The notes under the pieces are model-generated. The model saw only the letters and a program-made list of their open reading frames with translations, had not been told where the DNA came from and made no database searches. DNA of 44,426 nt from positions 17,457 to 61,882 of the forward strand of contig JAQVNN010000003.1 of the NCBI GenBank assembly GCA_028703105.1. The letters are read 5' to 3'. A program made the translations under genes and the position numbers. Positions 1 to 44,426 of the stretch are shown one piece after another (positions within the stretch are counted from its first letter, which is position 1; each line of letters begins with the position of its first letter). Source of the stretch: Paludibacter sp. (GTDB lineage Bacteria; Bacteroidota; Bacteroidia; Bacteroidales; Paludibacteraceae).

Positions 1-236
1 GGGTCCTGCTGATGCCATTGTTTTAACAACTCAATTGCCCAAGGCTTCCAGACCGGGTAGGAATTTTTATTCAGCATCGGGGAATTCCAGTAGGAAGCCA
101 AATCCTGATAAACAGTTACGACATAAAAATAAGATCGAGCGAAATCACCTTTGAATTCATCTGCAGGCTCAAAAACATTACCTGTGTAACCCGGATATAT
201 GCACTCTTTATCCAAGAGCGGACTATAGTTGAACAA
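1..236 (-). pseudogene. Endonuclease I family fragment, 5'-truncated and running off the window
   Basis: Read on the minus strand, an open frame from 236 down to 1 encodes a stretch typical of secreted endonuclease I (PF04231) from Bacteroidota: PGYTGNVFEPADEF, KGDFARSYFY, then YPVWKPWAIELLKQWH at the window edge. An in-frame TAA lies immediately upstream (237-239), and no start codon or signal peptide precedes the homologous part. The N-terminal half of the nuclease, which carries the catalytic beta-beta-alpha-metal region in this family, is therefore missing. An ATG at 240-250 exists but is in another frame. The remaining C-terminal part would lie beyond position 1. I read it as a decayed or truncated gene whose front end is replaced by the aldolase promoter region. 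A sequencing frameshift is a less likely alternative. Confidence 0.6.
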
Positions 237-288
237 TTATCCTTCATATTATGTTTTTATGGTGTAAATAAACAGTTTTTACATGCGA

Positions 289-312
289 ATTGACAAAATT
301 TCACTATTTTTG
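289..312 (+). promoter_or_regulatory. Bacteroidota promoter for fbaA
   Basis: TATTTTTG at 305-312 matches the -7 consensus TAnnTTTG, and ATTG at 289-292 lies in the -33 position 16 bases upstream. This leaves a leader of roughly 25-30 nt to the ATG at 345. Positions 237-344 hold nothing else that I recognise. Confidence 0.6.
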
Positions 313-344
313 TACGCAAGATTATCAACTAAAATAATAAGTAT

Positions 345-1337
345 ATGTTAAGTTACAAAGAACTTGGATTAGTTAACACCAAAGACTTATTCAAAAAAGC
401 AGTAGAAGGCGGATACGCTATTCCTGCATTTAATTTCAACAACATGGAGCAGTTACAGGCAATCATTTCAGCTTGTGTTGAAACAAAATCTCCGGTTATC
501 TTACAAGTATCAAGCGGTGCCCGCAAATATGCCAACCAAACATTATTGCGTTACATGGCTCAGGGAGCTGTTGAATATGCTAAAGAATTAGGACACGCTA
601 TTCCTATCGCGTTACACCTTGACCACGGGGACAGCTTTGAGCTTTGTAAAGATTGTATCGATATGGGTTTTTCTTCCGTGATGATTGATGGTTCTCATCT
701 TCCATATGAAGAAAACATTGCTTTGACAAAAAAAGTGGTTGAATACGCTCATTCAAAAGATGTAACTGTTGAAGGTGAGCTTGGTATTCTTGCCGGAGTA
801 GAAGATGACGTGGTTGCGGAACACCACACTTATACCCGTCCGGAAGAAGTAATTGATTTCGTTTCACGTACTGGTGTAGATTCTCTGGCTATTTCTATCG
901 GAACATCGCATGGAGCAAACAAATTTACCCCGGCGCAATGTACCCGTGACGAAAATGGCATCCTCATTCCACCTCCATTACGCTTCGACATTCTGGAAGA
1001 AATCGAAAAGAAGATTCCCGGATTTCCAATCGTGTTGCATGGTTCTTCATCTGTTCCCCAGGAATATGTTGCAACCATCAACAAATATGGTGGTGCACTG
1101 AAAGATTCTATCGGCATTCCGGAAGATCAGTTGCGCCGTGCAGCTGCTTCTGCTGTATGTAAAATTAATATCGACTCTGACGGTCGTCTGGCGATGACGG
1201 CTGCCGTACGTGAAGTTTTCGCGAAAAATCCGGGCGAATTCGACCCGCGTAAATATTTAGGGCCTGCCCGTGAAGAACTGAAAAAACTGTACATGCACAA
1301 AACTAAAAGTGTGCTGGGTAGCGCAGGAAAAGCATGA
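345..1337 (+). CDS. fbaA: Class II fructose-bisphosphate aldolase
   Basis: Zinc-dependent aldolase that reversibly splits fructose 1,6-bisphosphate into dihydroxyacetone phosphate and glyceraldehyde 3-phosphate in cytoplasmic glycolysis/gluconeogenesis. The 330-aa product shows the class II landmarks in order: LHLDHGDS around residues 90-97 (catalytic Asp93, metal-ligand His94), VEGELG at 142-147, SIGTSHGANKF near 185-194, LHGSSS at 231-236 (second metal-ligand His), and KINIDSD near 273-279 for phosphate binding. The length fits the family (about 300-350 aa). The ATG follows a good Bacteroidota promoter and a clear terminator comes after the stop, so it is probably monocistronic. The neighbours (nuclease remnant, cdaA) are functionally unrelated. 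Confidence 0.95.
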   Translation: MLSYKELGLVNTKDLFKKAVEGGYAIPAFNFNNMEQLQAIISACVETKSPVILQVSSGARKYANQTLLRYMAQGAVEYAKELGHAIPIALHLDHGDSFELCKDCIDMGFSSVMIDGSHLPYEENIALTKKVVEYAHSKDVTVEGELGILAGVEDDVVAEHHTYTRPEEVIDFVSRTGVDSLAISIGTSHGANKFTPAQCTRDENGILIPPPLRFDILEEIEKKIPGFPIVLHGSSSVPQEYVATINKYGGALKDSIGIPEDQLRRAAASAVCKINIDSDGRLAMTAAVREVFAKNPGEFDPRKYLGPAREELKKLYMHKTKSVLGSAGKA

Positions 1338-1390
1338 TTTAACGAATAGCGAATAAGTTTCCTACGGATTATATCCCGGAACTAAAATAT

Positions 1391-1424
1391 AAAAAGAGAT
1401 ACCGTAAGGTGTCTCTTTTTTTTT
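1391..1424 (+). terminator. Rho-independent terminator after fbaA, probably bidirectional
   Basis: Stem AAAGAGATACC (1393-1403), loop GTAA, and partner GGTGTCTCTTT (1408-1418, one G-U pair) are followed by a T run to 1424. The left flank is A-rich, so the minus-strand copy also ends in T's and can stop transcription of cdaA, which ends at 1438. Confidence 0.85.
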
Positions 1425-1437
1425 ATAGACGTACAAC

Positions 1438-2226
1438 TTATTTATAGGCATACAAGGCTTCTGAAAGGAGCATTTCCAATTCTTCAGGCTTCACATTTAA
1501 GGTTAGCTCTCCGTTGATAGCGTAAGAAATTTTTCCGGTTTCCTCAGATATTACAATAGCAATAGCATCAGTTTGTTCGGTAATGCCTAAAGCGGAACGA
1601 TGCCTCAGCCCCAATCGCTTTGGAATTTGTTGGTTTTTTGACACAGGCAGGATACAGGATACGGCATAAATCCTATCGTTGCTGATGATCATAGCTCCAT
1701 CATGGAGTGGACTGTTTTTGAAGAAAAGATTCTCAATCAAGCGGGAATTAATCATCGCGTCAATTACCTCACCCGTCTGGGCATGAGTCTCCAGATTATT
1801 CTTTCGGGTAAGTACGATTAGTCCGCCTTCGGCACGCTTGGCTAAACTCCGGCATGCAAGTACAATCTGAACAATGTTATAATCTGTTTTCTCCGTATCG
1901 GCATGTCCGTTTCCAAAAAATTTTTTCAGCATATTGCCGAAAACCCATTTTCTTTTTGTTCCCAACCTCGAAAAAAAACGGCGTATCTCATCCTGAAACA
2001 GAACAATCAGTGCAAATGCTCCAACACTCACAACCCTGTCAAAAATGCCCCCCAATAATTCCATTTTGAAAACATAGGAAACAAGGTACCATATAATCAG
2101 GAAACTCAGAATCCCCAGGAAAACATTCAGTGCTCCGGATTTCTTCAGCAACAAAAAAAGCTGATAAAGCAGAATTGCCACCAGAACAATATCGACTATG
2201 TCTTTAAACCCAATTTGAAACCCCAT
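1438..2226 (-). CDS. cdaA: Membrane diadenylate cyclase (CdaA type)
   Basis: Condenses two ATP to c-di-AMP, a second messenger. The 262-aa protein has three hydrophobic segments in residues 8-78, anchoring it in the inner membrane, followed by a cytoplasmic DAC (DisA_N) domain. Both signature motifs are present: DGA at 176-178 within LHDGAMII, and RHR at 208-210 followed by SALGITEQTDA. Length and layout match CdaA/DacA (about 270 aa). It lies 9 nt downstream of folP on the same strand, so the two are very probably co-transcribed. The cdaR-glmM partners found next to cdaA in Firmicutes are absent from this window. The start Met lies directly before the first membrane segment. Confidence 0.93.
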   Translation of the reverse strand: MGFQIGFKDIVDIVLVAILLYQLFLLLKKSGALNVFLGILSFLIIWYLVSYVFKMELLGGIFDRVVSVGAFALIVLFQDEIRRFFSRLGTKRKWVFGNMLKKFFGNGHADTEKTDYNIVQIVLACRSLAKRAEGGLIVLTRKNNLETHAQTGEVIDAMINSRLIENLFFKNSPLHDGAMIISNDRIYAVSCILPVSKNQQIPKRLGLRHRSALGITEQTDAIAIVISEETGKISYAINGELTLNVKPEELEMLLSEALYAYK

Positions 2227-2235
2227 AGGATAGTT

Positions 2236-3093
2236 CTATATCTTGTTTGTTGTTTGACTGTAAGCCTTGAATATTTTAACGGTTTCAACCGCTTCTTTCA
2301 CATCGTGTACCCGCAGGATGGAAGCTCCTCCCATTAGCGCCAGCATGTTCAGGGCAGTGGTTCCGTTCAACGACCCTTCAGGGTCTGTTTCCAACAATTT
2401 ATAAATCATCGATTTTCTTGAAACACCCACAAGAAGAGGAGCCTGAATTTGTCTGAAAAAAGCTAATTTGTACATCATCTCATAATTCTGTTCTAGTGTT
2501 TTTGCAAATCCGAAACCAGGATCAATCACCACATCATGTACCCCCAACAAACGAAGTTGAGCAACTCTTTTAGCCAAAAACTGCAACACCTCGGCAACAA
2601 CATCTTCATAATCTGTATGCTCCTGCATATGTTGAGGAGTTCCCCTGGTATGCATCAACACATATGCAACTTGTAAACCGGCAATAGTCTCGAACATTTG
2701 CTGGTCAAGCGTCCCCCCGCTGATGTCGTTGATCATTGCTACACCATATTGTTGAACAGCCATCCTGGCAACCGGCGACCGGAAGGTATCGACCGAAAGA
2801 ACCGCCTCGGGAAATTTTTTACAAATAAGTTCGAGCGCTTCGGATATTCTTTGTATCTCCTCGTCAACCGAAACCGGTTCAGCCTGCGGACGGGTAGAAT
2901 AACCACCGATATCAATAAGGGTTGCCCCATCATTCAAGAAAGTCTCAACCTGCTGTAACAGTGTACGGTCGGATTTATACCTGCTGAATGCAAAAAACGA
3001 ATCGGGAGTTATGTTCACTATTCCCATGACGATGGGCGTGCGTAAATCATATAATTTGCCATTTAGCTTCAGAAATAAGTCCGAATCGTTCAT
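2236..3093 (-). CDS. folP: Dihydropteroate synthase
   Basis: Joins 6-hydroxymethyl-7,8-dihydropterin pyrophosphate to p-aminobenzoate in folate synthesis; it is the sulfonamide target. The 285-aa TIM barrel shows GIVNITPDSF (24-33), DIGGYSTRP (61-69), INDISGG (121-127), MHTRGTPQHM (147-156), DPGFGFAK (191-198) and GVSRKS (223-228), so all pterin and sulfa-loop regions are intact. It is first in a leftward pair with cdaA (9 nt gap). Upstream, 3094-3219 is shared with the divergent gldJ promoter. Two other folate genes (folE and 5-formyl-THF cyclo-ligase) occur elsewhere in the window but are not linked to it. Confidence 0.95.
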   Translation of the reverse strand: MNDSDLFLKLNGKLYDLRTPIVMGIVNITPDSFFAFSRYKSDRTLLQQVETFLNDGATLIDIGGYSTRPQAEPVSVDEEIQRISEALELICKKFPEAVLSVDTFRSPVARMAVQQYGVAMINDISGGTLDQQMFETIAGLQVAYVLMHTRGTPQHMQEHTDYEDVVAEVLQFLAKRVAQLRLLGVHDVVIDPGFGFAKTLEQNYEMMYKLAFFRQIQAPLLVGVSRKSMIYKLLETDPEGSLNGTTALNMLALMGGASILRVHDVKEAVETVKIFKAYSQTTNKI

Positions 3094-3167
3094 GTTGAGC
3101 TTCCATTTTGTATTAATCTCCGCAAATTTAAGAAAATATTATACGAAATAATGCTTATTCTCGTTTA

Positions 3168-3192
3168 TTTGAACATAAAATCGTTAATTTTG
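3168..3192 (+). promoter_or_regulatory. Promoter for gldJ
   Basis: TTTG (3168-3171) and TAATTTTG (3185-3192) fit the Bacteroidota -33/-7 pair with 17-base periodicity. The start site would fall near 3198, downstream of the longest possible ORF start at 3151. This supports the ATG at 3220 as the true start. Confidence 0.65.
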
Positions 3193-3219
3193 TATCGTTT
3201 GACTCTAAAATTCAACAAT

Positions 3220-4440
3220 ATGTTACGCATCTTATCCAGTGCTTTCATTTTATCATTAGCTGTTGCATTTACTTCATGCAACAAGAGTATTGGCATTACA
3301 AGTTCAACAACCGGATGGCCTTATGACTACAAAGCTGGAAATGCTTTCCGCGGATCAGGCGGGCTGTCTTCTCAGGTGCCTCCGGGCATGGTGGAAATTC
3401 CAGGCTGGAGTTTTACGGTTGATGACGTGGAAGAGTTTGAAACCGCCAACCGAAGGATTCGTCCCAATGAACTAAACACCCGCCGGACACTCTCGGTTAA
3501 TAGTTTTTATATGGACCAGCATGAAGTTCGGAATATTGACTGGCGGGAATATCAAAGCTGGTTGACGGCAGTGTATTCCAATGTTGCTCCAGAAATCATT
3601 GAAAAGGCGAAGCCCGACATTAACGCATGGACAAAAGGTTTGAGCGATAACGAACCTTTCCTGATGAATTATTTCACGCATCCTTCATTCAATGAATATC
3701 CCGTGGTTTGCGTGAGTTGGGAACAGGCAGCGGCCTATTGTGCCTGGAGAAGCGACCGTACCAACGAATTACGGCTTATCAAAGCCGGAGTAATTCAGGC
3801 TCCGAACTTCAGGGCAATCGCTGAAATGACGACTCTTGAAGCTGTTGAGAACACGGTATTTTCATCAAAAAAATTCTATACAAGTCAACAGGATAATCTC
3901 GCTAAGACATATTCCGGCGTGTATCCTGATTTTCGTTTGCCTTCGGAAGACGAATGGGAATTTGCTGCTTACGCCCGCAAAAGTACAGACCTGGAAAATA
4001 AAGTCAGGGTTTATCCCTGGGCTGAAAAAAGTCACGGAAAACTGTCCCGTCTTCAGCAAAGTCAACAACAGGCACATTATAACCAAACTGGGGCCAACAT
4101 CAATTCAAACGTTTTCTCGCGAACTGTTCCGGTTGGATCTTTTGCTCCAAATGATTTTGGCCTGTACAACATGGCCGGCAATGTAAACGAATGGGTCTTT
4201 GACCAGTACACAACTCGTGGCACTCTGAACAGAATCGACAGCGTGGATGTATTGGACACCTTCCTGCCCGAATATCACAAATCGACCGACAGCCGTGTGT
4301 ATAAAGGCGGTTCATGGAAAGATCCAATCTTCTGGCTGCATCCGGCTTCACGCAGGTACCTCGACCGTAACAAGTCAGCCAACGACATCGGTTTCAGGTG
4401 CGCGATGACCAAGATAGGAACTACGAACATGAAAAAGTAG
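3220..4440 (+). CDS. gldJ: GldJ-like gliding/T9SS lipoprotein with FGE-sulfatase fold
   Basis: The 406-aa lipoprotein starts with a signal peptide ending in the lipobox AVAFTSC. Its mature start, ITSSTTGWPYDYKAG, resembles the STTGW-type N-terminus of GldJ. The rest is an SUMF1/formylglycine-generating-enzyme-like domain: PPGMVEIPGW, SFYMDQHEVRN, HPSFNEYPVVCVSW, WRSDRTNELRL, FRLPSEDEWEFAA, AGNVNEW, and KGGSW near the end, then RYLDRNKSANDIGFRC. GldJ and the related GldK/PorK are outer-membrane lipoproteins of the gliding/T9SS apparatus; the fold is structural there, not catalytic. The start is taken at 3220, because the longer frame from 3151 begins upstream of the promoter and would bury the signal peptide. 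It appears to be a single-gene unit. GldK/PorK is the main alternative name. Confidence 0.82.
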   Translation: MLRILSSAFILSLAVAFTSCNKSIGITSSTTGWPYDYKAGNAFRGSGGLSSQVPPGMVEIPGWSFTVDDVEEFETANRRIRPNELNTRRTLSVNSFYMDQHEVRNIDWREYQSWLTAVYSNVAPEIIEKAKPDINAWTKGLSDNEPFLMNYFTHPSFNEYPVVCVSWEQAAAYCAWRSDRTNELRLIKAGVIQAPNFRAIAEMTTLEAVENTVFSSKKFYTSQQDNLAKTYSGVYPDFRLPSEDEWEFAAYARKSTDLENKVRVYPWAEKSHGKLSRLQQSQQQAHYNQTGANINSNVFSRTVPVGSFAPNDFGLYNMAGNVNEWVFDQYTTRGTLNRIDSVDVLDTFLPEYHKSTDSRVYKGGSWKDPIFWLHPASRRYLDRNKSANDIGFRCAMTKIGTTNMKK

Positions 4441-4486
4441 CCACTATAAATTGCCACCTTTGCAAGTAATCCAATATTTTTTGAAG

Positions 4487-4510
4487 TTTGCACAAATAGG
4501 GTTATCTTTG
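4487..4510 (+). promoter_or_regulatory. Promoter for nadX giving a near-leaderless transcript
   Basis: TTTG at 4487-4490 and TATCTTTG at 4503-4510 are a very good -33/-7 pair with 16-base periodicity. Only 5 nt separate the TTTG from the ATG at 4516, so the start site should fall at or next to the start codon. Confidence 0.65.
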
Positions 4511-4515
4511 CCGGC

Positions 4516-5295
4516 ATGAAAAAATTAGCTATTTTCGGTTGCGGATACCTCGCCAATATTGTTGCAGACGCTGTTATCAATGGTTTATTACCTGAATATG
4601 ATTTAATTGCAGCCTATTCACGTTCAATCTCAAAGGCGGAACAGCTGGCTGATAGAATTGGTAAAAGCTGTATTGCCTGTTCCTCCCTGGAAGAGTTACT
4701 GGCGTTGAAGCCTGACTATCTGGTGGAAGCGGCATCTCCTGTTGCTATGAAGAAAATCGCTTTACCCGTGCTGGAAAACGGAACATCTATCGTAACTATA
4801 TCTATGGGAGCATTTGCTGACACCGCTTTTTATGAAAAAGTAAAAGCTACAGCTAAAACTCATGGTACAAAGGTGTACATCGCTTCCGGGGCAACCGGAG
4901 GTTTTGATGTACTTCGTACTGCCACCCTGATGGGCAACGCATCGGTAAACTTCTTCAATGAAAAAGGGCAGTACCGGTTGCGTAATTACCCCTTCTACAA
5001 CCCGGTTATGGAAACAGAAAAATGCATCGTTTTTTCAGGAACGGCTCGCGAAGCAATAGATATGTTCCCAACAGGACTTAATGTCGCTGTAGCCGCTTCT
5101 ATTGCTTCGGTTGGACCCGGGAAAATGCAGGTAACCATGCAGTCAACTCCCGGATTTATTGGCGACACACAGCGCGTCGAAATTAAGAATGACCAGGTAC
5201 ATGCGGTAGTGGACGTGTATAGTGCCACTCCCGAAATTGCCGGATGGTCGATAGTAAGTACCCTACAAAATATCGTTTCTCCGATTGTATTCTGA
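4516..5295 (+). CDS. nadX: L-aspartate dehydrogenase-like protein (NadX family)
   Basis: The 259-aa protein has an N-terminal Rossmann domain (AIFGCGYLANIVAD, residues 5-18) and a C-terminal DUF108-type domain. Family landmarks are EAASPVAMKK, SMGAFAD, ASGATGGFDVLRTA, and FPTGLNVAVAASIA near the C-terminus. NadX oxidises L-aspartate to iminoaspartate with NAD(P)+, feeding quinolinate synthase in NAD synthesis; some relatives work in amino-acid catabolism. No nadA or nadC lies nearby, so the pathway role is inferred from family only. Its promoter predicts a leaderless mRNA. Its last 33 nt overlap the 3' end of the convergent dehydrogenase-like gene. Confidence 0.8.
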   Translation: MKKLAIFGCGYLANIVADAVINGLLPEYDLIAAYSRSISKAEQLADRIGKSCIACSSLEELLALKPDYLVEAASPVAMKKIALPVLENGTSIVTISMGAFADTAFYEKVKATAKTHGTKVYIASGATGGFDVLRTATLMGNASVNFFNEKGQYRLRNYPFYNPVMETEKCIVFSGTAREAIDMFPTGLNVAVAASIASVGPGKMQVTMQSTPGFIGDTQRVEIKNDQVHAVVDVYSATPEIAGWSIVSTLQNIVSPIVF

Positions 5296-6162
5296 AATAT
5301 TGGCAAGCACTTTCTCACTCAGGCGGATAAAAGCCTGACGGGTGCGGCCGGTGGATATCTGCATACAACGAACATTCGGATGTTTCAGCAAATGTTCTCC
5401 CCCTAATGCTCCCTGTGTATCGCAAAAACAACGGTTATCGCCGACAATCCATTTAAGGAATGGTGTCTCATCCCAGGCCGGCGACAAGCCGGTGTTGAAT
5501 AAAATCTTTTTATCTCCCAACTGTTCAAACTCTGCCTCATGCAGCAAAACAGTGTTTTTATTGAGACAACAGCAAACAACCTCGCATTGAGCCAACAGTT
5601 CGACTAAAGGAAGAAAACGATAACCTTTGGCTGTTGCTTCTTTTTTTTCAGAACGGGAAAAATACGCAATGTCAGCACCAAAAAAACTCAATGCGTCAGC
5701 TATCATACCACCTGATTTCCCCAAACCGATAATTCCTGCCTTGAGTCCGGTTATTTCGCGTGCCATACCATCCCATGGTTCCTGATCGAATCCATGCAAA
5801 CAATGAATCAACTCGCTAACTACATATTCTACAACACCCTCATCACCATAATCACGGATTCCCGTTACCGTAATTCCCCGCTGCTCTGCATAGCGGATAT
5901 CAACATTGGCGCTCTCGGGAGAATATAAGGAACAACACATCCCGATATATTTTACATTCGGGCATTTTTCTAACGCATAACGCGTAATCCGGGAAGTATA
6001 ACTCAAAAGTACGGCATCAGCATCACCAATACGAGCAGCGACCTCATCATCATTTGATGGTATATCGGGGTGCATTATTACTTCAAAGGCATGTGAATAC
6101 AATTCCTTTTCTGCTGATGGAATCAAACTCACAGGCTCGATGGCTACAAGTTTTTTAAACAT
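5263..6162 (-). CDS. D-2-hydroxyacid dehydrogenase-fold protein lacking the usual catalytic residues
   Basis: A 299-aa protein of the 2-hydroxyacid dehydrogenase superfamily. The substrate-domain half includes MCCSLYSPESANVDI and GIRDYGDEGVVEYV. The NAD(P) domain has GIIGLGKSGGMIADAL (144-159), with S/R at the end of the second strand (YFSRSEK), suggesting NADP preference. In classical members Arg sits in NTARG, Glu in the DVFE segment and His in TPHIA. Here the equivalent stretches read LFNTGLSPAWDE, CDTQGALGGEH and MQISTGRTRQAF, so Arg, Glu and His all appear replaced. Similar sequences are often annotated loosely as NAD(P)-dependent oxidoreductase. It could act by a different chemistry or as a binding protein. 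It ends inside nadX (33-nt convergent overlap). A minus-strand TAGCTTTG at 6190-6183 may be its promoter. Confidence 0.75.
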   Translation of the reverse strand: MFKKLVAIEPVSLIPSAEKELYSHAFEVIMHPDIPSNDDEVAARIGDADAVLLSYTSRITRYALEKCPNVKYIGMCCSLYSPESANVDIRYAEQRGITVTGIRDYGDEGVVEYVVSELIHCLHGFDQEPWDGMAREITGLKAGIIGLGKSGGMIADALSFFGADIAYFSRSEKKEATAKGYRFLPLVELLAQCEVVCCCLNKNTVLLHEAEFEQLGDKKILFNTGLSPAWDETPFLKWIVGDNRCFCDTQGALGGEHLLKHPNVRCMQISTGRTRQAFIRLSEKVLANISEYNRRNDIL

Positions 6163-6337
6163 AATTCATTTTTTACAAAAAGCAAAGCTAATAAAAGTCC
6201 CCGGATATTCAAAATACGATTAAGCTGGGTTATGCAAGTATATCGGGCTATGTAATCCATATTTCTGCGAATCAGGAGTTGAAAACATTATCTTTGTGAC
6301 GTTTTATAACAAAGGAGTTCACAATTCTTTTATGCCA

Positions 6338-6361
6338 CTTGAAATTTTTTCATTATTTTTG
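6338..6361 (+). promoter_or_regulatory. Promoter for asnS
   Basis: CTTG at 6338-6341 and TATTTTTG at 6354-6361 fit the -33/-7 pair (16-base periodicity), giving a leader of about 80 nt. A second TAATTTTG at 6428-6435 lies only 10 nt before the ATG and has poorer -33 spacing. The 283-base gap 6163-6445 otherwise shows no gene. Confidence 0.5.
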
Positions 6362-6445
6362 TGGTCAATTTGTAAATCTAACGATAATTTATTCAGGAAC
6401 TTATCTGCAGATTAGTTGAATTACCATTAATTTTGTATAAAAAAG

Positions 6446-7843
6446 ATGACCAGAACTGTAATTTCAGATGCCCTCAAAAGAACTGACTTTGGCACTGATG
6501 TAAATATTAAAGGTTGGGTAAGAACCCGACGCGGAAATAAAAATGTAAGCTTCATCGCTCTGAATGATGGATCCTCCATCAACAATATTCAGATTGTTGT
6601 GGACAATGACAAGTTCGGAGAAGAATACCTCAAGCCGGTTACCACCGGAGCTTGTATCAGTGTAACCGGAAAACTAACCGAATCGATGGGAAAAGGACAG
6701 GCTGTAGAGGTACATGCAGATACAATTGAAATTTACGGCATCGCCGACCCGGAAACCTACCCGCTTCAGAAAAAAGGACACACACTCGAATTTTTAAGAG
6801 AAATCGCCCATTTGCGTCCGAGGACCAATACTTTCGGAGCTATCTTTCGCATCCGTCACCACATGTCAATGGCGATTCATACTTTTTTCCACGAAAGGGG
6901 ATTTTTCTATTTCCATACTCCAATTATCACAGGATCCGACTGTGAAGGCGCCGGACAAATGTTCCAGGTGACTACCATGAACCTGTATGATCTAAAAAAA
7001 GATGAAAGCGGATCCATAAACTACAATTATGATTTCTTCGGAAAACAAACCAGTCTGACGGTTTCCGGACAGCTTGAGGGAGAATTGGCTGCTATGGCTA
7101 TGGGCGCTATTTATACTTTCGGTCCGACTTTCCGCGCGGAGAACTCCAATACACCACGCCACCTGGCCGAATTCTGGATGATTGAGCCGGAAGTAGCTTT
7201 CAATGAGATTGAAGAAAATATACAACTGGCGCAGGATTTTATACAATATTGCATCCGCTGGGCACTGGAACATTGTCAGGATGACCTGAAGTTCCTGAAT
7301 GAAATGTATGACAAAGAATTGATAGAAAGGTTAAACTTTGTTGTCAACAATGATTTCGTGCGACTTTCTTATACGGAAGGTATCAAAATACTGGAAGAGG
7401 CTGTTGCCAAAGGGGTAAAATTTGAATTCCCGGTTGGATGGGGTACCGACCTCCAATCGGAACACGAACGCTATCTGGTGGAAAACCATTTTAAAAAACC
7501 CGTTATCCTCACTGATTATCCAAAAGAAATCAAGTCTTTCTACATGAAACAAAACGAGGATGGAAAAACGGTTCGTGCCATGGATGTACTGTTCCCGAAA
7601 ATCGGAGAAATCATCGGAGGCTCTCAACGGGAAGAAGACTATACAAAACTCAAAACACGCGCTGCTGAAATGGGCGTTCCTGAAAAAGACATCTGGTGGT
7701 ATCTTGACACCCGCCGCTTCGGAACAGCACCTCATGCCGGCTTCGGACTGGGCTTCGAACGCCTGATGTTGTTTGTGACTGGAATGGCGAATATACGCGA
7801 TGTGATTCCATTCCCGAGAACACCGAACAATGCAGAGTTTTAA
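6446..7843 (+). CDS. asnS: Asparaginyl-tRNA synthetase
   Basis: Class IIb aminoacyl-tRNA synthetase that charges tRNA-Asn with asparagine in the cytoplasm. The 465-aa product has an N-terminal OB-fold anticodon-binding domain (about 1-105, with [20 protein letters not shown]), then the catalytic core. Visible landmarks are [13 protein letters not shown] (161-173), motif 2 as [21 protein letters not shown] (229-249), and motif 3 in [13 protein letters not shown], ending in [13 protein letters not shown]. The length is standard. The Asn-specific GSDCEGAG region argues against AspRS. It is followed by a long palindrome at 7872-7906 that may act as a terminator. Confidence 0.96.
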
Positions 7844-7871
7844 TTGTTATATCCTCTGCTATTAATATAAT

Positions 7872-7906
7872 TAAACCTGACAGGTTTTAAATACCTGTCA
7901 GGTTTA
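7872..7906. repeat. Dispersed palindromic repeat, copy 1 (possible terminator)
   Basis: TAAACCTGACAGG (7872-7884) and CCTGTCAGGTTTA (7894-7906) are perfect inverted arms of 13 bases around a 9-base AT loop. The same CCTGACAGG/CCTGTCAGG arms recur, in swapped order, at 11694-11726. It sits 29 nt after asnS and 38 nt before korA. It can form a strong RNA hairpin but lacks a clean T run. Confidence 0.85.
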
Positions 7907-7943
7907 TGAACAAAATAAAATAAAAAATAAATCCCATATAGAT

Positions 7944-9788
7944 ATGGATAAAAACAAAACAACCGAAATAGAAAGCGTGGTGATCCGGTTTTCCGGTGAC
8001 TCGGGAGATGGCATGCAGCTTACTGGCACTTTGTTTTCTAACTTATCGGCTATTTTAGGGAATGAAATATCTACTTTCCCTGATTTTCCTTCTGAAATCC
8101 GGGCTCCACAAGGGACATTGGGTGGCGTATCCGGTTTCCAGGTACATTTAGGTTCTGGAAAAGTTTATACACCGGGTGATGATGCAGATGTGATGGTGGC
8201 CATGAATCCGGCTGCACTGAAAGTAAATGCTAAGGACATCAAAAAGCATGGCGTCCTGATTTTTGATGCAGACTCTTTTAGCCAAAAAGATTTGGAAAAA
8301 GCAAATTTTACAACAGAAAATCCTTTTGAGGAGCTGGGACTTTCAGACACCATCCAATTAGTTCCAGTTCCACTCACATCGATTACACAAGAAAGCCTGA
8401 AGGATTTTGACCTGGATAGTAAATCCGTAACACGAAGTAAAAACATGTTTGCTCTTGGACTGATTTGCTGGCTTTTCAACCGGCCAATCGACCAGGCTAT
8501 CCATTTCCTGGAAAAAAAATTCAGAAAAAAACCGGATATTCTGCATGCCAACCTTAAAGTGCTGACCGATGGATTTAATTACGGAAATAATATTCATCTT
8601 GCATTATCGACCTATCTGGTTGATAAATCAGAAGAAACTCCAAAAGGAAAATATACAAGTATCAATGGGAATAAGGCTACTGCTCTGGGATTGATTGCCG
8701 CTTCAAAAAAAGCTGATCTTGAGCTTTTCCTGGGAAGTTACCCCATCACCCCTGCTTCGGATATTATGCATGAACTGGCACTCAGAAAAGACATGGGCGT
8801 GAAAGTGGTTCAGGCAGAAGATGAAATCGCCGGCATTACCACGGCGCTGGGAGCTTCTTTTGCGGGGGCTCTTGCTGCAACAAATACCTCCGGACCAGGA
8901 CTGGCACTGAAAACAGAGGCAATTGGATTGGCTGTGATGGCAGAATTGCCTATCGTCATTGTTGACGTCATGCGGGGCGGCCCTTCAACCGGTTTGCCTA
9001 CCAAAACAGAACAAACCGACCTGCTCCAGGCTCTTTATGGAAGAAACGGCGAAAGCCCGGTTGTCGTAATGGCAGCTTCTACTCCGGCAAACTGCTTCGA
9101 TTACGCTTATATGGCTTCCAAAATCGCGCTGGAACACATGACGCCGGTTATTTTACTTACGGATGGTTTCATTGGTAATGGTTCTTCACTATGGAAATTG
9201 CCCAGACTGGCTGAATTGCCCGGGATAAAACCAAATTATCCAAAAACAGGCATGGAAGGAATTAAAGTTACCGCCCGTGATCCAAAGACGAAAGCCCGCT
9301 ACTGGAGCATCCCGGGAACTCCCGGATTTGAACATCGCAACGGGGGACTGGAAAAAGATTACAATACCGGCGCTATTTCAACCGATCCACTCAATCATCA
9401 GCGCATGGTGGATATCCGTCAGGCCAAAATTGATTATATTTCCAATGTCATTCCTGATGTAGAGATTGAAGGAAATCCTGAAGCTGATTTGTTGATAATC
9501 GGATGGGGCTCTACACACGGACATTTGATTACTGCTGTGAACAACATCAATAAAACGGGAAAAAAAGTTGCCCTGGCTCATTTCAATTATATCAATCCGC
9601 TGCCTAAAAACACAGCAGAGGTGATTAAAAAGTTCAAAAAAGTGGTTGTTTGTGAATTGAACAGCGGACAGTTTGTTTCTTTCCTAAGGACCAAAGTTCC
9701 GGGAGAATACCTGCAATATAACAAAGTGCAGGGACAACCATTCTCTGCTTCCGAACTGGAAGAGCATATCAGTTCACTTTTAAAATAA
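7944..9788 (+). CDS. korA: 2-oxoacid:ferredoxin oxidoreductase, fused gamma-alpha subunit
   Basis: Large subunit of a CoA-dependent oxidoreductase, most likely 2-oxoglutarate:ferredoxin oxidoreductase, which makes succinyl-CoA or runs in the reductive direction. The 614-aa chain begins with a gamma domain (about 10-195; RFSGDSGDGMQLTG at 15-28, SEIRAPQGT near 50-58). The alpha (pyrimidine-binding) domain follows: GSYPITPASDIMHEL (264-278), AEDEIAGITTALGAS, TSGPGLALKTEA (315-326), and RGGPSTGLPTKTEQTD (344-359). The C-terminus has the transketolase-like domain II. korB follows after 6 nt, completing an alpha2beta2 two-gene enzyme. No delta ferredoxin subunit is present, as expected for this type. 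Substrate (2-oxoglutarate versus other 2-oxoacids) is inferred from family resemblance. Confidence 0.88.
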   Translation: MDKNKTTEIESVVIRFSGDSGDGMQLTGTLFSNLSAILGNEISTFPDFPSEIRAPQGTLGGVSGFQVHLGSGKVYTPGDDADVMVAMNPAALKVNAKDIKKHGVLIFDADSFSQKDLEKANFTTENPFEELGLSDTIQLVPVPLTSITQESLKDFDLDSKSVTRSKNMFALGLICWLFNRPIDQAIHFLEKKFRKKPDILHANLKVLTDGFNYGNNIHLALSTYLVDKSEETPKGKYTSINGNKATALGLIAASKKADLELFLGSYPITPASDIMHELALRKDMGVKVVQAEDEIAGITTALGASFAGALAATNTSGPGLALKTEAIGLAVMAELPIVIVDVMRGGPSTGLPTKTEQTDLLQALYGRNGESPVVVMAASTPANCFDYAYMASKIALEHMTPVILLTDGFIGNGSSLWKLPRLAELPGIKPNYPKTGMEGIKVTARDPKTKARYWSIPGTPGFEHRNGGLEKDYNTGAISTDPLNHQRMVDIRQAKIDYISNVIPDVEIEGNPEADLLIIGWGSTHGHLITAVNNINKTGKKVALAHFNYINPLPKNTAEVIKKFKKVVVCELNSGQFVSFLRTKVPGEYLQYNKVQGQPFSASELEEHISSLLK

Positions 9789-9794
9789 TACATC

Positions 9795-10823
9795 ATGGAA
9801 ACAATTCAGAAAAATCAGGAAATTCAATATACGGCCAAGGATTTTAAAAGCGACCAGTATGTGCGCTGGTGTCCTGCCTGTGGCGACTATGCCATCCTGT
9901 CCTCCCTGCAAAAAGTGATGGCGGAATTGGGCGTTTCGCCGACAAATACAGCTGTTATATCCGGTATCGGATGTTCTTCCCGTTTGCCTTATTACATCAG
10001 CGGATATGGATTTCATACCATCCATGGGCGTGGCGCTGCCATCGCAACGGGGGTAAAAGTGGCTAATCCCGGTCTGACAGTCTGGCAAATCACCGGCGAC
10101 GGAGACTGTTTGGCCATCGGAGGAAATCATTTTATTCACAGCGTACGTCGCAACATTGATATCAATGTACTGATTTTCAACAATCAAATCTACGGTTTAA
10201 CCAAAGGGCAATACTCTCCTACAACTAAAAAAGGGTATGTAACTAAATCATCTCCCTATGGCACAATAGAGCATCCTTTCCGCCCGGGAGAAATCACCAT
10301 CGGGGCAAGGGGAACTTTTTTCGGAAGAATCTTAGACGTGGATTTAAAATCATCGCAAATGACCATGATGGCTGCGGCAAAACATAAGGGTACTTCTGTG
10401 GTTGAATGTCTCGTAAACTGCATCATTTTTAATGATGGAGCACACGGATGGCTTTCGGAAAAAGCAACCCGTGAAGATAGAGTCATCGTGCTGGAACATG
10501 GAAAGAAAATGATATTTGGAAAAGACAGGAACAAAGGGCTGGTGCTGGATGGATTTAACCTGAAAGTGGTAACTATCGGAGAAAATGGCATCACTGAAAA
10601 CGACATTCTCACACACAATGCGCAGAACCCTGACCCAACTCTGCATCTAAAGCTGATTTACATGGAAGCTCCTGATTTCCCTGTTGCTCTCGGCATTATA
10701 CGAGATGTTCCTGCTGAAACCTACAACGATGCAGTTGTCAGCCAAATTGCTAAAGTACAAGAAAAATCAACCATCAAAACTTTCGATGACCTGATTGATT
10801 CTTTAGAACAGTGGGAGGTGTAG
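9795..10823 (+). CDS. korB: 2-oxoacid:ferredoxin oxidoreductase, beta subunit
   Basis: The TPP-binding subunit pairs with the upstream korA. In 342 aa it shows WCPACGDYAI (25-34; Cys26, Cys29), SGIGCSSRLPYY (Cys60), the TPP signature ITGDGDCLAIGG (99-110) ending in IFNNQIYGLTKGQYSPT (127-143), and VVECLVNC (203-209 region). The conserved cysteines can hold the single proximal [4Fe-4S] cluster; no ferredoxin-like extension is present. It is translated from an ATG 6 nt after korA, so expression is coupled. The last 50 nt overlap the 3' coding end of the convergent SUI1 gene, leaving no room for a conventional terminator. Confidence 0.9.
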   Translation: METIQKNQEIQYTAKDFKSDQYVRWCPACGDYAILSSLQKVMAELGVSPTNTAVISGIGCSSRLPYYISGYGFHTIHGRGAAIATGVKVANPGLTVWQITGDGDCLAIGGNHFIHSVRRNIDINVLIFNNQIYGLTKGQYSPTTKKGYVTKSSPYGTIEHPFRPGEITIGARGTFFGRILDVDLKSSQMTMMAAAKHKGTSVVECLVNCIIFNDGAHGWLSEKATREDRVIVLEHGKKMIFGKDRNKGLVLDGFNLKVVTIGENGITENDILTHNAQNPDPTLHLKLIYMEAPDFPVALGIIRDVPAETYNDAVVSQIAKVQEKSTIKTFDDLIDSLEQWEV

Positions 10824-11148
10824 GGAAGTTAATCCGCTTTACTTTATAGCCGAGGTCTGCTAAGATTTCGGCTATTTTTTCGCGGAAATCTCCCTGAATT
10901 AATATTTCTCCATCACGCGATGAACCTCCTGAGCTGCATTTTACCCTGAGTGTTTTTCCTAATTCTTTCAATTCGTCTTCTGTTCCTTCAAATTGAGAAA
11001 TGATGGTCGCCGGTTTCCCGTTACGCTTATCTAACTCAATCCGTAAAGGTTCCTGCTGTCGTTTGTTGATAGGCTCGTTCACAACAGGGACTTCTTCTCC
11101 TTCTGGTAAATCTTGTTTCAAGGCATTTAATTTATCTCTCCAGTCCAT
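10774..11148 (-). CDS. SUI1/eIF1-like translation factor (YciH family)
   Basis: A 124-aa protein whose C-terminal half is a SUI1 domain: LRIELDKRNGKPATIISQF, TLRVKCSSGGSSRDGEILIQGD, and a final helix IAEILADLGYKVKRI. Bacterial YciH proteins resemble eukaryotic eIF1 and are thought to influence start-site fidelity, but their role is poorly defined. The start is taken at ATG 11148 (MDWRDKLNALK); a longer frame would run deep into the upstream gene. It overlaps the trmH-like stop by 17 nt, implying translational coupling. A short tail after KVKRI (about 18 residues) is encoded within the 50-nt convergent overlap with korB and is not part of the core fold. Confidence 0.85.
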   Translation of the reverse strand: MDWRDKLNALKQDLPEGEEVPVVNEPINKRQQEPLRIELDKRNGKPATIISQFEGTEDELKELGKTLRVKCSSGGSSRDGEILIQGDFREKIAEILADLGYKVKRINFPTPPTVLKNQSGHRKF

Positions 11149-11674
11149 GATGTAATTTTTTAAATATTTCCCAAATGACAATGCCTCCCGCAACACTCAC
11201 GTTTAATGAGTGTTTAGTCCCAAACTGCGGGATCTCGATACACCCGTCACATTGATTAATTATCTTTTGTTGAACACCTTTAACCTCGTTTCCAAATACT
11301 ATCGCAATTTTCTGATTTGCTTTCAAAGTCAAGTCTGATAGCATTGTACTGCCCTCTGCTTGCTCTACAGCATATACCTTATAACCATCCGCTTTAAGAT
11401 GTTCAACTGCCTTACAGGTATCTTCAAAATAGGTCCATTGAACGGTATCCTCAGCTCCCAATGCTGTCTTGTGAATCTCAGGATGCGGAGGCGTTGAGGT
11501 GATACCACACAAGTATATCGCCTCAATCAAAAATGCGTCTCCGGTTCGAAATACGGACCCTACATTGTGCAAACTCCTGACATGATCCAACACAACCACT
11601 AACGGGGTTTTTGTTTCATGCTGAAATTCATCTGGGGTTAGGCGGTTTAATTCTGTTATTTTAAGTTTTCTCAT
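11132..11674 (-). CDS. TrmH/SpoU-family RNA 2'-O-methyltransferase
   Basis: A 180-aa SPOUT methyltransferase using SAM to methylate a ribose 2'-OH in tRNA or rRNA. Motif 1 is seen as VVLDHVRSLHNVGSVFRT, motif 2 as IAIVFGNEVKGVQQ, and motif 3 as IPQFGTKHSLNVSVAGGI, which together form the knotted cofactor pocket. It has only the catalytic domain, without an N-terminal substrate-binding domain, so the RNA target cannot be named. The start is set at ATG 11674 (MRKLKITELNRL); an in-frame ATG at 11695 touches the palindromic repeat and is less likely. It overlaps the SUI1-like gene start by 17 nt, forming a two-gene leftward RNA/translation unit. Confidence 0.85.
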   Translation of the reverse strand: MRKLKITELNRLTPDEFQHETKTPLVVVLDHVRSLHNVGSVFRTGDAFLIEAIYLCGITSTPPHPEIHKTALGAEDTVQWTYFEDTCKAVEHLKADGYKVYAVEQAEGSTMLSDLTLKANQKIAIVFGNEVKGVQQKIINQCDGCIEIPQFGTKHSLNVSVAGGIVIWEIFKKLHHGLER

Positions 11675-11693
11675 TGTTCGTTGTTTTTCTCTC

Positions 11694-11726
11694 ATACCTG
11701 TCAGGTTTTTAAAACCTGACAGGTAT
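11694..11726. repeat. Dispersed palindromic repeat, copy 2
   Basis: A perfect 16+1+16 palindrome, ATACCTGTCAGGTTTT-T-AAAACCTGACAGGTAT. It shares its CCTGTCAGG and CCTGACAGG cores with the element at 7872-7906 but in the reverse order. It lies between the S41 protease gene (ends 11739) and the trmH-like gene, so it could terminate the upstream transporter/protease operon. Confidence 0.85.
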
Positions 11727-11738
11727 CAAAATGATTGA

Positions 11739-12755
11739 TTATGGTCTTGTTAAAATATCTACAGCATATTCAATCAACGTATCCTTTCCCTTTACCACAT
11801 CTGCCAAATCAAGATCTACTTTGATATCAGGGTCTATCCCGAACTCGATGTGCTGCATTTTCCCGTCATACATAGGACTGGCAGAAAAACGCACCATCCA
11901 GCCATTGGGAAGCTCATTTGAAAGGGGTAACCCCCCTCCTCCTCCTGTTTTGTCTCCAATTATCAACGCCTGGGGGGCATCTTTCATCATACATACAAAC
12001 AAATTAGTGGCACTGTAGGATGCTCTGTTCGTCAGAATAATAACCGGTCGCCGCCACTGAATCTTTTTATTCGCTGTAGTTTTCATTGGAACAGGCTCGG
12101 AAAAATCCATATGCCCTGAACCTGTTTTATGCCGCAAATACATACTAACCGTATCTCTTTCAAAAAAATAAGATGCCAATCTGCCCGACAAATCAGCCGA
12201 ACCTCCCCCGTTATTTCGCACATCAATAATTAACCCGTTTTCACAAGACATGAAATACTGAAACAAATAACTTATATTGCGATCAGAAAAACTATCACCA
12301 AAACTTGAATAATAAACATAACCCACTTTCCCGTCTGCAATGCGTTGATACCGCAACCCGTTTACAACGCGATAATCATTCCCGAGATAACGATCTTCAT
12401 AAATCAAAGAAGTATTAAAATTAGCCGGATGGTCAGTAAACCAATTCCAGTAACGACTTCGATCGAATGCGGAATAGAGATTAACATGACCATCTTTTAA
12501 CTCTGCAAGCATATCCGCCATCGCGTAGAAAAAAGTTTCTTCATCTACTGTATCAGTAGCAAGACGAGACTCATAAACCGTACGTATTGAATCCCAATTT
12601 ATCTTTTTAACATCCAGATAGCAATAGCGTGTATCCACGATTTTCCATAGAGTTTCAAAATTTTCGCGATAGGTGTTTGCTGGATAAGGAAACTCCTCCA
12701 AACAGGAACTCAACCCAGCCAACATCATTACAAGTAAAAAATATTGTATTTTCAT
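11739..12755 (-). CDS. S41-family peptidase lipoprotein
   Basis: A 338-aa C-terminal-processing-type serine protease. A lipoprotein signal (MKIQYFLLVMMLAGLSSC, Cys18) puts it on a periplasm-facing membrane. The S41 core shows GLIIDVRNNGGGSADL (174-189), the nucleophile region LTNRASYSATN (241-251; Ser246 likely) and the lysine in IIGDKTGGGGG (265-275; Lys269). I see no PDZ domain, so it is the short, lipoprotein form common in Bacteroidota. The start at 12755 is chosen because it produces the lipobox; a longer frame begins at 12794 inside the upstream gene. It is third in a leftward group with an NSS transporter and an exported protein (19 nt gap). Its substrate is unknown. Confidence 0.85.
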   Translation of the reverse strand: MKIQYFLLVMMLAGLSSCLEEFPYPANTYRENFETLWKIVDTRYCYLDVKKINWDSIRTVYESRLATDTVDEETFFYAMADMLAELKDGHVNLYSAFDRSRYWNWFTDHPANFNTSLIYEDRYLGNDYRVVNGLRYQRIADGKVGYVYYSSFGDSFSDRNISYLFQYFMSCENGLIIDVRNNGGGSADLSGRLASYFFERDTVSMYLRHKTGSGHMDFSEPVPMKTTANKKIQWRRPVIILTNRASYSATNLFVCMMKDAPQALIIGDKTGGGGGLPLSNELPNGWMVRFSASPMYDGKMQHIEFGIDPDIKVDLDLADVVKGKDTLIEYAVDILTRP

Positions 12756-12774
12756 GATACGAAAATTTACAAAA

Positions 12775-13623
12775 TTAATATCCGGGACTGACAAAACTTT
12801 CAGGAACGGCCACCTTTCGACCGGAAAAACGAATCAGATCGTAGGTAATCCCTACAAAAAGAGAGAATTCATTAAAACTATACGGCAGCTCTCCGGCCTG
12901 ATAAGTTAACTGATGCATACGCGCACCAAATGACCAGGAAGAGTATTTAAACGGCACATCAATTGATATTTGCTGTTTCATACCTTGCTTATTATGCAAA
13001 GATGAAAAATGAATGGCTTCACCATAGGCTTTCGATGAATACATTTCATAATAACTTAAACCCGGGTATGGAACAAACATACAACCAACCAGTGGAAACT
13101 CGATGCTTGCACTAAATTTAAGCGTTCTTTTTCTCGTTGGATAAATATACCTTACACAAAGCATCGCGTTCAGGTCTGTTGCTAAATCCATGTTAAACGG
13201 ATTATTCACGTTCCTGGAGTTCATTTTATATGCAAAATCGAAATCAACATTAGCTCCCGCAAGTAATACGAAATTACTGAAATCACGGTATTCGTATAAC
13301 ATGCCCCAGGCAACATTTCCTCCAATGTAAGTTACGGATGCTGTCGATTGTGGATTGACTGTTAAAGCAGCTAATCCTGCTATCCTGCTATAAGAAGATA
13401 AAACAGGATTATGCGGGTTAAAATAACGGACATCAGTGTACTCCAACCTCATCCCGTAACCTGTATAGTTCAGGATCGACAAGTACGGATCTGCTAATTC
13501 TACGACAGAAGGGCCGACATAATGATGCACATTTGTAAGCGAGAATACTTCTTTATTATTTGTTTGCGCTTCAGAAAAGATAAACCCGCCAATAAGGCAA
13601 AAAGCAAGAACTGTTTTTTTCAT
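12775..13623 (-). CDS. Exported Bacteroidales protein of unknown function (DUF3316-like)
   Basis: A 282-aa protein with a clear signal peptide (MKKTVLAFCLIGGFIFSEAQ). The mature part alternates aromatic and polar residues and ends in FNEFSLFVGITYDLIRF, suggesting a small outer-membrane beta-barrel or barrel-like protein. Resemblance to the DUF3316 group is from memory and uncertain. The start at 13623 gives the signal peptide; the frame extends 8 codons further upstream. It lies 5 nt after the transporter gene and 19 nt before the S41 lipoprotein, in one operon, but this does not reveal the function. Confidence 0.55.
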   Translation of the reverse strand: MKKTVLAFCLIGGFIFSEAQTNNKEVFSLTNVHHYVGPSVVELADPYLSILNYTGYGMRLEYTDVRYFNPHNPVLSSYSRIAGLAALTVNPQSTASVTYIGGNVAWGMLYEYRDFSNFVLLAGANVDFDFAYKMNSRNVNNPFNMDLATDLNAMLCVRYIYPTRKRTLKFSASIEFPLVGCMFVPYPGLSYYEMYSSKAYGEAIHFSSLHNKQGMKQQISIDVPFKYSSWSFGARMHQLTYQAGELPYSFNEFSLFVGITYDLIRFSGRKVAVPESFVSPGY

Positions 13624-13628
13624 ACTAT

Positions 13629-14996
13629 TCAGGATAATCCGAGCCATCTGCCAAGACCCAGCTGATTTAAAATTACAAACAAAATTCCAATGGGAGTAAT
13701 GTACCTTACAAGAAAAATATATGCGTTGTAGTACTTTGTCGGGAACCGGCCATGCGTACTGATTTCATCTCTGATCTGTTTTCTGCTTAATACCCATCCC
13801 GTAAAAACAGAAATCATCAACCCTCCAATGGGCATAAGCACTTTTGAAGTCACATTATCAAACAAATCAAAGAAGCCCATGTTAAAAATTTTTACCTCTT
13901 TCCATACTCCAAAAGACAGAGACGCCAATACTCCCAAAAACAAAATAATGATTGTAACCCAAATAGTTGCCGTTAATCTTTTTATTTTGATTTCTTCAAC
14001 AAGATAGGCGACAACAACTTCCATCAGTGAAATTGCCGAAGTAAGTGCTGCTACACAAAGCAAGATAAAAAATAAGATCGACCATACATATCCACCGGGC
14101 ATCTGTGCAAAAACATTCGGAAGAGTGATAAATACGAGCTCCGGACCATATCCGGGGTTGATTCCCAAAGAAAATACAGCAGGAAAAATTGCAACAGCAG
14201 CCAACACTGCAATCAGAGTATCCATAAGTGATACTTCAACAACTGTATGAGACAAATGATTTTTCTTACTGATATACGACCCGTAGGTAATCATACAACC
14301 CATTCCCAGACTCAAAGAAAAAAAGGCTTGCCCCATGGCACTTAATATTACTCCTGAAGTTATTTTACTGAAATCAGGTTGAAAAAGGAATTTTAATCCG
14401 GCAACACCACCGGGAAGCGTAACTGCTCTTATCCCCAATGCAACAATAATAATAAAAAGCAAAGGCATCAGGAATTTCGTGCTTTTTTCAATGCCGTCTT
14501 TCACTCCCAACATAATTATTATTGCTGATATAATCATAAAAACGAAGAGCCAGATGAGTGGTCGCCAGGTATCGGTACAAAAATCCACAAATACCTGTGT
14601 CAAGGTAGCTGTATCCTTATTTACAAACTGATTGGCAACTGCCTGATAAATATATTCAAGTGTCCAGCCTGCAACAACAGCGTAAAATCCCATGATCAGG
14701 AAAGATGTTAATACTCCCATCACGCCAATCAACCACCATTTTCCTTTAGGAGCTAACTTTTTGAAAGATCCAACGGCATCACTTTGTCCCATACGGCCAA
14801 TAACAAACTCCGACAGCATCACCGGCATGCCTATTAACACAACGAAAACAAGGTATATGATTAAAAACGCGGCACCACCATACTGACCAAGCTCGTATGG
14901 AAAACGCCAGATATTCCCAAGCCCAACGGCAGATCCGGCCGCAGCAGCCACAACAGCCAGTTTACTACTAAAATTAATTCTTTGTCCTTTTGGCAT
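13629..14996 (-). CDS. Neurotransmitter:sodium symporter (NSS/SNF) family transporter
   Basis: A 455-aa inner-membrane protein with about 11 hydrophobic segments. The NSS/LeuT signature is at the N-terminus: FSSKLAVVAAAAGSAVGLG then NIWRFPYELGQYGG, giving the unwound TM1 and Na+ sites. Further landmarks are GMPVMLSEFVIGRMGQ and GQAFFSLSLGMGCMITYGSY (TM6 region). Bacterial members import amino acids with Na+; tryptophan and leucine are known examples, but the substrate cannot be told here. The start is ATG 14996, as the codon before is TTG. It is first of the leftward operon with the DUF3316-like and S41 genes. Confidence 0.9.
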   Translation of the reverse strand: MPKGQRINFSSKLAVVAAAAGSAVGLGNIWRFPYELGQYGGAAFLIIYLVFVVLIGMPVMLSEFVIGRMGQSDAVGSFKKLAPKGKWWLIGVMGVLTSFLIMGFYAVVAGWTLEYIYQAVANQFVNKDTATLTQVFVDFCTDTWRPLIWLFVFMIISAIIIMLGVKDGIEKSTKFLMPLLFIIIVALGIRAVTLPGGVAGLKFLFQPDFSKITSGVILSAMGQAFFSLSLGMGCMITYGSYISKKNHLSHTVVEVSLMDTLIAVLAAVAIFPAVFSLGINPGYGPELVFITLPNVFAQMPGGYVWSILFFILLCVAALTSAISLMEVVVAYLVEEIKIKRLTATIWVTIIILFLGVLASLSFGVWKEVKIFNMGFFDLFDNVTSKVLMPIGGLMISVFTGWVLSRKQIRDEISTHGRFPTKYYNAYIFLVRYITPIGILFVILNQLGLGRWLGLS

Positions 14997-15066
14997 CAAT
15001 TTTCATTCTTATCCCCAAAATCGGGGTATTTATAACATAATGAAAGTTCAAATCGCATAACGCCTA

Positions 15067-15074
15067 CAAAAATA
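15067..15074 (-). promoter_or_regulatory. Probable -7 element for the NSS transporter operon
   Basis: On the minus strand, TATTTTTG (15074 to 15067) matches TAnnTTTG, about 70 nt before the ATG at 14996. No well-spaced -33 element was found. Confidence 0.4.
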
Positions 15075-15150
15075 ACATTTTTTTATTATTGCTTACAAAA
15101 TGTAATCCATGAATTCCATCACTTTAACGAAAATTATTCATGAAAATAAT

Positions 15151-15158
15151 TATCTTTG
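15151..15158 (+). promoter_or_regulatory. Probable -7 element for the rdgB-porZ operon
   Basis: TATCTTTG matches TAnnTTTG 24 nt before the rdgB ATG. The -33 position has only a weak match. Confidence 0.5.
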
Positions 15159-15182
15159 CAGTTTGTTGATTTACATTAAGAT

Positions 15183-15764
15183 ATGAGAAAATTAGTTTTT
15201 GCAACAAACAACGCGCACAAATTAGATGAAGTAAAAAGTGTTTCGCGCGACAGCATCGCAATATTAAGTCTGAAAGAAATTAACTGCTTTGATGACATCC
15301 CCGAAACAGCTGACACACTGGAGGGCAATGCCTTGTTAAAAGCACAATACATCTACAATAAATATGGTTACGATTGCTTTGCCGACGACACCGGACTGGA
15401 GGTTGATGCGCTCGATGGGCGTCCGGGAGTATATTCTGCTCGCTATGCTGGTGACGAACAAGATGCCGTGAAAAACATGCAAAAATTGTTGTCGGAGCTG
15501 GATGGTGTTGAAAACCGGAAAGCACAGTTCAGAACTGTTGTTGCATTGATTGAAAGCGGGGAAATACGGTATTTTGAAGGAAAAATTACAGGAAAAATCA
15601 TCCGTGAACCGGCAGGAAAGACAGGATTCGGATACGACCCGATATTTATTCCGGATGGATTTTCACAAACTTTTGCAGAACTTGGCAGTGACCTGAAAAA
15701 TAAAATCAGTCATAGAGCGTTAGCTATAAATGAACTAAAAAAATATTTGAATCAATCCATATGA
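15183..15764 (+). CDS. rdgB: XTP/dITP diphosphatase (non-canonical purine NTP pyrophosphatase)
   Basis: HAM1/RdgB-family pyrophosphatase that hydrolyses dITP, XTP and ITP to monophosphates, keeping deaminated purines out of DNA and RNA. The 193-aa sequence has the N-terminal substrate loop [12 protein letters not shown] (6-17), [20 protein letters not shown] with the catalytic/metal Asp pair, [14 protein letters not shown], and a C-terminal [12 protein letters not shown]. The length is typical. Its TGA overlaps the porZ ATG (ATGA at 15761), so rdgB heads the porZ-glycosyltransferase operon and is translationally coupled to porZ. Confidence 0.95.
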
Positions 15765-18121
15765 TGAAGAGAGGATTATTTACCACGATAATCAGTTTGT
15801 TTGTCGTTGTTGTCTCGGGTCAGACCGACCAACCTGTCGCTATGGGGAAATGGAGAACCCACCTGGCCTACAACAGTGTCACTCAATTAGCACAATCAAC
15901 CAGTAATATCTATGCTGTTAGCGATGGAGCATTATTTTCTATAAGCAAAGAAGATGCTGTTATGCAATTTTACAGTAAAATAAGCGGTCTAAACGATGCT
16001 AATATTACAAAAATCGAGTACGACAAGATAAATAATCAGCTGCTTATTATTTATCAAAACGGGAATATTGACATCATGCATTCCGTGGGCGTAAGCAACA
16101 TCCCGGATTTGCATAACAAACAAATGAGTTCCAGTAAAGGAATTAACGATGTGTTTTTTTTCGGCAAATATGCCTATCTCTCCTGTGATTTCGGGATTAT
16201 GTTGCTAAACATGGAAAAAAAAGAAATTGCCGACACGTATATCATTGGACAGAACTCAACTGAAATAAAAGTATTATCAACAACTATCCACAATAATAAA
16301 ATATATGCTGTCACAGCCAACACAGTATATCATGCTGATGCCGATAACCGCAATTTAGTTAACTATGAATACTGGAAAACTACAACCGGACTGCCCGGAT
16401 CGGGCAATTTTCAGAAGATTTTTACTTTTGCCGGAAAACTGCTCCTGTTGCGAAACGGAGAACTCTATAAACTGGAAGACAACAGCAGTTGGAGCCAATT
16501 ACTCAGCTCAGTCAGCAACATCTCAAGTATTAACTTATCCAATAATAAAATTATTGCTAGCAACGGTTCTAATAGTGTTTATTATTTGAATCAGTCCTTC
16601 GAAATAGGCATGGAAAATCTGCTTAGTTCAAGTGACATCGAGTTTGACCCGGCAAATGATGCATATTGGGTGGCAGGAGGCGCTCTTGGCGTTGTATCAT
16701 TCAAACTTCAGAGTGGAACAGCTCCTATAATCAGTTATTTTAAACCTCAAGGGCCAGCAGTTAATATCCCGTGGAGCATGACCTTCGCCGGAGAGAAATT
16801 ATTTGTAGTCAACGGTGGAAGATGGGGTGCTCAATATTATCGAATTGGACAGGTAATGATATTTGAAAATGAAGAATGGACAAATATTGGTGGAAATCAA
16901 ATTAAATCAATAACCGAATATGATGCGTTAGACTTTATGAATGTTGCTGTTGACCCGGATGATCACAGCCACTTTTTTGTGACATCGTATGGAACAGGGC
17001 TATACGAGTTTAAAAACAATGAGTTTTATAACTGGTATAATCATACAAACACAAATGGTGTTATTCAAACAGTTAGTGATGGAAATCCTTATAATTATAT
17101 ACGCTTAGACGGAGCTGTATTCGATAAAGACAAAAATCTTCTCCTCTGTAACATGAAATCCGGGGTTAAAGTACTCCTTAATAAACCTGCACCAGAAGAG
17201 CCGGAATGGTTTTCTCCTGCAGAACCTTTTTCAAACACCACATTTTCTCTAGAAACTTATGGAGGAATCACTATTTCAAACCAGGATCCAGACCAAAAAT
17301 GGATTCCTTCCTACAGGGGAGGAGGCATTATTGTTTGGGACGACAATGGCACAATAACAGATACAAGTGACGACAAAAGTATTTTTCTCTCTAAATTTCC
17401 AGATCTCGACAATGTAGGCAGTTTTATTAACCCTGTTGATTTGTATTGCCTGACTCAGGATAGAAATGGAGTTTTTTGGGTCGGTTCAGACATGGGACCT
17501 TTACTCTTCTACAACCCATCAAGGGCTTTTGAACCAGATTATACTTGCTCAAGAGTTAAAATCCCACGCAACGACGGAACGGATCTTGCCGATTATTTAC
17601 TTGAAAACGAGAAAATTAAAGCCATCGCTGTCGATGGAGCAAACAGAAAATGGATCGGCACGGCCACTTCCGGACTTTATCTGATGTCAGAAAACGGACA
17701 GGAAACCATCCATCATTTCACTACCTCAAACAGCCCACTGTTGTCAAATGATATATTATCTCTTGCCATTAATCCTGTTTCAGGAGAGGTATTTATTGGT
17801 ACCGGCAACGGATTGATTTCTTTCCAAAGTGACGCTGCTGAACCTACTGATATTTATTCTGATGTATATGCTTATCCAAATCCGGTCAGAGAAAACTACA
17901 ATGGAATTATCACGATTACAGGACTTGTTGAAAAGACCCAGGTAAAAATTACAGATATAAACGGAAATCTTATTTACCAAACAATTTCGAATGGAAGAAT
18001 TGCAACCTGGGATGGCAAAGATGCTCATGGCAGAAAAGTTAATACCGGTATATACCTTGCCATTTGCGCAAACGAAGATGGCACACAAAACACTATAACG
18101 AAGATAATGGTAATCAATTAA
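15761..18121 (+). CDS. porZ: PorZ-like T9SS beta-propeller protein with C-terminal sorting domain
   Basis: A 786-aa exported protein. It has a signal peptide (residues 1-20, ending near VVVSGQ). The mature protein starts with [19 protein letters not shown], followed by repeated propeller blades typical of PorZ ([71 protein letters not shown]). The end is a T9SS C-terminal domain, [19 protein letters not shown], with [19 protein letters not shown] and a basic last strand. Length and order match Porphyromonas PorZ (about 780 aa). That protein sits at the cell surface with PorU, PorV and PorQ and binds anionic LPS during cargo attachment. The start overlaps the rdgB stop; a second ATG at 15764 is equally possible. 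The next gene starts 3 nt after its stop. Confidence 0.85.
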
Positions 18122-18124
18122 CAA

Positions 18125-19720
18125 ATGGATTTAAAAAAAACACCTGCATCCTTTGAAAATAACAACAGGATTCATTTTGTTTTTATTTTCATTTTGTTTT
18201 TTGTTGGTATATTTGTACGATCATCCTCTATTTCAGTTGTTCCTGGCGGCTTAAATCAAGATGAGGCATCAATAGGATACGAAGCGTTTTCGATTATGAC
18301 CACAGGAAAAGACCGTTCAGGAAATTCTTATCCTGTTCATTTTGTGTCATGGGGCAGTGGACAAAATGCTCTATATGCCTACTTATCAATACCTTTTATT
18401 CGAATTTTTGGATTAAATGCTTTTTCCATCAGGATTGTTAATACCATTTTCAGTTGTATTTCATTAATTGTTTTTTATTTGCTCTTTAAATTGATTTTGA
18501 ATAAAAAGAAAGCAATACTTGCTCTTGCAATACTCGCAATTTGTCCATGGAGCATCATGGCTGGCCGTTGGGGATTGGAGGCCAACATCTTCCCTGTATT
18601 ATTCTTAATTGCTGTCTATTTCTTGTTTAAAGGCATTTATTCAGCACCTGGCTATTATTTCCTTTCTTTTGCCATATTTGCAATCTGTCTCTATGCGTAT
18701 GGCACTTCGTATCTTATAATCCCATTATTTTTCATTGCTGTTTTACCCTATTTATTAATAAAAAAGCTTCTCTCTCCAAAACAATTGTTCTTTTGTCTGT
18801 TGATTTTTTTTACAATAGCTACCCCTATCCTGCTTTTTATTCTGATAAATCATTTTGGCCTTAATGAAATTCATTGGGGAAAGATAACTATCCCAAAACT
18901 TGATAGCAACAGGACAACCGTAGTTTTCAATTTGTTCTCTGGTAACATTGCCATTACCCTACTGAAAAACGCCCTTCGACTTATATACATACTTATTCTA
19001 CAAACAGATAACAACATATACAATGCTCTCCCTTCTTCTGGGACAGTCTATCATGTTTCGCTACCGTTTTTTTTTCTTGGGTTGCTCGGCATTTTCAAAA
19101 ACAAGTCATTTATTCATAAACCTTTTCATTACATTTCTTTTTTCTGGTTAATCAGCTCGTTTGCCCTGGGCATTTTTACACATGTTAACATCAACAGAAT
19201 CAATATTATTTTTTTCCCCATTCTCTACTTTACGGTACTTGGTATCCTTGATGCAGGCAACCTAATCAAAACAAAATATAAAAAACAATTTTATCCGTTT
19301 ATAATTGGTATTTATATGTTGTTTTTCGGGGTCTTTACAGGAAATTATTTTCTTTTGGCACAAAAGCAGATTAAACATAACTTTGCTTTTGGACTGGAAG
19401 AAGCTGTAAAATACGCGGAGAAAAATTATAGTCAGGCTCCTGTTTATGTTTCTACAAATACAGTAAATATGCCCTACATTTATATTTGCTTTTATACTCA
19501 AATGAATGCAAACACTTTCAGAGAAAAGGTTGTTTATGGTGAAAATAAGAGTGGATTCAGGGAGGTATTATCGCTTGAACGATATAATTTTGGTAACGAA
19601 CTATTTCGTAACAATGCAATAAATATTATCAGGGAAAATGAAAGTCCCAATATTGATATCAAAAACAGTAAAATTCTTAAATTCGGGAACTTCTATTTGT
19701 GTGATTTATACAACAAATAA
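18125..19720 (+). CDS. Polytopic membrane glycosyltransferase, ArnT/PMT-like (GT-C)
   Basis: A 531-aa protein with about 11-12 transmembrane segments. The first extracytoplasmic loop has the acidic motif GGLNQDEASIGYEAF (the DE typical of GT39/GT83 catalytic loops). The chain WGSGQNALYAYLSIPFIRIF and PWSIMAGRWGLEANIFPVLF resembles dolichol/undecaprenyl-phosphate-sugar-dependent transferases. Such enzymes move a sugar from a polyprenyl-phosphate carrier onto lipid A, LPS, a glycan or a protein at the periplasmic face. Substrate and acceptor are unknown. Its ATG lies 3 nt after the porZ stop, so it should be coupled to porZ. The DNA here is visibly richer in A/T than the flanking housekeeping genes. 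Confidence 0.75.
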   Translation: MDLKKTPASFENNNRIHFVFIFILFFVGIFVRSSSISVVPGGLNQDEASIGYEAFSIMTTGKDRSGNSYPVHFVSWGSGQNALYAYLSIPFIRIFGLNAFSIRIVNTIFSCISLIVFYLLFKLILNKKKAILALAILAICPWSIMAGRWGLEANIFPVLFLIAVYFLFKGIYSAPGYYFLSFAIFAICLYAYGTSYLIIPLFFIAVLPYLLIKKLLSPKQLFFCLLIFFTIATPILLFILINHFGLNEIHWGKITIPKLDSNRTTVVFNLFSGNIAITLLKNALRLIYILILQTDNNIYNALPSSGTVYHVSLPFFFLGLLGIFKNKSFIHKPFHYISFFWLISSFALGIFTHVNINRINIIFFPILYFTVLGILDAGNLIKTKYKKQFYPFIIGIYMLFFGVFTGNYFLLAQKQIKHNFAFGLEEAVKYAEKNYSQAPVYVSTNTVNMPYIYICFYTQMNANTFREKVVYGENKSGFREVLSLERYNFGNELFRNNAINIIRENESPNIDIKNSKILKFGNFYLCDLYNK

Positions 19721-19746
19721 AGTTTTTTAGACATACACGAAGAGGA

Positions 19747-21210
19747 ATGGTGAAAAACAATTATCTCTATTTTTTAGTTACAATAATATACATTGTAATC
19801 AGGATATTAACGATAAACAATTGTTTCTTTTGGGACAATATACAACAAGTCTCGAAGGAAGCACATTGGTTTTACCTTACAAATTTTCGAGATTTTTTTA
19901 TTTCAAAAACAAATGTACCTGATGGAATTTCAGCAACTGGATATCACGCCCCGCTAATGGGCATGATGACTGCTCTGCTCTGGAAAATATTGGGATATAA
20001 GCTATGGGTACATCATCTGTTTATCGCTTTTTGGGCAATCATACTATCGTATAATATCAAAAAAATGTTATCGGTCTTATTTCCGAAGGAATATATTGCC
20101 CTTATTCTGACCATAATATTGTTAGAATCCACATTACTCTCCCAATTTGCTGTCTCTTCTCCTGATTTTATTCTATTTACAGCTTTTGTCATTGCCCTCA
20201 GAGCAATAATTTTCAATAAGAAGGGATTACTTACAATCGCTGTCTTCTTTCTTTGTTGTATTAATATGCGTGGTGTATTTGCTGGAATAATATTATATGT
20301 TTCACACCAATATTATCTCTTTTTACAAAACAATGGTAGTTTTAATTTCAAAAAATCTTTCTCTATAACTTTACCCTACATCCCGACCTTTATAATTTTA
20401 ACTTCATATTATACCTTTTATCTTATTTCTAACGGATGGTTTTTCTCAGATTCATCATATTCTACACATTATATGATGCCGGAAAGTTTCTTCCAGGTTG
20501 TAAAACATTTAGTGGAATTTACTCTTCGATCTGTAGAGAACGGACGTATTGTTATCTGGATACTGAGCTTTTATTTTTTATTCAAATTTGTACGAAGTAA
20601 AACTGTTTTATCACATGAACTGAAGGCATTTATGCTGATGTTTATCTTATTTAACGGGCTTTATTTGATATTTGTCTTTATTTCCAGGATGCCTTTTTCA
20701 TCGAGATATTTTCTCCCTCAATTTTTCTTATTGACAGTGTTTACTTTACATGGTATCACAACATTTTTCACCCCAAAAAAGATAAAGCTTGCTTTTATGC
20801 TGATTATCTTTGCTCAGACAACCGGACATCTATGGATCTATCCTGATAAAATTGCCAAACCCTGGGACACCACATTAGGACATTTGACTTATTACGATTT
20901 ACGTGAAGAATGTTTTGAATACATTGATGCTAATAATATAAACTATAACGATATTTCAGCGGGTTTTTGTCTTTATGGTAACAGGCGTTTCATAGAATTA
21001 ATCAATGAAGATAAAATTGTTCACCATGAAAAAAACCGGCAGTATTTTTTATATTCTAACATTTCAAATGTTGAGGACGAATTAATTAATGAGTTTGAAG
21101 ATGGTAACAAATGGCAACTAATAAAGACTTTTAAAAAAGGGTTTGTCTTCATTAAAATATATAAGAACCTTTCAAATAACACGAATAATAAAGTCGTTAA
21201 TTCCAATTAA
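19747..21210 (+). CDS. Polytopic membrane protein, probable GT-C glycosyltransferase
   Basis: A 487-aa protein with about 10-11 hydrophobic segments and one larger extracytoplasmic loop after TM1 (NCFFWDNIQQVSKEAHWFY to GISATGYHAPLMGMMTALL). An acidic residue in the first loop and a hydrophilic C-terminal domain of about 110 residues fit the GT-C layout. No family signature is strong enough to name the sugar. It follows the preceding transferase after 26 nt. Neighbours (GT-C, GtrA, GT2) support a role in periplasmic sugar transfer. A polymerase/ligase-like role is an alternative. Confidence 0.55.
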   Translation: MVKNNYLYFLVTIIYIVIRILTINNCFFWDNIQQVSKEAHWFYLTNFRDFFISKTNVPDGISATGYHAPLMGMMTALLWKILGYKLWVHHLFIAFWAIILSYNIKKMLSVLFPKEYIALILTIILLESTLLSQFAVSSPDFILFTAFVIALRAIIFNKKGLLTIAVFFLCCINMRGVFAGIILYVSHQYYLFLQNNGSFNFKKSFSITLPYIPTFIILTSYYTFYLISNGWFFSDSSYSTHYMMPESFFQVVKHLVEFTLRSVENGRIVIWILSFYFLFKFVRSKTVLSHELKAFMLMFILFNGLYLIFVFISRMPFSSRYFLPQFFLLTVFTLHGITTFFTPKKIKLAFMLIIFAQTTGHLWIYPDKIAKPWDTTLGHLTYYDLREECFEYIDANNINYNDISAGFCLYGNRRFIELINEDKIVHHEKNRQYFLYSNISNVEDELINEFEDGNKWQLIKTFKKGFVFIKIYKNLSNNTNNKVVNSN

Positions 21211-21261
21211 CTGATGGTTCTGTTTGAAAATCAGGGTCAAAAATAATCAACTTAATCTAAT

Positions 21262-22413
21262 ATGAAACAACAATATAAATTTAATTTATTTTTTAAGAAA
21301 CTCAACAAAAGAGAATTTTGGTTCATTGTTATTCTCTCGGGCTTCTTCTTTAAATTTTTACTGCTTCCTTTTCGTTCAGGAGACTTTAATTTTTTTTTAA
21401 ATCCCTGGATGGATTTTATATCTTCAAACGGCTATTTTTCATCGTTAAAATACCGATTTTACAATTACACGCCTCCATACATTTATATCCTGATTATCCT
21501 TGCTAAAACTGGGATAAATCCTTTATATTCCATAAAATTTATTTCAATCCTTTTTGAATATATTTTAGCCTTTTTTGCCGGTAAAATCATTTACTTGAAA
21601 TATAAAAATCCCTTGAATTTATGGATTTCGCTAGCTCTAATTCCATGGATACCAACAGTTATGGCTAATGGTGCTTTGTGGGGACAGTGCGATTCGATCT
21701 ATTCATCCTTTGTTGTCGCCGGGGTTTATTTTGCCCTGATCAATAAACAATTTGCATCTTGTTTTTCGTTAGGAATGGCTATAGCATTTAAATTACAAGG
21801 GGTGTTTATCTTGCCATTTTATTTCGTTATGTTACTGAGAAAAAAAATCAACTGGTATTATTTTCTGCTGGTACCTCTCATTTTTGTGGTTTCTGTTTTA
21901 CCTGCATGGCTATATGGGAGACCAATGAGTGAACTACTAACAATCTATGTTAATCAGGCAAACAATTATCAGGCGTTGACACTATATTTACCCAATGTTT
22001 ACACCTGGATCAGCAATAATTATTATGAATCTGTAAAAATTGCGGGTATGATTGTTACATTTTTTATTGTCCTGATTGGCGGTATTTGGTTGAGTAATAA
22101 AAAATTTCACTTTTCGTTAGACCAATGGGTTGAACTTGCTTTTCTGAGTGTAATAATCACCCCTTTTCTGCTACCCGGAATGCACGAAAGATATCTATAT
22201 CTGGGTGATGTGCTTGCTTTTGTGTATTTCTTTGTGCTTAGAAAAAATATCCTGTATTCGGTTGGAATAATGTCAATATCATTTTATGCCTATCTTTGTT
22301 GTTCAAGGCTCAAAACAATCTTACCTGTATGGCCAGCATTTTTTATCTATTTATTGATCTTAATCCTTGTAATAGCAGATTTCCGGAAATCTATTAAAAA
22401 CGGAACAACATGA
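21262..22413 (+). CDS. Polytopic membrane mannosyltransferase-like protein (GPI18/GT87-like, GT-C)
   Basis: A 383-aa protein with about 9-10 transmembrane segments. The first loop includes RSGDFNFFLNPWMDFI, and the diagnostic region MANGALWGQCDSIYSSFVV followed by KLQGVFILPFYF strongly recalls Gpi18-like and bacterial GT87 mannosyltransferases. The final conserved patch is FLLPGMHERYLYLGDVLAF. It would use polyprenyl-phosphate-hexose outside the inner membrane. The GtrA gene starts inside its stop (ATGA, 4-nt overlap), so the two are translationally coupled; 51 nt separate it from the previous gene. The sugar and acceptor are not deducible. Confidence 0.7.
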   Translation: MKQQYKFNLFFKKLNKREFWFIVILSGFFFKFLLLPFRSGDFNFFLNPWMDFISSNGYFSSLKYRFYNYTPPYIYILIILAKTGINPLYSIKFISILFEYILAFFAGKIIYLKYKNPLNLWISLALIPWIPTVMANGALWGQCDSIYSSFVVAGVYFALINKQFASCFSLGMAIAFKLQGVFILPFYFVMLLRKKINWYYFLLVPLIFVVSVLPAWLYGRPMSELLTIYVNQANNYQALTLYLPNVYTWISNNYYESVKIAGMIVTFFIVLIGGIWLSNKKFHFSLDQWVELAFLSVIITPFLLPGMHERYLYLGDVLAFVYFFVLRKNILYSVGIMSISFYAYLCCSRLKTILPVWPAFFIYLLILILVIADFRKSIKNGTT

Positions 22414-22796
22414 AAACCAACCCAACTATAAAACAACTATTCAAATTCGGAATTGTTGGTATATCCAACACCCTGATTACTGCAATAGTAATCTGGGGCT
22501 TACTTAAAACACTGCATTTCTCGGATTATACTTCAAATATTATTGGTTATATCGCCGGATTAATCAACAGTTTTATTTGGAACAGACTATGGACTTTTAA
22601 AAGTAAAACGCGTGTTAGTATTACATTTTATAAATTTATAATTACTTTTGCCATATCATATGCAGTTCAACTGGGAAATCTGTATTTATTGCTGAATTTT
22701 ACAACGATTGATCCGTATCTTTGTCAGTTACTCTCAATCGTTGTATATACCATAATCAATTTTATCCTGAATAAATTCTATACTTTTAAATCCTGA
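22410..22796 (+). CDS. GtrA-family membrane protein (putative polyprenyl-phosphate-sugar flippase)
   Basis: A 128-aa protein with four transmembrane helices and the GtrA pattern: LFKFGIVGISNTLITAIVIW at the start, YIAGLINSFIWNRLWTFKS in the middle, and INFILNKFYTFKS at the end. GtrA proteins are thought to flip polyprenyl-phosphate-glucose or related carriers across the inner membrane for GT-C transferases. It overlaps the upstream transferase by 4 nt, and the GT2 partner starts 6 nt downstream. This is the usual GtrA-GtrB pairing, seen here beside candidate GT-C acceptor transferases. Confidence 0.88.
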   Translation: MKTNPTIKQLFKFGIVGISNTLITAIVIWGLLKTLHFSDYTSNIIGYIAGLINSFIWNRLWTFKSKTRVSITFYKFIITFAISYAVQLGNLYLLLNFTTIDPYLCQLLSIVVYTIINFILNKFYTFKS

Positions 22797-22802
22797 TGTA
22801 AC

Positions 22803-23762
22803 ATGAATATGTCATTAAGCATAATCGTACCTTGCTTTAACGAAGAAGCGGTTATCGATGAATCATACAAAAGAATCAGCCGGGTATTATCCGAAATGAA
22901 ATATTTGTCTGAAATCATCTTTATAAATGATGGCAGTTATGATAAAACTGAACAAATTTTGAGCAGTATTGCCAAAACAGATTCCAGGGTAAAAGTAATT
23001 TCATTTTCCAGAAATTTTGGACATCAACAAGCGGTAACAGCTGGATTAAATCACTGTTTTAGTGATATGGCCGTTATTATTGACGCTGACCTTCAAGATC
23101 CTCCTGAACTAATTCCTGATATGATAAGAACAATGAATGATACAGGTGCTCAGGTTGTTTATTGTGTAAGAAAACAAAGAAAGGGAGAAGGGTTCTTCAA
23201 GAAAATAACTGCAAAGTGGTTTTATAGGATGCTGAATTCTCTATCTGAAATAAAACTTCCTGTTGATACCGGAGATTTTCGATTGCTTGATAAAAGCATC
23301 ATACGGGAATTTAATAAATTACACGAAAAAGGAAAATATATAAGAGGCCTGATTAGCTGGATAGGGTTCAAACAAGTTCCATACTACTATGAACGAGATC
23401 CTCGTTTTGCCGGAGAAACCAAATATCCGCTTTCTAAAATGCTTAAATTGGCTACAACTTCAATGCTGTATTTTTCTACAAAACCTTTACGTATTGCCAC
23501 TACAATTGGTTTCTTATCTGTAATACTAGCTTTTGGGTTAACAATTTGGTTCGTTTTAGGTAAAATATTGGGATTTACCCATGCCGATACTGGTTGGACA
23601 TCCCTCTTCGTATTAATCACCTTTCTCGGAGGAGTTCAGCTGATTACCATTGGTATAATCGGAGAATACGTTGGAAATCTTTTCAAAGAAATTAAAAACA
23701 GACCGGAATATATCATTCAAAAAAAGGAAAATTTTGGGGATGACCCCGAAAAAGAAATCTGA
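22803..23762 (+). CDS. GtrB/DPM1-like polyprenyl-phosphate glycosyltransferase (GT2)
   Basis: A 319-aa GT2 enzyme that makes polyprenyl-phosphate-hexose from a nucleotide sugar at the cytoplasmic face. The GT-A domain has SIIVPCFNEE (6-15), IFINDGSYDKT (39-49), SFSRNFGHQQAVTAGL (67-82), VIIDADLQDPPELI (91-104, metal-binding DAD), DTGDFRLLDKS, and RDPRFAGETKYPLSKM. Two C-terminal transmembrane helices follow (about 230-255 and 267-290), as in GtrB/ArnC. It is the last gene of the rdgB-porZ-GT run. With GtrA it would supply the lipid-linked sugar used by the three upstream GT-C proteins. The sugar could be glucose, mannose or another hexose. It is convergent with folE (20 nt gap). Confidence 0.9.
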   Translation: MNMSLSIIVPCFNEEAVIDESYKRISRVLSEMKYLSEIIFINDGSYDKTEQILSSIAKTDSRVKVISFSRNFGHQQAVTAGLNHCFSDMAVIIDADLQDPPELIPDMIRTMNDTGAQVVYCVRKQRKGEGFFKKITAKWFYRMLNSLSEIKLPVDTGDFRLLDKSIIREFNKLHEKGKYIRGLISWIGFKQVPYYYERDPRFAGETKYPLSKMLKLATTSMLYFSTKPLRIATTIGFLSVILAFGLTIWFVLGKILGFTHADTGWTSLFVLITFLGGVQLITIGIIGEYVGNLFKEIKNRPEYIIQKKENFGDDPEKEI

Positions 23763-23782
23763 TAAAGCCGGGTTTGACCTTC

Positions 23783-24379
23783 TTAACTCCTCTTTATGAG
23801 ATTCATAAATTCTTCCCTGGTTTTTGCCTGCTGAAATACACCTGTAAAGTCGGAGGTGGTAGTGATCGAATGCTGTTTCTGTACCCCGCGCATTTGCATA
23901 CATAAGTGCTGCGCTTCAAGGATAACCATCACACCTAAAGGTTGCAGCGTTTTTTGAATACACTCCTTAATTTGAGTAGTCATGCGCTCTTGAACCTGCA
24001 ACCGACGTGCATAGACTTCTACAATGCGCGCAATTTTACTTAATCCTGTTATATGATGATTCGGAATATAAGCCACATGTGCCTTACCAAAAAATGGTAA
24101 CATATGGTGCTCACACATCGAATAAAAATCAATGTCTTTGACAATGACCATTTGCCGGTAATCTTCGGAAAACTTAGCCGACATGAGAATCTCTTCGGGA
24201 TCCTGCTCATAACCATGCATCAAAAATTGCATCGCCATTGAAACACGTTCGGGAGTTTTTATTAATCCTTCTCTTTCAACGTCTTCTCCCAATAGCTTCA
24301 TAATTTCTTTATAATGCGCAGCTATCTGAGCAGTTTTTTCCGGGTCGAACGAAACCGGTTTATTGTAATTAAAATCCAT
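23783..24379 (-). CDS. folE: GTP cyclohydrolase I
   Basis: Converts GTP to 7,8-dihydroneopterin triphosphate, the first step of folate/pterin synthesis; the enzyme is a homodecamer. The 198-aa product carries the zinc ligands Cys89 and His92 in [19 protein letters not shown] and Cys160 in [14 protein letters not shown], plus [20 protein letters not shown] and [11 protein letters not shown]. These are all family hallmarks. It is the second gene of a leftward pair, 6 nt after the SPOR-domain gene. folP lies about 20 kb away in the window, so folate genes are not clustered. Confidence 0.96.
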
Positions 24380-24385
24380 TTGTTC

Positions 24386-24874
24386 TTATTTTTCTGAAAC
24401 CGATATCCGGTCTCTTACGGTGTAAGTTTCTTTTCTGAGTGCCGGAAATTTCCTGAGCAATTCTTCTGTAAAACTACGGGCTTCCGGCTGGGTGTGAAAG
24501 TCTCCAATCCTCACTTTCCAGAAGGGAGAACTGTAACTAACGTACACTTTCATATCCGGAAATGCTTCCATCAGCATTTGTTCCATATTGAAAGCTTCTT
24601 CTCTGGCCGTTCGTTGTACATTGCTTGAAAATACCTGTACCCTGTATCCATGTACAACTTGAACACTAGCAGCTGCCGCATTTTCTGTAACCAGTTTTTC
24701 AATCCGTTTATCCTGATGAAATATCACTTCACCACTTCCCGGTTTAACTTTTCCGGAAATCTCACGGAAAACATTTTTGACTGTATCCGGCCGAATGCTG
24801 TCAGGCTTAACTGACTGTGAAAAAATATTGGCTGAAAAGAATATCGTCAGGATAATGAGAAGTAAATGCTTCAT
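24386..24874 (-). CDS. Exported SPOR-domain protein
   Basis: A 162-aa protein with a signal peptide (MKHLLLIILTIFFSANIFSQ). A linker of about 60 residues leads to a C-terminal SPOR domain: VVHGYRVQVFSSNVQRTA, MEQMLMEAFPDMKVYVSY, FWKVRIGDFHTQPEARSF, and ELLRKFPALRKETYTV. SPOR domains bind denuded glycan strands of septal peptidoglycan, so the protein likely acts in the periplasm at division sites. There is no membrane anchor beyond the signal peptide. It precedes folE by 6 nt; the pairing has no obvious functional logic. Confidence 0.85.
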   Translation of the reverse strand: MKHLLLIILTIFFSANIFSQSVKPDSIRPDTVKNVFREISGKVKPGSGEVIFHQDKRIEKLVTENAAAASVQVVHGYRVQVFSSNVQRTAREEAFNMEQMLMEAFPDMKVYVSYSSPFWKVRIGDFHTQPEARSFTEELLRKFPALRKETYTVRDRISVSEK

Positions 24875-24894
24875 AACTGGATAAATTTTAGGCG

Positions 24895-24902
24895 CAAAGT
24901 TA
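24895..24902 (-). promoter_or_regulatory. Probable -7 element for the SPOR-folE pair
   Basis: On the minus strand, TAACTTTG (24902 to 24895) matches TAnnTTTG, 20 nt before the SPOR gene ATG at 24874. Confidence 0.5.
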
Positions 24903-24938
24903 CAAAATCTTATGCTATATCTGTCTATTATTTTTTAT

Positions 24939-24946
24939 TATCTTTG
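24939..24946 (+). promoter_or_regulatory. Probable -7 element for ispD
   Basis: TATCTTTG matches TAnnTTTG, 19 nt before the ATG at 24966. The -33 region is not convincing. Confidence 0.45.
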
Positions 24947-24965
24947 TTCCTGAATAATAAAACCG

Positions 24966-25652
24966 ATGTATATGCAGGTCAAATCAGACAAGATTACTGA
25001 AACCGTGATTATCGTTGCAGGAGGAAAAGGAGAGCGCATGCAAACCGACATTCCGAAACAATTTATTGAGCTGAAATCCAGACCTGTACTCATGCATACC
25101 ATCGATGTTTTTATTCAATACAACCATCAAATTGATGTGATAGTTGTACTTCCAGAAACACAAATTGAATACTGGCGCAAGCTTTGCAAAAAGTATGCCT
25201 TCGAAACGCATCACCAGGTGACGAGCGGCGGTTCGGTCCGGTTTGAATCGGTAAAAAACGGATTGATCATGGCAAAAAACTACGGATTGATTGCTGTACA
25301 CGATGGCGTGAGACCCCTGGTTAGCGTAACAACCATAGCTGCCTGTTTCCGGGAAGCGAAACAATCGGGAGCAGCCATCCCTGTTATTGAGCCGGTTGAA
25401 AGCATCAGGCAACTTGAAGGAAATGAAAATCTGGCGGTTGACCGCAATAAATTCAGGTTAGTGCAAACGCCACAGGTTTTTGATGCCAGGATACTGAAAA
25501 AAGCTTATCAGCAAGATTTTTCTCCTTTATTTACTGATGATGCCTCCGTGGTGGAAGCCTCGGGTGTAAAAATCAGCTTAGTGGAGGGCAATCGTGAAAA
25601 CATTAAAATCACTACGCCTTTCGATTTAAAACTAGCAGAAACGATGCTTTGA
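24966..25652 (+). CDS. ispD: 2-C-methyl-D-erythritol 4-phosphate cytidylyltransferase
   Basis: Transfers CMP from CTP to methylerythritol phosphate in the non-mevalonate isoprenoid pathway. The 228-aa product has the nucleotide-binding loop VIIVAGGKGERMQTDIPKQF (14-33), RPVLMHTIDVF, TSGGSVRFESVKNGL, AVHDGVRPLV, and FTDDASVVEASGVKI, covering the CTP and substrate sites. The start could be 24966 or the next in-frame ATG at 24972; both leave an unconserved short N-terminal tail. recG begins 32 nt downstream. The prenyl synthase at 40098 uses products of the same pathway but is not linked. Confidence 0.94.
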   Translation: MYMQVKSDKITETVIIVAGGKGERMQTDIPKQFIELKSRPVLMHTIDVFIQYNHQIDVIVVLPETQIEYWRKLCKKYAFETHHQVTSGGSVRFESVKNGLIMAKNYGLIAVHDGVRPLVSVTTIAACFREAKQSGAAIPVIEPVESIRQLEGNENLAVDRNKFRLVQTPQVFDARILKKAYQQDFSPLFTDDASVVEASGVKISLVEGNRENIKITTPFDLKLAETML

Positions 25653-25684
25653 GAAAGATATTCGCTTATTTTGAGAACTAATAA

Positions 25685-27781
25685 ATGCAGCTTTTACACC
25701 TCGATATCAAATTTCTGCCGGGTGTCGGACCGAAAAAGGCCGACTTGCTGGCAAAAGAGTTGAATGTCCGTTCGGCTGATGATTTGGTACGGCATTATCC
25801 TTACAAATATATCGATCGCAGCCGGTTTTACTATCTCCACGAGATTACTGAAAACATGCCTTTTATCCAGGTTAAAGGACAAATACTCCGGTTCGATAAA
25901 ATCGGAACGGGACGTGGACAGCGATTATCCGCAATTTTTACCGATGGGAAAGATACCATTGAACTAATTTGGTTTCAGGGAATCAAATTCGTACTGGAAA
26001 AATACAAAGCCGGAATTACCTACGTAGTGTTTGGTAAACCCTCTTTTTTTAACGGAAAATTCAACATCGCTCACCCGGAAATGGATTTACCTTCTCAGTT
26101 GCCCCCGGTAGAACAACTGGGATTGCAACCTTTTTACAACACAACCGAAAAGATGAAATCCGGTTTTCTGAACTCAAAAGCTATTCAGAAAATCATGCAG
26201 GGTCTCCTGCCGTATTTACAAGCGGGTGTCCCTGAAACGCTGCCTGCTTATGTGCTGAAAAAATATGCCCTGATGAACCTGACAGATGCGCTTCTCAACA
26301 TCCATTTTCCCAAAAACACATACGCCCTCAACAAAGCTCGTCAACGACTCAAGTTTGAAGAATTGTTTTATGTGCAGCTGAATATATTGCAGCAAACCAA
26401 ATGGAGAGAGCAAAACCTACGTGGACTGATCATGAAAAAAGTCGGACATTATTTCAATACTTTTTATCACGATTACCTGCCTTTTGAATTGACCGGCGCA
26501 CAAAAAAGGGTGCTGAAAGAAATTCATACCGATGTGGCAAGCGGTAAACAAATGAACCGCCTGTTACAGGGCGATGTGGGCAGTGGTAAAACCCTGGTTG
26601 CTTTGATGGCCATTTTAATTGCGGTGGATAATGGTTACCAGGGATGTATTATGGCACCGACTGAAATATTAGCCAACCAACATTACGATACTCTGAAAGA
26701 TTTTATCAAAGATCTGGGTGTGAATATTTCGTTGCTTACCGGCTCTACACGACCGAAAGAACGGGAGAGAATCCATACAGATCTGCAATCGGGCGAACTC
26801 CATATATTAGTCGGCACCCACGCCCTGATTGAAGATGTAGTTCAGTTCAACAACCTCGGTTTAGTCATCATTGACGAACAACATCGCTTCGGTGTGGAAC
26901 AACGTTCCAAGCTGTGGAAGAAAAATGCCCAACCGCCCCATGTGCTGGTCATGACCGCCACCCCCATCCCACGTACCTTAGCCATGACACTTTATGGCGA
27001 TCTGAGCGTATCAGTTATTGATGAACTTCCGCCAGGGAGGAAGCCGGTTCAGACCTATCATTATTACGAAAACAAAAGACAAGCACTGAATGGCTTTATT
27101 TACAAGCAAATTCAGGCAGGCAGGCAAGTGTATGTTGTCTATCCGCTTATTGAAGAATCCGAAAAAATGGATCTTCAGAATGTAACTGAAGGATATGAAT
27201 ATTTCAGAGAATGTTTCCCTGATTTCAGAGTCAGCATGGTACACGGTAAGCTCAAACCTGCAGAAAAAGACCATCAAATGCAATTATTTGTTTCCGGAAA
27301 GGCCCAGATCATGGTTGCAACTACCGTAATCGAAGTGGGCGTGAATATCCCCAATGCCTCAGTCATGATCATCGAAAATGCGGAAAGATTCGGACTTTCG
27401 CAATTACATCAACTCAGGGGACGTGTAGGCCGGGGGGCAGATCAGTCCTACTGCATCCTCCTCACCGGATTTAAACTTGCCACTGAAACCCGGAAAAGAA
27501 TGGAAATTCTGACCCGTACAAATGATGGTTTCGAAATTGCAGAAGCCGATTTACAACTCAGAGGCCCCGGCGACCTGGAAGGGACACAACAAAGTGGTAT
27601 CCCGTTCGAACTGAAAATTGCCAATTTAGCCCGGGATGGCAAAATGCTTGAAATTGCCCGGAATTTTGCCCTCGAAATACTGAACGATGACCCTAAATTA
27701 GAAAAACATAATAATCTCATCCTGGCTTCTCAGCTCAAAAAATTAAAAACAAATGTGGTAAACTGGGGAATTATTAGTTAA
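25685..27781 (+). CDS. recG: ATP-dependent DNA helicase RecG
   Basis: Branched-DNA helicase that regresses stalled forks and processes Holliday junctions. The 698-aa protein has an N-terminal wedge/OB region (about 55-150), then helicase motifs in order: Q-like PFELTGAQKRVLKEI (266-280), Walker A LLQGDVGSGKT (293-303), Ia APTEILANQHY, DEQH box VIIDEQHRFGVEQR (394-407), III TATPIPRTLA, V ATTVIEVGVNIPNAS, VI QLRGRVGRG. The C-terminal RecG region follows (LQLRGPGDLEGTQQSGIP). Length is normal (about 690-700 aa). It follows ispD by 32 nt and probably shares its transcript. Confidence 0.97.
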   Translation: MQLLHLDIKFLPGVGPKKADLLAKELNVRSADDLVRHYPYKYIDRSRFYYLHEITENMPFIQVKGQILRFDKIGTGRGQRLSAIFTDGKDTIELIWFQGIKFVLEKYKAGITYVVFGKPSFFNGKFNIAHPEMDLPSQLPPVEQLGLQPFYNTTEKMKSGFLNSKAIQKIMQGLLPYLQAGVPETLPAYVLKKYALMNLTDALLNIHFPKNTYALNKARQRLKFEELFYVQLNILQQTKWREQNLRGLIMKKVGHYFNTFYHDYLPFELTGAQKRVLKEIHTDVASGKQMNRLLQGDVGSGKTLVALMAILIAVDNGYQGCIMAPTEILANQHYDTLKDFIKDLGVNISLLTGSTRPKERERIHTDLQSGELHILVGTHALIEDVVQFNNLGLVIIDEQHRFGVEQRSKLWKKNAQPPHVLVMTATPIPRTLAMTLYGDLSVSVIDELPPGRKPVQTYHYYENKRQALNGFIYKQIQAGRQVYVVYPLIEESEKMDLQNVTEGYEYFRECFPDFRVSMVHGKLKPAEKDHQMQLFVSGKAQIMVATTVIEVGVNIPNASVMIIENAERFGLSQLHQLRGRVGRGADQSYCILLTGFKLATETRKRMEILTRTNDGFEIAEADLQLRGPGDLEGTQQSGIPFELKIANLARDGKMLEIARNFALEILNDDPKLEKHNNLILASQLKKLKTNVVNWGIIS

Positions 27782-27819
27782 AAATGCCGAATAGGCTTGG
27801 TTAAGAAAGCTTATTTTTT

Positions 27820-27827
27820 TATCTTTG
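27820..27827 (+). promoter_or_regulatory. Probable -7 element for ndk
   Basis: TATCTTTG matches TAnnTTTG, 36 nt before the ndk ATG. No clear -33 element was found. It also argues against the longer ndk frame that begins with TTG at 27825. Confidence 0.45.
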
Positions 27828-27863
27828 AAAAATTTTAACCCCACCTATAAACACCTGAATATC

Positions 27864-28325
27864 ATGGAGAAAACACTTATTATTATAAAACCGTGCACCA
27901 TACAACGCGGTTTAACCGGTGAAATCATCCGGCGATTTGAAAAAAAAGGACTTCAGATTTGCGGCATGAAAATGATGCAACTCACAGATGAAATTTTGTT
28001 TGAACATTATGCTCATTTGACTCAAAAGCCTTTCTTTAAACGAATTAAGAATTCTATGATGGCAACTCCTGTCATTGTTTGTTGTCTGAAAGGCATTGAT
28101 GCCGTCCGGATTGTACGCACGATGACGGGTGTGACCAACGGACGGGATGCTGCTCCCGGTACTATCAGGGGCGATTATAGTGTCAGTGTGCAGGAAAACA
28201 TCATTCATGCCTCTGATTCCGCAGAAACAGCGGCTATCGAGTTAAAAAGATTTTTTAATAAAAATGAAATTTTTGATTACAAACAGAATCAACTGAGTTA
28301 TTTATACGCTAACGACGAGATTTGA
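27864..28325 (+). CDS. ndk: Nucleoside diphosphate kinase
   Basis: Balances cellular NTP/dNTP pools by phosphate transfer through a phospho-histidine. The 153-aa product has KTLIIIKPCTIQRGL (3-17), MTGVTNGRDAAPGTIRGDY (87-105), and the active-site His115 in ENIIHASDSAETA. The start is placed at ATG 27864, which gives the conserved N-terminus; the longer frame from 27825 adds 13 unconserved residues and overlaps the promoter. The C-terminal tail after about residue 135 is ordinary for Bacteroidota. The M23 peptidase gene follows after 21 nt. Confidence 0.95.
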   Translation: MEKTLIIIKPCTIQRGLTGEIIRRFEKKGLQICGMKMMQLTDEILFEHYAHLTQKPFFKRIKNSMMATPVIVCCLKGIDAVRIVRTMTGVTNGRDAAPGTIRGDYSVSVQENIIHASDSAETAAIELKRFFNKNEIFDYKQNQLSYLYANDEI

Positions 28326-28346
28326 TTATTATACGAGTATTTTAAC

Positions 28347-29222
28347 ATGAGAGTAACCCAAAGATTCCTGATTTTGATACTGGCTCTGCCAATGTTACTA
28401 TCAAAAAACATCTATGCGAACGACAAAGACAAAAAAATTTCTTCCATAACCCTAAACGCAGATTCAACCAATTTTTATCAGGAACTACTCCATGATAAAA
28501 CGGACGATCTGATGGAAAATCATCCTGCTGATGACATTTACAACAACATCTGGACGAGTACCAAACTGAATCCCTACAAAATTCCCATCGACAGTCTTCC
28601 CGATTCTGTAAAAATTGATTTATCTTCTTTCTGTGTTCCAGTACCAGGACATGTTACTTCTCATTTTGGTCCGAGAAGATATCGCTATCATTATGGAACA
28701 GATATTAAATTACAAACCGGAGATTCTGTCGTATCTTCCTTTGCAGGAAAAATCCGCATCATTGATTACGACAGAAGAGGTTATGGTCACTATGTGGTTA
28801 TCCGGCATGATAACGGACTAGAAACTGTCTATGCCCATCTCTCTCAGGTGCTGGTTTCTCTTGACCAGCATGTGGCTGCAGGAGAACCTATCGCCTTAGG
28901 AGGAAGTACCGGACGTTCAACCGGTCCGCATCTCCATTACGAAATCCGCTTTCTCGGCAACGCCATGAACCCGGCTAAAATAATTGACTTTGCTTACGGC
29001 TCTCCTTTTAAAGAAGAATACCTGATCACAAAGAAACACTCTTTCTATTATCAAAAAGAAGTTCAGGCAATGGCCGCTGCCAAATACTATAAAATCAGAC
29101 GAGGGGATAATCTCAGCAGAATCGCTTCCAGAAACGGGACCAGTGTCAAAGCGTTGTGCCGTCTGAATGGAATCTCTACTAAAAAAATGTTAAGGATAGG
29201 TCAGACTATTCGTATCAGATAA
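28347..29222 (+). CDS. M23-family metallopeptidase with C-terminal LysM domain
   Basis: A 291-aa cell-wall hydrolase or hydrolase regulator. A signal peptide (about 1-25) targets it to the periplasm. The LytM/M23 domain (about 95-215) has HFGPRRYRYHYGTDI with zinc ligands His115 and Asp119, GYGHYVVIRHDNGLETVYAHL, and GPHLHYEIR with His195/His197, so the zinc site is complete and it should be an active endopeptidase. The C-terminal LysM domain (247-290; KIRRGDNLSRIASRNG, GQTIRIR) binds peptidoglycan. It follows ndk by 21 nt. Division or envelope remodelling is the likely role. Confidence 0.9.
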   Translation: MRVTQRFLILILALPMLLSKNIYANDKDKKISSITLNADSTNFYQELLHDKTDDLMENHPADDIYNNIWTSTKLNPYKIPIDSLPDSVKIDLSSFCVPVPGHVTSHFGPRRYRYHYGTDIKLQTGDSVVSSFAGKIRIIDYDRRGYGHYVVIRHDNGLETVYAHLSQVLVSLDQHVAAGEPIALGGSTGRSTGPHLHYEIRFLGNAMNPAKIIDFAYGSPFKEEYLITKKHSFYYQKEVQAMAAAKYYKIRRGDNLSRIASRNGTSVKALCRLNGISTKKMLRIGQTIRIR

Positions 29223-29287
29223 AGATTCTCCGGAAAACAAATCACCCCTTTAATTTGTTTGGATTCATAGAACAAAAAATTACAACC

Positions 29288-30793
29288 ATGTTTTCCAAAA
29301 AAAATTTAGAATACCAGATACTGATTATTTTCGGATCAAACGGAGACTTATCAAGACGTAAGTTATTACCTGCCATTTTTCAACTCTATCTGGATAACTT
29401 TCTGCCGAAGAATTTCATTGTTATCGGAACAGGGAGCAAGGAAAAGGATGTGCTGTCTAATCGGAAAGATGTGAGATCTGCACTCACCGAGTTTGCGTCT
29501 GAAGGCATAAGAAACGCCCAGGACAAACTGGAGGGTTTTCTGAATCTGGTTTATTATAAAAAAGTACATAACCAAACCGAACAGGATTTTGAAGGATTAA
29601 AAGACTATATCAACAATCTTTCTGCTGAACTTGAAATCAAACAAAATATCATCTATTACTTTTCTATTCCACCGTTTTTATACGAAGTAGTTGCTGCCAA
29701 CCTCGTCAAATATGGTTTAAATCAGGAAGAAAACGGATGGAAACGAATCATTGTGGAAAAACCGTTCGGTTACAGCTATGCTACTGCCATCGAACTCGAT
29801 AAGAAACTGCATGAAGGCTTTCACGAAGATCAGATTTATCGCATCGACCACTACCTCGGTAAAGAAACGGTTCAAAATATTATGGTTACCCGTTTTTATA
29901 ACGGCTTTTTTGAACCTATCTGGAACCGGAAATACATCGACAGGGTAGAAATCACCGCGGCAGAAAAAATCGGAGTGGGTGATCGTGGCGGGTATTACGA
30001 CGGATCGGGAGCTCTGAGAGATATGATTCAAAACCACTTGTTACAAGTGCTGGCAGTTGTTGCTATGGAACCTCCTGCTATCTTCGATTCAGAATCTATC
30101 CGCAACGAAACTGTAAAGGTGTTGCAGGCTCTTCGTCCAATCAAAGTGACAGATGTACCGGACCAGGTTGTGCGCGGACAATACATCGCAACCCATGTTG
30201 GAGATAAAATGCACCCCGGATACGGTCAGGAACACGGAGTAGCCCCTAACTCCAGGACTGAAACCTTTGTTGCAATTAAAGCTTATATCGACAACTGGAG
30301 ATGGGGGGATGTCCCATTTTATATCCGTACAGGGAAACATCTTCCGGCAAGGGTTACCGAAGTAGTTATCCACCTAAAACATGCCCCTCATCAGCTTTTC
30401 AAACAGTTGTGCCTGACACATCCAAACAACATGATTATCCTCCGGATTCATCCTGATGCGGGAATTGCCATCGATTTTGGGATGAAGATTCCGGGAGCAG
30501 GATACAAAGTACACAACGTAAATATGGCTTTTAAATATGCCGATCTGGCCGAAACGAAAATCCCGGAAGCATACGAAAGATTGCTCCTGGATTGTATGGT
30601 TGGTGATTCAACCTTATATGCGCGTGCCGATGCTGTCAAAACCAGCTGGAAATTTGTTGACCCGATTATTCAGGCCTGGCACGAGAATCCTGATATTCCT
30701 CTGTACTTTTATGAATGTAACACCTGGGGTCCCAAAGAGTCGAACAATCTTTTCGAAGATAAATATACGAAATGGCGTGAGCCAGAAGAATAA
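29288..30793 (+). CDS. zwf: Glucose-6-phosphate 1-dehydrogenase
   Basis: Oxidises glucose 6-phosphate to 6-phosphogluconolactone, entering the oxidative pentose phosphate path. The 501-aa product has the coenzyme loop IIFGSNGDLSRRKLLPA, VEKPFGYS, and the active-site motif RIDHYLGKETVQN (about 185-197), then WEGVP-like WRWGDVPFYIRTGK. The start is ATG 29288; the frame extends back to a TTG at 29255 that adds 11 unconserved residues. pgl follows after 50 nt, forming the first two steps of the pathway. The third gene (gnd), often adjacent in relatives, is not in this window. Confidence 0.95.
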   Translation: MFSKKNLEYQILIIFGSNGDLSRRKLLPAIFQLYLDNFLPKNFIVIGTGSKEKDVLSNRKDVRSALTEFASEGIRNAQDKLEGFLNLVYYKKVHNQTEQDFEGLKDYINNLSAELEIKQNIIYYFSIPPFLYEVVAANLVKYGLNQEENGWKRIIVEKPFGYSYATAIELDKKLHEGFHEDQIYRIDHYLGKETVQNIMVTRFYNGFFEPIWNRKYIDRVEITAAEKIGVGDRGGYYDGSGALRDMIQNHLLQVLAVVAMEPPAIFDSESIRNETVKVLQALRPIKVTDVPDQVVRGQYIATHVGDKMHPGYGQEHGVAPNSRTETFVAIKAYIDNWRWGDVPFYIRTGKHLPARVTEVVIHLKHAPHQLFKQLCLTHPNNMIILRIHPDAGIAIDFGMKIPGAGYKVHNVNMAFKYADLAETKIPEAYERLLLDCMVGDSTLYARADAVKTSWKFVDPIIQAWHENPDIPLYFYECNTWGPKESNNLFEDKYTKWREPEE

Positions 30794-30843
30794 TAGAAAT
30801 AACAAACATCATAAATAAAAAATAAAAAGCTGAACAACTTTTC

Positions 30844-31575
30844 ATGAAACCCGAAACACATATTTTTGATGACGCCATACTGGCAGCCCATGCGGTTGCT
30901 ACTCTTATACAGGAACTAGCTATAGCCAAACAACAACAAAATCAAACATTAAACATGGCTGTATCGGGAGGATCGACACCCAAACAATTATTTACCTTAC
31001 TTACCGGGAATAAATACCGTTTTGCAATTCCCTGGGAAGTTATCCGTTTTTTCTGGGTAGATGAAAGATGCGTAGAACCAGCTCATCCTGAAAGCAATTT
31101 CGGTATGACTTACGATGCTTTATTGCAATATGCTTTTGTTCCTGCCCAACATATCTTCAGAATAAAAGGAGAAGACATTCCGGCAAATGAAGCCGTCAGA
31201 TATGCAAATCTCCTTAGAGAAGAATTACCGGCAAGAAAGGGGGTGCCTGTATTCGACATTATTTTATTGGGGATTGGTGATGACGGTCATACTGCATCCA
31301 TTTTTCCGGATAACATGGCACTACTCAATTCTGAAAAACTGGTCGATACAGCGACACACCCTGTAAGTGGGCAAAAAAGAATTACCCTGACCGGCAAAAC
31401 AATTAACAATGCCGATCAGGTTGTCTTCTTAGTTACCGGAAAAAATAAGTCCGGAATTATTCGTGAAATTACCCGGGAAACTTCTGATGCCTTGAAATAT
31501 CCGGCTTTTCACGTGGGAAACTACGTCGGTGAAGCAGCACTATATCTCGATGCTGCCGCAGCGACTGAAATTTAA
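30844..31575 (+). CDS. pgl: 6-phosphogluconolactonase
   Basis: Hydrolyses the lactone made by Zwf. The 243-aa DevB/SOL-type protein shows NMAVSGGSTPKQLFTLL, FFWVDERCVEPAHPESNFGM, and LLGIGDDGHTASIFP, the conserved phosphate- and substrate-binding loops of the family. The length is usual. It follows zwf by 50 nt in the same direction, so the pair should be co-transcribed. Its final 4 nt overlap the convergent ackA stop. Confidence 0.94.
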   Translation: MKPETHIFDDAILAAHAVATLIQELAIAKQQQNQTLNMAVSGGSTPKQLFTLLTGNKYRFAIPWEVIRFFWVDERCVEPAHPESNFGMTYDALLQYAFVPAQHIFRIKGEDIPANEAVRYANLLREELPARKGVPVFDIILLGIGDDGHTASIFPDNMALLNSEKLVDTATHPVSGQKRITLTGKTINNADQVVFLVTGKNKSGIIREITRETSDALKYPAFHVGNYVGEAALYLDAAAATEI

Positions 31576-32771
31576 TTTTTTACAATTTCCATTGTATCGG
31601 AAGCAATCATATATTCCTCGTCAGTAGGAATAACGACTACTTTTACGGTTGAATCGGGCGTACTCAACAGAACTTCATTCCCTTTAGAATTTGCATTCAA
31701 CGTTTCATCTATTTTCAGCCCCATATAACTAAAACTCCTGCATACCTTCTCGCGGGTACTTGCCTGGTTCTCTCCTACTCCTCCCGTGAATACAAGGACA
31801 TCAGCTCCGTTGAGCGCAGCAAAATAAGACCCGATGTATTTAATTATCCTGTATTCATAAATATTCAGTGCTAATATGGCACGTTCGTTCCCCTCGGATA
31901 TTGCTTTTTCAATATCACGCATATCCGAAGATACACCGGATACTCCCAATACCCCGCTGTGCTTATTAAACAAAGTAGAAACAGAAGAAGAATTTATCAT
32001 TTCTTTCTCCATCAGAAAAGTAACCACACCCAGATCTACATCTCCGGAACGGGTACCCATCATCAATCCTTCTATAGGCGTAAAGCCCATGGACGTGTCT
32101 ATCGACTTACCATCCTTAATGGCTGTAATAGAAGCGCCGTTGCCAATATGTGCTGTTATTATCTTGGTTTTTTGAACATCCAGTCCAAGAAACTCACAGG
32201 CACGACGGGAGACATAACGATGACTGGTCCCGTGAAAGCCATAACGACGAATACCGTATTTCTGATATAACGCATAAGGAATTCCATACATATAAGCATA
32301 GTCAGGCATTGTCTGGTGGAATGCTGTATCAAAAACCGCAACCTGAGGAACATCAGGCAAAAGTTCACTGATGGCACGAATACCGGCTAAATTTGGCGGA
32401 TTATGCAAAGGAGCAATCTCAATGCATTCTTCAATTTTTTTGATAACCTCGTCGTTGATAAGGACACTTGAATTAAACTTTTCTCCTCCATGTACAACGC
32501 GGTGTCCTACCGCATTAATTTCTTCTATTGATTCAATGGCTCCATACTTCTTACTTGTCAGCACGCCCAATATATATTCAATGGCAACCTGATGTTCCAG
32601 AATTTCTCCTTCAAGCATAACTTTCTGGCCGTCCTTTCGGGTATGCTTGAGAAATGAGCCTTTCATTCCCAGCTTTTCGACTCCTCCCGAACCAAGCACT
32701 TCGTTGGTAGTCATATCAAGTAACTTGTATTTTACTGATGAGCTACCACAATTTAATACTAAAATTTTCAT
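31572..32771 (-). CDS. ackA: Acetate kinase
   Basis: Forms ATP and acetate from acetyl phosphate in mixed-acid fermentation, working after Pta. The 399-aa ASKHA-fold protein has VLNCGSSSVKYKL at the N-terminus, GHRVVHGGEKF, FDTAFHQTMPDYAYMY, YGFHGTSHRYVSRRA, TAHIGNGASITAIKDG, MMGTRSGDVDLG, and FTGGVGENQASTRE. Full length. It is last in a leftward pta-hbd-ackA set, 13 nt after the hbd-like stop, with an unusually strong ribosome binding site. It overlaps pgl by 4 nt at its 3' end. Confidence 0.96.
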   Translation of the reverse strand: MKILVLNCGSSSVKYKLLDMTTNEVLGSGGVEKLGMKGSFLKHTRKDGQKVMLEGEILEHQVAIEYILGVLTSKKYGAIESIEEINAVGHRVVHGGEKFNSSVLINDEVIKKIEECIEIAPLHNPPNLAGIRAISELLPDVPQVAVFDTAFHQTMPDYAYMYGIPYALYQKYGIRRYGFHGTSHRYVSRRACEFLGLDVQKTKIITAHIGNGASITAIKDGKSIDTSMGFTPIEGLMMGTRSGDVDLGVVTFLMEKEMINSSSVSTLFNKHSGVLGVSGVSSDMRDIEKAISEGNERAILALNIYEYRIIKYIGSYFAALNGADVLVFTGGVGENQASTREKVCRSFSYMGLKIDETLNANSKGNEVLLSTPDSTVKVVVIPTDEEYMIASDTMEIVKN

Positions 32772-32777
32772 ATGAAT

Positions 32778-32786
32778 CTCCTCCTT
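32778..32786 (-). promoter_or_regulatory. Strong Shine-Dalgarno site for ackA
   Basis: The minus strand reads AAGGAGGAG then 6 nt then ATG at 32771. Its first bases overlap the hbd-like stop codon. Such a complete SD is uncommon in Bacteroidota and suggests strong or independent initiation of ackA. Confidence 0.75.
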
Positions 32787-33741
32787 ATTTTACAAGATTA
32801 CCTGATTCGTCATATACGTAAAATCCTTTTCCGGTACTTACCCCGTAATTTTTTGCCCGTACCATTCGTAATAAAACAGGCGACGGCTTATACTTGATAT
32901 TACCATACTCCTCGTACAGGTTATTCAGTAACTTCACAATTTTCTCAATGCCCATATTATCTGCTGTCCGGAAAACTCCCTGACTATGACCATAACCGAC
33001 TGTAAGGACTTTGTCTATATCTTCTACATTCGAAATGCCTTCCATCAAAATTTGACAGGCTTCGTTGAGTTGTGTAAGAAATAAACGTATGCTGACCAAG
33101 CCGGATGACTCCATCACCGAAATATACTGATGGTTAATCATACGTGCAAACTTACTGACTTTATCGAAAGTTTCCTGAGAAGTATGCAGACCCGATACAA
33201 TTTCGAGAATTTGTGAACCCGGAGTATTAATCATAAAATGCACACCAATGCACCTTTCCGGATATTTCAGTTCAGAAGCAAGTTCGGTTACAACTACAGT
33301 TGTGACATTCGATGCTATTACTGCATCGGGTTCAAGTACTTGTTCGAGTTGCTGGAATACTTTTTTCCTTTCATCTACTTGTCGCTCGCCAGTCTGATTA
33401 TTATAACGGATTGCCTCGATTACAAAGTCACAATGTTGAAAATCTACATAGGAGGTTGTCCCTTGCACACGTGAAAGAATAGCCTTTTTTTCATTTAAAG
33501 TTAGTCCCCAATTGGTAATTTTCTGATCTAATTTAGCCTCTATTCTGCTGAAAGCATTCGCAATTTTCTCTTTATTGGGTTCTAAAAACACTACCTCCAT
33601 TCCATTCAAAGCGGCAGTGGTTGCTATTTCACTTCCTTCGATTCCACAACCAACAACGCCTATGCGCGAAAACAGGGTTCTCTTCCTGTTTCGCTTACTC
33701 AGCCCATACCGTTCGATTGGTTCCGTAATTATTTTTGCCAT
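32785..33741 (-). CDS. 3-hydroxyacyl-CoA dehydrogenase family protein (3-hydroxybutyryl-CoA dehydrogenase-like)
   Basis: A 318-aa NAD-dependent dehydrogenase. A 26-residue N-terminal tail precedes the Rossmann loop IGVVGCGIEGSEIA. The core continues with DFVIEAIRYN, IASNVTTVVVTELA, the catalytic His region CIGVHFMINTPGSQILEIV, SGLVSIRLFLTQLNEACQIL, and C-terminal GVSTGKGFYVYDESG. The family interconverts acetoacetyl-CoA and 3-hydroxybutyryl-CoA in butyrate-type metabolism or beta-oxidation. The tail and the HFMINTP variant of the classical HFFNP box mark a Bacteroidota subgroup. It sits between pta (76 nt) and ackA (13 nt). No thiolase, crotonase or butyryl-CoA dehydrogenase is in the window, so the physiological substrate is open. 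Confidence 0.8.
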   Translation of the reverse strand: MAKIITEPIERYGLSKRNRKRTLFSRIGVVGCGIEGSEIATTAALNGMEVVFLEPNKEKIANAFSRIEAKLDQKITNWGLTLNEKKAILSRVQGTTSYVDFQHCDFVIEAIRYNNQTGERQVDERKKVFQQLEQVLEPDAVIASNVTTVVVTELASELKYPERCIGVHFMINTPGSQILEIVSGLHTSQETFDKVSKFARMINHQYISVMESSGLVSIRLFLTQLNEACQILMEGISNVEDIDKVLTVGYGHSQGVFRTADNMGIEKIVKLLNNLYEEYGNIKYKPSPVLLRMVRAKNYGVSTGKGFYVYDESGNLVK

Positions 33742-33817
33742 GTTATTATTATATTTTAATTTTTTTTTGATGCTGCCTTACATTTGGGTTCTGAAATCTA
33801 AACGGGTTATATAAATT

Positions 33818-34819
33818 TTATTGCTTCATTGCCTGATTCGACGTGATGGCAATCATTTTTACAATATCGTCAACAGAACATCCTCTTGATAAATCATTGA
33901 TAGGAGCAGCCATTCCCTGTAGAATCGGCCCTACAGCCTGCGTACCGGAAAAACGTTCTACCATTTTATAGCCAATATTACCTGCCTGCAAATCAGGAAA
34001 CACCAACACATTCGCTTGTCCCGCTATCTTACTGTCGGGAGCTTTACTTTTTCCCACAGCTGGAACCAAAGCGGCATCTGCTTGCAATTCTCCATCAATT
34101 TGCAAAGACGGGAACATTGATTTGGCAAGGGCTGTCGCCTCAACAACTTTATCAACAAGTTCATGCTTTGCACTGCCTTTGGTTGAAAAACTCAACATGG
34201 CGACTTTAGGCTCAATTCCGGCAATGGATTTGATTGTTTCAGCTGAAGAAACAGCAATTTCGGCAAGTTCTTTTGCTGATGGATTCGGGTTCACTGCACA
34301 ATCGGCAAAAAGAAGTAAACCGTTTTCTCCATATTGTGGAGTAGGAGTAAACATTAGAAAAGCGCCGGATACAACAGAGATTCCGGGTCTTGTTTTCACA
34401 ATTTGAAAAGCGGGTCGCAACACATCTCCCGTGGTATTTTGCGCCCCTGCAAGTTCTCCGTCAGCATCGCCGTTTTTAATCATCAGACATGCCAGATACA
34501 AGGGATTTTTTGCGAATTTCTCAGCTTCCTCCATGGTCATACCTTTGTTTTTACGCACTTCATACAACAGGTTTGCATATTTACCCATATGGTTGTCCAA
34601 TTCGGGATCAACAATCACAGCTTCTGCAATGTAATCTAACTTTTCAGTTTTTGCTAAAGAGTTTATTTCCTGCCTGTTTCCTATCAGGATTATTTTTGCT
34701 GCTTTATTTTTTAAAACAATATCTGCAGCTCTGAGGATGCGTATTTCAGTTCCTTCCGGAAGGACAATCCGCTGTGGATTGGCTTTAGCACGCTCCATGA
34801 TCTGGTTCAGTAAGTTCAT
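33818..34819 (-). CDS. pta: Phosphate acetyltransferase
   Basis: Converts acetyl-CoA and phosphate to acetyl phosphate, the substrate for AckA. The 333-aa short form has only the catalytic PTA_PTB domain: RIVLPEGTEIRILRAA at the N-terminus, GDADGELAGAQNTTGDVLRP, SGAFLMFTPTP, MLSFSTKGSAKHELVDKV, DGELQADAALVPAVGKSKA, ANVLVFPDLQAGNIGYKM, and GPILQGMAAPINDLSRGC. No regulatory DRTGG or P-loop N-terminal domains are present, as is usual in Bacteroidota. It is the first gene of pta-hbd-ackA. The leader contains an inverted repeat around a likely promoter element. Confidence 0.95.
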   Translation of the reverse strand: MNLLNQIMERAKANPQRIVLPEGTEIRILRAADIVLKNKAAKIILIGNRQEINSLAKTEKLDYIAEAVIVDPELDNHMGKYANLLYEVRKNKGMTMEEAEKFAKNPLYLACLMIKNGDADGELAGAQNTTGDVLRPAFQIVKTRPGISVVSGAFLMFTPTPQYGENGLLLFADCAVNPNPSAKELAEIAVSSAETIKSIAGIEPKVAMLSFSTKGSAKHELVDKVVEATALAKSMFPSLQIDGELQADAALVPAVGKSKAPDSKIAGQANVLVFPDLQAGNIGYKMVERFSGTQAVGPILQGMAAPINDLSRGCSVDDIVKMIAITSNQAMKQ

Positions 34820-34885
34820 TTTTTTTATAATGATAATTTGTCTGTTGATATAACGTTTTTTACCCGAACTTCGTTCCGGAAAACA

Positions 34886-34910
34886 CTACAAAAGTACAAA
34901 TATTTTGTAG
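34886..34910 (-). promoter_or_regulatory. Inverted repeat overlapping a likely pta promoter element
   Basis: CTACAAAA (34886-34893) and TTTTGTAG (34903-34910) are perfect 8-base inverted arms with a 9-base spacer. Read on the minus strand, TACTTTTG (34896 to 34889) within it matches TAnnTTTG about 70 nt before the pta ATG. Two ATTGCAA direct repeats (34912-34918, 34926-34932) lie just upstream. It could be an operator or simply AT-rich chance; no regulator is known. Confidence 0.35.
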
Positions 34911-34987
34911 AATTGCAATGTGGAGATTGCAAAACGTGCTAATTATTTATTTTATTGATATATTACAGCACCATAATATGCTCTTTT

Positions 34988-37036
34988 TTAGAACTTGAAG
35001 CGAACCTGCAGCTTTATTTCTGTTTTTCTGTTTTCCTGAATCATTTCATAACCACTTCCTATTGTTTCTCTCCCATCAGTATAAAGCAGTTGAGAAAATT
35101 TCAGCCAGCAACTCAACGCCGAAGTTACATCATAACGCAGATTAACATAATAACGGCTTCCTGCTCCTGAAAAAGCGGGAATACTAAATGCATACAGTAT
35201 ATCCTTTTCATAAATGTATATACGGTTATCATAATTCTCTGCATCAAAAAACAGATAGCTGAAATCCAGCTTCAAAGGAATTTTACTGAAATTTACACTC
35301 ACTTCCTGAAGCGCAGCCAAACCGAAAGTACTTGTCTCCAAACCCCCGGAAACAACATTAGCATCCACCTGTTGTTTAAATTTCAGATTCCCTGTTTCAT
35401 AAACCGACTGAAAACGAAGAGAGGTTTTTTGGTTCAGGGATATCTCCGGTATAACCTGCGATGAACCCGACTTGTTTGCTCCGTATTGTTTGTGTTTTGC
35501 CCTGATAAAGAGGCTTAACTTACGAACCGGGGTATAGTTTAACTGCAAAAAGAGATCTGTCCCAAACGAAGGAAAATCTATCCCATAACGCAACCATGGA
35601 AAACGGTAACTATCAGCATAGAAAGCAATCTTCCATTTTTTTGCGGGCAACACTTCAGCTCCCAAATACACACCTTGTTCATTCCCGGTTCCAGAGCCCT
35701 CAGAAAAAGGAGATGCAAAAAAGGAATTGTATTCAGGAGCATAATAGCGGTACAACAAAGCTAAATTTACTCTTGACAGAGGAGAACAAGTCATACCGGT
35801 AATAATGGCCGGATGTTTCATATCAGTAAAAGCTGTTTCTCCAAAAAAATTAAACTTATTCAACCTGAAACGATAATTTATACCTGTAACCCATTGCCTG
35901 TCTCCTTGAAAATAAAATAAACTATATGGATGTGTTTCAGGAATCAGTTCTTTGTCAAGTCTCATCACCAGAGAACTAAGCCCGATTTGAAACCACATTC
36001 CCTTATAAATAGCATTACCCCCCGCGACCTGTTGCCTGACAGTCCTTCTTTTCTCAATTTCCGTGCTCGTCCTGTGATATCCTGTTTGATAAAAACCAGA
36101 AAAAACATTCTCCTGCACACTCCCGTCCACATATTTTCTGGAACAAAACATATGCAGGTTCAACTTCCGGTGTTGCAACGTTAAAGCCAATCCTCTCTGA
36201 TAGTTATATTCATTAGTTGAGCCATATCTTTTAAATCCGGAACTCAGGTTACACACCTTGGTTGGCATGGATGATTTTCCTGTATTAAATGCCTGCCAAA
36301 TAACAAGTCCCTGTCCAAAACCCACCTGATAATCTCCTAAAATTAAATTTTTTATCAACCCGATATCTTTTGCCTGAACCGAGACCGAAATAAAATCACA
36401 GCCTTTGTGCATTTTACCCCAGAATTGTTCTCCCGCGTCTTTTTCTGTTGTGAAATTTACAAATAACCTGTCTTTATAATCAAAACGGTATTTTAATTGA
36501 TGATACAGTTTGTTTCCACGATAGGCCGAATTATGGGCTCCATCTTTGATATATCCTTTTTTCTGTTCAGGTACCAGATCAAAACGTGTTTGTATTTCAT
36601 GCTTCCCAAATTTGAAGGCTTTCTTCAGGTTTATCTTTTCCTGTGTCGCTTTACTTTTTGAAATCGTCACAAAAGGCAGCATCCTCCGGATATCTGTCAT
36701 ATCCAACCCCTCAACCAACAATAGTTCATAAATGGATAAAAACTCTCCTGCCTTATATCTGTAGTATAAGATATTCTCAATTTGTATATCAGAAAGAAAC
36801 ATCATTTTTTCTATATCTTCCCTTTCGGCAGAATTCAAATCAATCGGATGCTGACTTAAAAAAGCAAGCTCTTCATAAAACCCATCAAAATCAAGTTCAG
36901 CTCCCGATTCTTCATTATATTGTTCAAATACATCTGCAATAAACTGGTCAATAGAGATGTTTGCTGCAAGATGTTGAGCCATCAAAAAAGCACAAAAAAA
37001 ACAACATAACAACAGCGATATTAATAATTTTCTCAT
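34988..37036 (-). CDS. Exported helix-hairpin-helix protein with C-terminal beta-barrel-like region
   Basis: A 682-aa protein of unknown function. The signal peptide is MRKLLISLLLCCFFCAFLMA. Next comes an acidic segment and a ComEA-like HHH unit (about 64-125): HPIDLNSAEREDIEKM, FLSDIQIENILYYRYKAGEF and SIYELLLVEGL. The remaining 550 residues alternate hydrophobic and polar residues, with aromatic-rich strands, and end in ETKIEIKLQVRF-type strand sequence (KTEIKLQVRFKF), typical of an outer-membrane beta-barrel. The start is ATG 37036; a frame 5 codons longer does not begin with a signal sequence. The PorV-like barrel gene is 35 nt upstream, so the two are probably co-expressed. DNA binding by the HHH is inferred only; it may be a protein-protein module. 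Confidence 0.7.
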   Translation of the reverse strand: MRKLLISLLLCCFFCAFLMAQHLAANISIDQFIADVFEQYNEESGAELDFDGFYEELAFLSQHPIDLNSAEREDIEKMMFLSDIQIENILYYRYKAGEFLSIYELLLVEGLDMTDIRRMLPFVTISKSKATQEKINLKKAFKFGKHEIQTRFDLVPEQKKGYIKDGAHNSAYRGNKLYHQLKYRFDYKDRLFVNFTTEKDAGEQFWGKMHKGCDFISVSVQAKDIGLIKNLILGDYQVGFGQGLVIWQAFNTGKSSMPTKVCNLSSGFKRYGSTNEYNYQRGLALTLQHRKLNLHMFCSRKYVDGSVQENVFSGFYQTGYHRTSTEIEKRRTVRQQVAGGNAIYKGMWFQIGLSSLVMRLDKELIPETHPYSLFYFQGDRQWVTGINYRFRLNKFNFFGETAFTDMKHPAIITGMTCSPLSRVNLALLYRYYAPEYNSFFASPFSEGSGTGNEQGVYLGAEVLPAKKWKIAFYADSYRFPWLRYGIDFPSFGTDLFLQLNYTPVRKLSLFIRAKHKQYGANKSGSSQVIPEISLNQKTSLRFQSVYETGNLKFKQQVDANVVSGGLETSTFGLAALQEVSVNFSKIPLKLDFSYLFFDAENYDNRIYIYEKDILYAFSIPAFSGAGSRYYVNLRYDVTSALSCWLKFSQLLYTDGRETIGSGYEMIQENRKTEIKLQVRFKF

Positions 37037-37071
37037 ACAATCAGGTAACATAATTCAGGGATACGATTGTT

Positions 37072-37893
37072 TTATTTTTTGTTGAAGGACAACTGAAGCT
37101 GTACAATGGTAGTTAGTCCCATTAAGGGATGCAACTCCCCAACCAAATCGATAGTAAAATAACTGATACCAAAACCAACACCCAAACAAGGGACCAAAAA
37201 CCCCGCAGCATAAACACCCAACTGGAATCTCGTATGGCTTGTCATAGCATAATCGAACCCGGTAGCAACACGGTAATTACTGCTAAGTTCTTTATCTGCC
37301 TGAAACCGCCAACTGAAAGCCTGCGAGAAATCATATGCGCATCCAAGACTAAAAACCGAAGGCACAAATTTTGTTGCTAACTCCCCCTTTATATGAGCGC
37401 CAAAGGGATTAAAGACATGAAACCCGATTAGAAAATGATCTTCAATTGGAATATTGAGTCCGATTTGCGGATATACAGTTGCATGGTAACTGTTTGAAGA
37501 AGCAAAATACGCCGTATGATAATTGAACTGCATCCCCAAACTGAATTTTCCAGAAAAATCGCGGGAAAAAGCCATCCCCATCATGATTTCATGGTATAGC
37601 GAAAATCCGTGGTGAGCAAACGAGAATCCACAAATAAATTGCTTTGTGGGATAAATGGCTAAAAAACTTTTTGTGGCAAGCTCTGTTATAATATAGCGGT
37701 TCTCAAAAGAACAAACAATCTGAGGCATAGTGCTTGCTGAAAAAGACGCAGGATTGTGAAAAGGCATACGGTTTTTCACATCAGAAACAGATGTGTTCGC
37801 AACAGAGACCGATGAAGGAACTGGATAAGCAATCTGATCAAACAAAGCAGAAAAAGGCAATAATGCCATCAGGAAAAAGAAAATTCTTTTCAT
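37072..37893 (-). CDS. PorV/PorQ-like outer-membrane barrel protein of unknown role
   Basis: A 273-aa exported protein. The start is taken at ATG 37893, which gives the signal peptide MKRIFFFLMALLPFSALF; the frame continues 35 codons upstream without one. The mature N-terminus has VSDVKNRMPFHNPASFSAS, similar to the FxNPA motif of PorV/PorQ/UPF0164 barrels. It then alternates strands (FAHHGFSLYHEIMMGMAFS, GLNIPIEDHFLIGFHVFNPF) and ends in TIVQLQLSFNKK, a C-terminal beta strand with terminal aromatic, as in outer-membrane proteins. It precedes the HHH/barrel gene by 35 nt. It is shorter than true PorV or PorQ, so I do not assign it to T9SS. Confidence 0.55.
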   Translation of the reverse strand: MKRIFFFLMALLPFSALFDQIAYPVPSSVSVANTSVSDVKNRMPFHNPASFSASTMPQIVCSFENRYIITELATKSFLAIYPTKQFICGFSFAHHGFSLYHEIMMGMAFSRDFSGKFSLGMQFNYHTAYFASSNSYHATVYPQIGLNIPIEDHFLIGFHVFNPFGAHIKGELATKFVPSVFSLGCAYDFSQAFSWRFQADKELSSNYRVATGFDYAMTSHTRFQLGVYAAGFLVPCLGVGFGISYFTIDLVGELHPLMGLTTIVQLQLSFNKK

Positions 37894-38081
37894 GAATGTA
37901 AGGTTTCGGGTAAAATAATTTGCAAACAAGCACGTCTCAAAAATATCAAACATCAGAGAAAAAAACAAAATTTTACACGATAATTTGGATATAATCACAT
38001 CTTTTAATTTTAGTGATAACTCTCCAATATTTGACTGTTATATGCAAATAGGATAGTATTGTTTTTTTAATTCAAAATTCA

Positions 38082-38089
38082 TACATTTG
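38082..38089 (+). promoter_or_regulatory. -7 element giving a near-leaderless DUF4294 transcript
   Basis: TACATTTG matches TAnnTTTG and ends 5 nt before the ATG at 38095, the same spacing as at nadX. No well-spaced -33 element was seen. Confidence 0.45.
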
Positions 38090-38094
38090 CAGCG

Positions 38095-38706
38095 ATGAAT
38101 AGAAAGCTCAACATATTGATATTAATGGTTTTCATGAGCGGGTTGATCATTCAGTTATCCGCACAGCCAACCCAAGAAGCATTACTGCCTGGAAGTCAAA
38201 GACTTGCGGTACAGATTTTGGGTAACGATACTGTTTACCTGGCATTTCTGAGAGACATCTATGTGTTTCCTAAAATGAAGTTCAAAAGCAAACGTCAGGA
38301 AGAGTTTTATTGGCGTACTGTCCGGGATGTAAAGAAGGCGTTACCTTATGCCAAAATTGTAAGTTCTGAATTAATCCGCGTAAACACATTACTGGGGGAT
38401 ATCAACAAAGAAAATGAACGCAAAAGATACCTCGCGCGTTATGAGAAGGAAATTTTTAAACGATATGAGCCTGAACTTCGAAAACTAACTCTCAACCAGG
38501 GCAGATTGCTTCTTAAACTGATTGACAGGGAATGCAATTCCACTTCATATGATTTGATTAAAAACTATCGCGGAAGTGTTTCTGCATTTTTCTGGCAGGG
38601 AGTTGCACGAATTTTCGGTTCTAATTTAAAATCTGAATATGACTCAAAAGGAAATGACAAAATTGTGGAAAGAGTCATTCTCCTCGTTGAAGCAGGACAA
38701 TTATGA
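38095..38706 (+). CDS. Exported DUF4294 protein
   Basis: A 203-aa protein with an N-terminal signal peptide (about 1-23, ending LIIQLSAQ). The mature part shows the DUF4294 pattern: AFLRDIYVFPKMKFKSKRQ, EEFYWRTVRDVKKALPYAK, LRKLTLNQGRLLLKLIDRE, NSTSYDLIKNYRGSVSAFFW, then ARIFGSNLKSEYDSKGNDK. It is largely helical and basic, with a conserved YPYAK-like stretch. The family is nearly confined to Bacteroidota and has no known function; a periplasmic role is inferred from the signal peptide. The 5-formyl-THF cyclo-ligase gene follows after 24 nt and may be co-transcribed. Confidence 0.8.
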   Translation: MNRKLNILILMVFMSGLIIQLSAQPTQEALLPGSQRLAVQILGNDTVYLAFLRDIYVFPKMKFKSKRQEEFYWRTVRDVKKALPYAKIVSSELIRVNTLLGDINKENERKRYLARYEKEIFKRYEPELRKLTLNQGRLLLKLIDRECNSTSYDLIKNYRGSVSAFFWQGVARIFGSNLKSEYDSKGNDKIVERVILLVEAGQL

Positions 38707-38730
38707 TTATTAATTTTTTTATTTCTACCT

Positions 38731-39339
38731 ATGAAGAAAAATCTGATTTATTTGTTTAAAAACCTTTTCATCCGGTCTTTTGATGATGACCTTACTGACT
38801 CTCAAAAAAACATTGTACGCGCAGAAGTTAAAGCCAGAAAAAAAAACATCACAGAATCATTTAAAAAAGAACAAGCCACGGCTGTTTATGGCAAAATTGA
38901 ACAGATGCCTGAATTTATAAAAGCCAAAACCGTGCTCATGTATTGGTCTGTTTCAGATGAATTACCGACACATCATTTCATCCGAAAATGGTGTCATGCT
39001 AAAAACATTCTGCTTCCAGTAGTAAAAGGAGAGCACATGACTATCAGGCCTTTTATATCTGAAGAAATGCTTGTACAGGGAAACTTCAGGATTATGGAAC
39101 CTAAATCGGGGCACGATTACCTGAAAGCTGTTGATTTGGTAATCGTTCCCGGAATCGCATTCGACCGGAAAAAAAGAAGAATTGGAAGGGGAAAGGGGTA
39201 CTACGACAAGTACTTAAAAAGCAAAAGCATAATAAAATGGGGAATCGGTTTTGATTTTCAGCTTTACGAAAGTATTCCTTCTGCCTCTTTTGATATTAAA
39301 ATGGATAGGATTATCACTCCCTCTGAGACGATTTGGTAA
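38731..39339 (+). CDS. 5-formyltetrahydrofolate cyclo-ligase
   Basis: Uses ATP to convert 5-formyl-THF to 5,10-methenyl-THF, recovering stored folate. The 202-aa product has VRAEVKARKKNITESF, AKTVLMYWSVSDELPTHHFI, VDLVIVPGIAFDRKKRRI, and the ATP/phosphate signature RIGRGKGYYDKYL, followed by WGIGFDFQLYESIP. About 25 residues precede the normal family start; an internal start is possible but no better ATG is obvious. It follows the DUF4294 gene by 24 nt. Its last 26 nt overlap the convergent 238-aa gene. Confidence 0.9.
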   Translation: MKKNLIYLFKNLFIRSFDDDLTDSQKNIVRAEVKARKKNITESFKKEQATAVYGKIEQMPEFIKAKTVLMYWSVSDELPTHHFIRKWCHAKNILLPVVKGEHMTIRPFISEEMLVQGNFRIMEPKSGHDYLKAVDLVIVPGIAFDRKKRRIGRGKGYYDKYLKSKSIIKWGIGFDFQLYESIPSASFDIKMDRIITPSETIW

Positions 39340-40030
39340 GTTCGGGTTCCCCTTTGCGGTAATAATACACAAGCCCATATTCACGACAATTTTCCAACTT
39401 GTCATAAGGCTCCATGCCATTGAAATAGGATTCAACCTGGTTCCAGATATCCAGGATGATTTCATCACCTTTGGTTCGTAGATTAACAAGCTCTTCCCAT
39501 TGACGGGTTGTTGAGTTCTGATAAATTTTCTGGGTGGATTTATATTCCTTGAAAATCTCATAATGAACTTTAACTTTGGCTATGGCAGGATTGTAAATAG
39601 GCAATCCTCCGTTCCGGATGCGTTCATTTTCTCCGTCAATGATGCATTTGCCCCAGAGCAAGAGAGCTGACTCTGTACTTAAATCAGGTACGTTATGCAC
39701 CTCCGGATCCAACTGATAGAAAAGTTTATGCTCCTTTTTTATGTCGCCTCTAATCACCGAAAGATTGAAAACCTGAATAAAATGAGAAATATACAGCCGC
39801 GCATTGTGAATAATTTGCTGATACCTTTTGTTGGCGTTTACCTGATTTTCGAGTGTTTGCTGATATTGTAACTGCTGTTTTTCAAATACCGAAAGAAAAT
39901 TCTTTGCCTCAAGAATGGTCTTGAATGCGACAACATGGTTATTGTATCCTGATTTATCTTCTTTCTGAATGGCGGAACGAAGCGCTCTTAATCTCGATTG
40001 GTCAGTATTAGGTAAACGACGGTATGGCAT
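39314..40030 (-). CDS. Conserved Bacteroidota protein of unknown function, 238 aa
   Basis: A cytoplasmic, soluble-looking protein with no signal peptide or membrane segment. The N-terminus MPYRRLPNTDQSRLRAL is distinctive and, from memory, recurs in unnamed Bacteroidota proteins. Residues 45-110 are helical and Gln-rich (EKQQLQYQQTLENQVNANKR), a possible coiled coil. The C-terminal half is acidic and polar, ending in LVYYYRKGEPELTKSSQRE. I do not recognise a domain. It has its own probable promoter (TATCTTTG, 40091 to 40084). Its 3' end overlaps the cyclo-ligase gene by 26 nt. Prenyl synthase lies upstream in the same direction, 67 nt away. Confidence 0.7.
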   Translation of the reverse strand: MPYRRLPNTDQSRLRALRSAIQKEDKSGYNNHVVAFKTILEAKNFLSVFEKQQLQYQQTLENQVNANKRYQQIIHNARLYISHFIQVFNLSVIRGDIKKEHKLFYQLDPEVHNVPDLSTESALLLWGKCIIDGENERIRNGGLPIYNPAIAKVKVHYEIFKEYKSTQKIYQNSTTRQWEELVNLRTKGDEIILDIWNQVESYFNGMEPYDKLENCREYGLVYYYRKGEPELTKSSQRE

Positions 40031-40083
40031 GAAAAAATTAAACTGTAATATGTGTTATTCCTCAATAAAAAATCATACACTTG

Positions 40084-40091
40084 CAAAGATA
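40084..40091 (-). promoter_or_regulatory. Probable -7 element for the 238-aa gene
   Basis: On the minus strand, TATCTTTG (40091 to 40084) matches TAnnTTTG, 53 nt before the ATG at 40030 and just after the prenyl synthase stop. The -33 position is poor. Confidence 0.4.
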
Positions 40092-40097
40092 AAAAAA

Positions 40098-41072
40098 TTA
40101 ATCGTTTCTAAACATTAATTTTTCAGCTAATTTTCTCAATTCCTGCTTTTTATTTGTTGGTACACTGACTTTTTCAAGAAATGCGATGGCCTTTTCATAA
40201 TATGAACTCATAGCGTCTTCGCATATTTTTCTGACTCCCAGCCGATTATAAATCCCGGTCACCTCCCGGATCTTTTTTCCCGGATCAGGTGTAGGTTCAT
40301 TCAGCCAGTAATGCAGTTTTGTCTTTATATCTTCCTGAGCCGCTTTTTGGGCATGAATAAGCAGATAAGTCTTTTTATTGCACAAGATATCTCCCCCAAC
40401 CTGCTTTCCGAAAATTTCGGTGTTTCCATACACATCCAACAAGTCGTCTTTGAGTTGAAAAGCCAATCCGATATTGATTCCGAAATCATATAAATGCTGT
40501 GCATCTTCTTCAGATGCACCTCCGATGATGGCTCCTGTTTTCAGGGAACATCCCAGCAATACTGCCGTTTTAAGCCGGATCATTTCAAGATATTCTTCCG
40601 GCAATACATCGTCTCGTTGTTCAAACTCCATGTCATACTGTTGACCTTCACATATCTCAGCAGCCGTTTTGGTAAATAAATCCAAAACTTTTTTCAGATG
40701 TTGAGACGGAGTTTCCAGAAGTTGCTCATACGCTATGATTTGCATCACATCTCCTGAAAGAATGGCCGTATTTTCATCCCATTTTACATGTACGGTAGGC
40801 TTTCCCCTCCGGATGGTTGCCTTATCCATGATATCATCGTGCAACAGGGTAAAATTATGAAACACTTCGATGCCAATAGCTGGTTTGAGGGCAAGTTCGA
40901 TATTTTCAGAAAATAAATTACAAGCCATCAGGGTTAAAGCAGGACGAATCCGCTTTCCTCCCTGTCCCATCGTATAGGCAATAGGATCATAAAGCCCCCC
41001 TGGTTCCTTCTGCCATTTTGTTTGCTGAATAGCGGAGTTAACCAACGCAGATATTTTTTCAAAACTATTCAT
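40098..41072 (-). CDS. Short-chain polyprenyl (farnesyl/geranylgeranyl) diphosphate synthase
   Basis: Condenses IPP with allylic diphosphates. The 324-aa all-helical protein has GQGGKRIRPALTL, the first Asp-rich motif FTLLHDDIMDKATIRRGKPT (DDIMD, about 79-83) and the second FQLKDDLLDVYGN (DDLLD, about 209-213), then CNKKTYLLIHA. The first motif has no two-residue insertion and a Phe five residues before it, which in the family suggests a short C15-C20 product. The start is ATG 41072; a GTG at 41078 is an alternative. It lies 6 nt after the ddl stop in the PASTA-rluD-ddl-prenyl synthase run. Its product may feed undecaprenyl phosphate or quinone synthesis. Confidence 0.9.
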   Translation of the reverse strand: MNSFEKISALVNSAIQQTKWQKEPGGLYDPIAYTMGQGGKRIRPALTLMACNLFSENIELALKPAIGIEVFHNFTLLHDDIMDKATIRRGKPTVHVKWDENTAILSGDVMQIIAYEQLLETPSQHLKKVLDLFTKTAAEICEGQQYDMEFEQRDDVLPEEYLEMIRLKTAVLLGCSLKTGAIIGGASEEDAQHLYDFGINIGLAFQLKDDLLDVYGNTEIFGKQVGGDILCNKKTYLLIHAQKAAQEDIKTKLHYWLNEPTPDPGKKIREVTGIYNRLGVRKICEDAMSSYYEKAIAFLEKVSVPTNKKQELRKLAEKLMFRND

Positions 41073-41078
41073 GAGCAC

Positions 41079-42065
41079 TTATTTTCGATGGATTAGTTCA
41101 TTTTCGATGATATCCGTCAACACATCCTTCATTTCCAATCCGGCTGCCCGAACCTGCTGGGGAATGAAACTGGTTGGCGTCATACCGGGCGTTGTGTTGA
41201 CTTCCAGCAGATTGATTACCTCTCCTTCGGTAATAATATAATCTATTCTGATGATTCCCTTACATCCCAATATGTCATAAATTGCGGAAGTAAGGTGCTG
41301 AATTCTTTCTGTCAGTTCTTTGCTGATGCGAGCGGGTGTTATCTCGTCAACCTGACCTTTGTACTTAGCGTCAAAGTCAAAAAATTCATTGTGAGGAACC
41401 ACTTCGGTAACAGGCAAAACAACCGACTTACTTTTGATTTTATAAATTCCGCAAGTAACCTCTGTTCCCTGCATGAAAGCCTCAATCATCACTTGATTTC
41501 CTTCTTTGAAAGCTTTCTCTATGGCCGGTTGAACATCTTCTTTCGATTTAACTTTAGTCACGCCAAAACTACTGCCACCTACATTGGGTTTAACAAAACA
41601 CGGAAAGCCGATTTTCTCAGCTACCTCGTCGGCACTGATTGTTTGTCCGATCCGCAATAAAACAGCCTCAGAAACTTTCAGACCAAAATTTTTCAGATAC
41701 TGATTACAGGTGAATTTATTAAACGTAAGTGCCGACGCCAGCACCCCGCAAGTAGAATATGGAAGTCCGATTAATTCAAAATAACCTTGTAAAATACCAT
41801 CTTCACCTGGTGTGCCATGTATGGTGATATAAGCAAAATCAAATTTAACTTTTTTGTTTTCACAGGTAAAACTAAAATCTTTTCTATCAATTTCTGCTTT
41901 TTCATTTTCTGAAATATCCACAAGCCACGCCTGTTTTGTTAGGGTTACCTGATATAAATTATACCGATTTTTATCCATAAACGAAAGCAATCCGGCTGCG
42001 CTTTTCAGCGATACAACAACTTCAGAGGAATCTCCTCCCGCAACAATCGCGATAGTGGGTTTCAT
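41079..42065 (-). CDS. ddl: D-alanine--D-alanine ligase
   Basis: ATP-grasp ligase making D-Ala-D-Ala for peptidoglycan. The 328-aa product has TIAIVAGGDSSEVVVSLKSA, YITIHGTPGEDGILQGYFE, STCGVLASALTFNKFTCNQ, FPCFVKPNVGGSSFGVTKV, and GIIRIDYIITEGEVINLLE followed by VNTTPGMTPTSFIPQQ, which supply ATP, Mg2+ and D-Ala contacts. The HGTPGEDG and STCGVLASA variants (for HGxxGEDG and SGVxxSA) are minor. It starts 4 nt after the rluD stop and ends 6 nt before the prenyl synthase ATG, so translation is likely coupled along the operon. Confidence 0.95.
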   Translation of the reverse strand: MKPTIAIVAGGDSSEVVVSLKSAAGLLSFMDKNRYNLYQVTLTKQAWLVDISENEKAEIDRKDFSFTCENKKVKFDFAYITIHGTPGEDGILQGYFELIGLPYSTCGVLASALTFNKFTCNQYLKNFGLKVSEAVLLRIGQTISADEVAEKIGFPCFVKPNVGGSSFGVTKVKSKEDVQPAIEKAFKEGNQVMIEAFMQGTEVTCGIYKIKSKSVVLPVTEVVPHNEFFDFDAKYKGQVDEITPARISKELTERIQHLTSAIYDILGCKGIIRIDYIITEGEVINLLEVNTTPGMTPTSFIPQQVRAAGLEMKDVLTDIIENELIHRK

Positions 42066-42069
42066 TTTA

Positions 42070-43137
42070 TTATAAATTCAAATGGGTTTGGGCATATTCA
42101 CGCCACATGTCAATTAATTTATGAAAATCTTCTGGTATTTCACTTTCAAAATCCATGTATTCTTGTGTTCGGGGATGTACAAATCCAAGAGTTTTGGCAT
42201 GCAGCGCCTGTCGTGGACAAATATAAAAGCAGTTCTTCACAAACAGCTTGTAATAGGCCGAACTGGTCCCTTTCAGTATTACATTTCCGCCATATCGCTC
42301 ATCGTTAAACAATGTATGACCGATGTGTTTCATGTGCACCCGGATCTGATGCGTTCTGCCGGTTTCGAGACGACATTCAACCAGGGTAGCATAACCGAAT
42401 CGCTCTAATACCTTGTAATGCGTAATAGCGAATTTGGCATACGGATTCTCTCCTTCCGGAAAGACTGTAAAACGCATCCTGTCACTCGGGTCCCTTGCCA
42501 GATCACCGGTGATGGTGCCTTCATCATCCTTGACATTCCCCCAGACCAAGGCATAATACCGGCGTTTCGTTGTTTTTTCAAAAAATTGCTTTCCCAGGTG
42601 TTGCTTGGCTTCTTCTGTCTTGGCAATCAACAACAATCCTGATGTATCCTTGTCGATGCGATGCACTAATCCCAACCTGGAATCATTCGGATCAAAATCT
42701 TTATTATCTCTTAAATGATAAGCAATCGCGTTTAATAAAGTGCCGTCGTAATTTCCGAATCCGGGATGCACTACCAGACCGGGCTGTTTATTAACAAGTA
42801 TGATATCATCATCTTCATACACAATATCGATGGGGATATCTTGTGGAACAATGATGTATTCTGAAGGAGGATAAGCTAATACTATGGTAATCACATCGCC
42901 GGGTTTTACCCTGTAACTGGATTTTACTGGTTTTTCGTTTACCCGGATATTGCCGGCATCTGCAGCTTCCTGAATGCGGTTTCTGGAAATGCTGGCCATA
43001 ATATTAACCAGATACTTATCTATCCGCATCATGCTCTGACCTTTGTCAACCACAAAGCGGTAATGTTCAAAAAGCTCCTGCTCGGGAACTACCTCATCAT
43101 CTTCAATTTCTTCTAAATATTCTTCTTCCAATTTCAA
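42070..43137 (-). CDS. rluD: 23S rRNA pseudouridine synthase, RluD type
   Basis: Isomerises uridines to pseudouridine, in RluD's case in helix 69 of 23S rRNA. The 355-aa protein has an acidic N-terminal tail (1-35), an S4 RNA-binding domain (about 37-95; MRIDKYLVNIMASISRNR), then the catalytic domain with NKQPGLVVHPGFGNYDGTL, LGLVHRIDKDTSGLLLIAK (catalytic Asp162) and ETGRTHQIRVHMKHIGHTL. Exact target sites cannot be read from sequence. There is no ATG at the N-terminus; initiation appears to be at a TTG (43137) behind a strong AGGAGG. It lies 11 nt after the PASTA gene and 4 nt before ddl. Confidence 0.92.
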   Translation of the reverse strand: MKLEEEYLEEIEDDEVVPEQELFEHYRFVVDKGQSMMRIDKYLVNIMASISRNRIQEAADAGNIRVNEKPVKSSYRVKPGDVITIVLAYPPSEYIIVPQDIPIDIVYEDDDIILVNKQPGLVVHPGFGNYDGTLLNAIAYHLRDNKDFDPNDSRLGLVHRIDKDTSGLLLIAKTEEAKQHLGKQFFEKTTKRRYYALVWGNVKDDEGTITGDLARDPSDRMRFTVFPEGENPYAKFAITHYKVLERFGYATLVECRLETGRTHQIRVHMKHIGHTLFNDERYGGNVILKGTSSAYYKLFVKNCFYICPRQALHAKTLGFVHPRTQEYMDFESEIPEDFHKLIDMWREYAQTHLNL

Positions 43138-43140
43138 TTT

Positions 43141-43146
43141 CCTCCT
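43141..43146 (-). promoter_or_regulatory. Shine-Dalgarno site that supports the TTG start of rluD
   Basis: The minus strand reads AGGAGG-AAA-TTG-AAA-TTG. The first TTG (43137) is 3 nt after the SD and the second (43131) 9 nt after. No ATG is available nearby, so one of these TTG codons must serve as start. Confidence 0.65.
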
Positions 43147-43148
43147 GT

Positions 43149-43970
43149 TTAGAAAAATTCTTCTTCCTCAAATTGATTATTGAATGACCGTTCAATTAAA
43201 TCTTTGTCCTTAGTAAGCCATATATTAATACGGGTGCCATCCGGTATTTTTTGTCCGGCAAGCGGAGTTTGCCGGTATATCATATATTGATCTTCATCTT
43301 CAACAGGAGGTGTATCATAATTGACTGCTCCAATGATAAATGAAGATGCAAATGCTTCATTTCTTGCATCTGTAAAAGTTTTTCCAATCAAATTGGGAAT
43401 AATTGAGATTTCCTCTCCTACTCCGCTGCCGACTACCAATACAACAGCACTACCTTCCGGTACACGGGTGCCTGCTTCAATATGCTGACCATTATAACTT
43501 ACATCGATAACGAGGTCTTTAAACTCTGATGGCCTATGCACTACGCCAGAAACCTTCAGACCAAGAGATTTTATCAATGCGTCTGCCTGTCTGAATGAAA
43601 CATCATTAACTTCCGGAAAAGGAACCATTTTCACCTGACGCTTATTCAGAATCAGGTAAATTGATCTATTTTTTTTAACGGAAGAACTGGCCGGAGGAAT
43701 TTGCTCCACAATTGTTCCAAGGGCTTTATCCTTTACATAAACCGAGTCGATTACCTGAGTATATAAATCATAATTTTCAAGCAGATTCTGAGCTTCTTCT
43801 ATATACAAACCCTGCAGATCCGGGACAGTAACCGATTCTCCATGATGCGTGTATTGATCAATCAGAATCAGGGTTATCCAGGCCAGTGTGACAAGAATAA
43901 CAATTGCCAGCAAAATTCGCTTCACAATAAAACCTGCGAGGCTTTCTTTCCAGAAGGTCTTAAAATCCAT
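43149..43970 (-). CDS. Membrane-anchored PASTA-domain protein without a kinase domain
   Basis: A 273-aa protein with a short cytoplasmic N-terminus, one transmembrane helix (about 18-38) and three periplasmic PASTA repeats (about 45-110, 113-182, 188-254). Each repeat has the VPDL/IPNL-type start and a GTxVxxGSxVxLxVG-type end (for example SVTVPDLQGLYIEEA, GTRVPEGSAVVLVVGSG, SIIPNLIGKTFTDARNEA). The C-terminus is strongly acidic (QFEEEEFF). PASTA repeats bind peptidoglycan stems or beta-lactams in Ser/Thr kinases and PBPs; here neither catalytic domain is present. It heads the leftward rluD-ddl-prenyl synthase run, consistent with a wall-related role. A divergence-facing TAATTTTG lies about 60 nt upstream. 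Confidence 0.88.
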   Translation of the reverse strand: MDFKTFWKESLAGFIVKRILLAIVILVTLAWITLILIDQYTHHGESVTVPDLQGLYIEEAQNLLENYDLYTQVIDSVYVKDKALGTIVEQIPPASSSVKKNRSIYLILNKRQVKMVPFPEVNDVSFRQADALIKSLGLKVSGVVHRPSEFKDLVIDVSYNGQHIEAGTRVPEGSAVVLVVGSGVGEEISIIPNLIGKTFTDARNEAFASSFIIGAVNYDTPPVEDEDQYMIYRQTPLAGQKIPDGTRINIWLTKDKDLIERSFNNQFEEEEFF

Positions 43971-44030
43971 GGTGGTTATTTATAAAAAATTGTCGTTCGG
44001 CTATACTACTAATTAAACAAAAACAACTGC

Positions 44031-44038
44031 CAAAATTA
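44031..44038 (-). promoter_or_regulatory. Probable -7 element for the PASTA-rluD-ddl operon
   Basis: On the minus strand, TAATTTTG (44038 to 44031) matches TAnnTTTG and would give a leader of about 55 nt. The -33 region is weak. In the 456-base gap 43971-44426 I see only this site, one orphan coding fragment and the IS end. Confidence 0.4.
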
Positions 44039-44141
44039 ATGAAATTATCTTATTATCAATAATAACAAAGCCTATAAAAACAAAAAAAGTAAAAAGGGAG
44101 GAGATTGCTAAATTTTTGAAACATGCTTTCAACATACCAAT

Positions 44142-44240
44142 TTAAACTTCAATACCCTCTTCATCAAAAGCGTAATCCATGATTCCCGGATAGAAAAAGT
44201 TGAAAATCTCATAACGCGACAAGTCTGATATCCGGACAAA
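44142..44240 (-). pseudogene. Orphan C-terminal coding fragment, family unknown
   Basis: Between in-frame stops, the minus strand encodes 32 residues, FVRISDLSRYEIFNFF then YPGIMDYAFDEEGIEV, ending in a TAA at 44142-44144. The balanced, aromatic-rich composition looks like the end of a real protein, but no start codon exists and an in-frame stop (44241-44243) precedes it. The DNA between it and the IS end (44244-44300) is open in one other frame. It may be the tail of a gene broken by the insertion element and frameshifts. I do not recognise the family. Confidence 0.35.
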
Positions 44241-44300
44241 TTAGTAGATGAACCTGCAAAAGGTCACAGATGTAGAAAAAATTAAGAGCCACCTCATCAG

Positions 44301-44426
44301 TGATCTGCCCCCAAAAAGTTGGACGGATTAATAATTAAAATTTATGAGGACTGAGTTCGGAACATAACCGGACTTAGTCCTTTTAGTTTGTTTTTGATTC
44401 TGAAGTTGTTATAATAATAAATATAA
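44301..44426 (-). mobile_element. End of an IS3-family insertion sequence (truncated by the window)
   Basis: The boundary is TGATCTGCCCCCAAAAAGTT at 44301-44320, which has the TG...CCCCCAAAAAGTTGGAC form of IS3/IS150-group terminal inverted repeats. Transposase C-terminal coding sequence begins 41 nt inside it. The rest of the element lies beyond the window. Confidence 0.8.
44342..44426 (-). CDS. IS3-family transposase (OrfB), C-terminal end only
   Basis: The frame ending at TAA 44342-44344 encodes YIYYYNNFRIKNKLKG then LSPVMFRTQSS. This is the usual C-terminus of IS3/IS150 OrfB integrase-type (DDE) transposases, matching the YYNxxRI-KxKLKGLSPVxYR pattern. Only 27 residues are inside the window, so catalytic DDE residues and integrity cannot be judged. 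Confidence 0.85.
   Translation of the reverse strand, partial: YIYYYNNFRIKNKLKGLSPVMFRTQSS

Follow-up and report, generated by a model that had tools for sequence, protein, structure and literature searches.

In Paludibacter, the interval from porZ to folE is a fixed docking site at which whole gene sets are exchanged between species, as a comparison of the locus across genomes shows. The window analysed here, a 44,426-nt stretch of contig JAQVNN010000003.1 from Paludibacter sp. (Bacteroidales), carries at this site five genes that, judging from their sequence families and modelled folds, very probably form a gtr/arn-type decoration cassette for a lipid-linked sugar. The whole explanation, that a decoration cassette behind porZ tailors the anchor glycolipid of the type IX secretion system (T9SS), stands in our estimate at an even balance.

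Organization of the porZ locus

Table 1. Features of the porZ-folE region (window positions)
Feature	Position	Strand	Support
rdgB, non-canonical purine NTP phosphatase	15183..15764	+	NF011398 308 bits, cut-off 272
porZ, T9SS attachment-complex protein	15761..18121	+	NF052228 686 bits; 5m11
GTC1, GT-C type transferase (PMT_2)	18125..19720	+	PF13231 39.4 bits
GTC2, predicted GT-C type transferase	19747..21210	+	ArnT/ALG12-like predicted fold, low-confidence model
GTC3, predicted GT-C type transferase	21262..22413	+	ALG6/PimE-like predicted fold
gtrA, polyprenyl-phosphate-sugar flippase family	22410..22796	+	PF04138
GT2, GtrB/ArnC/PgfS-like polyprenyl-phosphate sugar synthase (putative)	22803..23762	+	PF00535
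folE, convergent, cassette's far end	23783..24379	-	
SPOR-domain protein, right flank accompanying folE	24386..24874	-	

From rdgB through GT2, all seven genes lie on the plus strand; rdgB and porZ overlap by 4 nt, as do GTC3 and gtrA, and the porZ stop codon (TAA) is separated from the GTC1 start (ATG) by 3 nt. Of the five co-directional genes 3′ of porZ, three encode membrane transferases of the GT-C type, and the other two a GtrA flippase and a GT2 resembling GtrB/ArnC. The ORF coordinates and family matches confirm the layout described in an earlier sequence-only reading of this DNA.

The NF052228 match of PorZ compares with a cut-off of 260 bits for this full-length PorZ model. PF21544 and the N-terminal propeller domain were also recognized, the former above its cut-off, and the C-terminal T9SS sorting domain (CTD) scored 26.3 bits against a TIGR04183 cut-off of 23. 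The sole PDB sequence match at E 0.01 was P. gingivalis PorZ. PorU is encoded in the same genome (1205 bits, presence only), where 30 proteins, including PorU and PorZ themselves, match the CTD above its cut-off; the PorZ family, PorU and CTD cargo of the P. gingivalis A-LPS/PorZ/PorU attachment complex are thus all present. As far as is known from the published accounts in the parts available, binding of anionic LPS by PorZ has been described for P. gingivalis only. In the accessible part of a paper on T9SS evolution, the remaining A-LPS synthesis genes are scattered across the genome (PMC7323717), whereas here glycan genes lie beside porZ. Our literature search found no report of glycan genes adjoining porZ, and profile matches revealed no genes of the Wbp/Vim (A-LPS linking-sugar) pathway among the five cassette proteins.

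Regarding the enzymes, GTC1 matched PF13231 at 39 bits (cut-off 26), and GtrA matched PF04138 at 96 bits. Neither GTC2 nor GTC3 matched a Pfam or NCBIfam profile at E 0.01; their predicted folds resemble GT-C enzymes, with the GTC3 model aligning to ALG6 (E 4e-4, TMq 0.66) and the GTC2 model, with a pLDDT of only 67, aligning to ArnT (E 4e-4, TMq 0.44). Beyond its PF00535 match, GT2 scored below cut-off for both PgfS (267, cut-off 500) and ArnC (160, cut-off 529). At an identity of at least 62%, GT2 is present in 17 of the 19 genomes with GTC3 versus 1 of the 29 without it (Fisher p=7e-10). Because this co-occurrence holds even though nine GT2 copies, at the same identity, are encoded away from the cassette, it indicates that GT2 and GTC3 are a gtr-type functional unit rather than mere neighbours. 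Families, folds and this co-occurrence together support the lipid-linked-sugar class to which the genes had been assigned.

Based on the short spacing, 3 nt here and a median gap behind porZ of 11 nt over 30 loci, porZ and the cassette are likely to share one transcript, as had been proposed; 3 nt is too short for a separate promoter or terminator between porZ and GTC1. Transcription may also start within porZ, upstream of GTC1. The Bacteroidota-type -7 box, TANNTTTG, has a single intergenic copy in 15000-23762, at 15151, 5′ of rdgB. A stricter two-box promoter pattern occurs once, at 19355 within GTC1 (shuffles expect 0.6), and makes an additional start upstream of GTC2 possible.

Linkage and exchange of the cassette

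Absence of the cassette genes from the porZ locus of all close relatives would have spoken against the earlier proposal, but of the 39 genus genomes in which DNA beyond porZ could be read, 34 have a cassette gene as the immediate 3′ neighbour of porZ. This count leaves out five genomes with a contig end at porZ (G010, G011, G012, G013 and G059) and four lacking a porZ match at 1e-30 (G003, G019, G021 and G052). Since the other 5 of the 39 have no cassette directly at porZ, which in one of them (G046) abuts folE, a cassette at this position is dispensable. The porU flanks (1.5 kb) contained cassette families in 0 of 30 cases.

Homologues of GTC3 (E 1e-8) were found in 19 of 48 genomes, in 19/19 downstream of porZ; in G016 the homologue is 17 kb from porZ and near folE, the GTC3-GTC2 pair having been kept with folE and not with porZ. 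GTC2 is present in 19 genomes, 18 times on the porZ contig and once on a contig with a GTC3 fragment and folE. GTC4, a GT-C candidate by length, hydrophobic appearance and place alone, occurs in 22 genomes: it shares the porZ contig in 17, lies at the folE end in two and elsewhere in two, and is unplaced in one. The gtrA comparison covers the 17 entries of a longer gtrA list that share a contig with porZ. GTC1 homologues lie immediately 3′ of porZ in loci L036, L042, L049, L068 and L071. The far end of the cassette is marked by folE in many genus members, G047 and L260 excepted, and the cassettes of G009 and G053 span a contig break (L210, L211). An apparent tandem porZ in L099/L214 (G040) was rejected as a single porZ read as two ORFs; likewise, L162 contains only two short porZ ORFs.

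The content of the site is mosaic. The closest relative has a different gene set between the same flanks, and the window genome and G055 differ in their cassettes with recG 94% identical. Among the representatives scanned, other site genes comprise acyltransferase-3 with an EptA-like protein, EamA/ArnE-like with GT2, a CDP-3,6-dideoxyhexose pathway, and FkbH-ACP-MBOAT; most of the genes identified fit surface-glycan chemistry. An alternative module is GT2b-EamA-(methyltransferase)-GTC4. Cassette GC content is 0.335 versus 0.403 in the flanks (n=30, the cassette being lower in 29); the window values are 0.325 and 0.426. Vertical inheritance of cassette type was rejected: the labels need 16 changes against shuffled means of 16.1 and 16.3 on two trees, the latter being the PorZ tree. 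This test used the 26 of 37 genomes with at least two flank genes and quick trees, in one of which L072 is a long branch.

Outside this set, 67 more named porZ loci yielded seven with cassette linkage, five of them titled Paludibacteraceae, and 12 loci from other families of the order yielded one. Eight of the 75 named loci were dropped for want of usable downstream DNA or of a porZ ORF of 600 aa, and ORFs under 80 aa were skipped, which matters for L092. A phylum sample of 40 loci, hand-picked from 189 genomes with a match and mostly one per genus or family, gave 0/40, with recO as the commonest porZ neighbour. The linkage recurs in Paludibacter but is rejected as a phylum-wide rule; by gene order it is nearly confined to Paludibacter and near relatives.

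Proposed function and alternatives

From family and fold, GT2 would load a sugar onto polyprenyl phosphate, GtrA would flip it to the periplasmic side, where the GT-C enzymes would pass it on to a surface glycan, the cassette being transcribed, given the 3-nt spacing, behind porZ. The likeliest acceptor is the polysaccharide part of the glycolipid brought by PorZ to the PorU sortase; that the decorated molecule is this PorZ ligand seems to us slightly less than evenly balanced. Each cassette would then set the type of anchor that displays T9SS cargo. More tentatively still, the locus could be an anchor-typing system, in which the glycolipid that carries the whole T9SS surface proteome is switched between species by swapping decoration cassettes, each encoded and expressed together with the receptor, PorZ.

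Co-evolution of PorZ and the cassette would bear on the proposed acceptor, but it was not shown: in partial Mantel tests the covariation fell short of significance once the long, unlinked PorU and rdgB served as controls (r=0.16, p=0.06, n=26). With short flanking genes as controls the values were r=0.36, p=0.0005 (n=21) and r=0.52, p=0.0005 (n=17); in these tests the flank genes' own covariation with the cassette gave p=0.08 for rdgB. None of folE, SPOR and ispD fell under 0.05 by partial Mantel, recG reached p=0.045 (n=15), and the unlinked PorU itself, with rdgB as control, reached p=0.007. Only the PorZ windows 561-720 and 641-786 attained p=0.004, and these are at the porZ 3′ end adjoining the cassette, as linkage would give. 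The larger clade alone gave p=0.07 (n=19). All sets left out loci without named cassette genes and loci cut inside the cassette.

The fading of covariation under a good control (PorU) fits a different account, in which the cassettes vary the LPS core or an ordinary O-antigen, for instance as a defence against phages, with porZ lending them no more than promoter and position. The apparently random reassortment on both trees and the low cassette GC content agree with such a serotype hot spot, and glucosylation, O-acetylation and phosphoethanolamine addition, the same three chemistries, vary the Shigella O-antigen according to the part of that report available (PMC3728103). We nevertheless regard this account as rather doubtful. 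The site genes identified largely share one functional class, and GTC2 and GTC3 are exclusive to the porZ site in 19/19 genomes each, if the broken contigs of G009, G040 and G053 are disregarded. Moreover, the site keeps with porZ where the stretch read has no folE after it (L260, L112, L056 and L104), and EptA and GTC5 homologues adjoin porZ in another family (L056). Glycosylation of T9SS cargo or of PorZ itself, instead of a lipid-linked polysaccharide, appears improbable: the site also carries EptA-like, acyltransferase-3, MBOAT and dideoxyhexose genes, which suggest chemistry on a polysaccharide or on lipid A. Protein glycosylation draws some support from a TMEM260-like O-mannosyltransferase after porZ in L113 and from Cytophaga hutchinsonii, in which, in the portions of the reports accessible, GtrA is essential for localizing the T9SS cargo Cel9A and the CTD of Cel9A is glycosylated (PMC11858162, PMC10202324).

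The joining of a receptor gene to a varying glycan-decoration set provides natural pairs of close species, such as the window genome and G055, in which one can ask what PorZ recognizes and whether the T9SS anchor differs between species. A further question is whether diversifying pressure acts on this anchor as it does on O-antigens.

Among known systems, gtrABC of Shigella and Salmonella, as far as the partial sources describe it, shares with the porZ cassette the adjacency of GtrA, a GT2 (putatively of GtrB type in the porZ cassette) and a membrane transferase, as well as horizontal exchange in which it is the transferase that varies; O-acetyl and phosphoethanolamine modules add further variation to the same surface. 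Unlike gtrABC, the porZ cassette is docked behind a secretion-system gene, has several GT-C enzymes and sometimes has its donor pair encoded elsewhere.

The arn modification of lipid A comprises ArnC, ArnE/F and ArnT. Unlike in arn, no L-Ara4N synthesis genes were seen in the window cassette, and GTC4, the candidate transferase of the comparison, has no Pfam match. Nevertheless, the GTC2 model appears closest to ArnT, and the alternative module resembles arn in that a GT2 and a small EamA-type protein accompany a candidate membrane transferase.

The porZ locus and its predicted products

In the window, porZ overlaps rdgB by 4 nt, and its product matches PDB entry 5m11 (E 4e-86). The sequence-only reading described a run of five genes directly behind porZ, which was confirmed: the porZ stop lies 3 nt from a PMT_2 gene (GTC1), followed by two membrane-protein genes (GTC2 and GTC3), gtrA and GT2. 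On the far side of this cassette, folE and a SPOR gene face it in the opposite orientation. The GC content is 0.325 in the five-gene stretch versus 0.387 in porZ and 0.426 in the window flanks.

Features of the porZ locus in the window
Feature	Position	Strand	Evidence
rdgB	15183-15764	+	
porZ, full-length T9SS PorZ	15761-18121	+	NF052228 686 bits (cut-off 260); PF21544; TIGR04183 over cut-off
GTC1	18125-19720	+	PMT_2
GTC2	19747-21210	+	
GTC3	21262-22413	+	
gtrA	22410-22796	+	
GT2	22803-23762	+	
folE	23783-24379	-	
SPOR gene	24386-24874	-	

A terminator separating porZ from GTC1 was looked for in a simple scan, and none of the 9 terminator-like sites found (6.0 expected) falls there; sigma-70-like sites were not in excess in a simple scan (39 found, 38.8 expected). 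A TANNTTTG box, a Bacteroidota-type -7 promoter motif, stands at 15151, ahead of rdgB. The other nine such boxes within 15000-23762 are all intragenic, and one of them has a fitting upstream box (19355-19391, within GTC1).

GTC2 and GTC3 have no Pfam or NCBIfam match at E 0.01, and the best NCBIfam models for GT2, PgfS and ArnC, both score below their cut-offs. The top matches of the predicted GTC3 structure (5 sequences, pLDDT 75) were yeast ALG6 (E 4e-4) and GPI transamidase chain U (E 6e-4), followed at weaker E by GPI mannosyltransferase I, PimE and ArnT (best TMq 0.66). For the GTC2 model (4 sequences, pLDDT 67), ArnT was the first match (E 4e-4, TMq 0.44), ahead of ALG12 and ALG9. In these models both proteins look to be of the GT-C type, GTC2 being assigned on the weaker one.

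Linkage to porZ in the genus and beyond

A porZ match at 1e-30 was obtained in 44 of 48 genomes of the genus Paludibacter, and downstream DNA is visible in 39. A scripted count found a same-strand cassette-family gene first behind porZ in 30/35 (median gap 11 nt); with the window, G050 (L084), G040 (L214) and G047 (L260) added by hand, all positive, the total is 34/39, so that the expected presence of such genes at porZ in relatives was borne out. Three of the 34 begin with a gene that does not itself encode a glycosyl-, acyl- or phosphoethanolamine-transferase: GTC3 in L070, and FkbH, acyl carrier protein and MBOAT genes in L079, come after a radical SAM gene, and GT2b in L082 comes after a methyltransferase gene. 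The five exceptions are G008; G063; G046, in which alone porZ adjoins folE; G048, with only a C_GCAxxG gene at porZ; and G016 (L035, L207), where porZ and GTC3-GTC2 are separated by some 17 kb of genes, most of them on the opposite strand. In 11/44 genomes, the porZ strand carries a gtrA 2.5-5.4 kb downstream; in G044 the distance is at least 12.7 kb. Cassette families were absent from the 1.5-kb porU flanks (0/30).

L083 (G049) carries a GTC1 homologue (42%) upstream of porZ, in the usual rdgB position; L040 4980-9648 (G025) holds a tandem pair of full-length porZ-like genes, both over the NF052228 cut-off; and porZ reads as two shorter adjacent ORFs in L214 2041-4381 (333 and 445 aa) and L099, both from G040, and in L162.

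Beyond the genus, we collected 75 further named porZ loci, 67 with usable downstream DNA. A cassette family came first in 7/67, by homology to window-genus families, a narrow test in which unrelated glycan genes (TMEM260-like in L113) are uncounted: GTC4 in L088 (418 nt from porZ), L089, L092 and L102, GT2b in L104, and EptA in L097 and L112. Other first neighbours were recO (29) and folE (3), and acyltransferase-3 is second behind porZ in 1/67 (L126, Tannerella sp.). In other families of the order, the cassette was at porZ in 1/12 (L056, where EptA is 2 nt from the end of porZ and is followed by FkbM and GTC5) and recO in 7/12; in loci picked over the phylum, the counts were 0/40 and 13/40. 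In L171, a GT2 (42% to the window GT2) overlaps porZ on its upstream side. L113 7084-10344 (a Parabacteroides record) has a TMEM260-like protein O-mannosyltransferase gene (PF11028) behind porZ.

Because folE was absent after the cassette within the stretch read in L056, L104, L112 and L260, porZ rather than folE is the common anchor there. G016 is the reverse case: its GTC3-GTC2 and C_GCAxxG genes stand before folE, 17 kb from porZ.

Exchange of cassette content

Two modules recur at the porZ site, GT2b-EamA-(methyltransferase)-GTC4 and GTC3-GTC2-gtrA-GT2, joined by single genes (GTC1, GTC5, acyltransferase-3, EptA-like and radical SAM-SPASM). In the nearest relative, G055 (folE and recG 94%, porZ 73% identity to the window), the same place holds methyltransferase-GT2b-EamA-GTC4, with GT2b the sole distant homologue of any window cassette gene (38%); in the equally near G010, GTC4 adjoins folE. 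For the first-gene label, 16 changes were required on the tree built from four flank genes versus a shuffled mean of 16.1, and 16 on the PorZ tree versus 16.3 (both 26/37 genomes). Since the changes are close to shuffled on both trees and the G055 set differs, the place is conserved and its content exchanged; that PorZ follows cassette content was not shown by the tests run. The decoration cassette at porZ is real, recurrent and swappable.

Between porZ and folE in G044 (L072 3869-11530, L219) there are genes for glucose-1-phosphate cytidylyltransferase, CDP-glucose 4,6-dehydratase and RfbH, all over cut-offs, a second gtrA and transketolase halves (below cut-off), with further genes ahead of folE at the far end; the CDP-3,6-dideoxyhexose set and these halves may encode a branched dideoxy sugar. 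In L079 8548-14344, an FkbH-ACP-MBOAT acylation module occupies the cassette place. A small C_GCAxxG_C_C redox protein gene is recurrently last before folE (L039 8388-8747, L041, L043, L048, L071, L075, L079, L207, L211; PF09719 tested in L039, the remainder called by similarity), and L075 has it with no other cassette gene left.

Acceptor and donor pair

The sequence-only reading proposed that the genes behind porZ could build or decorate the glycolipid that PorZ recognises and delivers to PorU. The linkage of porZ to lipid-linked-sugar genes is recurrent, and the chemistry class is well supported; we infer that the acceptor of the sugar may be this glycolipid. P. gingivalis PorZ binds A-LPS via a phosphorylated branched mannan and passes it to PorU (PMC8545088); other A-LPS genes are scattered over the genome according to a T9SS evolution paper (PMC7323717), and C. 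hutchinsonii requires GtrA for the localisation of one T9SS cargo, as cited in PMC11858162 and PMC10202324. Our literature search, mostly outside subscription journals, found no published link between porZ and neighbouring glycan genes.

GTC3 homologues (E 1e-8) occur in 19/48 genomes, every one downstream of porZ. GTC2 occurs in 19, on the porZ contig in 18 and, in G053, on a contig with a GTC3 fragment and folE. GTC4 occurs in 22: on the porZ contig in 17, beside folE in G020 and G010, elsewhere in G063 and G058 (30% match), and in G019 at a place not assigned. GT2 at 62% identity or more, a line drawn after seeing the gap to the next lower value (41%), is present in 18 genomes, 17/19 with GTC3 versus 1/29 without (Fisher p=7e-10, independence being overstated for related genomes). 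G053 and G060 have GTC3 without such a GT2; only G045 has the converse, and it carries GTC2.

Nine GT2 copies lie away from porZ: six adjoin a gtrA, and the genomes of the remaining three (G044, G050, G009) have gtrA in the porZ cassette. With GT2 and gtrA found elsewhere and the GT-C homologues at porZ, the transferases stay at porZ and the donor pair may move. This resembles gtr operons, in which gtrA and gtrB can be exchanged for one another and type specificity lies with the third gene (PMC3259042). The cassette is predicted to work like a gtr/arn system, with no claim to membership of the phage gtr family. Four of the nine surroundings were read (L215 to L218), and no cassette GT-C homologues were found in them; they hold gtrA-GT2 pairs at other chromosomal places, with GT2 61-63% like that of the window.
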